A DNA stretch of 64,000 nt from the NCBI RefSeq assembly GCF_000737325.1, contig NZ_CP011125.1:248001-312000 (forward strand), given 5' to 3'. The stretch's first letter is position 1. Each line of letters starts with the position of its first letter. Shown piece after piece: positions 1 to 64,000 of this stretch. Below the pieces are notes generated by a model that searched no databases, was not told where the DNA came from, and worked only from the letters and a program-made list of their open reading frames with translations. Origin of the DNA: Sandaracinus amylolyticus (GTDB lineage Bacteria; Myxococcota_A; Polyangia; Polyangiales; Sandaracinaceae). Both the position numbers and the translations under genes were made by a program.

Positions 1-1407
1 TGCACCGACGTCGTCGGCGCGCTCGGCGCGCAGCGCGCGGACGAACGCGATCGCGTCACATCCATCGGCGCGCGGATCGTCGACGTCGGCGCGCTCGCCT
101 GCCGCGCTCGTGAAGAGCGGACGCCCGACCGAGAGCACCGCGACGAGATCGATCGCGTCGTCGAGACAGCCGTGATCGCGCGCCGCGACCAGCAACCGTG
201 CGTGCGGCGGATCGAGCGGCAGCGCGTGCAGCCCGCGCCCCGCCTCGCTCAGCGACGACTCGCCGTCGAGCGCGCCCCACGCCTCGAGATCGCGGCGCGC
301 GGCATCGAGCGCGTGCGGCTTGGGCGCGTCGAGCAGCGGCAGATCTTCGGGCCGCGTGCCCCACGCGGCGGCGCCCATCACCAGCGGCACCAGCGACTCG
401 CGGTGGATCTCGGGCAGCGTCGTCGGCGCGAGCCGCGCCGCCGGGCTCCACAGTCGATGGCAGACGCCCGCCGCGGTGCGACCGGCGCGCCCTGCGCGCT
501 GCGCGGCGCTGTCCTCCGCGATCGGCACGAGCGCGAGATAGCCGCGCCCTTCGTGATAGCGCGTCTGCCGCACGAGCCCGCTGTCGATCACCACGCCGAC
601 GCCCGGGATCGTCAGCGACGTCTCGGCGACGTTGGTCGCGAGGATCACCTTGCGCTTCGGCGTGCGCTCGAACGCGAGCCGCTGCTCGTCGAGCGAGAGC
701 CCGCCGTGCAGCGGGACGATCGAGAGCTCTCGATTCGCCGCGAGCGCGCGCGCGCACGCGTCGATCTCCGCCTTGCCGGGCAGGAACACCAGCACGTCTC
801 CGGGATCGCGCGCCGCGACGTCGATCGCGTGGCGAACCCGCGCCGGGAGCTCGGTCGCGTCGGGCAGCACCGAGGGCCCGGGCAGATATCGGACGTCGAC
901 CGGGAACGCGCGCCCCTCCGCCGCGACGTGCGCGCCGCCCACGCGCGCGGCCACGCGCTCCGCGTCGAGCGTCGCCGACATCACGACGAGCGATCGATCG
1001 GCGCGCGCCCCGCGGAGCACGAGCGCGAGGAGCAGATCCACCTCGAGGCTGCGCTCGTGCATCTCGTCGATCACGAGGGTGCGCGCGCGCTCGACCATCG
1101 CGCGATCACGGAGCGCGATGCCCGGCGTCGCGAACACGATGCGCGTCGCGTCGTGCGCCGCGCGGTCGTCGCGCACGACGTAGCCGACGGAGTCACCGAG
1201 CCGCGTGCCCTCGAGCTGCGCCACGCGCGCGGCGAGGCTGCGGCACGCGACGCGCCGCGGCTCGATCACGAGCACCGGGCCCTCGCACCAGCGCGGCACC
1301 TCGGTCGACTTGCCGGATCCGGTGGGCGCCGAGAGCACGACGGGACCGCGCGCGATCGCCCTCTCGAACGCGGCGCGCGCTGCGTGGATCGGCAGCGCGT
1401 CGCTCAT
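1..1407 (-). CDS. hrpB: ATP-dependent helicase HrpB (DEAH family), 3' part beyond the window
   Basis: The first 469 residues of a DEAH-box RNA helicase are visible; the gene runs off the left edge without a stop. Motif I APTGSGKST is at residues 27-35, motif II DEMH at 114-117, motif III SAT at 144-146, ATNVAETSLT at 257-266 and motif VI QRAGRAGRT at 303-311. The very short segment before motif I matches HrpB rather than HrpA, which is longer. HrpB-type proteins are predicted NTP-driven RNA helicases of the cytoplasm, with a poorly known physiological role. The ATG at 1407-1405 overlaps the TGA of the upstream gene in an ATGA, so the two are probably co-translated. All helicase motifs are intact. 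Confidence 0.9.
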   Translation of the reverse strand, partial: MSDALPIHAARAAFERAIARGPVVLSAPTGSGKSTEVPRWCEGPVLVIEPRRVACRSLAARVAQLEGTRLGDSVGYVVRDDRAAHDATRIVFATPGIALRDRAMVERARTLVIDEMHERSLEVDLLLALVLRGARADRSLVVMSATLDAERVAARVGGAHVAAEGRAFPVDVRYLPGPSVLPDATELPARVRHAIDVAARDPGDVLVFLPGKAEIDACARALAANRELSIVPLHGGLSLDEQRLAFERTPKRKVILATNVAETSLTIPGVGVVIDSGLVRQTRYHEGRGYLALVPIAEDSAAQRAGRAGRTAAGVCHRLWSPAARLAPTTLPEIHRESLVPLVMGAAAWGTRPEDLPLLDAPKPHALDAARRDLEAWGALDGESSLSEAGRGLHALPLDPPHARLLVAARDHGCLDDAIDLVAVLSVGRPLFTSAAGERADVDDPRADGCDAIAFVRALRAERADDVGA

Positions 1408-1865
1408 CGGAGCGCCCGCGCGAGCGCGTCCGGCGAGCGCGACGAGAGGCGCACGACGATCTTCTCGATCCCGCGCCAGCCATGCGCTCGGATCGCGACG
1501 CGTCCCTTCTCGACGCCGACGCTCGTCACTGCGAGCACGATGCCGGGCACATCCTTCCCGCGCGGGTCCGCGTCACGCACCAGGCGATACACCGGCCGCG
1601 GCACGATCCCGAAGAGCGGCCGCGCGAAGAGGAACGCGTCGCGCTTGCCGATCACCACGTCGACCGTCTGCCATCCGAGCGCGAGCGACCACCACGCGAG
1701 CGACGTGTAGCGCAGCCGCACGCGATCCTCGCGATACACGATCGTCTGCTGCCCGACGCGCACCCGCGCGCGCACCGCGTCGCGCACGTTGCGCACCAGC
1801 GCGACGATCTGCGGGCCGAGCAGGAACGCGATCACCGCGATCGTGAAGAGGACCTTGAGCGTCAA
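1404..1865 (-). CDS. small membrane-anchored protein of unknown function
   Basis: A 153-residue protein with one clear hydrophobic segment at about residues 4-22, followed by a basic stretch and a mixed beta-rich domain (about 35-150). No enzymatic motif was recognised. The single N-terminal segment suggests an inner-membrane anchor; the side on which the rest lies cannot be told. Its stop overlaps the hrpB start by 4 bases (ATGA), so it is the upstream partner of a two-gene unit. GC-rich codon use matches the neighbours, supporting a real gene despite the lack of a recognised family. Confidence 0.7.
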   Translation of the reverse strand: MTLKVLFTIAVIAFLLGPQIVALVRNVRDAVRARVRVGQQTIVYREDRVRLRYTSLAWWSLALGWQTVDVVIGKRDAFLFARPLFGIVPRPVYRLVRDADPRGKDVPGIVLAVTSVGVEKGRVAIRAHGWRGIEKIVVRLSSRSPDALARALR

Positions 1866-1895
1866 CGGAGCTGTCTCTCTCGGGCCGGGACCCTG

Positions 1896-2759
1896 TCACG
1901 TCGAGACGAGCGCCGCGAGGTCGACGATCTCTCCGCGCGCTTCGGTCGGCGTGAGCCCGGTGAACTGCTTCACGTCGCGCACCAGGTGGGACTGGTCGTA
2001 GAAGCCGAGATCCTGCGCGAGCGCCGGCCAGCGCACGTCGCCGCCCGCCTTGATCCGCTTCACCAGTCGATCGAAGCGCACGATGCGCGCGAAGAGCTTG
2101 GGCGGGATCCCGACGTGATCGCGGAACGTGCGGATCACGTGCTCGTGGCTGTAGCCGAGCTCGCGCGCGAGCGCGCGCACGTCGACCGCGCCGCCACGCT
2201 CCTCGATGCGCCGCAGCGCCCACGCGGTGGTGCGCAGATCGATCGACGACGACTCGATGCGCGCCGCCAGCAGCGCCTCGACGGCGTCGAGCCGCGCGTC
2301 CCAGGTCTTCAGCTCGGCCAGTCGCTCGCACAGGCTCGCGTGCTCGCGCGGGAGCAGATCGCGGAGCGACACCGCGCGCGAGGTGAGCTCGGACATCGGA
2401 CGTCCGAAGAGCTTTCGCGCGCCGAGCGGCGTCAGATCCACCTGGATCCCGCGCTGGTGCCCGTCGTGATCGCAGAGCGTGTGCGCGTCGTGGAGGCCGG
2501 CGGCGAAGCCTCCGGCGAACCGATCGCCGCCCCCGGGACGCGAGATCACGCGGATCGGCGCCCCGAGCTCGAAGATGAGCACCACACGCGGCCCGGGCAG
2601 CTCGCGCCGTCGCAGCGGCGACGCGGTGCGCTCGTCGTAGCCCATCAGCGAGCCCGTGTACGGCGCGATGCGCGGCGAGGGCGCGCGCACCGCGAGCTCC
2701 CAGCGGCTCCCGCCGAGCTCTCCTCGCACGACCTGCGCGATGCGACGCATCGCGTCCAT
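1896..2759 (-). CDS. AraC family transcriptional regulator
   Basis: A 287-residue protein with a C-terminal AraC/XylS double helix-turn-helix at about residues 185-280. The second helix region reads LGFYDQSHLVRDVKQFTG followed by LTPTEAR, the classic AraC signature. The N-terminal half resembles the effector-binding part of AraC regulators that carry a DUF6597-like sensor domain; that match is by eye. The start is placed at the ATG of MDAMRRIAQ because upstream in-frame sequence does not look like protein. It is transcribed away from the lipoprotein at 2861-3064 in tandem. The ligand and targets cannot be deduced. Confidence 0.85.
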   Translation of the reverse strand: MDAMRRIAQVVRGELGGSRWELAVRAPSPRIAPYTGSLMGYDERTASPLRRRELPGPRVVLIFELGAPIRVISRPGGGDRFAGGFAAGLHDAHTLCDHDGHQRGIQVDLTPLGARKLFGRPMSELTSRAVSLRDLLPREHASLCERLAELKTWDARLDAVEALLAARIESSSIDLRTTAWALRRIEERGGAVDVRALARELGYSHEHVIRTFRDHVGIPPKLFARIVRFDRLVKRIKAGGDVRWPALAQDLGFYDQSHLVRDVKQFTGLTPTEARGEIVDLAALVST

Positions 2760-2860
2760 TGTCAGCGCGAGCGGGCCGAGAGTCCAAGCTGCACGAGCGC
2801 GGTGCGGACGCTGATGCAGAGCGTAGCGTCGATCCACGCGTGGTGCGTCGTGCCGCGGCG

Positions 2861-3064
2861 TCACTTCGCCGTGCGCGTCGGCTGTCGCACCGGCGTGCCG
2901 CATCCGCTCGGACCACATCCGTAGGTGCCGTGCGCGGCGCGTGAGCACTCGAGGTCCCACGCGCTGCAGGTGTCGCCCGCCGAGTCCGCGAGATACCGCC
3001 GCGGCTCCCATGCGCCCGCACAGCCCGTGAGCACGATCCCGAGCGCGATCACCACGCGACGCAT
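2861..3064 (-). CDS. very small lipoprotein
   Basis: A 67-residue protein with a signal peptide ending in a lipobox (VLTGC, Cys15). The mature part is rich in Cys (five further Cys) and Gly. A strong Shine-Dalgarno, GAGGAGG, lies 6 bases before the ATG, which supports both the gene and its start. It shares a divergent intergenic region of about 115 bases with the DUF1592 gene. No family was recognised. It should be exported and lipid-anchored; the paired Cys suggest disulfides in the periplasm or on the surface. Confidence 0.65.
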   Translation of the reverse strand: MRRVVIALGIVLTGCAGAWEPRRYLADSAGDTCSAWDLECSRAAHGTYGCGPSGCGTPVRQPTRTAK

Positions 3065-3179
3065 GATGTCCTCCTCGCGTCCGACGTAGCGCGAACCGCG
3101 CCAACGTTTCGACGCAGCGTGCGTAACTGCCGCGCGCCGTGGCGCCTCGCACGCTGCTCGGGAGCACGAGGAGGGTCCC

Positions 3180-4826
3180 ATGCGAGCCGCGCTCTCTGCG
3201 CTCGTCGCCACGCTGGCGATCGGGTGCACCGGGTTCGTCGAGAACGGTCCGAGCGGTCCGCTCGGCGGTCCACGCACGACGCCGAGCACGCCGACCGAGC
3301 CGCTGACGACACCGCGCGAGCTCGGACCGGTCGCGCTCCGGCGCCTCACCCGCGACGAGCTGGGACACGTCGTCCGCGACCTCACCGGCGTCGACGTGCG
3401 CGTCGAGCTCGAGCTGCTGCCCGAAGATCCCGAGACCCCGTTCGACAACGACGCGTCGCTGCAGATCGCGTCGGGCCCGCTGGTCCTCGGCATCGAGCGC
3501 ATCGCGGAGACCGTCGCGGCGCGCGTGCTCGGCGACGCGGCCCTGCGCGCGCGCGTCGTCGGCTGCGAGCCCACCGCGATCGACGACGCGTGCATGCGCA
3601 CCTTCGTCGCGCGGTTCGGGCGCCGCGCGCTGCGCCGTCCGCTCGCGGACGACGAGGTCGATGGATTCGTCGCGCTGCCGCGCGCGGCGGGCGCCGAGGA
3701 CGTCGAGCAGGCGATCTCGATCGTGCTGCGCGCGCTGCTGCAGGACCCCGAGCTCGTGTATCGCGTGGAGATCGGCGAGGAGGTCTCGCCCGGCGTCGTT
3801 CGTTTGAGCTCGAACGAATTGGCGTCGCGCCTCTCGTTCCTGCTCTGGGGAACGACACCGGACGACGACCTGCTCGATCGTGTCGATCGCGGCGAGCTCG
3901 ATCGTCCCGAGGGCGTGCGCGCGGTCGCCGAGGACATGCTGCGCGATCCTCGCGCCGCCGAGCAGCTCGCGCGCTTCCACGCGATGTGGCTCGGGTACCG
4001 GCGCCTGCCGCATCCCGCCGCGCTCGCGTCGTCGCTCTCGCGCGAGACCGGGGCGCTGCTGGCGCGCGTGGTGCTCGACGAGCGACGCCCCTGGCTCGAC
4101 GTGTTCACGTCGGACGAGACGTACGTCGATCGCGCGCTCGCCGAGCACTACGAGATCGATCCGCCTGACGGCGAGGGACCCGCGTGGGTGCGGTACCCGG
4201 ACGGCTCGGAGCGCGCGGGCATCCTCTCGCACGGCACCTTTCTCTCCGCGGCGTCGAAGTGGGGCGACACCAGCCCCACCCAGCGCGGCGTGCTGGTGCA
4301 GGAGCGCCTCTTCTGCACGCACATCCCGCCGCCGTCGCCCGAGCTCCTGCGCATGGCGGGCGCGAGCGTCGACGAGCCGCCGCCCGATCGCGGCAGCCCG
4401 TGCAAGACCGATCGCTATGCGGCGCACGCGAGCGGCGCGTGCGCGCACTGTCACGAGCAGGTCGATCCGATCGGGTTCGGGCTCGAGCGCTACGACGTCG
4501 CGGGTCGGTTCCGCGAGCACGACGAGGGCCTCGCCGAGTGCACCCTCGACGGGCGCGGCGAGCTCGTCGGGGAGGGCGAATTCTCGGGCCCCGGCGAGCT
4601 CGGCGCGCTGGTGGCGTCGAGCGATCGCGCGCAGCGCTGCGCGGTCGAGCAGGTGCTTCGATTCGCGCTCGGCGAGGCGCACCCCGAGCTCGGCGCACGG
4701 ACGCTCGACGGGCTCGTCTCGCGCTTCGATCGCGAGGGCGGTCACCTGCACGCGCTCTTGATCGATCTCGTGGCGAGCGACGCGTTCCGCCACCGGATGG
4801 TTCCCGCTGACGACGAGGAGGGCTGA
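3180..4826 (+). CDS. DUF1592 family lipoprotein (DUF1587/1595/1592/1588/1585 domains)
   Basis: A 548-residue protein with a lipoprotein signal (LAIGC, Cys16). It follows the domain order of planctomycete and myxobacterial DUF1592 proteins: DUF1587-like (LRRLTRDELGHVVRDLTG), DUF1595-like (FVARFGRRALRRPLADDEV), DUF1592-like (RLSFLLWGTTPDDDLL), DUF1588-like (GILSHGTFLSAASKWGDTSP) and a C-terminal DUF1585-like region. A CAHCH motif (CxxCH) just after the DUF1588 region could bind heme c. The biochemical role of the family is not established; members are usually next to DUF1552 genes, as here, with only 3 bases between the two. An AGGAGG site precedes the ATG. Confidence 0.88.
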   Translation: MRAALSALVATLAIGCTGFVENGPSGPLGGPRTTPSTPTEPLTTPRELGPVALRRLTRDELGHVVRDLTGVDVRVELELLPEDPETPFDNDASLQIASGPLVLGIERIAETVAARVLGDAALRARVVGCEPTAIDDACMRTFVARFGRRALRRPLADDEVDGFVALPRAAGAEDVEQAISIVLRALLQDPELVYRVEIGEEVSPGVVRLSSNELASRLSFLLWGTTPDDDLLDRVDRGELDRPEGVRAVAEDMLRDPRAAEQLARFHAMWLGYRRLPHPAALASSLSRETGALLARVVLDERRPWLDVFTSDETYVDRALAEHYEIDPPDGEGPAWVRYPDGSERAGILSHGTFLSAASKWGDTSPTQRGVLVQERLFCTHIPPPSPELLRMAGASVDEPPPDRGSPCKTDRYAAHASGACAHCHEQVDPIGFGLERYDVAGRFREHDEGLAECTLDGRGELVGEGEFSGPGELGALVASSDRAQRCAVEQVLRFALGEAHPELGARTLDGLVSRFDREGGHLHALLIDLVASDAFRHRMVPADDEEG

Positions 4827-4829
4827 GCC

Positions 4830-6260
4830 ATGACGAAGAGGCCGTTGCTCTCGCGCCGCACCGCGCTGATCGGGTCCTTCGGCACCACGATCGCGCTGCC
4901 GTTCCTCGAAGCGATGGCGCCGGCACGCGCGCGCGCCCAGACGACGTCGCCCTCGCGCTACGTCGTGTGCTTCGCGGGCACGTCGCTCGGCACCAGCCGC
5001 AACATGTTCGTCCCGGGCGCGACCGGCGCCGACTATCCGCTCACGATGGCGCTCGCGCCGATCGGCGCGCACGGCGTGCAGAGCGACGTCGGCGTGGTCA
5101 CCGGGCTGCGCATCCCGTGGCAGACCGGCAGCGAGGTGCCGCCCGGCGGACGCCCGGTCGAGTTCCACTCGAGCACGGTCGGGCCGCTGCTCTCGGGCAT
5201 GCGCGCGAACGGACGCGACGCCGGTGCGCGCGGTCCGACCTCCGATCAGATCGTCGCGCAGGCGATCGGCGGCGAGACGCGCTTCCGCTCGCTCGAGCTG
5301 CGCGTCCAGGCGAGCACCTATCGCGGCGGTGACTCGAACAAGTCGCGCATGTCGTATCGACGAGACGGCTCGGGGCGCATCGTCGCGGTGCCGCCGGTGA
5401 TCTCGCCGCGGCTGGCGTTCGACACGCTGTTCAGCGGCGGCGCGCCCACGAGCGACGAGGACGCGGCCGCGCGCGCGCTGCGCCTCCAGCAGCGACGCAG
5501 CGTGCTCGACTCGGTGGGCGACCGCATCTCGCGGCTCATGGGACGGGTGGGCGCAGCCGATCGTCGCCGCCTCGAGCGTCACTTCGACGAGCTGCGCGCG
5601 ATCGAGCGCGCGATCGACGAGATCCCCACCACCGGCGCGTGCGAGGTCCCGGCCGATCCCGGCCGCGACGCGCCGATCGACGTGACCACCGAGGAGGGCG
5701 GCTCGCGCGAGATCGGCTACGCGCACGAGAAGGAGCGCGCGCGCGTGATGTGCGATCTCGTGAGGATGGCGCTCGCGTGCGATCTGACGCGCTCGGTCAG
5801 CCTGATGATCACGTGCGCGCAGTCGTTCATGAACGTGGTCGCGCTGCCGGGGCTCGAGGGCCGCAACATCGACGTGCACGAGCTCGGGCACGGCGCGGGA
5901 TCGATCGAGGAGATGTCGCGCGCCATCGCGTGGCACGTCGACTCGTTCTCGTATCTCACCAAGACGCTGCGCGACACGCCCGACGAGGACGCGTCGTTGC
6001 TCGATCGCACCGCGCTCGTGCTGCTCTTCGAGGGCGGGCACGGGCACGATCCCGAGAGCGGCGAGGCGGGCAAGTCGCACTCGTCGGAGAACATGGCGGC
6101 GCTGTTCGCGGGGCGCGTCGGTGGGCTGCGCCCGGGGCGTCACATCGCGGCGGCGGGCGCTCACCCTGCGCGCGTCGCGGTCGCGGCGATGAACGCGGTC
6201 GGCGTCGACGGTGGGCTCGGCGAGGTGAGCTCGAGCCTCGACGCGATGTTCGAGGCGTGA
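4830..6260 (+). CDS. DUF1552 family protein, Tat-exported
   Basis: A 476-residue protein with a twin-arginine signal (LSRRTALIGSFG at about residues 7-18) and cleavage near ARARA-QT. The rest matches DUF1552, the constant partner of DUF1592 proteins. The family resembles DUF1501/sulfatase-like folds, with conserved His/Asp-rich stretches such as FHSS and FEGGHGHDPESG. Tat export implies folding, and probably cofactor loading, in the cytoplasm. A GAGGAGG site sits 8 bases before the ATG, inside the end of the preceding gene. Co-transcription with the DUF1592 gene is very likely. The function is unknown. Confidence 0.87.
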   Translation: MTKRPLLSRRTALIGSFGTTIALPFLEAMAPARARAQTTSPSRYVVCFAGTSLGTSRNMFVPGATGADYPLTMALAPIGAHGVQSDVGVVTGLRIPWQTGSEVPPGGRPVEFHSSTVGPLLSGMRANGRDAGARGPTSDQIVAQAIGGETRFRSLELRVQASTYRGGDSNKSRMSYRRDGSGRIVAVPPVISPRLAFDTLFSGGAPTSDEDAAARALRLQQRRSVLDSVGDRISRLMGRVGAADRRRLERHFDELRAIERAIDEIPTTGACEVPADPGRDAPIDVTTEEGGSREIGYAHEKERARVMCDLVRMALACDLTRSVSLMITCAQSFMNVVALPGLEGRNIDVHELGHGAGSIEEMSRAIAWHVDSFSYLTKTLRDTPDEDASLLDRTALVLLFEGGHGHDPESGEAGKSHSSENMAALFAGRVGGLRPGRHIAAAGAHPARVAVAAMNAVGVDGGLGEVSSSLDAMFEA

Positions 6261-6316
6261 CCCGCGCCTGTGTCGATCCGCACGGAAAGCTCGGATTCCT
6301 CGTCTACGCTCGCTGC

Positions 6317-7285
6317 ATGAAGCCGGGGCACTTCTTCCTTCTGGTCCTCTCGCTCGCAGCCTGCACGGAGCGCGGCGGTGACTCGTTCCGTCCTCCCGTC
6401 GGCGACGCAGGCTCGTTCGACGCCGGGCAGACCGTCACACCGCACGACGCGGGCGGGTACCCCGACGTGCAGCGCATCGACGCGGGCGTGTGCACCGACA
6501 GCGTCGACGTCGTGTTCGTGATCGACGTCTCGAGCTCGATGAACTTCGTGCTCGAGCAGCTCGAGGACGACGTCGGCATGGTGGTCGACGCCGCGACCGA
6601 GCTCGCGCCCGACCCGCACTTCGGCTTCATCGGCTACGTCGACAACCACGCGTTCGCGACGAACGGCGCGCTCGAGGGCGGCCGCGTGCACACGCAGGCG
6701 TCGACGCTGCAGAGCGCGTTCCGCCAGTTCCTCACGACGTACACGAACCCGAACCGCAACCCCGGCGACGGCCCGGGCGGACCGACGACGCAGAACCCGA
6801 TCTGCGAGGAGAACGCGCTCGACGCGCTCCACGCGGCCGCGGCCGAGTTCCCGTGGAGGCCCAACGCGACGCGCGTGATCATCATCGCGACCGACGACAC
6901 GTTCATCGAGCCGACCGACAACTACGGCGATCGCGATCACGACGGCGACTGGACGAGCACCGACTACCCGCGCGAGGGGAACTATCCCGCGCTGCACTCG
7001 ATGGCACAGACGATCGCGGCGGTGCGCGCGGCGCGAGCGCGCGTGTTCTCGTTCACGCGCCTGTCGCCGCCGGGATTCCTGAGCCGGTGTGGCACCGACC
7101 GCCGGCTCGAGTGGTCGCAGATCACGAACGGATGGAGCGCTCCGTACAACGGCGCTGCGCCGATCCCCGACTCGACGGATGGGCGCAACTTCGATCTCGC
7201 GATGGTGCAGTCCGGCTCGCTGAGCCTCGCGGCGACGATCAGCGACGTGGTCGTCGAGTCGTATTGTCAGCCGCCGCTCTTCTGA
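6317..7285 (+). CDS. VWA-domain lipoprotein
   Basis: A 322-residue protein with a lipobox (LSLAAC, Cys16), an Asp/Gly/Pro-rich linker to about residue 58 and a von Willebrand factor A-like domain from about residue 62. The MIDAS motif DVSSS is at residues 70-74, so metal-dependent ligand binding is plausible. Asp/Asn-rich loops ([20 protein letters not shown]) follow the fold. It lies 56 bases after the DUF1552 gene on the same strand and may belong to the same unit. The substrate or partner is unknown. A long GC-poor leader follows before the next gene. Confidence 0.82.
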
Positions 7286-7309
7286 CGAGGAATTGGGGCG
7301 AATTTCCAA

Positions 7310-7475
7310 GGAGAGCAGGAGGGTTAGGAAGACCACGGAACTAGGCGAAAACGTGGTCACATGCGCGCTCTGGGGGTCCATTCGATGGCAAGAGTGGAAT
7401 TCGGCTCCTGCAACTCCTGCTCTCCTCAGCGGCACGAACTCCTGCTCTCCTCCGCGAAGCGCTCCTGCTCTTCTC
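7310..7475. repeat. C/T-rich direct repeats with an inverted copy, upstream of frmA
   Basis: Between the VWA gene and frmA (280 bases, visibly less GC-rich), CTCCTGCTCTCCTC occurs at 7414-7427 and 7439-7452, with a one-mismatch copy at 7462-7475, so the spacing is 25 then 23 bases. An inverted copy (GGAGAGCAGGAGG) lies at 7310-7322 and could pair with any of the three. On the plus strand the copies are CUCC-rich, like anti-Shine-Dalgarno sequences. This could be a leader RNA, a small RNA or protein-binding sites for frmA; nothing in the sequence decides between them. Confidence 0.5.
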
Positions 7476-7565
7476 AGCGACTCCTTTCCTCGGCTCGCTC
7501 CTCGGCGGGGCCTTCCTCGATCGGAGCGGTGTCCATCGTCGCGCGGCTTCGGTAGGCTGCGCCGC

Positions 7566-8678
<1,113 letters not shown>

Positions 8679-8682
8679 TCGT

Positions 8683-9537
8683 ATGAGCGAAAGCGATCTC
8701 GTGGTCCGCTCCGAGCACGCGTGCTTCGGCGGACGGCAGGGCTTCTACGAGCACCCGAGCGCCGCGTGCGCGTCGCCGATGCGGTTCTCGGTGTACCTGC
8801 CGCCCGCGGCGCTACGCGGCGAGCGCGTGCCCGCGCTCTACTACCTCGCCGGGCTCACCTGCAACGAAGAGCACCTGCCCACGAAGGGCCAGGCGCACGC
8901 GGTCGCGGCGGAGCTCGGCCTCGCGCTCGTCGCGTGCGACACGAGCCCGCGCGCGACGCGTTATCCCGGCGATGACGCGGCGTGGGACTTCGGCATCGCG
9001 GCGGGGTTCTACCTCGACGCGACGCAGCCGCCGTGGTCCGCGAGCTATCGCATGGAGACGCACGTCGTCTCCGAGCTGCCCTCGTGGGTCGAGCGTCACT
9101 TCCCGGTGCGCAGCGACGCGCGCGGCATCTTCGGGCACTCGATGGGCGGGCACGGCGCGCTCACGCTCGCGCTGCGTCATCCCGATCGATATCGCAGCGT
9201 GTCGGCGCTCGCGCCGATCGTCGCGCCCAGCGAGGTGCCGTGGGGCGTGAAGGCGTTCACCCACTACCTCGGCGCGGATCGCGCGACGTGGCGCGAGCAC
9301 GACGCGACCGAGCTGGTGAAGAGCACGCAGCTCGCGAGCGAGATCCTCGTGGACCAGGGCATGGCCGACAAATTCCTCGAGCGCGAGCTCCAGCCCGAGC
9401 GCTTCGAGGCGGCGTGCGCGGCGGCGGGCCAGAGGCTGCGCCTGCGACGTCACGACGGCTACGACCACAGCTACTACTTCATCGCGACGTTCATGGCGGA
9501 TCACCTCCGCCATCACGCTGCGATCCTCGGTGCGTGA
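8683..9537 (+). CDS. fghA: S-formylglutathione hydrolase
   Basis: A 284-residue alpha/beta hydrolase of the esterase D family. It hydrolyses S-formylglutathione to formate and glutathione, the second step of glutathione-dependent formaldehyde detoxification. The nucleophile is Ser153 in GHSMGGHGA. The likely His is in YDHSYYFI (about residue 261) and the Asp in the LVDQG region (about 224). YYLAGLTCNEE near residue 53 is typical of the family. It starts 4 bases after the frmA stop, so the two form a pathway operon. It ends immediately against the convergent metalloprotease gene. Confidence 0.93.
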   Translation: MSESDLVVRSEHACFGGRQGFYEHPSAACASPMRFSVYLPPAALRGERVPALYYLAGLTCNEEHLPTKGQAHAVAAELGLALVACDTSPRATRYPGDDAAWDFGIAAGFYLDATQPPWSASYRMETHVVSELPSWVERHFPVRSDARGIFGHSMGGHGALTLALRHPDRYRSVSALAPIVAPSEVPWGVKAFTHYLGADRATWREHDATELVKSTQLASEILVDQGMADKFLERELQPERFEAACAAAGQRLRLRRHDGYDHSYYFIATFMADHLRHHAAILGA

Positions 9538-10143
9538 TCATCGCGCCGCGGGGCGTCCGTCGGCCGCGAAGCGTCGTGCGCGCGCGTCGATGATCGCGAT
9601 CTGCGATCCATCGAAGAATTGCGCGCCGATGCCGCGGCCGACGTAGGGCCACATCACGTTGCCCGGCGTCGAGGAGTGCCCGTTGCCGAAGTAGTGCCCG
9701 AGCTCGTGCGCGAGCGTCTCTTCGCCGGCGTGCTCGGTGATCAGCACGAAGGGATCGATCCGCCCGACGCGCGGCACGCAGAAGCCCACCGTGCCGTCGC
9801 CTTCGCGGATGCGGAGGTCGCGCACCACGATCACGTCGATGCGTGTCGCGTCGACGATCTCCGCGAGCTGCACGACGTCGAGCGCGCTGCGCACGATCGC
9901 GCGCGACGGCTGGAGCACGACGCGCGCGTCGACGGCGAACTGCACGCGCGCCGGCGCGAAGAGCGCGTTCGCGATCGCGACGCGCGCATCGACGAACGCA
10001 TCGTCGACGCTCGACGGAGGCACGTGGACGCGCAGCGCGAACGTGCGCGGTGGCGGCGCGGCGTGCAGCGCGCGCGGCATCGCTGCGCTGCCCACGAGCG
10101 CGATCATCGACACGAGCTCCGCGATCCAGCGCCGTCGAACCAC
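9538..10143 (-). CDS. secreted metzincin-type zinc metalloprotease
   Basis: A protein of about 201 residues with an N-terminal signal (ELVSMIALVGSAA, cleavage near ALHA). The full metzincin zinc signature HELGHYFGNGH is at residues 146-156, with a Met-turn candidate NVMWP (Met164). It should be an exported zinc endopeptidase; the matrixin-like core is short and lacks accessory domains. The GTG at 10143 is preferred because AGGAGG lies about 6 bases upstream; the ATGs at 10173 and 10167 are in frame but lie before that site. Its TGA is directly adjacent to the convergent fghA stop. Confidence 0.82.
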   Translation of the reverse strand: MVRRRWIAELVSMIALVGSAAMPRALHAAPPPRTFALRVHVPPSSVDDAFVDARVAIANALFAPARVQFAVDARVVLQPSRAIVRSALDVVQLAEIVDATRIDVIVVRDLRIREGDGTVGFCVPRVGRIDPFVLITEHAGEETLAHELGHYFGNGHSSTPGNVMWPYVGRGIGAQFFDGSQIAIIDARARRFAADGRPAAR

Positions 10144-10261
10144 TGCGGCCTCCTCGCGAGTCCCCATCGCCATCGCGATGGTCGGCGCGGAGCACGCGCC
10201 GCTCCGACGGCGCGCCGTGCGCCCCGCTGGCACGAGGCGCACGGCGCGCTCGACGTTCTGT

Positions 10262-10906
10262 TCAGTCGGGCCCGGGCGCGCCCTCTTCGATCCACGCGCG
10301 CACGGTCGAGACCGCGGCCGCGGAGAGCGCACCGCCCGACGGCGGCATGAGCCCGCAGCCGCTGCCCACGAGCCGCAGGTAGAGCGCGGACTGCGCGGGC
10401 TCGCCCGCGACGACGCGGGCGTCGGCCGACGAGCACTCGCTGCTCGCGCGCGCGTCGCCCGTGAGCTCGCGGTGCAGCGCCGCGGGGTCGGTCGAGATGC
10501 GGAGGCCACCCGCTTCGTTCGAGGTGTGGCAGGGGCCGCAGCGACCGCCGTTCAGGATCGAGACGATCTCGGAGAACGCGACGTCGCCGGGATCGGGCGG
10601 AGGGCCTGCGTCCTCGCCGGGATCGGGCGGGCCCGCGTCGGGCTCGGGATCGACCGCCACGCCACCATCGGGCTCGAGATCGTCGATGCCCGCATCGACG
10701 TCGTCGATCGGCGGCGCGCCCGCGTCCCACTCCGCCGGCGGCGGTCGCGAGCCCGCGTCCCACGGCGCTCGCCCCGCATCCCCCGCGCCCGACGGCGGTG
10801 GCTGGCCCTCGCCGAGCGGTCCGCTGATCACGCCGACGCATCCCGTGAGCGCGAGCCCGAGCGCGCACGCGATCGCGAGATCGCTCCTCCTCTTGCCCGA
10901 CATCAT
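10262..10906 (-). CDS. lipoprotein with a C-terminal cytochrome-c-like CxxCH domain
   Basis: A 214-residue protein with lipobox ALTGC (Cys23), then an 80-residue linker rich in Asp, Ala, Gly and Pro. A compact C-terminal domain carries CGPCH at residues 123-127 and a later GLMPP, a plausible Met axial ligand. This layout is common in myxobacterial lipoproteins resembling planctomycete-type cytochrome c domains. Heme attachment and an electron-transfer role are inference. A GGGAGGT site stands 6 bases before the ATG pair; the first ATG is used. It is followed on the same strand by the metalloprotease 118 bases later. Confidence 0.8.
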   Translation of the reverse strand: MMSGKRRSDLAIACALGLALTGCVGVISGPLGEGQPPPSGAGDAGRAPWDAGSRPPPAEWDAGAPPIDDVDAGIDDLEPDGGVAVDPEPDAGPPDPGEDAGPPPDPGDVAFSEIVSILNGGRCGPCHTSNEAGGLRISTDPAALHRELTGDARASSECSSADARVVAGEPAQSALYLRLVGSGCGLMPPSGGALSAAAVSTVRAWIEEGAPGPD

Positions 10907-11036
10907 CGCGCGACCTCCCGCAGCGCGCGCGACGCGCGCCGACGTCCGACACCGCGCATCGCAACAGCAAGGGACGCGCCGCGCGAGCGCGTGGAGACCG
11001 CAGACCTCGGCGCCGATCCGCGCTACCTCTCGCGCC

Positions 11037-11810
11037 ATGGATCTGCAGCTCACGGGCAAGATCGCGATCGTCACCGGCGCGAGCCGCGGCATCGGCCGCG
11101 CGATCGCGCAGACCCTCGCGCACGAGGGCGCGAAGCTCGTGCTCGTCGCGCGCTCGCAGGAGCTCCTCGACGCGGTCGCGCGCGAGCTCGGGACGGAGAG
11201 CCTCGCGCTCGCCATCGATCTGCGCGCGCCCGATGCACCGCAGCGCGTGGTCGATGCGACGCACGCGCGGTTCGGCGCGATCGACGTCGTCGTGAACAAC
11301 GCGGGCGCGACGAAGCGCGGCGACTTCCTCGCGCTGACCGACGACGAGTGGGCGGACGGCTTCGCGCTCAAGCTCTTCGGCGCGATGCGCCTGTGCCGCG
11401 CCGCGTGGCCGCACCTCGAGGCGAGCCGCGGCGCGATCGTCAACGTGATCGGCATCGGCGGGCGCACCGGCACCGCGGAGTTCGCGATCGGCGGTGCCGT
11501 CAACGCGGCGCTCTCGAACCTCACGAAGGTGCTCGCGGATCGCGGCGCGACGCGCGGCGTGCGCGTGAACGCGATCAACCCCGGCGCGATCGCGACCGAG
11601 CGCCTCCGCACGCGCATCCGCACCGCCGCGGCGCACGACGGAGTCTCGGAGGACGAGGCCGCGCGGCGTATGGTCGCCGCGATGGGGATCCCGCGGTTCG
11701 GCGAGCCCGAGGACATCGCGCGCGCCGTCGCGTTCCTCGCATCGCCGAGCGCGAGCTACCTGCAGGGCGCGATCGTCGACGTCGACGGAGGCGCGACGAA
11801 GACGCTCTGA
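11037..11810 (+). CDS. SDR-fold protein lacking the canonical catalytic Ser-Tyr-Lys
   Basis: A 257-residue Rossmann protein with the NAD(P) motif TGASRGIG (13-20), NNAG (87-90) and the SDR-typical VNAINPGAIATE and DVDGGAT segments. Aligning by eye on the AALxxLTKxLA helix, the YxxxK motif is replaced by GGAVN (Gly152, Asn156), and the catalytic Ser position is Gly139 in NVIGIGG. Cofactor binding seems preserved, but classical oxidoreductase chemistry is not expected. It may be a divergent SDR subfamily with other chemistry, or a binding protein. Its stop is 4 bases from the convergent hybrid kinase stop. Confidence 0.85.
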   Translation: MDLQLTGKIAIVTGASRGIGRAIAQTLAHEGAKLVLVARSQELLDAVARELGTESLALAIDLRAPDAPQRVVDATHARFGAIDVVVNNAGATKRGDFLALTDDEWADGFALKLFGAMRLCRAAWPHLEASRGAIVNVIGIGGRTGTAEFAIGGAVNAALSNLTKVLADRGATRGVRVNAINPGAIATERLRTRIRTAAAHDGVSEDEAARRMVAAMGIPRFGEPEDIARAVAFLASPSASYLQGAIVDVDGGATKTL

Positions 11811-11814
11811 GCGC

Positions 11815-14298
11815 TCACGAGCGCGGGCGCGCCGCGGCGCGCAGCGCGGACTCGAGCTGCGCGGGGAGGTACGGCTTCTCGAGCACCACGGCGCGTGCGA
11901 GCTCGGTGTCGTCCGCGGAGCGCGCGCTCTCGCCGTAGCCCGATGCGAGCACCACGCCCATGTGCGCGTCGTCGCGCATCGCGCCGCGCGCGAGCTCGAC
12001 CCCCGACACGTCGGGCAGCCCGACGTCGGTGAAGAGCACGTCGAAGCGCGCGCGCTGCAGCGCCTCGCGTGCTTGCGCGCCGCTGGCCGCGATCTGCACG
12101 TCGTGCCCGAGCGCGGAGAGCATCTCGCCCGCGAGCTCGCGCGAGTCGTCGTCGTCCTCGACGATCAGCACGCGCATCGAGCTCACCGCCGCGTCGCACG
12201 ATCGCGCGCGCGCATCGAGCACCTCGCGCACCCGGCGCGCGAGCTCGTCGCGCGAGTACGGCTTGCGGAGGAGGCGCGCGCGGCGTCCGAGCAGCGCTTC
12301 GTGCGCGACCGCGTCCTCGCTGTAGCCGGACGTGAAGAGCACCGCGAGCTCGGGCCGTGCCGCCTCGGCGCGCGCCGCGATCTCGTGGCTGCGCAGCGCG
12401 CCGGGCACCACCACGTCGACGAAGAGCAGGTCGATCGCCGCGCCGCTCTCGAGGATGGCCATCGCGCTCGCGCCGCTGTCGGCCTCGATCACGCGATATC
12501 CGAGATCGCGCAGCAGATCGACCACGGTCGCGCGCACCGCGACGTCGTCCTCGAGCACGAGGATCGTCTCCGATCCTCCGCGGGCGCCCGCCGCGGTCGC
12601 CTCGGTGTCCGCGTCGGCGACCCGATGGGTGCGCGGCAGGTAGACCTCGATCGTCGTGCCGCGGCCGGGCTCGCTCGTGATCGCGACGTGCCCGCCGGTC
12701 TGACGCACGAACCCGTAGACCATGCTCAGCCCGAGCCCGGTGCCGCGGCCCTCGCCCTTCGTCGTGAAGAACGGCTCGAACGCGCGCTCGATGACCTCGC
12801 GCGTCATGCCGCACCCGGTGTCCGACACCGAGAGCAGCACGTGATCGCCCGCCGTCGCCTCGGGGTGTCTCGCCGCGCGCTCCGCGTCGAGCGTGACGTT
12901 GCGCGCCGCGATCACGAGACGGCCCGCGCCGTTCATCGCGTCCCGCGCGTTGATCGCGAGGTTGAGCAGCACGTTGTCGAGCTGGTTGCGATCGACGAAC
13001 GTCCTCCAGAGACCCGGCTCGACGTCGCGCGCGATCTCGATCTGCTCGCCGACGGCGCGGCGCAGCAGGGGCTCGACGTCGCGCGTGAGGCGATCGAGCT
13101 CGACGACCTCGGGATCGAGCTCCTGGCGCCGCGCGAACGCGAGGAGCTGCGACGAGAGCTTCGCGCCGCGCTCCACCGCGCTGGTCGCCTCGCGCAGCCG
13201 GCGCGTCGCCTGCGGGTCGCCCGCGACGTCGGGCGCGATCAGCGCGAGGTTGCCGGCGATCACCTGCAACAGGTTGTTGAAGTCGTGGGCCACGCCGCCG
13301 GTGAGGCTGCCCACCGCCTCCATCTTCTGCGCATGGCGCAGCGCGGACTCGCTCTGCTCGAGCGCGCGCGTTCGCTCCGCGACGAGGTCCTCGAGGTGGT
13401 CGCGGTAGCGCGCGACCTCGTCCCGCGCGCGGCGCTCCTCGGTGACGTCGTGGCCCTGCACGAAGAGCCCGGAGGTCGTTCCGTCGGCCTCGATGACCGG
13501 CTGGTACACGAAGTCGAGGTAGCGCGTCTCGACGTGGCCTCCGCGCTCGAGCGCGACGGGGATGGCGCGGCCGACGAAGGGCTCGCCGCTCTTCCGCACG
13601 CGATCGAGGAGCTCGATGAAGCCCTGCTCCGCGACCTCGGGCAGCGCTTCGCGCACCGGTCTCCCGATCACGTCGCGCGCGCCGACGAGCTCGAGGTACG
13701 CCTGGTTCGCGAGCTCGAACACGTGGTCGGGACCGCCGAGCACGCACATGAAGCCGGGCGCCTGGCGGAAGAGCTGCTGCATGCGGCGCCGCTCGGCCTC
13801 GAGCGCCGAGTTCGTGTCCTGCACCGCGCTCGCGCGCGCGAGCACGTCCGCCTCGAGCTGGTGCTGCCGCTCGCCGGTCGCGTCTCTCGCGGCGGCGCGC
13901 AGGCGCTCGAGCTCGGTCACGTCGCTCGTGTGCTGCAGCACGTAGGCGACCTCGCCGCGCTCGTCGAGGATCGGCGTGTGGGTGGCGCTCCAGAAGCGCT
14001 CTGCGACGACGACGCCGTTCGGCGTCTCGCGCGGCACGCGATAGCGGATGAGCGCGAGGTGATCGCGGCGCTTGGATCGCAGCGTGCGCTCGAGCGACGC
14101 GCGCAGGAGGCGCGCGTTGTCGTTGTCGGGATCCTCGGGGTCGTGCGGGAACACCTCGAAGATCACGCGCCCGATCAGATCCTCGAGGCGGCTCGCGGTC
14201 ACTCGGAGGTACGCCTCGTTCGCTGCCACGAAGCGGAGCTCGCGGTCGAGCACCATGTACGCGTTGGGCGAGGCGTCGAAGATCGAGTGCAGCTGCAT
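11815..14298 (-). CDS. hybrid sensor histidine kinase (PAS-PAS-HisKA-HATPase-REC-REC)
   Basis: An 827-residue soluble protein. PAS domains lie at about 1-128 and 172-290, with a coiled linker at 290-325. HisKA has the phospho-acceptor His338 in GGVAHDFNN. The HATPase_c domain (about 435-555) has DTGCGMT and GRGTGLGLSMV. Two receiver domains follow (about 585-700, VLEDD...FVDV, and 710-825, VEDDDDS...FTDV). No membrane segment is seen, so it should sense a cytoplasmic cue through PAS. It autophosphorylates on His and passes phosphate to its receivers; no DNA-binding output is attached. The protein at 14365-15285 on the same strand just upstream may be a partner. Confidence 0.9.
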   Translation of the reverse strand: MQLHSIFDASPNAYMVLDRELRFVAANEAYLRVTASRLEDLIGRVIFEVFPHDPEDPDNDNARLLRASLERTLRSKRRDHLALIRYRVPRETPNGVVVAERFWSATHTPILDERGEVAYVLQHTSDVTELERLRAAARDATGERQHQLEADVLARASAVQDTNSALEAERRRMQQLFRQAPGFMCVLGGPDHVFELANQAYLELVGARDVIGRPVREALPEVAEQGFIELLDRVRKSGEPFVGRAIPVALERGGHVETRYLDFVYQPVIEADGTTSGLFVQGHDVTEERRARDEVARYRDHLEDLVAERTRALEQSESALRHAQKMEAVGSLTGGVAHDFNNLLQVIAGNLALIAPDVAGDPQATRRLREATSAVERGAKLSSQLLAFARRQELDPEVVELDRLTRDVEPLLRRAVGEQIEIARDVEPGLWRTFVDRNQLDNVLLNLAINARDAMNGAGRLVIAARNVTLDAERAARHPEATAGDHVLLSVSDTGCGMTREVIERAFEPFFTTKGEGRGTGLGLSMVYGFVRQTGGHVAITSEPGRGTTIEVYLPRTHRVADADTEATAAGARGGSETILVLEDDVAVRATVVDLLRDLGYRVIEADSGASAMAILESGAAIDLLFVDVVVPGALRSHEIAARAEAARPELAVLFTSGYSEDAVAHEALLGRRARLLRKPYSRDELARRVREVLDARARSCDAAVSSMRVLIVEDDDDSRELAGEMLSALGHDVQIAASGAQAREALQRARFDVLFTDVGLPDVSGVELARGAMRDDAHMGVVLASGYGESARSADDTELARAVVLEKPYLPAQLESALRAAARPRS

Positions 14299-14364
14299 GT
14301 GGGGGGCGCCCCACCGGCGGCGTGGCGGGTGTGGGTATAGGGCGGGCTCGTCAGAACGGCACCC

Positions 14365-15285
14365 CTACGGCGGCCAGCACGGGATCCGCGCGCCCGAGCC
14401 CACCGCTCCGCGTGCCCGCATCGCGAGCGCCATCGCGACCGTGAGCGCGTCGCGGGGCGCGAAGACGATGGGGATTCCGGCGTCGAAACCGAGCTCCGCG
14501 GTGTGATCGGGTGAGAGGACGCCGTCGCTCGCCAGCAGCGCGAGCAGGAGCGGGCTCTGCGGGCCTCGCAACTGGGCGCGCGCGTCGCGCGCGACCGAGG
14601 CGATCGGATCGTCGGCGCCCGCCAGGAAGCACAGGACCGCGTCCACGTGGAACCACCGCAGCAGCGACTCGGCGCTCGCGGGCGAGGTCGCGAGCAGCGT
14701 GGTCGCGCCGGCGTGCTCGAGCATGTCGTGCAGCTGCGCGATCGTCGCGAGGCTGGTCGCCGCGACGAGCACCACGCGTCGCGCGAGCGGCTTCGCGTCG
14801 AGATCGCGGCGCTGCGCGTCGAGCACCGCCTCGAGCACTGTGCGCGCGACGCCCGCCCAGTGTCGCCGCTCCGCATCGAGAAGCTCGGCCTCGCCGGGCG
14901 CGATCTCGCGCTCCGCGAGCACGCGCAGCTCGAGCATCGACGCGATCTGGGTCGCGAGGACCAGCAGACCGCCGTAGAGCGCGCCTGCCCCGTCGGTCGC
15001 CGGCGGCGCGCGCATCGCGGTCCGCACCTCGTCGCGCGAGACCTCGACGCGCCTGCGCTCGGCGCGGAGCACCTGCGCGATCGACGGACGCTCGTCGGCG
15101 GACGACTGCGCCGCGCGGAGCGCCTCGACGCGCGCACGGAGCACGACGTCGAGCGGTGCCGCGTGGACCGAGCTCGGCCGATCCATCAGCGCGCGAGCTT
15201 GCAGCGCCTCGCGGCCCTCGGCGCGGCAGAGCAGCGTGTCGGCGCGCGCGAGCCAGTCGGTGAGCGTGATCTCGTCGATGCGCAC
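14365..15285 (-). CDS. hypothetical protein, possible degenerate receiver domain
   Basis: About 306 residues from the GTG at 15285; the start is uncertain, as an ATG at 15417 also stays in frame. The C-terminal third (RVVLVAATSLATIAQLHDML ... VDAVLCFLAG ... LLLALLASDG) has the alternating strand-helix rhythm of a receiver domain. It lacks the acidic pair and the phospho-acceptor Asp seems absent. The N-terminal two thirds are helical with no recognised motif. It lies 66 bases upstream of the hybrid kinase on the same strand, which suggests a joint role in signalling, as inference only. Confidence 0.6.
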   Translation of the reverse strand: MRIDEITLTDWLARADTLLCRAEGREALQARALMDRPSSVHAAPLDVVLRARVEALRAAQSSADERPSIAQVLRAERRRVEVSRDEVRTAMRAPPATDGAGALYGGLLVLATQIASMLELRVLAEREIAPGEAELLDAERRHWAGVARTVLEAVLDAQRRDLDAKPLARRVVLVAATSLATIAQLHDMLEHAGATTLLATSPASAESLLRWFHVDAVLCFLAGADDPIASVARDARAQLRGPQSPLLLALLASDGVLSPDHTAELGFDAGIPIVFAPRDALTVAMALAMRARGAVGSGARIPCWPP

Positions 15286-15619
15286 GTCGTCGCCGCCCCC
15301 CGTGCTCGACCGAATAGCGCCCGCTCCGGTGATCACAACGACGCGCCTCGCGCGGATCGCACGCGCGTGACGTGACGAAGCGCCGCGCGTCCCGACGTCG
15401 TGGTCGCGCGCGTCCATCGTCGAGAGCGAACGTCTCCGGCGAGAGAGCGCGTGCCGCGGGCGCGGCGCCTGGCGCTGCGGCGCGTCTCCTCGGACGCCGA
15501 CGCCGCGCCGTGGCCCTCCGGAGGGAGATCATCGATGTCGTCGTCCTCGGCGCGCGAGCCGCGGACGGGCGCTCCCCGACGTCGCGACGACGATCGGGGA
15601 GCGGACGGCGACGTCGTCG
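15286..15619. other. intergenic stretch without a recognised gene
   Basis: This 334-base stretch lies between two minus-strand genes. Open frames cross it on both strands, but their translations are Arg/Ala/Ser-rich and lack protein-like structure. The part up to 15417 could be coding if the neighbouring gene starts at its upstream ATG. No tRNA, strong terminator or clear repeat was seen. Confidence 0.4.
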
Positions 15620-17497
15620 TCAGCGAACGTCGAGGGCGCCGAGCCCGGGCAGCGTGACGCGCGTCGCGGCCGCGCTCGGCAGCGGCACGTAGACGATGCC
15701 GCCGTCGACGTGATCGACCTGCGCGAACACCGCGTCGACGCTCTCGCTCGCGCCGCTCGCGTCGCTCCACGTCGCGCGCAGCGCATCGCCCTGCGGCGAC
15801 AGCTGCAGCTCCACCTCGCTGCCCCACGAGAGGCTGCCGTCGACGTCGACGACGATCGTCGCGTAGGTCTGCGGCTGCCCCGCGACGATCGCGCGCGTGC
15901 CGCGCACCGCGCGGATGCGATCGAAGATCTGACCGTAGTTGTAGTCGCTGATCCACGTGGGATCGCAGTAGCCGAGGATGTCCGCGTGCTGCGCGGGATC
16001 CTTCAGCTGACCGCTGAGGATGTCGTAGCCCCAGCTGCCGATGCTGCCGCCCGCGTAGGGGAACGACGGATCCGGCCCCGCGACGCCGCCGCACGGCGCG
16101 TGCGGTCGACCGAGGGTGTGCCCGACCTCGTGCACGAACGTGCCCTGGGTGCCCGAGTACCCGAGGCCGATGCTGACGCGCGCGCGATCGTCCTGCGGCC
16201 CCGGCACGAAGCCGAGCCCCGCGACGCAGCCGCGCCCGCAGAAGTCGCCGAACGATCCCGACGGCGAGAACAGGCAGTAGTAGTAGGTGTCGGACGGCGC
16301 GCCGTCGGCCGCGCGCTGGTTGCCGCACTCGTTGAGCAGCGCGGACCACCCGCTGCCGTCCGCGCCGATCGTGTTGGGCCAGTCGAGCGCGCGCGCGCGC
16401 ACCGTCACGTCGACGCCTTCCACCGGGAAGAGCCGCATGACCTCGTCCGCGAAGCGCTGCACGTTGGTCGCGCTGGTGTCGGGCAGGCGCCCCGAGCCGT
16501 CGGCGGTGTAGCGCACCGGCACGAGCACGATGCGGAACGTGCCGCCCATCGAGCGCGCGGGCAGGAGCGCGGTGCCGGCCGCCGGGAAGCGCGCGGGCGC
16601 GACGTCGGGCGAGCCGCCGCCGCAGCGCGCGGCGGGGTCGTAGACGCCGACCGAGATCGGCACGTCGGGCGTGAGCGCGGCGGGCGGGATCGAGAGGTTG
16701 AACGTCGACTCGAGCGAGTCGTCGCGCGAGAAGTCGACGAGCCTCGCGCGCGCCTCGATCGGCGGTGCGTCACCGAGCTGCACGCGCGCGACGAGCTCGC
16801 GCGGGACGTAGCCCGAGCGCGGCGCGATGAAGACGCGCAGCAGGCCACCGCGGTTCGCGACGATGGGCGCGTTCGGCGTGACCGCCTGGCCGTCGCGCGC
16901 GATCGTCACCTTCACGCCCTGGTACAGCGCGATCTCGCGCAGCGCGACGTCGCCCACCGGCGCGTCCTCCACGGACGGGAGGAACGCGTCGTAGTCGCAG
17001 CGCGTCGCTTCGATCGTGCCGCCGCGCTGGCGTCCTCCGACGACCGCGATCCAGTCGCCGGTCGCGCCGGCGTCGCCGGAGCTGACGTTGACGCTCAGGG
17101 TGCTGGGCGCGCACGCGCCGTCGGCGCAGAGCGTCGCGCTCGCCTGGAAGCTCGGCGTGCCCGGCAGCGCGATGCGCACGAAGCGCGCGGGATCGTCGGT
17201 GGTGAACGCGGCCGCGTGCGCGCTGCAGTCGGGCGGCTGCGACGAGAGCACGAGGTACTCGCGCGTCGCGCCGCTCTCGCAGCGCGTGCCCACGGTCGCG
17301 AACGGATAGATCGCGCCGGGCGGGGCCCACGCGTCGGGCGTCTCGTTCCAGACGCCGCCGTCGGTCCCGGGCGGCACGTCCGGAGGTCCGTCGCCGGGCG
17401 AGATGGAGGGGTCGCCTCCGATGATTCCGACGCAGCCCGTGAGGGCGAGGGCGACGAGCGCGGCGCGAGCCGCGTGCAGCGCGATCGAGTGCGGCAC
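15620..17497 (-). CDS. metzincin-like zinc metalloprotease lipoprotein
   Basis: A 625-residue protein with lipobox ALTGC near residue 22, a Gly/Pro/Asp linker, beta-rich domains over about 40-340 and a protease core. HEVGHTLGRPH at about 456-466 fits HExxHxxGxxH, and a nearby Cys-rich loop follows (HAPCGG). It should be an exported, lipid-anchored endopeptidase, possibly acting on extracellular proteins or prey. GTG at 17497 is chosen because GGAGG lies just upstream and the hydrophobic signal begins there; the spacing is short (3 bases). Downstream of the zinc site the C-terminal 160 residues form a beta-rich region. Confidence 0.85.
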   Translation of the reverse strand: MPHSIALHAARAALVALALTGCVGIIGGDPSISPGDGPPDVPPGTDGGVWNETPDAWAPPGAIYPFATVGTRCESGATREYLVLSSQPPDCSAHAAAFTTDDPARFVRIALPGTPSFQASATLCADGACAPSTLSVNVSSGDAGATGDWIAVVGGRQRGGTIEATRCDYDAFLPSVEDAPVGDVALREIALYQGVKVTIARDGQAVTPNAPIVANRGGLLRVFIAPRSGYVPRELVARVQLGDAPPIEARARLVDFSRDDSLESTFNLSIPPAALTPDVPISVGVYDPAARCGGGSPDVAPARFPAAGTALLPARSMGGTFRIVLVPVRYTADGSGRLPDTSATNVQRFADEVMRLFPVEGVDVTVRARALDWPNTIGADGSGWSALLNECGNQRAADGAPSDTYYYCLFSPSGSFGDFCGRGCVAGLGFVPGPQDDRARVSIGLGYSGTQGTFVHEVGHTLGRPHAPCGGVAGPDPSFPYAGGSIGSWGYDILSGQLKDPAQHADILGYCDPTWISDYNYGQIFDRIRAVRGTRAIVAGQPQTYATIVVDVDGSLSWGSEVELQLSPQGDALRATWSDASGASESVDAVFAQVDHVDGGIVYVPLPSAAATRVTLPGLGALDVR

Positions 17498-17743
17498 GTT
17501 CCTCCGGTGCGATCGCGCGGAGGGCGATCGATCTCGGGGTGGCGAAGGGTGGAGGCTGGAGGACTGCGGGGACCGCGTCGCGGCTCGGCGTAGCCCGTGG
17601 AGACGCGAGTCACCACTGCCCGATCGAGCATGCGAAGAGGTGCGGCGCGGTCGCATCGCCCTCCGTTCAGCAACCTGCGTACCGCGCGTGATCGCGAGGA
17701 AAACAGCGCGTTTCGCGTGGTGCGCGGAGCGCTCCGCGCTCCA

Positions 17744-22432
<4,689 letters not shown>

Positions 22433-22451
22433 GGACGCGAGTGTACCAACA

Positions 22452-22497
22452 TGTTCCACTGGCACGGACGAAGGCACGAATGGAACAACATGGAACA
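22452..22497. promoter_or_regulatory. TGGAACA half-site cluster in a divergent promoter region
   Basis: TGTTCCA at 22452-22458 faces two direct copies of TGGAACA at 22481-22487 and 22491-22497, 10 bases apart (one helical turn). This short stretch is much less GC-rich than its surroundings. It lies between the giant sigma-54 activator (minus) and the lipoprotein gene (plus), so it could control one or both. TGGCAC at 22460-22465 loosely recalls a sigma-54 -24 element, but the -12 part is one base off. If the activator starts at GTG 22459 the first site would be coding. Confidence 0.5.
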
Positions 22498-22557
22498 GTC
22501 GGATCGCGCGTTTTCCGCGGGAATCCGCTCGGCACACACGCTGCTCAGGATCGCCGC

Positions 22558-23268
22558 GTGACCGCGCTCCTCCGCGCCCTCGGGCTCGTCGCGCTGCTGG
22601 CGCTCGCCGGCTGCGTCGGCACCCCGCAGCCCGACCCGCCGAACCTCGCGCCCGAGCGCCTCCGGGTGATGGGCGGCGAGCGCGGCGGCTCGTTCCTGCT
22701 GATCGGCGATCCCGGCGCGGCAATCGCGAGCGCGCCCGCCGAGGTGCTCGTCGCGAACCTCGACGCCCCGGCGATGCCGGTGCGCATCGCGCCGGTCGCG
22801 GCGGACGGCAGCTTCTCGATCGAGCTCACGACGCTCGCGATCGACGAGCTGCGCATCTGGGTGCGCGGCGCCGACGGCGAGCGCTCCGCGCCGGTCGACG
22901 TGCTCGCCGATCCGCTCGGCCTCGCGCCCGCCGTCCGTGCGCTGCTCTGCCTGCGCGTCGAGCCTCACGATCTCGTGGTGCTCGGCACCGGCGCGGGCAG
23001 CGGAGCGCGCGAGGTGATCACGCTCGTCAACGAGTGCGACGAGGACGTGACCGTCGAGTCCGTGGCCCTCCGCGCGCCGGTCTCCGGCGTCGAGATCGAG
23101 GCCGCGCCGACGAGCGTCGCCGCCGGTGCGAGCGCGGCGATCGAGCTGCGCTTCCTGCCCGACGAGAGCGCGCCCGCGGGCCTCGTCGAGGACGTCCTGC
23201 TCGTCACCGTGGCGGGCGACACCGAGCGCGATCGTCGCGCGGTGATCGTGGCCGCCGAGGTCCGGTGA
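22558..23268 (+). CDS. lipoprotein with immunoglobulin-like/ASPM-type domain
   Basis: A 236-residue protein with signal and lipobox LALAGC (Cys19). The mature part is beta-rich. The C-terminal 100 residues (EVITLVNECDEDVTVESVAL ... AAIELRFLPDESAPAG) look like an Ig-like, choice-of-anchor type domain of the kind common in myxobacterial outer-surface lipoproteins. No catalytic motif is visible. GTG at 22558 is the start, with CAGGA about 9 bases upstream; longer frames would place the signal peptide internally. It is divergent from the sigma-54 regulator and is followed 44 bases later by the serpin gene on the same strand. Confidence 0.75.
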   Translation: MTALLRALGLVALLALAGCVGTPQPDPPNLAPERLRVMGGERGGSFLLIGDPGAAIASAPAEVLVANLDAPAMPVRIAPVAADGSFSIELTTLAIDELRIWVRGADGERSAPVDVLADPLGLAPAVRALLCLRVEPHDLVVLGTGAGSGAREVITLVNECDEDVTVESVALRAPVSGVEIEAAPTSVAAGASAAIELRFLPDESAPAGLVEDVLLVTVAGDTERDRRAVIVAAEVR

Positions 23269-23312
23269 CGCGCGCTCGCGCTTGCTTCGAGTCGATCGAA
23301 AGGAGACCGCCG

Positions 23313-24581
23313 ATGCCTTCGTCCCACCGTCCGATCACGATCCTCGCGCTCGCCGCCGCGCTCGGTGGCTGCAGCGCCGATCCCGCCCCGAGCGCTCCGC
23401 CGCCGGGAGACGTCGCGCGCTCGTCGCTCGCGCGCGAGAGCACACCGATCGTCTCCGCCGAGGAGGCGGCGTCGCTGCGCGAAGGCGCCACCGACTTCGC
23501 GCTCGACCTGCACCGTCGCGTCGCGGGCGCGGGCAACTCGGTGATCTCGCCGCACTCGATCCAGGTCGCGTTCGGCATGCTGCGCCCCGGCGCGGTCGGC
23601 GAGACCGCCTCGCAGATCGACGCGGTCATGGGCTGGGCGAATCCGGGCGAGCCCACCTACCGCGCGATGAACGCGCTCGATCTCGAGCTCGCGTCGCGGC
23701 CGCGCGACGGCGTGCGCCTCGCGATCGCGAACCAGTCGTTCGGACAGATCGGCTTCCCGTTCGAGGCCCCGTACCTCGACGCGATCGCCACGCACTTCGG
23801 CGCGGGCGTGTCGCTGCTCGACTTCGCGGGCGACACCGAGGGCAGCCGCGTCGTGATCAACGGCTGGGTCGACGAGCGCACCGACGGCAACATCCCCGAG
23901 CTGATCCCCGTCGGCGTGATCGACGGCACCACGCGGCTCGTGCTGGTCAACGCGGTGCACTTCGACGCGGCGTGGGACACCGAGTTCGATCCCGACGACA
24001 CGCGCGACGGAGCGTTCCATCGCGAGAGCGGCGGTGACGTGACCGTGCCGCTGATGCACCTCGCGCTCGACGCGCCGCACGCGGCGGGCGAGGGCTGGGC
24101 CGCGGCCGAGCTCGCCTACGCGGGCGACGAGCTCGCGATGCTCGTCGTGGTGCCGACGAGCGGCACGCTCGATGCGCTCGAGGGCGCGCTCGACGCGACC
24201 GGGCTCGACGCGATCGTCGCGTCGCTCGCGACCGAGACCATCGACGTCACGATGCCGCGCTTCGCGTTCGGCAGCGACGTCGATCTCGTCGACCCGCTGC
24301 GCGAAGCGGGCATGCCCAACGTGTTCGACAGCGGGCTCGCCGAGCTCGACGGCATCGCGCCCGGCCGCGGCCTCTACGTCTCGGCCGCGCTGCACTCCGC
24401 GACGATCGACGTCAGCGAGGCGGGCACCGAGGCGTCCGCCGCGACCGCGGTCGTCGTCGGCGAGCGCGCCACGCCGCCGCGCCCGCGCGTCTCGCTCGAT
24501 CGCCCGTTCCTCTTCTTCATCCGCGATCGCGCGACCGGCGCGCTGCTCTTCGTCGGGCGCGTCGCCGATCCCAGCGCGTGA
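23313..24581 (+). CDS. serpin (serine protease inhibitor), lipoprotein
   Basis: A 422-residue serpin with an N-terminal lipobox (LGGC, Cys20). The fold is covered by VISPHSIQVAFGMLRPGAVGET, VLVNAVHFDAAWDTEF and the C-terminal DRPFLFFIRD. The reactive-centre hinge GTEASAAT is canonical for inhibitory serpins. Counting as in alpha-1-antitrypsin, P15 Gly places Arg385 at P1 (GER-AT), predicting inhibition of trypsin-like proteases by irreversible trapping. Lipid anchoring suggests it protects the cell surface or periplasm. AAGGAGA precedes the ATG by about 8 bases. The gene ends 1 base from the convergent DoxX stop. Confidence 0.92.
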   Translation: MPSSHRPITILALAAALGGCSADPAPSAPPPGDVARSSLARESTPIVSAEEAASLREGATDFALDLHRRVAGAGNSVISPHSIQVAFGMLRPGAVGETASQIDAVMGWANPGEPTYRAMNALDLELASRPRDGVRLAIANQSFGQIGFPFEAPYLDAIATHFGAGVSLLDFAGDTEGSRVVINGWVDERTDGNIPELIPVGVIDGTTRLVLVNAVHFDAAWDTEFDPDDTRDGAFHRESGGDVTVPLMHLALDAPHAAGEGWAAAELAYAGDELAMLVVVPTSGTLDALEGALDATGLDAIVASLATETIDVTMPRFAFGSDVDLVDPLREAGMPNVFDSGLAELDGIAPGRGLYVSAALHSATIDVSEAGTEASAATAVVVGERATPPRPRVSLDRPFLFFIRDRATGALLFVGRVADPSA

Positions 24582-24582
24582 G

Positions 24583-25056
24583 TCACGCACGCCCCGGTCG
24601 CGCCGTGCGCAGCATCGCGGCGACGCGATCGGGGATCGCCGCCGCGATCCCCGCCGACAGGAAGATCACTTCCTCGAGGGTGCGGAACGCGAGCGGAGCG
24701 GGCGGCTCGCCGTCGAACGTGATCCCGTTCAGCGCGGCGTACACGTTCGCGGGGAACATCGCGAGCATCAGCACGACGAGACATGCCGCGGCCCACTTCG
24801 CGGTGCGCGGGATCAGGAGCCCGACCGCGCCCGCGAGCTCCGCGATCCCGGTGAGCGTCACCATCAGATCGGGGCGCGGGAAGACCGGCGGGACCATCCG
24901 GATCATGTCGTCGCGCAAGAACGCGAAGTGAGCCCATCCCGTCAGGAAGAACATCGCGGCGAGCGCGATCCGCAGCGAGACGTACCAAGGCCAACGCCCG
25001 CGACCGACCAAGCCGAGGATCGCGAACGTACCGACGAGAACGATGAGCGGTGCCAT
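24583..25056 (-). CDS. DoxX family membrane protein
   Basis: A 157-residue protein with four to five hydrophobic segments and the DoxX-like pattern RIALAAMFFLTGWAHF ... LTGIAELAGAVGLLIPRTAKWAA. DoxX proteins are small inner-membrane proteins with ill-defined, often redox- or quinone-linked, roles. It follows the AraC-type regulator gene by 24 bases on the same strand, so the two are probably co-transcribed and the regulator may control this gene. The ATG at 25056 gives a full-length family member. Confidence 0.82.
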   Translation of the reverse strand: MAPLIVLVGTFAILGLVGRGRWPWYVSLRIALAAMFFLTGWAHFAFLRDDMIRMVPPVFPRPDLMVTLTGIAELAGAVGLLIPRTAKWAAACLVVLMLAMFPANVYAALNGITFDGEPPAPLAFRTLEEVIFLSAGIAAAIPDRVAAMLRTARPGRA

Positions 25057-25080
25057 GCGCGGAACGTGATCCGCGCGACC

Positions 25081-25854
25081 TCAACCCGATTGAACGGACT
25101 GGCTGCGCCGCGCGATCTCCGAGGGCGTCACGCCGAACATCTCGCGGAACGTCCGCGACATGTGCGCGGCGTCGGCGAACCCCGCGCCGTGCGCGGCCTC
25201 GCTCGCCGGCGCGCCACCGAGCAGCATCCCCGCGGCGCGACGCACCCGCAGCCACCGCACGTAGGGCCGCAGCGGCAGCCCGACGTGCTCGGTGAACGCG
25301 TGCAGGAAGCGGCTCGACGAGAGCCCTGCGAGCGCGGCGAGCGTGTCGAGCGAGACGTCGGCGTCGGACGGTGCCTGCTCGAGGTGGCGCAGGACCTTCG
25401 CGATCGCCGGGTGGGCGCGGATCGGCGCGGGCTCGGGCGCGCCGAGCACCTCGAGCAGCAGCGCCATCACCGCCTCGGTCGGCTCGCGATCGAGCGCGTC
25501 GACGAGCGGCTCCGCCTCGCGATCGGAGAGCACGCGCACGTCGGGGCACGCGGCGCGCAAGCACGCGGCGATGCGGCCCTCGGGCTCGACGTAGAGCAGC
25601 GCGATCTCGCCGGACGCGGTGATCGCGTGCGCGACGTCGGGCGGCGTGAGGATCGCGCGCGCTTCGAGCTCGACGCCGTCGGGACCGCTCGCGCGCAGCG
25701 GCGCGTCGAGGCCGATCACGAGGTGCCACCAGTGGTGCGCGTGACGCGTGGAGCGCCCGCCCTCGCCGCGCACCAGGAGCGCCTCGTCCCATGCGCGCGC
25801 GAGCGGTGCGCGCCGCGTGCTCGCGCGCGGCAAGAGCATGCGCGCTCCATGCAT
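25081..25854 (-). CDS. AraC family transcriptional regulator
   Basis: A 257-residue regulator. The N-terminal cupin-like sensor (HAHHWWHLVIGLDAPL at about 38-53) has the His-rich start of AraC arabinose-binding-like domains. The C-terminal double HTH (about 160-255) includes LAALAGLSSSRFLHAFTEHVG and GFADAAHMSRTFREMFGVTP. It forms a unit with the DoxX gene and is divergent from the epoxide-hydrolase-like gene. A perfect 15-base dyad at 25874-25888 lies in the shared promoter region and may be its operator. The start ATG at 25854 has no good ribosome site; Met6 is an alternative. Confidence 0.87.
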   Translation of the reverse strand: MHGARMLLPRASTRRAPLARAWDEALLVRGEGGRSTRHAHHWWHLVIGLDAPLRASGPDGVELEARAILTPPDVAHAITASGEIALLYVEPEGRIAACLRAACPDVRVLSDREAEPLVDALDREPTEAVMALLLEVLGAPEPAPIRAHPAIAKVLRHLEQAPSDADVSLDTLAALAGLSSSRFLHAFTEHVGLPLRPYVRWLRVRRAAGMLLGGAPASEAAHGAGFADAAHMSRTFREMFGVTPSEIARRSQSVQSG

Positions 25855-25873
25855 CGCATCGCGTGAACGGTCA

Positions 25874-25888
25874 ACGGGACGATCCCGT
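25874..25888. promoter_or_regulatory. 15-base perfect dyad in the AraC/epoxide hydrolase intergenic region
   Basis: ACGGGA-CGA-TCCCGT is a perfect inverted repeat. It stands 20 bases upstream of the AraC-type gene start and about 60 bases upstream of the epoxide-hydrolase-like gene. Its position fits a shared operator. AraC proteins usually bind direct repeats, so another regulator is possible. Confidence 0.4.
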
Positions 25889-25946
25889 ACGACGACGTCC
25901 GCGCGCTGTGATTGTGGCGAGCATTGGCTCGTCTATGGTTCGGCGC

Positions 25947-26471
25947 ATGGCTGCTCCCAAGACCCAGACGAGCTCCGGCTCCAACGCGAACATCCGCGTC
26001 GTGCAGTCCTTCATCGACGCGCTCACGGCGTTCGACATCGATCGCGCGCTCTCGATGATGAGCGACGACGTCGTCTACCAGAACGTGCCGCTCCCGCCCG
26101 ATCGTGGTCGCGCGCAGGTCGAGCGCACGCTCCGCCTCTTCGGGCGCGTCGCGCGCGAGCTCGAGATCCGCGTCCACCACATCGCCGAGAACGACGGCGT
26201 CGTGCTCACCGAGCGCACCGATCTGATCCGCGGGCCCGCGCTCGATCTCGCGTTCTGGTGCTGCGGCACGTTCGAGGTGCGCGACGGGAAGATCGTCCTC
26301 TGGCGTGATCGCTTCGACACCGCCGAGGTCACGCTGCAGCTGCTGACCAGCCCGCTGCGCCGCGTCGCGCGACAGCTCGGTGTGCTCGGCCGTCCGGGTG
26401 ACGGCGCGACCGCGGGCAGCCCGCGCGAGTCGCACGCGCCCGCCGGCGCACCGCAGCGCGCGAGCGCCTGA
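25947..26471 (+). CDS. limonene-1,2-epoxide hydrolase-like protein (SnoaL/NTF2 fold)
   Basis: A 174-residue protein whose core matches limonene-1,2-epoxide hydrolase (LEH). The residues that form the LEH active site all have counterparts: Tyr44 and Asn46 (YQN), Arg90-x-Asp92 (ERTD) and Asp121 (WRDRFD). The predicted reaction is one-step, general acid/base hydrolysis of an epoxide to a diol in the cytoplasm; the substrate is unknown. The last 40 residues are a Gly/Ala/Pro-rich tail not typical of the family. ATG 25947 is preferred over ATG 25935. A hairpin follows the stop. Confidence 0.82.
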   Translation: MAAPKTQTSSGSNANIRVVQSFIDALTAFDIDRALSMMSDDVVYQNVPLPPDRGRAQVERTLRLFGRVARELEIRVHHIAENDGVVLTERTDLIRGPALDLAFWCCGTFEVRDGKIVLWRDRFDTAEVTLQLLTSPLRRVARQLGVLGRPGDGATAGSPRESHAPAGAPQRASA

Positions 26472-26479
26472 CGCGCCGC

Positions 26480-26516
26480 ACCGGGCGGTGTTCTCTCGTG
26501 CTCCACGCCGCCCGGT
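26480..26516 (+). terminator. hairpin after the epoxide-hydrolase-like gene
   Basis: A perfect 9-base stem, ACCGGGCGG (26480-26488) with CCGCCCGGT (26508-26516), has a 19-base loop and begins 9 bases after the stop codon. No T-run follows, which is usual in very GC-rich genomes. It makes the upstream GTG at 26498 an unlikely start for the next gene. Confidence 0.5.
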
Positions 26517-26536
26517 TGTCCTATCCTCACCTCCTC

Positions 26537-28456
26537 GTGCCCTACGAGGAGACGCCTGTCGCGAGCGCGATCGACCTGCCCGTTCCCGACGTGCCGTCGC
26601 TCGGGGTCGTGCTCGTCGATCTGCGCTCGTGTCGCGTCGTGCAAGCGAACGAAGCGCTGCTCGCGCTGCTGGGGATCTCGCGCGAGGAGCTCGCGCGCGC
26701 GCCGCTCGAGCTCGCGACGCCGATCGCGCAGGAGAGCCGACCGGTGCTCGCGACCGCGCTCGCGGAGGTCGCGGCGTCGGGGCGCTTCACGCCGTTCGAG
26801 CTCACCGTCTCGCGTCGCGACGGCACCGGCCGGCGCGTGTGGCTGACCGGGACGCGTCATCCTGCGCGCCACGATCTCGCGCTCGTCTACGTCGTCGACA
26901 TCACGCAGAGCTGCCAGCTCGTCGACGCGCTACGCGACAGCGAGGAGCGCGCGCGACGCCTCGCCGAGGCGAGCTTCGAGGGGCTCTTCGTGCACGACGG
27001 CGGCGTCATCCTCGACGTCAACGACGTGATCCCGCCGATGTTCGCGACCACGCGCGAGCAGATGCTCGGGCGCAACGCGATGGAGTTCGCCGACGAGTCC
27101 TCGCGCGCGCTGCTGCGCGACAACATCGCGAGGCAGTACGAGCTGCCGTACGAGGCGGTCGGCAGGCGCGCCGACGGCACGACGTTCCCGATGGAGGTGC
27201 TCGGCAAGCCGATCCCCTTCGAGGGCCGCATCGTGCGCGTCACCGCGGTGCGCGATCTGACCGAGCGCAAGCGCACCGAGGCCGCGCTGCGCGAGGCGGA
27301 GAGCGCGCTCCTGCACGCGCAGAAGCTCGAGAGCCTCGGCGTGCTCGCGGGCGGCATCGCGCACGACTTCAACAACCTGCTCGCGATCGTGCTCGCGTTC
27401 ACCGGGGTCGCGCAGCGGCACATCGATCCCGAGTCGCCCGCGTACGGCGCGCTGCGCGAGGTCGAGCACGCGTCGCGGCGCGCGGCGGATCTCACGCGCC
27501 AGATGCTCGTCTACTCGGGACGCAGCGCGCGCATGATCGCGCCGCTCTCGCTCGACGAGGTGGTGCGCGGCATCGCGCAGCTCGCGTCGAGCTCGTTCTC
27601 GAAGAAGGTCGCGCTCGAGCTCTCGCTCGCGGGAGAGCTCCCGCAGCTCGCGGCCGATCGCTCGCAGATCGAGCAGCTCGTGCTGAACCTGCTCACCAAC
27701 GCGAGCGAGGCGATCGGCGACGAGCCGGGCACGATCGCGGTGCGCACGCGCGCGGTCGAGCTCGCGGCGGGCGCGGTCGACGCCGCGACGACGCAGGCGA
27801 CGCTGCCCGCGGGCCGCTACCTCGAGCTCGAGGTGCGCGACACCGGCTGCGGCATGGACGAGAGCACGCGCGCCCGCATGTTCGATCCGTTCTTCTCGAC
27901 GAAGGCGCACGGGCGCGGCCTCGGCCTCTCGGCGATGCTCGGCATCCTGCGCAGCCACGGCGCCGGGCTCGCGATCACCACCGCGCCCGGCGCGGGCACG
28001 ACGTTCCGCGTGTACTTCCCGGTCGCCGATCGCATCGAAGGGCCCGCGCGGCCGCCGTCGGTCGCGCCCGCGCCGCGTCGCGAGGGCGCGGTCGTGCTGA
28101 TCGCCGACGACGAGCCGGCGCTGCGTCGCGCGACGCGCGGCGTGCTGGTGTCCGCGGGCTACCGCGTGCTCGAGGCCGCCGACGGCGCGGAGGCCGTCGA
28201 CGTGTTCCAGCGCCACGCCGACGTCGTCGCGCTCGTGCTGCTCGATCTGCACATGCCGAAGCTCGACGGTCGCGAGGCGTTCACCGCGATCCGCGCGATC
28301 GAGCCCCACGTGCGCGTGCTGCTCACGAGCGGCTTCGACGTGCGCGAGGTGCTCGAGGGGATGCGCGGCAAGACGGTGTCGTTCCTGCCGAAGCCGTCGA
28401 CGTCGAGCGAGCTCCTCGCCGCCGTCGACGCCGCGCTCGCCGCGCCCGCGCCGTGA
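26537..28456 (+). CDS. hybrid histidine kinase (PAS-PAS-HisKA-HATPase-REC)
   Basis: About 639 residues from the GTG at 26537 (an in-frame GTG at 26498 lies inside a terminator-like hairpin). PAS domains lie at about 15-125 and 140-245. HisKA has His276 in GGIAHDFNN. HATPase_c has LLTNASEAIGDE, DTGCGMDE and GRGLGLSAM. The C-terminal receiver (about 535-635) has ADDEP and the phospho-acceptor in LLDLHMPK. No membrane segment, so a cytoplasmic sensor. It has the same kinase class and domain style as the protein at 11815-14298, but with one receiver. It has no DNA-binding output and ends 4 bases from the convergent membrane-protein gene. Confidence 0.9.
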   Translation: MPYEETPVASAIDLPVPDVPSLGVVLVDLRSCRVVQANEALLALLGISREELARAPLELATPIAQESRPVLATALAEVAASGRFTPFELTVSRRDGTGRRVWLTGTRHPARHDLALVYVVDITQSCQLVDALRDSEERARRLAEASFEGLFVHDGGVILDVNDVIPPMFATTREQMLGRNAMEFADESSRALLRDNIARQYELPYEAVGRRADGTTFPMEVLGKPIPFEGRIVRVTAVRDLTERKRTEAALREAESALLHAQKLESLGVLAGGIAHDFNNLLAIVLAFTGVAQRHIDPESPAYGALREVEHASRRAADLTRQMLVYSGRSARMIAPLSLDEVVRGIAQLASSSFSKKVALELSLAGELPQLAADRSQIEQLVLNLLTNASEAIGDEPGTIAVRTRAVELAAGAVDAATTQATLPAGRYLELEVRDTGCGMDESTRARMFDPFFSTKAHGRGLGLSAMLGILRSHGAGLAITTAPGAGTTFRVYFPVADRIEGPARPPSVAPAPRREGAVVLIADDEPALRRATRGVLVSAGYRVLEAADGAEAVDVFQRHADVVALVLLDLHMPKLDGREAFTAIRAIEPHVRVLLTSGFDVREVLEGMRGKTVSFLPKPSTSSELLAAVDAALAAPAP

Positions 28457-28460
28457 ACGA

Positions 28461-29963
28461 TCACGCCGCCGCGGAGGACGGCACGATCGACGCGACGAAC
28501 GACTCGAGCGCCGGACGTTGCTCCGCCGGCACCCAGCGGAAGTCGACCTGACGATCGGTGACCTCGTGGAACGTGCGCGGCGCGCGCAGGAGCCCGTCGC
28601 GCGCGCTCCGGACCTCGTCGGCGCTGCAATCGGCGATCGCCTCGCGCACCAGCGACGCTTCCTCGGCGCCGTCGGCGGCGAGCGACGCGCCGAGCTTCAG
28701 CTTCGCCTCGAGGACCATCATCTCGATCGTGCCGCTGCGTCGATGCGGGAGCGAGAGCACGCGCTGCACGATCTCGCGCGCCGCGGGCTCGTTCGCGCGC
28801 CGCGCCTCGAGCGCGATCGACGCGAGATCGAACGCCGCGAAGCAGGGCACGAACGCGAGCCCCGCCGCGCGCGCGGCCTCCGCGTAGCCGAGCAGGTAGC
28901 CGGTCACGTCGCGCACCACGTCGGAGCGCCCGGTGAGCGCGGTCGCGAGCAGTCGGTACTGATGGAACACGTCGTAGATGCTGTGGACGTGCTTCGACTT
29001 CACCGACTCGCGGAGGAAGTTGTTGAAGTAGCGGATCGAGAGCTGGAGCGCGGCCTCGTCGCCGCGCTGCGCCGCCGCGATCGCGACCACGCGGTTCGCG
29101 TCGCTGATGCTCGACACCACGTCCGACGCCTTGCTCACCGCGTGCTGGTACGAGAGGTAGAGCTGGTGCAGCACCTTTCGCTCGAAGAAGAGCTTCTCGT
29201 CCTGGACGAGCGCGATCGCCTCCGCGCTGAGCCCGACGAAGTCCGCGCGATCGACGACGAACCAGCGCGCCGGCATGTCCTTCTTGCGCTGCCCGTGGAA
29301 GTCGAGGAGGCGCTTCAGGAACCAGATCCCCTCGAGCGCGACGCCGCGATCGGTGCGGTCGAGCGACTTGATCACGATCGTGCCGATCTGGTGCAGCCGC
29401 TCGTGCACGATCGTCTGGCCCGCGTCGGGATCGAGCGCGCCGGTGCGCACCCGCTCGATCGCGTCCTCCACGTCCTTCTCGAGGCGCGCGAGGATGTTCG
29501 ACGGATCGAGGAAGCGCACCACGTAGAAGAAGTACGGCACCAGGATCGCCCAGCCGAGCAGCGCACCGAACACCGCGAAGCGCACCGCCCACATCGGCGC
29601 GAACTCGGGCCCGACCATGTACGCGACCCACAGCGTGTTCGCCGCGGAGAACGCCATCAGGAAGAGCACCGCCTGGTTCAGCCGATCGCGCAGGAACATG
29701 TCGATCAGCTTCGGCGTGTGCATGTTCGCCGTGAGCGGGATCGCGAGGCCGATCGTCGCGATCAGCATCGCGAGGATGTTGTTGTAGGCGCGCGCGAGCG
29801 GGCTCATCAGGTCGACGAGCTTCGCGTTGTTCACGCCCTCCCAGCTCGTCGCGTCGTGGCCGGGCATGCCGAGCCGCCACCACTCGAACGCGAGCTCTGC
29901 GGCGAAGAAGATCGCGGATCCGACGACGACGAGCGCGAGGGTGCGGAAGAACGTCCGGTGCAC
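28461..29963 (-). CDS. integral membrane protein with large soluble domain (DUF2254-like)
   Basis: A 500-residue protein with four hydrophobic segments in the first 170 residues (about 9-30, 60-80, 95-115 and 125-150). A 330-residue cytoplasmic-looking helical part follows. The layout and sequences such as LRDRLNQAVLFLMAFSAANTLWVAYM and DAGQTIVHERLHQIGTIVIKSLDRTDRG recall DUF2254-type predicted membrane proteins; the assignment is tentative. No catalytic motif was found. It is divergent from the quinone-oxidoreductase-like gene with 65 bases between the starts. Confidence 0.75.
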   Translation of the reverse strand: MHRTFFRTLALVVVGSAIFFAAELAFEWWRLGMPGHDATSWEGVNNAKLVDLMSPLARAYNNILAMLIATIGLAIPLTANMHTPKLIDMFLRDRLNQAVLFLMAFSAANTLWVAYMVGPEFAPMWAVRFAVFGALLGWAILVPYFFYVVRFLDPSNILARLEKDVEDAIERVRTGALDPDAGQTIVHERLHQIGTIVIKSLDRTDRGVALEGIWFLKRLLDFHGQRKKDMPARWFVVDRADFVGLSAEAIALVQDEKLFFERKVLHQLYLSYQHAVSKASDVVSSISDANRVVAIAAAQRGDEAALQLSIRYFNNFLRESVKSKHVHSIYDVFHQYRLLATALTGRSDVVRDVTGYLLGYAEAARAAGLAFVPCFAAFDLASIALEARRANEPAAREIVQRVLSLPHRRSGTIEMMVLEAKLKLGASLAADGAEEASLVREAIADCSADEVRSARDGLLRAPRTFHEVTDRQVDFRWVPAEQRPALESFVASIVPSSAAA

Positions 29964-30028
29964 GCCGCGATCCTAGTACGCACGACACGCGCGCGTCGCC
30001 GGTCCGTCACGTCTATGATCCCCGCCGC

Positions 30029-31126
30029 ATGAGCACCCTCGCGCCCGGTCATCGCGTCGTCGTCTCCGAGCTCGCCGAGTCGCCGACCGACGCGATCGAG
30101 AAGCACGTCTCGCTCGTCGCGATGGATCCACCCGACGTCGCGTCGCTCTCGCCGCGCGACGTCGTGATCGCGGTGAAGAGCGCGTCGGTGGGCTGGGTCG
30201 ATCTGCTGATGACGAGCGGGCAGTACCAGCACATGCCGAAGCCGCCGTACACGCCGGGCCTCGAGTACGCCGGCGTCGTCGCGTGGAAGGGCAGCGAGGT
30301 CGGCGATCACGTCGCGCTCGGCGACGCGGTGCTCGTCGATCCGTTCCTCGCGGGCCCGCGATCGCTGGGCAGCTACCAGCGCTGGGGTGGTTGGGCGAGC
30401 TACGCGGTCGCGCCCGAAGGCGCGGTGATCCGGATCCCCGGCGGGCTCTCGTTCGACGAGGCGTGCAACCTCCTCGGCAACTACGAGACCGCGTACCACT
30501 GCCTCGTCGCGCGCGGTCGCCTGCGCGAGGGCGAGACCGTGCTGATCCACGGCGCCTCGGGCTCGACGGGGCTCGCCGCGGTGCACCTCGCGAAGCTGCT
30601 CGGCGCGACCGTGATCGCGACCGGACGCTCGCGCGCGAAGCTCGACGCGGTGAAGGCGCAGGGCGCCGATCACGTGATCTCCGTCGAGCCCGGCACGCTG
30701 CGCGATCGCGTGAAGGAGCTGACGAACGGGCGGGGCGTCGATGTCGTGTACGACGGAGTCGGCGGCGAGATCTCGATCGAGAGCCTGCGCTGCGTGAAGT
30801 TCGGCGCGCGGTTCCTGATCGTCGGCTGGGCCTCGACGCCCGACGTCGCGAAGGGGAAGGGCGGTCGCGGCGCGCCCAACGCGAACGTGCTGCCGACGAA
30901 CCTGATCATGATGAAGGGCCTCGACGTGCTCGGGTGCCCGACCGCGATCACGACCGCGCACGATCCGTCGATCCGCCCGCCGCGCCTCGCGCAGATCCTC
31001 GCGTGGGCGCGCGAGGGGAAGATGCGCCCGCACGTCTCGCACGGCTTCGCGCTCGCGGAGGTGCAGACCGCGATGCGCGCCAAGTGGCGCGGCGAGGTGA
31101 TCGGCGGCTGCGTGCTGCGCCCCTGA
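30029..31126 (+). CDS. NADPH:quinone oxidoreductase-like zinc-type MDR dehydrogenase
   Basis: A 365-residue medium-chain dehydrogenase/reductase. The N-terminal GroES-like part (about 25-145) lacks the catalytic zinc cysteines. The Rossmann part has the AxGxxG-like motif HGASGSTGLAAVHLAKLLGA (about 174-193), typical of zinc-independent quinone oxidoreductases and enoyl reductases. It probably reduces a quinone, enone or enoyl substrate with NADPH; the substrate is unknown. GLEYAGVV and DVVYDGVGG are family signatures. It is followed on the same strand by the pirin gene 77 bases later. The insertion around DVAKGKGGRGAPNANV is unusual in length. Confidence 0.87.
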   Translation: MSTLAPGHRVVVSELAESPTDAIEKHVSLVAMDPPDVASLSPRDVVIAVKSASVGWVDLLMTSGQYQHMPKPPYTPGLEYAGVVAWKGSEVGDHVALGDAVLVDPFLAGPRSLGSYQRWGGWASYAVAPEGAVIRIPGGLSFDEACNLLGNYETAYHCLVARGRLREGETVLIHGASGSTGLAAVHLAKLLGATVIATGRSRAKLDAVKAQGADHVISVEPGTLRDRVKELTNGRGVDVVYDGVGGEISIESLRCVKFGARFLIVGWASTPDVAKGKGGRGAPNANVLPTNLIMMKGLDVLGCPTAITTAHDPSIRPPRLAQILAWAREGKMRPHVSHGFALAEVQTAMRAKWRGEVIGGCVLRP

Positions 31127-31203
31127 GCGAGTGTCCAAGTCGGCTCGCCCGCTCAGGGCGCGACCCATCGACGCCTCACGCGCGAAGCCCCAGGATCGCG
31201 CGC

Positions 31204-32226
31204 GTGAGCCAGACCGTCCTCCAAGTCGCGCCGCTCGGGTTCCCGTGGGTGACCGCGGACCCGTTCCTCTTCTGCGTCCACCACCTCGATGCCTATCCCG
31301 CGGGCAACGATCAGCTCGGCCCCGCGGCGTCGCTCGCAGGGCGCGACATCGGTCAGGACTTCGCCGGCAAGGACGGCTGGCGCATGTACCACGGCGACGT
31401 GGTGCCCGGTTTTCCTGGTCATCCGCACCGCGGGTTCGAGACGGTCACGATCGTGCGCCGCGGCCTGATCGATCACTCGGACTCGCTCGGCGCCGCCGCG
31501 CGCTTCGGCGCGGGCGACGTGCAGTGGCTCACCGCGGGCGCGGGCATCGTGCACTCCGAGATGTTCCCGCTGGTGAGGCCCGACGCGCCGAACCCGCTCG
31601 AGCTCTTCCAGATCTGGCTGAACCTGCCGAGCACCGAGAAGATGGCGCCGCCGCACTTCTCGATGTCGTGGAGCGAGCAGGTGCCGCGGGCGCGCGAGGT
31701 CGACGCGCAGGGTCGCGCCGCGGAGATCACGATCGTCGCGGGCGCGCTCGGCGAGCACCGCCCGCAGCCGCCTCCGCCGCACTCGTGGGCCGCGCGCGCC
31801 GACGCCGACGTCGCGATCTGGACGATCGATCTCGAGCCCGGCGCGTCGTGCACGCTGCCGCGCGCGCACGGGGCGCGCACGAACCGCGTCCTCTACTTCT
31901 TCCGCGGCGACGTGCTGCGCGTCGACGATCACCTGCAGCGCGGCGCGGCCGCGCTGGTCGTGCGCAGCGATCGCGAGGTGCGTCTCGAGGCGGGCGCCGA
32001 GCGCTGCGAGGTGCTGATGCTCCAGGGGCGCCCGATCGGCGAGCCGGTCGCGCAGCACGGTCCGTTCGTGATGAACCGTCGCGACGAGCTGGTGAAGGCG
32101 TTCGAGGACTATCAGCGCACGCGGTTCGGCGGCTGGCCCTGGCCGAGCGAAGCGCCGGTGCATGCGCGCGAAGAAGGACGCTTCGCGCGACACGCGGACG
32201 GCCGCGTCGAGCGGCCGCGCACCTGA
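31204..32226 (+). CDS. pirin family protein
   Basis: A 340-residue bicupin of the pirin family. The N-terminal cupin keeps all four metal ligands of pirins: His73 and His75 (GHPHRGFETV), His117 and Glu119 (GIVHSEM). A metal ion, commonly iron, is expected. Bacterial pirins include quercetin dioxygenases and regulators of metabolic enzymes; which role applies here cannot be told. GTG 31204 begins the conserved TVLQVAPLGFPW region. The C-terminal WPSEAPVHAREEGRFARHADG is normal for the family. Confidence 0.88.
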   Translation: MSQTVLQVAPLGFPWVTADPFLFCVHHLDAYPAGNDQLGPAASLAGRDIGQDFAGKDGWRMYHGDVVPGFPGHPHRGFETVTIVRRGLIDHSDSLGAAARFGAGDVQWLTAGAGIVHSEMFPLVRPDAPNPLELFQIWLNLPSTEKMAPPHFSMSWSEQVPRAREVDAQGRAAEITIVAGALGEHRPQPPPPHSWAARADADVAIWTIDLEPGASCTLPRAHGARTNRVLYFFRGDVLRVDDHLQRGAAALVVRSDREVRLEAGAERCEVLMLQGRPIGEPVAQHGPFVMNRRDELVKAFEDYQRTRFGGWPWPSEAPVHAREEGRFARHADGRVERPRT

Positions 32227-32336
32227 TCGTCGAGCACCGGGAATCGCTGGAACCGTGTGGCCCTGCTCGTGGCGATGACGGTCGGCAGATGTGTGCTCAG
32301 AGCACGGATTTCGCGGCCGCGGATCGCGCTCGTGGC

Positions 32337-32834
32337 ATGCTCGCGCGCGTGAAGACGCTGTTCTTGATGGGCGACTGTGAAGACCGCGAGCACGCGTTCG
32401 AGATCCTCTTCGAGCGTGCCCCCACTCCCGCCGAGCGCCTCGCGATCGTCGAGGCGGCCGAGGCGGAGCTCGGCGACTCGGGCGCGCGCATGTCGTGGAG
32501 CCCATGGCTCTGGTGGAAGGAGTGGGCGGTCGCGCCGATCGAGCACGACGATCGCCAGCTCTTCGACGAGATGGCGCCGACGCTCTTCGACGCAGCCGCG
32601 CGCGTCGTGCCGGTGCGACAGGTCGTGCTGCTCAACGCGATCGACGACGGCGACGGCAGGACCGCGCCGCCCGAGACGAAGCCGGGGCCGCGTTGGGATC
32701 GGTGGCTCGCGGGCAGCGACCCGCGTCTCGGCGTGTTCACCCGCGACCGGCCGCGCGACGGCAAGGCGCAGTCGGAGATCGACGACGCGGTGGAGTCCGC
32801 GCGCCGAGCACGGCGCGACGACGACGACGAGTGA
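32337..32834 (+). CDS. hypothetical soluble protein
   Basis: About 165 residues from the ATG at 32337; ATG 32289 and GTG 32349 are alternatives, none with a clear ribosome site. The sequence is acidic and helical, with a Trp-rich centre (SWSPWLWWKEWAV) and a charged C-terminus ending in Arg then Asp/Glu runs. No family or motif was recognised. It stands alone on the plus strand between pirin and the convergent flavoenzyme gene. Codon use agrees with a real gene. Confidence 0.6.
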   Translation: MLARVKTLFLMGDCEDREHAFEILFERAPTPAERLAIVEAAEAELGDSGARMSWSPWLWWKEWAVAPIEHDDRQLFDEMAPTLFDAAARVVPVRQVVLLNAIDDGDGRTAPPETKPGPRWDRWLAGSDPRLGVFTRDRPRDGKAQSEIDDAVESARRARRDDDDE

Positions 32835-32862
32835 TCGCGCGCCGTGTGCTCCGCTCGATCAC
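32831..32862. terminator. shared hairpin between convergent genes
   Basis: GTGATCG (32831-32837) and CGATCAC (32856-32862) form a 7-base stem around an 18-base loop. It covers the stops of the hypothetical gene and of the convergent flavoenzyme gene. It could end transcription from both sides, but it is short and has no T-run. Confidence 0.35.
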
Positions 32863-34325
32863 GGACGGGGCGGCGGTGCGGCCTCGCGCCGTGCCGTCTT
32901 CGCGGGCGTGATGTTCACGTTCACCCGGAAGAGGTTCTCGGGATCGTACTTCGCCTTGATCTGCGCGAGCCGCGGGAGGTGCTCGCCATACGCCGCGCTC
33001 ACGCGGCCCATGTCGTCCTCCGGCATGAAGTTGAGGTACCCGCCGCCCGTGGCGAACGGCGCCGCGCCCTGGAACAGGCTGCGCGCCCACGCGATGCACC
33101 GCGCGTCGTCCTCCGCGCGCTCCCAGCGCGTGTGCACGTTCATCGCGTACCCGACCGAGCGATACGCGTACGCCGTCGCGTCCTTCGGGATGCGCGCGAC
33201 CGCGCCGCCGAGCTGACCGACGAACACCTCGCAGAGCGGCGAGGGCATGCGCTTCGCGTGATCGACGAGCACGTCCCAGAGCCCGCGCGAGAGCGCCTGG
33301 AAGTAGTGCGTCTTCCAGTAATTCCTCGCGCCCGGCGTGAGCAGCGGATCGAACGCTTGCTGCCACGCGACGTACGGCATCGGCCCGACGTGCACGCCGT
33401 AGGGGCGACCGTGCTCGCGCAGCGGCGCGATCACCGCTTCACCGTCCTTCGGATCGCCGACCCAGCACACCGCGAGGATGATCGACGGCTTGCCGTGCAC
33501 CTCGGCGGGCAGGAACGGCAGCGGCGGCGCGCCGCGCAGCACCGCCCAGACCGTGAGCTCGTCGGGCGCGCTCTGGGTCACCCGCGAGTAGAAGTCGAGC
33601 ACGTCGTCGCCGTGCTCGAGCGGGTGCACGATCAGCCCCGCGATCACCTCCGGCCCGAGCGGCACCGCGTCGAACTCGAACGACGTGACCACGCCGAAGT
33701 TCCCACCGCCGCCGCGCAGCGCCCAGAAGAGATCCGCGTTCTCGCGCTCGCTCGCGTGCACTCGATCGCCGCTCGCGGTGACGACCTCGGCCGACACCAG
33801 ACGATCGACGGTCAGCCCGTGCTTGCGCGAGATCCACCCGAACCCGGCGCCGAGGGTCAGGCCCGCGACGCCGGTCGTCGAGTTGATCCCGACGGGCACC
33901 GCGAGCGCGCGCTTCTGCGTCATCGCGTCCAGGTCCGCGAGCGTCGCGCCCGCTTCGACCACCACGCGCGTGCTCCCGCTCGTCATGCGCACGCCGCGCA
34001 TCCCGCTCAGATCGATCGTGAGCCCGCCCTCGCACAGCGCGTTGCCCGCGATGTGGTGCCCGCCGCCGCGGATCGACGTGAGCGCGCGGTTCCGGCGCGC
34101 GAACTCCACGCAGCGGACGACGTCGTCGGGCGTGGCGCAGCGCGCGATCAGCGCCGGACGGCGATCGACCATCGCGTTCCACACCTGGCGTGCGGCGTCG
34201 TACCCCGGTGCGTCCTTCTCGATCAGCGAGCCCTGCATCGAGCTCGCGAGCGCCTCGATCGCGGGGCGATCCACGCGCATCGGCCGCCCTTCGAGCCTCA
34301 CCAACGTGAGTCCGTCGTTCTTCAT
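32859..34325 (-). CDS. FAD-binding oxidoreductase, berberine bridge enzyme (BBE) type
   Basis: A 488-residue flavoenzyme of the PCMH/BBE family. The FAD domain has RGGGHHIAGNAL, in which the first His is the likely covalent FAD attachment point. GINSTTGVAGLTLGAGFGW and ALRGGGGNFGVVTSFEF follow. The BBE C-terminal segment is YDPENLFRVNVNI. These enzymes oxidise sugars, alcohols or specialised metabolites with O2; the substrate is unknown. No signal peptide, so cytoplasmic. GAGGGAG about 6 bases before the ATG supports the start. It is divergent from the thioredoxin gene with 74 bases between. Confidence 0.88.
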   Translation of the reverse strand: MKNDGLTLVRLEGRPMRVDRPAIEALASSMQGSLIEKDAPGYDAARQVWNAMVDRRPALIARCATPDDVVRCVEFARRNRALTSIRGGGHHIAGNALCEGGLTIDLSGMRGVRMTSGSTRVVVEAGATLADLDAMTQKRALAVPVGINSTTGVAGLTLGAGFGWISRKHGLTVDRLVSAEVVTASGDRVHASERENADLFWALRGGGGNFGVVTSFEFDAVPLGPEVIAGLIVHPLEHGDDVLDFYSRVTQSAPDELTVWAVLRGAPPLPFLPAEVHGKPSIILAVCWVGDPKDGEAVIAPLREHGRPYGVHVGPMPYVAWQQAFDPLLTPGARNYWKTHYFQALSRGLWDVLVDHAKRMPSPLCEVFVGQLGGAVARIPKDATAYAYRSVGYAMNVHTRWERAEDDARCIAWARSLFQGAAPFATGGGYLNFMPEDDMGRVSAAYGEHLPRLAQIKAKYDPENLFRVNVNITPAKTARREAAPPPRP

Positions 34326-34399
34326 CGCGCGCTCCCTCTCACACGGCACGACGTAGTCGCCTCGCGAGCAGGAACGAAGCGCGGTACACGGGCGCTCGC

Positions 34400-34771
34400 A
34401 TGAGGCTCCTCGATCGGCTCTTCGGTGCGCGCGAGAAGGTGATCCCCGAGCGGGTGCGCGACGTCGATGCGTACGAGCGGCTCGTGGTGCGCTCGGAGCG
34501 CCCGGTGATCGTCGACGTGTGGAGCGCGACGTGCGCGCCGTGCAAGAAGCTCGAGCCGGTGCTGATCGAGGTCGCGACGCGCTACGCCGATCGCGTGCGC
34601 GTCGTGGAGATCGGCACCGCGGACTGCGATCCGCGCCTGCTCGCGAAGCTCGACGTGCGCGCGACGCCGACGCTGATCGTCGTGAAGGACGGCGAGGAGC
34701 TCGGACGGCAGACCGGGTGGCGGCCCGTCGAGTGGTTCGAGCAGATGATCGAGGCCGAGCTGGGGGGCTGA
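34400..34771 (+). CDS. thioredoxin
   Basis: A 123-residue thioredoxin-fold protein. The active site is CAPC (Cys45 and Cys48), in WSATCAPCKKLEP rather than the canonical WCGPC. The cis-Pro motif RATPTLIVVKDG follows. An N-terminal extension of about 20 residues precedes the fold and is not a signal peptide, so it should act in the cytoplasm as a dithiol reductant. The CAPC dipeptide may shift the redox potential. It is divergent from the flavoenzyme gene and upstream of the Cys-rich lipoprotein; a link to disulfide handling is only a guess. Confidence 0.88.
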   Translation: MRLLDRLFGAREKVIPERVRDVDAYERLVVRSERPVIVDVWSATCAPCKKLEPVLIEVATRYADRVRVVEIGTADCDPRLLAKLDVRATPTLIVVKDGEELGRQTGWRPVEWFEQMIEAELGG

Positions 34772-34830
34772 TGCCCGAAGGGAGAAGCGCTCGCGTGCGC
34801 TCGTACGTCGCTGCGGCCGAGGTCCGAACC

Positions 34831-36507
34831 ATGCGTCGCGCGCTCTCGATCTCCACGATCCTCTGGTTCGCATCCCTCGCGCTCGCGTGCGGCGGGTCGC
34901 CCGACGACGATGTCGTCGACGCCGGGGATCTCTTCGACGCGAGCGAGTCACCCGACGACGCGGGCGCGATCGACGCGAGCGCGCCCGACGCGTACGTGCC
35001 CGAGCCATGCGAGAGCCCCGGCGCGATCGAGGAAGTGGCATGCGGGCGCTGCGGCACGACGGATCGCTTCTGCACCGCGGATCGCGTGTGGGCCTACGGT
35101 CCGTGCGAGGACGAAGGCGAGTGCACGCCCGGCACGTCACGCGACGCGACGTGCGGAGACTGCGGCATGCGCGTGGAGCGCTGCGCTGCGACGTGCGAGT
35201 GGATCTCCGACGCGGCGTGCGAGGACGAGGGCGAGTGCACGCCCGGCACGATCCTTCGCGCGGCGAGCGACTGCCCCAGCGGTCAGACCCGCGAGCTCGC
35301 GTGCAGCGCCGCGTGTGCCTACGAGCCGGCGGGCGAGTGCGAAGCGGATCCGTGCACCACGCCCGGTGCGCGCGAGGACGTGCCCTGCGGCGCGTGCGGC
35401 ACGCGCGAGCGCTTCTGCACCGCCGAGCGCGTGTGGGCGTACGGGCCGTGCGGCGACGAGGGCGAGTGCACGCCGGGCACCACGGGGCGCGTCGCGTGCG
35501 GACGCTGCGGGACGCTCGCGGCGCAGTGCACGACGTCGTGCGGGTGGTCGCCGAGCGGCGCGTGCGAGGGCGAAGGGGCGTGTACGCCGGGCACGACCGG
35601 GCCGTGCACCACGTCGTGCGGCACCACGGGCACCGCCACGTGCGAGGCGACGTGTGGACCCGGCACGTGCGCGCCGCCCGCGGAGTCGTGCAACGGTGCC
35701 GACGACGACTGCGACGGCGCACGCGACGAGACCTTCACCTGCGTGCGCGGCGCGACGCGACCGTGCGCGAGCGCGTGCGGCAGCGGGGTCGAGACGTGCA
35801 GCACCGCATGCGCGTGGGGCGCGTGCAGCGCGCCGACGAGCTGCTGCACCGACGCCGACGGAGACGGCGCGGGCGTGGGCGCGACCTGCGCGATCGTCGA
35901 CTGCGACGACACGCGCGCCGACGTGTTCCCCGGCGCGCCCGAGCTCTGCGACTTCGTCGACAACGACTGCGACACGGGCGCCGTCGACGAGGGCTGCCGC
36001 GTGCGTGCAGCGCGCTACGTCGAGTGCACCGAGCACCACTGGACGAGCCACATCGAGGACCTGGGACCGTACTGCGCGCCGCTGCCCTCCTCGCGCGCCG
36101 CGGGCTGCTCGTCGAACGGCTGCGCGCTCACGACGTGCGGCGGAACGAGCTGTTGGACCGCGGAGTGCGCGACGCCGGGTGCGTGCTTCACGACGTACCG
36201 CCGCCAGGAAGGCGCGCTCGCGTCGCTCGTGAGGCTCTACCACTGGAACGAGCCGGGCAGCGCGCGCAACCGCTACACCACCACGTCGACTCCGCCGCTC
36301 GGGTACACCGCTGGTGCGCCGCTCGATCTCGGCTTCGTCGCGACCACTCCGATCGCGCCGCCGGGCCTCGCGCCGCTCGCGCTGGTCGAGTGTGAGTGGA
36401 CGCCGGCGAGCGGTGGGCTCGACTACTTCCTCACGACGCGCGAGAGCGAATGCAGCGCGCGCGGAGGCACGATCGCGGCGCGCCTCGGGTACGTCTGGGC
36501 GCCGTGA
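34831..36507 (+). CDS. Cys-rich repeat lipoprotein with MopE-like motifs
   Basis: A 558-residue protein with lipobox LALAC (Cys21) and an Asp/Ala/Ser/Pro linker to about residue 65. Cys-rich repeats of about 40-45 residues follow (ECTPGT ... CGxCGT ... WxYGPC), recurring about seven times. Two MopE-like Cys/Asp motifs are present: CNGADDDCDGARDE and the more divergent CDFVDNDCDTGAVDEG. The C-terminal 160 residues look like a globular domain with an LxRLYHWNEPGSARNRYTTT segment resembling DUF5648/lectin-like repeats. The repeats probably form disulfide-linked, calcium- or metal-binding modules at the surface. No enzyme motif. A strong convergent terminator follows. Confidence 0.8.
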   Translation: MRRALSISTILWFASLALACGGSPDDDVVDAGDLFDASESPDDAGAIDASAPDAYVPEPCESPGAIEEVACGRCGTTDRFCTADRVWAYGPCEDEGECTPGTSRDATCGDCGMRVERCAATCEWISDAACEDEGECTPGTILRAASDCPSGQTRELACSAACAYEPAGECEADPCTTPGAREDVPCGACGTRERFCTAERVWAYGPCGDEGECTPGTTGRVACGRCGTLAAQCTTSCGWSPSGACEGEGACTPGTTGPCTTSCGTTGTATCEATCGPGTCAPPAESCNGADDDCDGARDETFTCVRGATRPCASACGSGVETCSTACAWGACSAPTSCCTDADGDGAGVGATCAIVDCDDTRADVFPGAPELCDFVDNDCDTGAVDEGCRVRAARYVECTEHHWTSHIEDLGPYCAPLPSSRAAGCSSNGCALTTCGGTSCWTAECATPGACFTTYRRQEGALASLVRLYHWNEPGSARNRYTTTSTPPLGYTAGAPLDLGFVATTPIAPPGLAPLALVECEWTPASGGLDYFLTTRESECSARGGTIAARLGYVWAP

Positions 36508-36517
36508 AGAACGAAGC

Positions 36518-36548
36518 GGCGCGCCCTCTCTTGAGAAGAGGACGCGCC
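36518..36548. terminator. bidirectional hairpin terminator between convergent genes
   Basis: GGCGCG (36518-36523) and CCTCT (36525-36529) pair with AGAGG (36537-36541) and CGCGCC (36543-36548) across one C/A mismatch and a 7-base loop. The stem is symmetrical, so it can serve both the Cys-rich lipoprotein (plus) and the trypsin-like protease (minus). Confidence 0.75.
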
Positions 36549-36575
36549 GTTCTCGTCGTCGCGCTCGCGCCGTGA

Positions 36576-37667
36576 TCACTCCGCCGGCGTGTACGTGATC
36601 GTCAGCGTGAACTCGCTCGCGGTGTAGCCGTTGACCGCCACGTACGCCTCGGTCGCGCCCGCGGGCACGGTGAGCTCGCAGAGCTCGTTCGAGTCGCCCG
36701 CGTAAGGGCGGCACGCGTAGGTGGAGCTCGTCGGGCGCGCATCGAAGCGCACGTAGAGATCCGCATCGCCGGTGCCGCTGAGCGCCGCGCGGAACGGCGA
36801 GCCCGCCGCGACCGGCAGTGCGTCGAAGAACTGCGCGCGACCCTGCGCGAGCGAGCCCGACTGGCGGATCGTCTCGGGCTCCGCGCCGCCACCACCACCA
36901 CCGTCGTCCGGCGGATCGACGGGACCACCGCCGCTCACGCCGAGGAAGTCGAGGTACGCGTCGACGCGCGTGTCGACACCGTACTGCGTGCAGTACGCGT
37001 CTCCGTACGACGTCACGCCGGCGACGAGGTACGCACCGCTCGCGTCGCGGTGCAGCGCGGGACCGCCCGAGTCGCCGTTGCACGTGTTGCGACCGGCCGC
37101 GCCGTAGCGGAACTGCGTGCTCGACACCTGCGTGATCGGGATGTTCACCGCGCGCTTGATGCCCGACCCGCTCTGGGTCCGGCCATCGCTCACGCCGTAG
37201 CCGACGTGCAGCAGCTCACGACCGACCCACGACGACGTCATGCTGTTCGCCGGCAGCACGCCGATCGGCTGCACGCCCGCGGGCTGCGACGCGAGATCGA
37301 GATAGGCGATGTCGTTCGTCAGCGCGCGCGAGTTGTAGCCGGGGTGCGGGACCGCGCGGACCACGCGCGTGCGCGTCTGGACCTGCGACGCCGACGGGCC
37401 GGTGATGAACGTGATCTGCGACGCGCTCGTGCCCGCGACGCAGTGGGCCGCCGTGACCACGCGCGTCGGCGTGATCAGCGTGCCGGTGCAGAACGGCGAG
37501 CCGCCGGACGCGAGCGCGCCGACCGCGGGCACGCCGCTGAACGCGCTGCCGCCGACGATCGCGTCGGTCTTCGTGTCGAGATCGGAGTCGAGGCCAGGCT
37601 CGTCGGCGGGCGCGCAACCAGCGAGCGCCGTCGTCACCGCGAGCATCGAGAGAAGCTTCCGGATCAA
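36576..37667 (-). CDS. trypsin-like serine protease with C-terminal PPC domain, lipoprotein
   Basis: About 363 residues. Lipobox LAGC is near Cys18, and a short propeptide leads to the chymotrypsin-type N-terminus IVGG (37-40). The catalytic triad is His75 (TAAHC), Asp119 (NDIAYLD) and Ser200 (GDSGGP). A Pro/Gly-rich linker leads to a bacterial pre-peptidase C-terminal (PPC) domain at about 270-363. A perfect GGAGGT lies 7 bases before a TTG at 37667, which is taken as the start; the ATG at 37682 would put that site inside the gene. The activation site is preceded by Asp-Ala, not Arg/Lys, so it should not self-activate by tryptic cleavage. Confidence 0.88.
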   Translation of the reverse strand: MIRKLLSMLAVTTALAGCAPADEPGLDSDLDTKTDAIVGGSAFSGVPAVGALASGGSPFCTGTLITPTRVVTAAHCVAGTSASQITFITGPSASQVQTRTRVVRAVPHPGYNSRALTNDIAYLDLASQPAGVQPIGVLPANSMTSSWVGRELLHVGYGVSDGRTQSGSGIKRAVNIPITQVSSTQFRYGAAGRNTCNGDSGGPALHRDASGAYLVAGVTSYGDAYCTQYGVDTRVDAYLDFLGVSGGGPVDPPDDGGGGGGAEPETIRQSGSLAQGRAQFFDALPVAAGSPFRAALSGTGDADLYVRFDARPTSSTYACRPYAGDSNELCELTVPAGATEAYVAVNGYTASEFTLTITYTPAE

Positions 37668-37940
37668 CGCATCCACCTCCATCAGCACGCGCGCTCGTCC
37701 TCGCTCGTGCCGCGGACAAGAGGGCGCGTCGCGCCCGGAGCGATCACTCGTGCGAGGCGAATTCGTGCTCGCTCGCAACGATTCGCTCGCGCGTCGTGCA
37801 CACGTCCGCTTTCGTTGCGCTGACACGATGAACGGCCAAGTGCCGCGAGGTGAGATGCACGGCGATCGGCGCGCACCTCGCCCGCGTCGGCGCGTGGGAT
37901 CGACGTCGATCGCGCGTCGCATCGCGGTACCCTCACCGCG

Positions 37941-39581
37941 ATGGGCGAGGATGTACCCCCGACCAGCGCGCCCGATCCCACGCGTGCGATCCACGATCTG
38001 AGCGAGGTGGAGATCCGGGACGCCGAGGCGAAGCCGCGCGAGTGGATCGGCCGCGTGCTCGACGCGCGATATCGACTGTCCGAGCCGATCGGCGAAGGCG
38101 GCTTCGGGTTCGTCTTCCGCGCGAAGCACCTGATCCTCGGGCGCGACGTCGCGGTGAAGATCCTGCAGAGCGCCGCCCATGCCGACCCGGTCGAGCGCGC
38201 GCGCTTCGATCGCGAGTCGTCGATGCTCGCCGCGCTCTCGCATCCGCACATCGTCGGGGTCACCGACTTCGGCGTGAGCGAGGGCGTGCCCTACCTCGTG
38301 ATGGAGCTCGTCGAGGGGCGCAGCCTCCGCGCGATGCTCGATCAGCGCGAGCTCACCGCGGAGCGCGCGCTCGCGCTCGTGGTGCAGATCCTCAAGGCGC
38401 TCGCGTACGCGCACGAGCACGGGATCGTCCATCGCGATCTGAAGCCCGCGAACGTGCTGGTGCAGCGCCTCGGCGACGACGACCACGCGAAGCTGCTCGA
38501 CTTCGGGTTCGCGAAGTTCTTCGGCGCGCTCGAGAACAAAGCGGGCAACGAGCTCACCGCGCACGGGACCGCGTTCGGCACCGCGGGCTACATCGCGCCC
38601 GAGCAGCTCGGCTCGTCGACGATCGACGGCCGCGTCGATCTCTACGCGGCGAGCGTGCTGCTCTTCGAGATGCTCGCGGGGCGACGCCCGTTCCAGGACC
38701 CCGACACCGTGCACGAGCTGCGCGCGACGCTGATCGAGCCGCCGCCCTCGCTCGTCACGCTACGCCCCGATCTGCCGCTCGCGCCCGCGCTCGATCCGAT
38801 CCTCGCGCGCGGGCTCGCGAAAGATCCCGCGCAGCGCTTCGAGTCGGCGCTGGAGATGATGCGCGCGCTCGAGCCGTTCCTTCCTGCGCCGCGCGTGAGC
38901 GCTGCGCCCGCGCCGAGCCCGCCCGCGCGGCGCGCGCCGCCGATGCCGTCCCTCCCGATCATCGCCGCGGTGATCGGCGCCGCAGCGCTCGGGCTGATCA
39001 CGATCGCGGGCGTGATCGCCGGCTGGGCGTGGTCGCGCTCGCACGACGAGCCCGAGCCGCCGCCGGTCGCGACGTTGCCCGCGCCCTCGTTCCAGATCGA
39101 GCACGACACGCCGCTGCTCGGTCCTCCCACCGGCGAGCGTCCGGCGCCCGGCGACGTGTGGGCGCCGCCTCTTCCTCCCGAGCTCGCTGCGATCCGCACG
39201 CAGCTCGCGGCCGGCGAGACGCTGCGCGCGCCCGAGCGCCGCACCCTGACGCGCATGATCCGCGAGCAGCCGTGGGACGCGCGACCGCACCTCTTGCTCG
39301 CGTACTCGCAGCGTCAGGAGCGCTCGCTCACCGCGGCGATCCAGAGCTACGAGCGCGCGTACCGCGCGTCGCCCGCGAGCCGCGGCGACGAGCAGATGCT
39401 CACCGACCTCGTGGTGATGGCGGCGCACCCGACCGCCGGCACGCGTGCCGCCGAGGCGATCGCGACGATCTACGGCAGCGAGGCGATCCCCGCGGTCGAT
39501 CGCGCGATCGCGGTCTCGATCGTCGACGCGCGCGCCCACGGGCGGCTGCAGGCCCTGCGCGATCGGCTCGCCGCGAATTGA
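37941..39581 (+). CDS. membrane-anchored Ser/Thr protein kinase
   Basis: A 546-residue Hanks-type kinase. The Gly loop is GEGGFGFVF (51-59) and the ATP lysine Lys73 (VAVKIL). The catalytic loop is HRDLKPAN (164-171), with DFG at 187-189 and GTAGYIAPEQ as the activation end. All key residues are present, so it should be active. A Pro/Ala linker leads to one transmembrane segment (about 338-364) and a 180-residue extracytoplasmic helical region (TPR-like, ARPHLLLAYSQRQERSLTAAI), a likely sensor part. It is divergent from the trypsin-like protease over 273 bases in which no other gene is seen. Confidence 0.92.
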   Translation: MGEDVPPTSAPDPTRAIHDLSEVEIRDAEAKPREWIGRVLDARYRLSEPIGEGGFGFVFRAKHLILGRDVAVKILQSAAHADPVERARFDRESSMLAALSHPHIVGVTDFGVSEGVPYLVMELVEGRSLRAMLDQRELTAERALALVVQILKALAYAHEHGIVHRDLKPANVLVQRLGDDDHAKLLDFGFAKFFGALENKAGNELTAHGTAFGTAGYIAPEQLGSSTIDGRVDLYAASVLLFEMLAGRRPFQDPDTVHELRATLIEPPPSLVTLRPDLPLAPALDPILARGLAKDPAQRFESALEMMRALEPFLPAPRVSAAPAPSPPARRAPPMPSLPIIAAVIGAAALGLITIAGVIAGWAWSRSHDEPEPPPVATLPAPSFQIEHDTPLLGPPTGERPAPGDVWAPPLPPELAAIRTQLAAGETLRAPERRTLTRMIREQPWDARPHLLLAYSQRQERSLTAAIQSYERAYRASPASRGDEQMLTDLVVMAAHPTAGTRAAEAIATIYGSEAIPAVDRAIAVSIVDARAHGRLQALRDRLAAN

Positions 39582-39686
39582 GGGTCGCGCACGGGATCGT
39601 TGCCGCAGCAGCAACGGCGTGTTCGCGCCGGCCGCCGCTGTTCGCGCGTCCGCGCAGCTGCATGGTGATCGCGAAGGAAGGTCACC

Positions 39687-40082
39687 ATGAGCCACACAAC
39701 GCGTTCGCTCGACGGCTCCTCCGCGCCCGAGCTCGATCGTCACCGTGACCGCGGCATCCTCGGCGTGCTCGCGCTCGTCCCCGGCTCGCTGCTGACGCTC
39801 GCGATCGCGACGATCGTGATCGCCGGCGAGCCGACCGGCGCCGGCCTCGTGCTGCTCGCGGGGCACTTCGTGACGCAGTTCATCGTGCTGCTCGTCTACG
39901 CCGCGCTGCTGGTGAACGACGAGGGCCTCGATCCCCTCGGCCGCGCGCTCTTCGGCGCGACGTTCTTGTTCGGCGCGCCGGTCGCGCTGCCGGTCTACTA
40001 CGTCCTGCGCGTGCTGATCCCGTCGCGCCCCGAGGTCCGCGGCCGCGCGATCGCGGTCCGGCTCGCGACCGCGACGGTCTAG
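39687..40082 (+). CDS. small integral membrane protein of unknown function
   Basis: A 131-residue protein with three hydrophobic segments (about 25-46, 52-76 and 87-110), a polar N-terminus and a basic C-terminus. No family was recognised. AAGGTCACC just before the ATG is a usable ribosome site. Its TAG stop (40080-40082) overlaps the TAG of the convergent MBL-rhodanese gene (CTAG shared). Nothing in the sequence gives a function. Confidence 0.7.
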   Translation: MSHTTRSLDGSSAPELDRHRDRGILGVLALVPGSLLTLAIATIVIAGEPTGAGLVLLAGHFVTQFIVLLVYAALLVNDEGLDPLGRALFGATFLFGAPVALPVYYVLRVLIPSRPEVRGRAIAVRLATATV

Positions 40083-41185
40083 CTCGACTGCGTCGCGTCC
40101 TCGCGCGCGCTGCCGCCCCGATCGATCGGCAGTCGCTGCGCGTTCCACGCGGTCATGCCGCCGCGCATCGACGCGACGCGCCCGAAGCCCAGCGCGCGCA
40201 GCTGCAGCGCCGCCTTGCCCGAGCGCCCGCCCGATCGACAGATCGCGACGATCGGCGCGCCGCGATCCCACGACTGCGCCTCGCGCTCGATCGTCGCGAG
40301 CGGCACGAGCTCGCTGCCGGGCACGTGCCCGAGCTCGCCGACGAACTCGCTCGGCTCGCGCACGTCGACGAGGCGCGCCGCGCCGGGATGCGTCGCGATC
40401 CACTCGGGCGCCAGCTCCGGGATCCCGCCTGCGCTCGTCTCGACCGGCGCCCACCGCGGCGCCTCGATCGGCTCCGGCGTCGCGGGCACGCCGCGCGGCA
40501 CGCCGCACGCGAGGTTCGCCGGCAGCGCGACGTCGATCTTCTTCGGGTACGCGAGCTGGAGCTTCGCCATGATCGCGACGAACTCGGCCTCGCCGCGCCC
40601 GCCGCCGAGCCGCGGGTTGAGCCGCTTCTCCTCGCCGATCGACGTGACGGTGCGTCCTTTGTAGTCGTGCCCCGGGTACACGAGCGTCGTGTCGGGCAGC
40701 GTGAAGAGCTTCTCGTGCACCGAGCGATAGAGCGTCGGCGCGTCGCCCTGCTGGAAGTCGGTGCGGCCCGAGCCGCGGATCAGCAGCGCGTCGCCGGTGA
40801 ACGCCATCGTGTGATCGCCGGTGACGTAGGTGAGGCAGCCGCTCGTGTGCCCGGGCGTCTCGCGCACCTCGAACTCGTGCGCGCCGAACCGGATGCGGTC
40901 GCCGTCCTTCACCAGCACGTCGGCGCACCCGACGCCCGCGCGCTCCGAGAGCACGGTGCGGCAGCCGAGCCGCTCGCGCAGCGTGCCCAGCGCCGTGACG
41001 TGATCGGCGTGGACGTGGGTGTCGAGCGCGTAGCGCAGCTCGAGCTCGAGGTCTCGCACCAGCGCGACGTCGCGCTCCACCTGCTCGAGCACGGGGTCGA
41101 TGATCACCGCTTCGCGCGTCCGCTCGTCGGCGAGCAGGTAGGTGTACGTCGAGGACTCGTGGTCGAAGAGCTGTCGGAAGAGCAT
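40079..41185 (-). CDS. persulfide dioxygenase-like MBL hydrolase fused to rhodanese
   Basis: A 368-residue fusion. The N-terminal metallo-beta-lactamase domain of ETHE1 type has the metal motif THVHADH (56-62), TPGHTSGCL and PGHDYKGRTVTSIGEEKRLNPRL. The last is characteristic of persulfide dioxygenases, which oxidise glutathione persulfide to sulfite. The C-terminal rhodanese domain (about 255-350) has the active-site loop CRSGGRS (Cys316), so it can carry sulfane sulfur to or from the dioxygenase. ATG 41185 is used because GAGAGGTGG lies 5 bases upstream. It follows the TauE/SafE gene on the same strand; a dyad lies in the gap between them. Confidence 0.9.
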   Translation of the reverse strand: MLFRQLFDHESSTYTYLLADERTREAVIIDPVLEQVERDVALVRDLELELRYALDTHVHADHVTALGTLRERLGCRTVLSERAGVGCADVLVKDGDRIRFGAHEFEVRETPGHTSGCLTYVTGDHTMAFTGDALLIRGSGRTDFQQGDAPTLYRSVHEKLFTLPDTTLVYPGHDYKGRTVTSIGEEKRLNPRLGGGRGEAEFVAIMAKLQLAYPKKIDVALPANLACGVPRGVPATPEPIEAPRWAPVETSAGGIPELAPEWIATHPGAARLVDVREPSEFVGELGHVPGSELVPLATIEREAQSWDRGAPIVAICRSGGRSGKAALQLRALGFGRVASMRGGMTAWNAQRLPIDRGGSAREDATQSS

Positions 41186-41198
41186 CGGAGCCACCTCT

Positions 41199-41245
41199 CG
41201 AAACGATGTTTCACCGCGACGCGTCGGGCTGAAACGCGTGTTTCA
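41199..41245. promoter_or_regulatory. two GAAAC/GTTTC dyads at the tauE end, before the MBL-rhodanese gene
   Basis: A 15-base dyad at 41199-41213 (CGAAACGATGTTTCA on the plus strand) contains the tauE stop codon. A 16-base TGAAAC-GCGT-GTTTCA dyad lies at 41230-41245, inside the last codons of tauE. Together they sit directly upstream of the MBL-rhodanese gene and could act as operators for it. Confidence 0.55.
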
Positions 41246-49961: not shown

Positions 49962-50348
49962 ATGAGCGTCGCGCACATCCGTGATCGTCTCGTCGAGCTC
50001 GTCCGCGCCTGCGAAGCGGGCCACACGCTCGACGCGATCGAGCGCTTCTACGCCGAGGACGTCGTCGTCTTCGAGAACTACGAGCGCGCGCGCTCGGGCC
50101 GCGCCGCGTGCGTCGAGTACGAGCGCGCCGCGCTCGCCGAGCAGCCGCGACCGCCGAAGCTCGTCGCGCGCGCGATGGCCGCGGACGAGGCGAGCGGCGT
50201 GTCGTTCGTCGAGTGGGTGATCCGCTTCGTCGGACGCGACGGACGTCCGATGCGCCTCGAGGAGGTCGCGGTGCAGCGCTGGTCCGGCGGAGCGATCGTC
50301 GAAGAGCGCTTCTTCTACGAGGGCGCGATCGACGAAGGCGAGCCCTGA
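49962..50348 (+). CDS. SnoaL-like / NTF2-fold protein
   Basis: A 128-residue protein of the SnoaL/NTF2-like fold (FYAEDVVVFENYERARSGRAACVEYERA ... VQRWSGGAIVEERFFYEG). Some members are small cyclases or hydrolases, many have no known role, and no complete catalytic set is seen here. ATG 49962 is used; ATG 49950 is an in-frame alternative. It converges on the SDR gene with 12 bases between stops. The 148 bases upstream, shared with the Cys-rich giant gene, are less GC-rich and probably carry promoters. Confidence 0.72.
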   Translation: MSVAHIRDRLVELVRACEAGHTLDAIERFYAEDVVVFENYERARSGRAACVEYERAALAEQPRPPKLVARAMAADEASGVSFVEWVIRFVGRDGRPMRLEEVAVQRWSGGAIVEERFFYEGAIDEGEP

Positions 50349-50360
50349 TCGAGAGTGCGC

Positions 50361-51341
50361 TCAGCGCCCGGTCGCGAGCCGCGTCGGCTCTCCTTCGCGC
50401 GGCTGATCGCCGCGCAGCACGCGGTTCGCGAGGCGGCGCATCGCGCGCAGCAGGCTCGCGCCTTCGCTCCAGCCGCCGCCCGCGCCGTGCCCGTCGGCGA
50501 GCGGCATGAAGATGTTGCCGTCGCTCACCGGCGCTTGGTCGTCGCGGATCGTGACGCGGTCCATCACCGCGCCGATCACGCGCTCGCTGAGGCCGGGCGC
50601 GAGCAGGTGCTGCCACGAGAGCACGCGCCCCGCGTTGCCTGCGTAGGCGACGCGCCTCGGTCGCTCCGCGAGCGACACGATCGTGCGCGCGACGCGCTCG
50701 GGCGGATACACCGGCGGCGGCGGCTCGACGACGTGCCCGGTGTAGTTCGCGGAGTGCTGCCAGAGCGGCGTGTCGATCGCCGCCGGCAGCGCGGTGCACA
50801 CCTCGATGCCGGAGCCGACGAGCTCCTGTCGCAGGCAGTCCGAGAGCGCCTGGATCGCGTGCTTCGACATCACGTATGCGCTCATGTACGGCTGCGTGAG
50901 GCGCGCGAGGATCGACGCGTTGTTGATCAGAACGCCGCCGCCCGCGCGCCGCAGCCGCGGCAGCGCGGCGCGCGCGCCGTGCACGTAGCCGAGCAGGTTC
51001 ACGTCGATCACGCGCCGGAACGCGTCGTACGGCGTGTCCTCGAAGCGCCCGAACACCGCGACCGCCGCGTTGTTGACCCACACGTCGATGCGGCCGAACG
51101 CGTCGACCGCACGCGACGCGAGGTGCTCGACCGCTTCGAGCTCGGTCACGTCGGTGGGCACGACGAGCGCGCGCCCGCCCGCGCGCTCGCACTCTCGCGC
51201 GACGTCGTCGAGCGCCGCCTCGCGACGCGCTGCGAGCACCACGCGCGCACGCCGGGCCGCGAACGCGCGCGCGGTCGCGCGACCGATGCCGCTCGATGCG
51301 CCGGTGATCACGACGACCGCGTCCTGCACCTTCCTCGTCAT
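50361..51341 (-). CDS. SDR family oxidoreductase
   Basis: A 326-residue short-chain dehydrogenase. The NAD(P) motif is TGASSGIG, NNAAV follows, and the active-site YVMSK (Tyr-x-x-x-Lys) is preceded by a conserved Ser in NNASILA, so the catalytic set is complete, unlike the SDR at 11037-11810. A C-terminal extension of about 80 residues beyond the core (RVLSWQHLLAPGLSERVIGAV) is typical of the larger membrane-associated SDRs of this type. The substrate is unknown. ATG 51341 starts directly before the Rossmann fold. Confidence 0.88.
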   Translation of the reverse strand: MTRKVQDAVVVITGASSGIGRATARAFAARRARVVLAARREAALDDVARECERAGGRALVVPTDVTELEAVEHLASRAVDAFGRIDVWVNNAAVAVFGRFEDTPYDAFRRVIDVNLLGYVHGARAALPRLRRAGGGVLINNASILARLTQPYMSAYVMSKHAIQALSDCLRQELVGSGIEVCTALPAAIDTPLWQHSANYTGHVVEPPPPVYPPERVARTIVSLAERPRRVAYAGNAGRVLSWQHLLAPGLSERVIGAVMDRVTIRDDQAPVSDGNIFMPLADGHGAGGGWSEGASLLRAMRRLANRVLRGDQPREGEPTRLATGR

Positions 51342-51497
51342 GCGCGCGACGTCGCAGAACGCGGGCCAACACGAGCGCACACCAGGACCACGATCCGAGC
51401 GCGCGGGCACGATCGCGCCCGTGGCGCGCCGCCTCGCGCGCGCCGCGCAGCGCGGGCGCGTGCATCGACGGGCCGCGGCGCGGTATGAAGGCGCGCG

Positions 51498-52028
51498 GTG
51501 ACCGAGCTCTTCGCACCCGTGGTCTCGATCGCGAAGACGCAGCGCGGCCGCTTCTTCTGGGCGGCGTGGTGGACCGAGCCGCCCGCGCTGCACCCGTTCC
51601 GCAAGCCCGACGCGTCGAACGGCGGCGCGAGCACGTACGAAGAGGCGAAGCAGGACGCGGAGCGCGTCGCGGCGCGCGCGTTGGTCGAGGTCGACGCGCG
51701 ATGGGCGCGCGCGTGCGTGCGGGTGATGCGCGGGATGCCGCCGTTCACGCCGTCGGAGCTGCGCGCTGCGCGCGAGGGAGCGAGCGAGCACGTGCGCGCG
51801 CGGCGTGCGCCCGTGGGCGCGCCGCAGAGCCTGTGGTCAGTGCTCGGCGTCGATCCGAAGGCGACGGTCGCGGAGATCAAGCGCGCCTATCGCGCGCGCG
51901 CGCTCGAGACGCACCCCGATCAGGGCGGCGATCCCGACGCGTTCCGCGCGCTGCACGCCGCCTACGAGCGCGCGATCGCGCGCCGTGACAAGCAGGCGAA
52001 GCGACCGAAGAAGCGCGCGCCCGAGTGA
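51498..52028 (+). CDS. J-domain (DnaJ-like) protein
   Basis: A 176-residue protein with a C-terminal J domain (about 111-170): LWSVLGVDPKATVAEIKRAYRARALETHPDQGGDPDAF. The HPD tripeptide needed to stimulate DnaK-type Hsp70 is present. The N-terminal 100 residues carry a WAAWWTEPPALHPFRKPD segment and no zinc-finger or Gly/Phe region, so it is a class III-type J protein, probably a specialised Hsp70 helper. The start is GTG 51498. It ends in a basic KRPKKRAPE tail. Confidence 0.85.
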   Translation: MTELFAPVVSIAKTQRGRFFWAAWWTEPPALHPFRKPDASNGGASTYEEAKQDAERVAARALVEVDARWARACVRVMRGMPPFTPSELRAAREGASEHVRARRAPVGAPQSLWSVLGVDPKATVAEIKRAYRARALETHPDQGGDPDAFRALHAAYERAIARRDKQAKRPKKRAPE

Positions 52029-52097
52029 GACATCGCGAGACGTGTGCGGCGAGAGCGCGGCGCGTGGCCACGCTCCCGCCGTGTCGCGAATGCTCGC

Positions 52098-52508
52098 TCA
52101 GCTCGCGCGCGCGGTGCGGCGTGCGATGAGCGAGCGCGTCGTCTGCACCGCGTTCTCCGCGACGCGGCTCACGCCCGAGCTCTCGATCGCGCGCTCCGCG
52201 GCGCGCGCCGCGCGCGCCACACGCTCGCGCACCGGCCACGCGGCATCGAGCGCGAGCTTCAGCGCCGTGATCTCGAGGCGGCGCGCGCCGTGGACCTCCG
52301 GGCGCTCGCGCGGCCAGTGGCCGCTGCGCATCATCCAGAGCAGGAGCGCGAGCCGATGCCCGTGGCTCGTATCGAGCCGGTCACCGAGCGAGATCGTGTC
52401 GACGCCGGACTCGAGCAGCGAGCGCGCTGCGTCGACGTTGGTGACCGTGGTCCAGCCCTCGGGGGCGGGGACCTGGTCGTCCAGCCAGAGTCGAACGTGA
52501 GCTGCCAT
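52098..52508 (-). CDS. cyclic-phosphate-processing receiver-like (cREC) protein
   Basis: A 136-residue protein whose first 70 residues (VRLWLDDQVPAPEGW ... AARSLLESGVDTISLGDRLD ... RLALLLWMMRSG) follow the cyclic-phosphate processing receiver-domain family. That family has LxLDD at the start and SLDHDLG in the middle. Here SLDHDLG is replaced by SLGDRLD, so the active site may be altered. Family members are proposed to act on cyclic phosphates or RNA ends; this is not proven. GGAGGT 6 bases before the ATG supports the start. The C-terminal half is helical and basic. Confidence 0.7.
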   Translation of the reverse strand: MAAHVRLWLDDQVPAPEGWTTVTNVDAARSLLESGVDTISLGDRLDTSHGHRLALLLWMMRSGHWPRERPEVHGARRLEITALKLALDAAWPVRERVARAARAAERAIESSGVSRVAENAVQTTRSLIARRTARAS

Positions 52509-52565
52509 CAAAGACCTCCGTGCCCGGACCTTCGAGCAACGCTCGTGCCGCACCGCGTCACGGGC

Positions 52566-52874
52566 TCACGAGAGCAGGCGGCTCGCGAGGTCGAACCAGA
52601 TCTCGCGGATCGCGCCGCACGCTCGACAGCGCGCGCGCACGCGCCGCAACCCGCCGATCGCGTCGTGCGACTCGATGCGCAGCTCGCTCTCGCAGCGCGC
52701 GCACCCGAGCGAGAGCGCGCGCGTCTCGATCACGGACGCGCTCGGCACGACGATCGGTCGCTCGGGCGCGCCGCCCTCGGAGAGCCGCGCGAGCTTCTCG
52801 CGCGCGTCGTGGAGGGACTCGAGCTCGCGCTCGAGCTTCCGGCGCACGGTGCGCGCTCGCTTCTTGGCGGCCAT
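52566..52874 (-). CDS. small zinc-ribbon protein
   Basis: A 102-residue protein. A basic N-terminal tail (MAAKKRARTVRRKLEREL) leads to a helix and a C-terminal zinc ribbon with CARCESE and CRACGAI (two CxxC pairs about 26 residues apart). Such proteins often bind nucleic acid or partner proteins. It lies 57 bases upstream of the cREC-like gene on the same strand and may be co-transcribed with it. No specific function can be given. Confidence 0.7.
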   Translation of the reverse strand: MAAKKRARTVRRKLERELESLHDAREKLARLSEGGAPERPIVVPSASVIETRALSLGCARCESELRIESHDAIGGLRRVRARCRACGAIREIWFDLASRLLS

Positions 52875-52926
52875 CCGCGCGAGCTAGCGCGCATCGGGCG
52901 CTCCGGCGAGCGCCCGATGCACGGGC

Positions 52927-56633
<3,707 letters not shown>

Positions 56634-56637
<4 letters not shown>

Positions 56638-59600
56638 CGCGCACCTCGACGGCGACGCGCCACGATCGCGATGCCCACCGCCGCGAGCACGCCCCACGCG
56701 AGCCCGCCCGGCGCGCGCCGCTCGTGCACCGCGCAGATGCACCCGCCGCCGCCCGCCGCGAGCACGCGCGTGCGCCCGTCGCCGCGACCGCCATCACCGG
56801 CGTCGGGCGCGTCGTTCCCACCGTCCATCATTCCGATCACACCCGCGTCGGTGCCCGGCTCGGGCTCGCGCGCGCACTCGCCGTCGACGCAGATCTCGCC
56901 GTCGGGGCAGTGGAGCCGCTCGCAGGGATCGCCGCCGCAATCCCCGCTCGTCGCGTCGCACACCTCGCGCGGCGGACACGTCACTCCGTCGCACGCGTCG
57001 GGCACGCAGCCGCCGCTCGCGGGGTCGCAGACGTCGTCTCCGCACTCGATGCCTTCGCACTGGTCGGGGACGCAGACGCCGTGCACGCAGTGATCGCCGG
57101 TCTCGCACTCGACGCGCGCACAGCTCGTCTCGCACGCACCGTCGCGGCAGGCCTGATCTGCCGCGCACTCCGCGGTGTCGCAGGGATCGGCCACGCACTC
57201 GCCGGTCTCGTGATCGCAGACCTCCCCGTCGTCGCAGGGCAGGCTACGGCACGAGTTCTCGACGCACGTGCCGGTCAGGTCGTCGCAGACCAGCGGCAGC
57301 TCGCAGCTCACTCCCGCGCACAGGTTCGTGCAGGCGTTCGCGCGGCAGACACACGGCGCGACCGTCGGATCGTCGGGCGCGCACACCACCTCGCCCGCAC
57401 CGTCGCGGATCGTCTCCATCCCGCACGTCGTGTCGTTGCAGCGCTCCTCCACGCAGAAGCAGAGCTCTCCGCTCACCTGCGGGACTCGACCGCTCGGACA
57501 GCGGAACCCGAACTCGCTCTCGATGCACGGCAGCGCGCACTGACAGTCGGTGCACGTGCTGCCCGGCGGACAGAGACTGCCCTCGTCCGGAGGATTGTCC
57601 GAGGTTCCGTCGCAGTCGTTGTCCAGGCAGTCGCACACCTCGGGCATGCCCGGCATCTCGCCCGCGCAGATCTCCTCGCCATCGACGCACTGGATACGAC
57701 CCGCCGTGCACACGCCCACGTCGGTGCCGCACTCGCCGCCGAGCCCGAGGCCCTCGTCCACACTTCCATCGCAGTCGTCGTCGAGGAGATTGCACTGCTC
57801 GTCGACCGGCCCGATCTCGCCCTCGCACTGCAGCGCTCCCTCGCGGCAGATGTTGACGCCGGGAGAGCACTCACCGATGTCGGAGCCGCACGGCGCGCCC
57901 ACCGGGATGCCTTCGTCCTCGACACCGTCGCAGTCGTCGTCGAGGCCGTTGCAGACTTCCTCGCTCGGCCCGCGCCCGCCGTCGCACACCAGCGCGCCCG
58001 ACACGCAGTGCGTCGTGCCCGGATTGCACTCGCCGGTGTCGACGCCGCAGGGCACGCCGCCCTCGGGATCGCCTTCGTCGACGCGCGTGTCGCAGTCGTT
58101 GTCGCGACCGTCGCAGATCTCGTCGGTGCCGGTCGTCTCTCCGACGCACACCAGCGTTCCGCCGGTGCACGCGAGCGCGCCGAAATCGCACTCTCCGACG
58201 TCGCTCGTGCCGCAGCGCCCGCCGCCGCCGGGATTGCCCTCGTCGACGAGACCATCGCAGTCGTCGTCGCGCGAATTGCACGTCTCGGCGACTCCGGTGG
58301 TTCCGCCCGAGCACGTCAGGAGGCCACCGACACACGCGCTGGTCCCGGGCGCGCACTCGCCGACGTCGGTGCCGCAGCTCGCGCCACCGCCCGGATTGCC
58401 CTCGTCGGTGCTGCTGTCGCAGTCGTCGTCGAGCCCGTTGCAGAGCTCGTCGGCCGGGCCGCGATCACCGACGCAGGTGAACGTCCCGCCCATGCACTGC
58501 AGCGCGCCGGTGTCGCACTCGCCGATCGCCGATCCGCACGAGCCCGAGCTCGGGATCGACTCGTCGGTCGCACCGTCGCAGTCGTCGTCCTGGCCGTCGC
58601 AGGTCTCGCTCGCCGGCGTGACGCCGCCGGTGCAGGTCAGCGTGCCCGCGCTGCAGGTGAGCGTGCCGGGACGACACTCGCCGAGCGTCGATCCGCAGCT
58701 CGCGCCGCCGCCCGGATTGCCCTCGTCGGTGCGACCATCGCAGTCGTCGTCGAGCGCATTGCACACCTCGGTCGTCGCGCCGCGCGCGCCGATGCACTGG
58801 AACGATCCGCCGCTGCACGTGAGCACGCCGGGATCGCACTCGCCGGTCGACGGACCACAGGCGCCCATCGTCGGAATCGCCTCGTCGATCGCACCGTCGC
58901 AGTCGTCGTCCTGACCGTCGCAGGTCTCCGCCGCGGGCCCGACGTTCCCGGTGCACGCGAGCACACCGCCGGTGCACGCGAGCGTGCCGGGGCTGCACTC
59001 GCCGGTGTCGATGCCGCAGCTCGCGCCGCCGCCCGGATTGCCCTCGTCGGTGCGAGTGTCGCAGTCGTCGTCGCGACCATTGCAGAGCTCGCTCGTCGGG
59101 CCGCGCGAGCCCACGCAGCTGTACGTGCCCGACACGCAGCTCAGCACGCCCGGGCCGCACTCACCGACGCTCGAGCCGCAGGTGCCCGCGGTGGGCACGC
59201 CCTCGTCGGTCGCGCCGTCGCAGTCGTCGTCCTCGCCGTCGCAGGTCTCGGCGGTGGGCCCGGTGCCGCCGGTGCAGGTCAGCGATCCACTGCTGCACAC
59301 GAGCGTTCCGGGACCGCACTCGCCGACGCTCGATCCGCAGCTCGCGCCGCCGCCGGGATTGCCCTCGTCGGTGCGCGTGTCGCAGTCGTCGTCGAGACCA
59401 TTACAAACCTCGGCGGTCGATCCGGTCGCGCCGACACATGCGTACGCGCCGGAGACACAGCGCATCACGCCGGGGTTGCACTCGCCGGTCGACGTTCCGC
59501 ACGCGCCCATCGTCGGCACGCCTTCGTCGATCGATCCGTCGCAGTCGTCGTCCTGTCCGTCGCACGTCTCGGCGACGGGCTGCACGCCGCCGGTGCACGT

Positions 59601-61265
59601 GAGCGATCCACCGACGCAGCTGAGCGTGCCGGGGCGGCACTCGCCGATGCTCGAGCCGCACGCGCCGCCGCCGCCGGGATTGCCCTCGTCGGTGCGGGTG
59701 TCGCAGTCGTCGTCGATCGCGTTGCAGGCCTCGAGCGAAGGCCCGATCGCGCCCACGCACGAGCCCCACGCGCCGGTCGTGCAGAGCTCGGTGCCCGCCT
59801 GACAGGCGCCCACGTCGCTGCCACACGCGCGCGAGATCCCGTCGATCACGCCGTTGCAGTCGTCGTCCTGGTTGTCGCAGGTCTCGGGCGTCCCGCGCAC
59901 GTCGTTGCACGCGCCCCACACGCCCGCCGCGCAGGTCTGCGTGCCCGCGGTGCACTCGCCGACGTCGGTGCCGCACGCGCGCGAGATGCCCTCGTCGATG
60001 CGAGTGTCGCAGTCGTTGTCGACGTTGTCGCAGAGCTCGGCGCTCGGGATGCACCCGCCGCAGACGCCCTCGTCGATGACCATGTCGCAGTCGTCGTCGA
60101 CGAGATTGCACACCTCGGTCGGGACGGCGCCGCACACGCCGCACGCGTTGAGCCGACCCTCGTCGATCACGCCGTTGCAGTTGTCGTCGACGCCGTTGCA
60201 GAGGCTCTCACCGGGGTCGACGCACAGATTCGCGACGGGCTGAGTCGGCCGATTGCAATAGAGCGGGAATCCCTCGTCGACTCGAGTGTCGCAGTCGTCG
60301 TCGGTGCCATTGCACGTCTCGAATCGGATCGAGCTCTCGATGATCTGCGAGAACGCGAGCGCGAGGCTGGTCTCGTCGCTCGCGTAGTAGACGCGGTGGG
60401 TGCCCGGCGCGTCGGTGCCGCCGGCGATCGCGATGTCCTCGATGTCTCCGGTGCCCGGCGTCACGCCGAACCCGATCACGTACGTGCGGATGTCGTACGT
60501 CACGCCGTTGACGACGGTGGTGCGCAGCTCGGTCGCCGCGTTGCGCGTCTGGGTGTCGGACGCACACGTCTCTTCGCCGTCGGTCAGCAGGATCACGTTG
60601 ACCGGCCGGCACGTGCCCGCCGCGTTGCTCGTGAGCGGCGAAGTCGGGAAATCGGGGTCCATCCCCAGGAAATACCGGCGCGCGGCGCGCAGCGAGCCCG
60701 CGAGCGGCGTCCAGTTGCGGGCCATCAGCTCGGGGTTGGCAGTCGAGGGCGAGAACGGATATCCGGGACGCGAGCAGCTGGAGCACTCGAAATCGACCCA
60801 GCGCAGGATCGCACTCTGGTTGTCCTCGGCGATCGGCACGAGGATCTGCCCGCGATCCGCGGTCGCTCCGGTGCTGGGACAGCCACTGCCGTTGTCACCG
60901 CAGCTGTCGGTGCAATTGAGATAGCTCGCCGAGCAGCCGCACGTCGCGCCGCACATCATGCTGTTGCACGTGCCCGAGTCGGTCTGCGCGAAACGCTCGA
61001 GGCCGAACGTGACCTCGCCGTAGCCGTTGACGACGCGCTGCAGGACGCAGCGCGCATCGCTCATGCGCGTCAGCTGCTGACCACACGAGTTGGCGTTCGG
61101 CGCGCTGCTGCCGTTCGTGTCGGTGCTCTCGTCCATCGAGCCCGACGTGTCGACGATCACCATGAAATACGGGGTAATCGACGATTGTGCGGAAGCGGGC
61201 GACGCGACGCTCGCGACGAGCACGCCAGCCAGGCACAAGGGCACCCAGAGCGAAGCGTGGCGCAT
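56634..61265 (-). CDS. VWA plus MopE-like repeat surface protein with MYXO-CTERM-type anchor
   Basis: A 1543-residue protein. A signal peptide is cleaved near ASA-QS (about residue 26). The VWA domain has MIDAS DTSGS at 39-43 and covers about 32-330. About 19 MopE-type motifs (CNGxDDDCDxRxDEG) span about 340-1250, followed by an EGF-like Cys-rich region. The C-terminal signal comprises a Cys-containing GGCIC motif, a hydrophobic segment (GLAWGVLAAVGIAIVA) and an Arg cluster. This C-terminus matches the MYXO-CTERM sorting signal and implies anchoring at the outer surface. ATG 61265 has GAGAGG upstream. It forms a coupled pair with the FGE-like gene. Confidence 0.88.
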
Positions 61266-61403
61266 CGCGGTCCTCTCCCTCAGTGCGGCCGAAGTTACAC
61301 CTCGGCGAACGCGGTGCACCAGAGGGGATCGACCGCTGGCGATCGCTTTTGTCGCGTTTAAGTCGCAGCGGATCGCGGAGTGCCGTAAACGCCATTCGAC
61401 GAT

Positions 61404-61434
61404 GCAGTGTCAGTGGATCGGTCGCAGACACTGC
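61404..61434. promoter_or_regulatory. 8-base inverted repeat upstream of osmC
   Basis: GCAGTGTC (61404-61411) and GACACTGC (61427-61434) form a perfect inverted repeat with a 15-base spacer, 33 bases before the osmC ATG. It could be an operator in the promoter or a hairpin in the leader. The region is shared with the divergent VWA gene. Confidence 0.5.
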
Positions 61435-61466
61435 GCGCATGAACGACACGAAAGGAGCTCTCGAAC

Positions 61467-61913
61467 ATGGCCGTGAAACGAGTCGCGAACGTGCGCTGGA
61501 CCGGGGATCTCGTGAAAGGGAGCGGTCTCGTCACCGGCGCCACGAGCGGCGCGTTCCGTGACCAGCCGGTGAGCTGGGCGTCTCGCAGCGGGGACGCGAA
61601 CGGCAAGACGAGCCCCGAGGAGCTGATCGCCGCGGCGCACGCGAGCTGCTTCGCGATGGCGTTCTCCGCGCAGCTCGCGAAGAACGGGACGCCGGGGACG
61701 AGCCTCGACGTCCGCGCGACGGTCACGTTCGACAAGGTCGGCGACGGCTTCGCGATCACCTCGAGCGAGCTCGAGGTGAACGGAACGGTCGCGGGCATCG
61801 ACGACGCGAAGTTCCAGGAGCTCGCGGACGCGGCGAAGAGCGGCTGTCCGGTGTCGCAGGCGCTCAAGAACAACGTGCGCATCGAGCTGGTCGCGAAGCT
61901 CGCGTCGGCGTGA
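61467..61913 (+). CDS. osmC: OsmC family peroxiredoxin
   Basis: A 148-residue OsmC protein. The reactive cysteines are Cys61 (AAHASCFAMAF) and Cys127 (KSGCPVSQAL), both in their normal settings. The length and TSPEELIAAAHAS agree with OsmC proper rather than Ohr. It reduces organic hydroperoxides in the cytoplasm using a dithiol donor. AAAGGAG about 9 bases before the ATG is a good ribosome site. A perfect inverted repeat lies upstream, a likely place for stress control. It stands alone, divergent from the giant surface-protein pair and 69 bases ahead of the GMC oxidoreductase. Confidence 0.92.
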   Translation: MAVKRVANVRWTGDLVKGSGLVTGATSGAFRDQPVSWASRSGDANGKTSPEELIAAAHASCFAMAFSAQLAKNGTPGTSLDVRATVTFDKVGDGFAITSSELEVNGTVAGIDDAKFQELADAAKSGCPVSQALKNNVRIELVAKLASA

Positions 61914-61982
61914 CCCGGTGAGCCGGCCGCCGACGTCGGCTCGCTCGCGCGGCAGCGGGTCGCGCTACAACCCGCGTCCACG

Positions 61983-63524
61983 ATGCGGCGCGCGACGCTC
62001 CACGCGGACACGATCGTCGTCGGTGCCGGCTCGGCCGGCTGCGTGATCGCGTCGCGCGTCAGCGAGCGCAGCGATCACGACGTGCTGGTCCTCGACGCGG
62101 GGCCCGACTATCCGAGCGCGCGTCCCGACGACCTCCGCGACGGGACGCGCAACAGCTACCAGCGGCACGACTGGGGGTTCCGGCACCGCCCGAGCGAGCG
62201 CAGCCTCGCGGCGGTGCCGATGCCGCGCGGGCGTGTGGTCGGTGGGTCGTCGGCGGTGAACACCTGCATCGCGCTCCGCGGTGTGCCGGCGGACTACGAC
62301 GAGTGGGCGGAGCGCGGGCTGCGCGAGTGGTCGTGGTCGCGCTGTCTTCCCGCGTTCCGGCGGCTCGAGCGCGATCTCGACTTCGGCGCGCGCGACCCCG
62401 AGATCCACGGTGATCGGGGGCCGCTGCCGATCCGACGCGCGCGCGAGGACGAGCTCGTGCCGTGGCAGCGTGCGTATCGCGACGCGTGCCTCGCGATGGG
62501 CTTCGCGCCGGTCGACGATCACAATCGTCCGGGCGCGCTCGGTGTCGGCGCGCACGCGATGAACGTGATCGACGGCGTGCGCCAGGACGCGGCGTCGTGC
62601 TGGCTGAGCCCCGAGGTGCGCGCGCGCCGCAACCTGCGCATCCACGATCACACGCTCGTGCATCGCGTGCGGATCGAGGGCTCGCGCGTGCGCGGCGTCG
62701 ACGTGGAACGAAACGGCGTGGTGCACACCATCTCCGCGCGCCGCGTGGTGCTGTCCGCGGGCGCGCTCGCGACGCCGGGCATCCTGCTGCGCTCGGGCAT
62801 CGGTCCGCGCGAGGAGCTCGCGAGGCTCGGCGTGCGCCGGGTGCGCGACGTGCCCGCCGTCGGCGCGCAGCTGCTCGATCACCCGGGCACCGCGGTGTTC
62901 TGCTGGCCGCGCGCGCCGATGCGCTCCGACGTGCACGGACCGCTGATCCAGGTCGCGCTGCGGCTCCGCTCCGCGCGCTCGCGCTTCGACGGCGACCTGC
63001 AGCTGCAGGCGGGCTCGTTCTGGTTCTTCCCGATCGGGCGCGGCGTCGCGCTGCCGGGCGTCGGCGTGATGATGCACGTCGGCAAGCCGGTCGGGACGGG
63101 TGAGCTGCTTCATCCGAGCGCCGATCCGCGCGACGCTCCGATCGTCAGGTCACGCTTCTTCGCCGACGCGCGTGATCGCGACGTCGCGATCGAGGGCCTC
63201 ATGCTGGCGCGAGAGATCTGCGAGACGGCCCCGCTGCGCGGCGCGCATCGGTTCGTGTGGCCGCGCGAGCACGTGCTCCGTGATCGCGCGCGGATCGACG
63301 CGATGCTCCCGGCGCACTGCGACTCCGGCTACCACCCGTGCGGCACGGTGCCGATGGGCGACGCGCTCGACGGCCACGGCCGCATCGACGGCATCGAAGG
63401 CCTCCACGTCGCCGACGCGTCGATCATGCCGACGATCCCGACTGCCAACATCCATCTCGCGGTGCTGATGATCGGAGAGCGTTTCGGTGCGTGGCTGAGA
63501 GACGGATTCGACTCCGACTCCTGA
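61983..63524 (+). CDS. GMC family FAD oxidoreductase
   Basis: A 513-residue glucose-methanol-choline oxidoreductase. FAD binding is shown by VVGAGSAGCVIA (about 12-23), PRGRVVGGSSAVN (GMC signature 1) and SAGALATPGILLRSGIG (signature 2). The C-terminal catalytic region has YHPCGTVPMG, with the active-site His, and PTANIHLAVLMIGER, with the second His/Asn position. It oxidises an alcohol group on an unknown substrate; choline-dehydrogenase-like enzymes are the nearest relatives by motif. No signal peptide. It starts 69 bases after osmC on the same strand and ends 12 bases from the convergent acyltransferase gene. Confidence 0.9.
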   Translation: MRRATLHADTIVVGAGSAGCVIASRVSERSDHDVLVLDAGPDYPSARPDDLRDGTRNSYQRHDWGFRHRPSERSLAAVPMPRGRVVGGSSAVNTCIALRGVPADYDEWAERGLREWSWSRCLPAFRRLERDLDFGARDPEIHGDRGPLPIRRAREDELVPWQRAYRDACLAMGFAPVDDHNRPGALGVGAHAMNVIDGVRQDAASCWLSPEVRARRNLRIHDHTLVHRVRIEGSRVRGVDVERNGVVHTISARRVVLSAGALATPGILLRSGIGPREELARLGVRRVRDVPAVGAQLLDHPGTAVFCWPRAPMRSDVHGPLIQVALRLRSARSRFDGDLQLQAGSFWFFPIGRGVALPGVGVMMHVGKPVGTGELLHPSADPRDAPIVRSRFFADARDRDVAIEGLMLAREICETAPLRGAHRFVWPREHVLRDRARIDAMLPAHCDSGYHPCGTVPMGDALDGHGRIDGIEGLHVADASIMPTIPTANIHLAVLMIGERFGAWLRDGFDSDS

Positions 63525-63536
63525 CTGGCACGCTCC

Positions 63537-64000
63537 TCAGCGACCGACGGATACCCACTCTCCGCGTCGCGCGTCCCAGCGCTTCACCACCCGCGCCGGC
63601 GCGCCGACTGCCACGCTGAGCGGCGGGATGTCGCAGTTGACCACGCTGCCCGCGCCGATGATCGAGTGCGCGCCGATGGTCACGCCGCGCAGGATGCACG
63701 CGCGCTCTCCGACGAACACCTGCTCGCCGATGTCGATCGGCGCGGCGATGACCCGGTCGTTCCGGAAGTCCGCGGGGTCGCGGAGATCGTGCTCGTGATC
63801 GATGATCAGCACGTGCGCCGCGAGCCCGGATCCCGCGCGGAGGATCACGCTGGTCGCCGCGCCGATGTGCACGAACTCCGAGATCATGCAGTGATCGCCG
63901 ATCTGCAGGATCGGCCGGTGTGGATCGTTGCCGACCACCTCGAGCCGCGCGAAGCGTCGGATCGAGACCTCGCGTCCGATCGAGATCGCCTCGGGCCGAT
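63537..64000 (-). CDS. hexapeptide-repeat (left-handed beta-helix) acyltransferase, start outside the window
   Basis: The C-terminal 154 residues of a LbetaH acyltransferase are seen, with the gene entering from the right edge. Hexapeptide repeats [LIV]-G-x-x-x-x run through IGDHCMISEFVHIGAATSVIL and IGEQVFVGERACILRGVTIGAHSIIGAGSVV. A GTG at 63938 could start a shorter protein, but the frame stays open and protein-like upstream (RPEAISIGREVSIRRFARLEV). Members acetylate sugars or other acceptors with acetyl-CoA, usually as trimers. The conserved His in IIDHEHD is a catalytic candidate. The end PLSVAVGAPARVVKRW is typical of sugar O-acetyltransferases. Confidence 0.88.
   Translation of the reverse strand, partial: RPEAISIGREVSIRRFARLEVVGNDPHRPILQIGDHCMISEFVHIGAATSVILRAGSGLAAHVLIIDHEHDLRDPADFRNDRVIAAPIDIGEQVFVGERACILRGVTIGAHSIIGAGSVVNCDIPPLSVAVGAPARVVKRWDARRGEWVSVGR

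Follow-up and report, generated by a model that had tools for sequence, protein, structure and literature searches.

A short-chain dehydrogenase/reductase subfamily with a Lys-Gly-Gly-Asn active site that may reduce activated double bonds

We found that a 64-kb stretch of Sandaracinus amylolyticus DNA, referred to throughout as the window, encodes a short-chain dehydrogenase/reductase (SDR; P0001) in which all four positions of the catalytic tetrad are changed, K-G-G-N standing in place of the canonical N-S-Y-K with Lys and Asn exchanged. The data support a separate SDR subfamily, with purifying selection acting on the gene. Judging from the sequence and from analogy to AerF and BacG, P0001 is somewhat more probably than otherwise an SDR of the AerF/BacG type (K-G-x-N) that uses NADP(H) to reduce the activated C=C bond of an anionic substrate, the most likely substrate being an unsaturated carboxylic or keto acid.

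Results

The gene and its SDR fold

The open reading frame of P0001 (257 aa, plus strand) runs from an ATG at 11037 to the TGA stop at 11808-11810 (Table 1), and its G+C content at the three codon positions (0.73/0.53/0.95) is typical of coding sequence at high G+C. Pfam assigned it a single SDR domain, through matches to adh_short_C2 (PF13561) and adh_short (PF00106), and the search returned no domain besides it. The AlphaFold2 model, built with 46 sequences, reached a mean pLDDT of 93.3 and a pTM of 0.92 and matched solved SDRs in Foldseek with TM-scores of up to 0.94. With its Rossmann fold and both the TGxxxGxG and the NNAG motifs, P0001 is a classical SDR, and an earlier note on this DNA was right in describing TGASRGIG (aa 13-20) and NNAG (aa 87-90) as intact. 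The residues on the cofactor side are kept among the 46 family members that we aligned: G14, G18, G20, R39, P182 and T187 in 46/46, N87 in 45/46 and N88 in 44/46. Arg39 together with the basic residue of the Gly loop suggests NADP(H) as the cofactor, following the preference rule for residues of this type set out in passages of PMC11614110.

Table 1. Coordinates in the window of the SDR gene and of the motifs and residues discussed in the text
Feature	Position	Strand	Basis
KGGN-type SDR CDS (P0001, 257 aa)	11037..11810	+	Pfam PF13561 and PF00106; best 80 of 309 relatives; AlphaFold2 mean pLDDT 93.3
TGASRGIG, dinucleotide-binding loop (aa 13-20)	11073..11096	+	Motif search; loop contains a basic residue
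NNAG (aa 87-90)	11295..11306	+	Kept as in canonical SDRs; motif search and alignment
Arg94, family-invariant basic residue	11316..11318	+	46/46 family; 80/80 of best 80 of 309 relatives; inside scan pattern, partly circular
Lys112 at tetrad Asn site	11370..11372	+	46/46 family, 8/8 other KGxN, 0/20 canonical; 80/80 of best 80 of 309 relatives
Gly139 at catalytic Ser site	11451..11453	+	46/46 family, 8/8 other KGxN; canonical Ser 20/20; 80/80 of best 80 of 309 relatives
Arg143, family-invariant basic residue after strand 5 (Lys in AerF, BacG)	11463..11465	+	Alignment, tree rows, best 80 of 309 relatives
Gly152 at catalytic Tyr site	11490..11492	+	46/46 family; canonical Tyr 20/20; 80/80 of best 80 of 309 relatives
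Asn156 at catalytic Lys site	11502..11504	+	46/46 family, 8/8 other KGxN; canonical Lys 20/20; 80/80 of best 80 of 309 relatives
Arg189, family-invariant (also Arg in AerF, BacG)	11601..11603	+	Alignment, tree rows, best 80 of 309 relatives

All four tetrad positions are replaced

We read the tetrad from a joint MAFFT alignment in which 46 family members were set beside 20 canonical SDRs from this and further genomes and plasmids, 8 additional K-G-x-N proteins, AerF and BacG among them, and 5 SDRs of an S-S-R type. The earlier note had seen Gly, Gly and Asn at the sites of the catalytic Ser, Tyr and Lys, within the stretches NVIGIGG (starting at aa 136) and GGAVN (starting at aa 152), and the alignment places G139, G152 and N156 exactly where the canonical rows have Ser, Tyr and Lys in 20/20. 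That description was nevertheless incomplete, as it missed the fourth change, from the tetrad Asn to Lys112, at a site where the canonical SDRs carry Asn in 19/20 and Thr in 1/20. No shifted Tyr-Lys pair was seen in the alignment with the 20 canonical SDRs, and the comparison with homologues that the note had proposed yielded the same K-G-G-N in 80/80 of the best 80 of 309 relatives described below.

Besides the tetrad, the same alignment was searched for family-specific positions, taken as those with a residue found in at least 93% of the family and at most 20% of the canonical rows. There are 23, including A91, T92, R94, G108, L111, K112, W124, G139, G141, R143, F149, G152, V155, N156, N181 and R189. 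On the secondary structure of the AlphaFold2 model, helix 150-173 holds 6 of them, helix 102-130 and the segment between residues 139 and 149 hold 5 each, the loop that follows strand 84-87 holds 3 and helix 188-201 holds 2; of the remaining two, one closes strand 176-182 and the other is in strand 246-249. Most are in the loops that follow strands 84-87 and 133-137 and in these three helices, which we read as the surroundings of the usual SDR substrate site. The three extra Arg residues and the relocated Lys may point to an anionic substrate.

The tetrad is conserved across phyla and the gene is under purifying selection

A single scan of genome contigs yielded 309 confirmed relatives, and we retained the best 80 by similarity to P0001. 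The two peptide patterns used in the scan contain R94 and R118, so that the conservation of these two residues is partly circular, and lack K112, G139, R143, G152, N156 and R189, so that that of the tetrad is not. These best 80 of 309 relatives are 52-72% identical to P0001, all of them carry K-G-G-N as well as Arg94, Arg143 and Arg189 (80/80 each), and their matched regions hold no internal stops; with 80/80 the tetrad is not a product of chance. By record title they belong to eight named phyla: Pseudomonadota (28), Acidobacteriota (18), Chloroflexota (12), Planctomycetota (9), Thermodesulfobacteriota (5), Chlorobiota (5), Abditibacteriota (1) and Verrucomicrobiota (1), with one record unassigned.

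Comparison of P0001 with its congeneric orthologue (94% protein identity) gave a dN of 0.033 and a dS of 0.211 by NG86, and a dN of 0.025 and a dS of 1.08 by YN00. The gene order over 15 kb is preserved in the congener, in two blocks at 88% and 92% DNA identity. The dN/dS ratio, well below 1, supports purifying selection on P0001 and makes decay very unlikely, and here the judgement of the earlier note was borne out, also by the lack of stops among the best 80 of 309 relatives.

In its own phylum the gene looks rare. Of 187 genomes sampled, 2 matched an 8-row profile at E ≤ 1e-60: that of the window itself and a second that encodes an N-S-S-R protein (L029) outside the KGGN family; the congener was absent from the matching genomes of this sample. 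Of 56 genomes sampled from the order, 2 matched the NCBIfam model NF004779 at E ≤ 1e-55, both of the same genus as the window. Within the window's own genome, where 150 of 171 candidates were scored, 13 further proteins matched at E ≤ 1e-30, none of them a second K-G-G-N protein. The patchy spread of the gene suggests horizontal transfer.

P0001 belongs to a clade of its own

NF004779 (PRK06125, short-chain dehydrogenase/reductase, a name without a function) was the best NCBIfam model for P0001, which scored 217.3 bits against it, under the curated cut-off of 261 bits; among the 25 of 234 matches listed, P0001 was above no NCBIfam cut-off. The model matched 46/46 members of the KGGN family at E ≤ 1e-50. 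Three proteins above its cut-off (L125, L126 and L140) also have the tetrad K-G-G-N and, unlike P0001, do not keep Arg94 and Arg143; for one of them, L126, AerF was the sole PDB match at E ≤ 1e-30.

A 55-row IQ-TREE phylogeny built with the four signature columns removed recovered P0001 in a clade of 22 rows (support 100/98), with L125, L126 and L140 as its sister (95/89). AerF, BacG and three Skermanella K-G-S-N SDRs grouped in this tree with the five S-S-R type SDRs (96/95), and an AU test did not reject a single KGxN clade (p 0.068). Read from these sequences, the K-G-x-N site shared by P0001 and AerF/BacG could be convergent or ancestral. The tree, the dN/dS ratio and the presence of K-G-G-N in 80/80 of the best 80 of 309 relatives support the separate SDR subfamily that the earlier note had proposed.

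AerF and BacG have the same type of tetrad

The closest PDB match to P0001 by phmmer and by profile is AerF of Microcystis aeruginosa (6jh7/6jha/6jhb). The first Foldseek row is likewise 6jhb, named 'NADPH and 4-hydroxyphenylpyruvic acid bound AerF', and by their row names the AerF structures hold either NADPH or NADPH and 4-hydroxyphenylpyruvic acid. The next best PDB match of AerF itself is 3u49, BacG/YwfH of Bacillus subtilis (also 3u4c and 3u4d). AerF resembles P0001 at three of the four tetrad sites (Lys for Asn, Gly for Ser and Asn for Lys) and in having an equivalent of Arg189 and a basic residue (Lys) at 143; it differs in its low identity (~34-35%), in Ser rather than Gly at the Tyr site (K-G-Ser-N), in Glu at position 94 and in its gene context, the pathway to the aeruginosin Choi moiety. 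BacG, from the bacilysin pathway, likewise shares the K-G-x-N tetrad, Arg at 189 and Lys at 143, but has Asn at the Tyr site (K-G-Asn-N) and Pro at 94, and it stands on a long branch and is not the sister of P0001. The active-site type is thus already known from AerF and BacG, and K-G-G-N is, as aligned, a variant of it with Arg94/143/189 that occurs across phyla.

The fold of the model alone does not single out AerF. In the Foldseek ranking AerF is mixed with canonical SDRs within a narrow range of E-values, and VIA-align puts canonical carbonyl reductases first, led by sorbose reductase 3ai1/3ai3 (Z 36.1); AerF is not among the 50 VIA-align matches listed, which excludes nothing.

Both solved proteins are assigned reductase activity, in a reference title and in review passages. 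AerF is described as a double-bond reductase, and BacG, in passages of PMC9147277, as the reductase that converts an H2HPP derivative to an H4HPP derivative in bacilysin synthesis. Other SDRs with altered active sites are more distant. Isopiperitenone reductase of Mentha has Glu for the catalytic Tyr, and residue swaps, in which Tyr and Glu are exchanged, switched between ene reduction and ketoreduction (passages of PMC4988501); like P0001 it lacks the catalytic Tyr, a loss that in Mentha accompanies ene reduction, and unlike P0001 it keeps Asn, Ser and Lys and comes from a plant and from a different SDR subfamily. SimC7 (Ser-Ile-His) reduces a ketone by substrate-assisted catalysis although it lacks Tyr and Lys (passages of PMC5039031), with residues other than those of P0001, Ser retained and a carbonyl substrate. 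The Mentha switch and SimC7 show that SDRs can work without Tyr. For a third case, Burkholderia cenocepacia BcSDR with LxxxK, passages of PMC11614110 give a structure and show no activity.

The gene neighbourhood gives little guidance

Upstream of P0001 in the window lies a PSCyt1-domain gene on the opposite strand, and downstream, convergent and 4 bases from the SDR stop, a PAS hybrid histidine kinase with two receiver domains (11815-14298, minus strand). These direct neighbours are not genes of an aeruginosin or bacilysin cluster, they suggest no pathway, and the context gives little guidance. Elsewhere in the window, at 7293-9537 (plus strand), a zinc alcohol dehydrogenase stands beside an esterase-family gene, a pair that looks like glutathione-dependent formaldehyde detoxification.

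Open reading frames were clustered over 87 stretches (80 loci, 6 plasmid loci and the window), and the 40 largest components were viewed. Shared neighbours mostly reflect lineage-specific synteny, for example among seven Ferrovibrio-type, five Lysobacter/Luteimonas-type and four Chloroflexi loci. The exceptions among these components are other SDR genes and a cross-phylum component of five loci, the window included, whose representative resembles a response-regulator protein; its distances range from -91 to 6,293 bases, with one locus within 1.5 kb. Another SDR occurs in the stretch at 13/80 loci of the best 80 of 309 relatives and within 1.5 kb at 10/80, all of the latter Ferrovibrio-type or Chlorobiaceae/Chlorobium. 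Of the 72 co-directional close neighbours, 69 were searched with Pfam and 3 were left out, and no family recurred in more than 4/69; the commonest, at 4/69, comprises altronate/galactarate-dehydratase genes in four Schlesneria records that are 99% identical and so represent one lineage. Open reading frames can be called only roughly in DNA of such high G+C, and contig ends truncate many of the loci, so that weak associations may be missed by these counts.

A cassette was found on plasmids near KGGN SDRs that are 46-54% identical to P0001, in Paracoccaceae (L022), Rhizobium (L024 and L149) and Ochrobactrum (L151). It consists of an MmgE/PrpD family gene, a 3-hydroxyisobutyrate-dehydrogenase-like gene, a carboxymuconolactone-decarboxylase family gene and an MBL-fold gene; Pseudoroseomonas L021 (59% identity) has the first three, its MmgE/PrpD gene being seen by Pfam and not by tblastn. 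A role of the cassette in vitamin B6 degradation was considered and dropped, the names that recall it (pyridoxamine-pyruvate transaminase, lactonase family) being generic annotations. In the DNA around each locus of the best 80 of 309 relatives, an MmgE/PrpD match was found in 3/80 (L060, L079 and L108) and the dehydrogenase-like, decarboxylase-family and MBL parts in 0/80, and none of the four genes is in the window. Of the other plasmid relatives, L023 has LeuC/LeuD and an isocitrate-lyase/PEP-mutase gene alongside, L025 and L148 lie near enoyl-CoA-hydratase and acyl-activating genes, and L026 near a zinc-type alcohol dehydrogenase. The context of the plasmid relatives leans towards carboxylic-acid catabolism and says little about P0001.

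Discussion

BacG adds hydride to a conjugated olefin, and its counterpart of Lys112 is, by count, K113. By alignment, P0001 carries the Lys/Gly/Asn signature of the AerF/BacG-type double-bond reductases, and we read it as a candidate double-bond reductase because these are the closest solved proteins with the same type of tetrad and are described as such (AerF) or as a reductase (BacG). In the mechanism that we propose, hydride would pass from NADPH to the β-carbon of the activated C=C in a conjugate addition, and since it would go there, no Tyr would be needed to protonate a carbonyl oxygen. Lys112, in place of Tyr/Ser as the oxyanion-side residue, would bind or polarise the developing enolate or oxyanion, Arg94, Arg143 and Arg189 would hold the substrate carboxylate, Asn156 would stand in for the Lys of YxxxK in its usual contact with the ribose, and the α-carbon would be protonated by solvent or another group. 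The 'other chemistry' that the earlier note had suggested is supported by the precedents of AerF and BacG. Points against the AerF-type reading are the low identity to AerF, the placement of AerF and BacG apart from the P0001 clade in the tree without signature columns, the fold searches, which do not favour AerF, and the fact that Arg94 corresponds to Glu in AerF and Pro in BacG.

Several other explanations were weighed against a double-bond reductase. P0001 could be a carbonyl (or imine) reductase or dehydrogenase with another acid-base route, the proton coming from Lys112, water or the substrate, as SimC7 reduces its ketone with neither Tyr nor Lys and canonical carbonyl reductases head the VIA-align rows. 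We consider this unlikely, though worth keeping in mind: SimC7 keeps its Ser, whereas P0001 has lost all four tetrad residues, and of the solved relatives with this kind of tetrad, AerF is described as reducing a double bond and BacG as reducing an H2HPP derivative. The plasmid cassette beside the KGGN genes of L022, L024, L149, L151 and, in part, L021 would fit a protein that binds NADP(H) tightly for a reaction without net redox change (isomerase, dehydratase, epimerase or decarboxylase) or as a structural cofactor, but those relatives are only 46-59% identical to P0001, three of the cassette parts occur at 0/80 and MmgE/PrpD at 3/80 loci of the best 80 of 309, and the window has none of them, which leaves such a role improbable.

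That every canonical tetrad residue is gone could also mean an inactive SDR with a cofactor-sensing or scaffolding role. The replacement set, however, is complete and invariant and includes charged residues, the solved relatives are ascribed activity, and the single SDR domain is accompanied by no extra one; among the components viewed there is no recurrent close regulatory neighbour, the five-locus response-regulator component lying mostly kilobases away. We regard inactivity as quite improbable, and the cofactor sensing raised in the earlier note gained no support. Least credible, to the point of being nearly negligible, is an ordinary SDR whose Tyr-Lys pair escaped the alignment, or a decaying gene: G139, G152 and N156 are present in 46/46 family members where the canonical rows have Ser, Tyr and Lys in 20/20, dN/dS is well below 1 and the 15 kb gene order is kept in the congener.

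A broader proposal, which we put forward tentatively and think less likely to be right than wrong, is that the KGGN subfamily has an inverted active site in which Lys112, perhaps with Arg94/143/189, would clamp the oxyanion and the carboxylate in an undescribed primary-metabolic ene-reductase (or an enzyme of another reaction) acting on unsaturated carboxylic acids, and that the K-G-x-N site may have arisen twice, in AerF/BacG and here. Among the open papers listed by our literature searches, none describes the KGGN subfamily or the exchange of Lys and Asn, which the primary papers on AerF and BacG may already describe. The usual annotation of an SDR is dehydrogenase or FabG-like ketoreductase, and one of the plasmid KGGN relatives is indeed annotated FabG; K-G-x-N for N-S-Y-K is a simple signature that would separate a broad mislabelled group. 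If the double-bond reductase is confirmed, the subfamily would supply biocatalysis with flavin-free ene-reductases and offer a clean setting in which to study how hydride is transferred without Tyr-Lys.

Other atypical SDRs

A second atypical group of SDRs came up among the proteins compared, with tetrads such as N-S-S-R or T-S-S-R in which Tyr is replaced by Ser and Lys by Arg (L003, L004, L006, L029, L143, L150 and L152). Five of them (L003, L004, L006, L029 and L143) group with AerF/BacG once the signature columns are dropped, and the solved entry 2z1n has a stretch that resembles this group. The plasmid neighbours of AerF, H41, H43 and H45, were ruled out as KGxN proteins, being of the S-S-R type, and H56 is N-S-Y-K. 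On a Skermanella plasmid (L144:5001-7390) three K-G-S-N SDR genes stand in tandem, adjoining a dienelactone hydrolase gene, LeuC/LeuD and an isocitrate-lyase/PEP-mutase gene.
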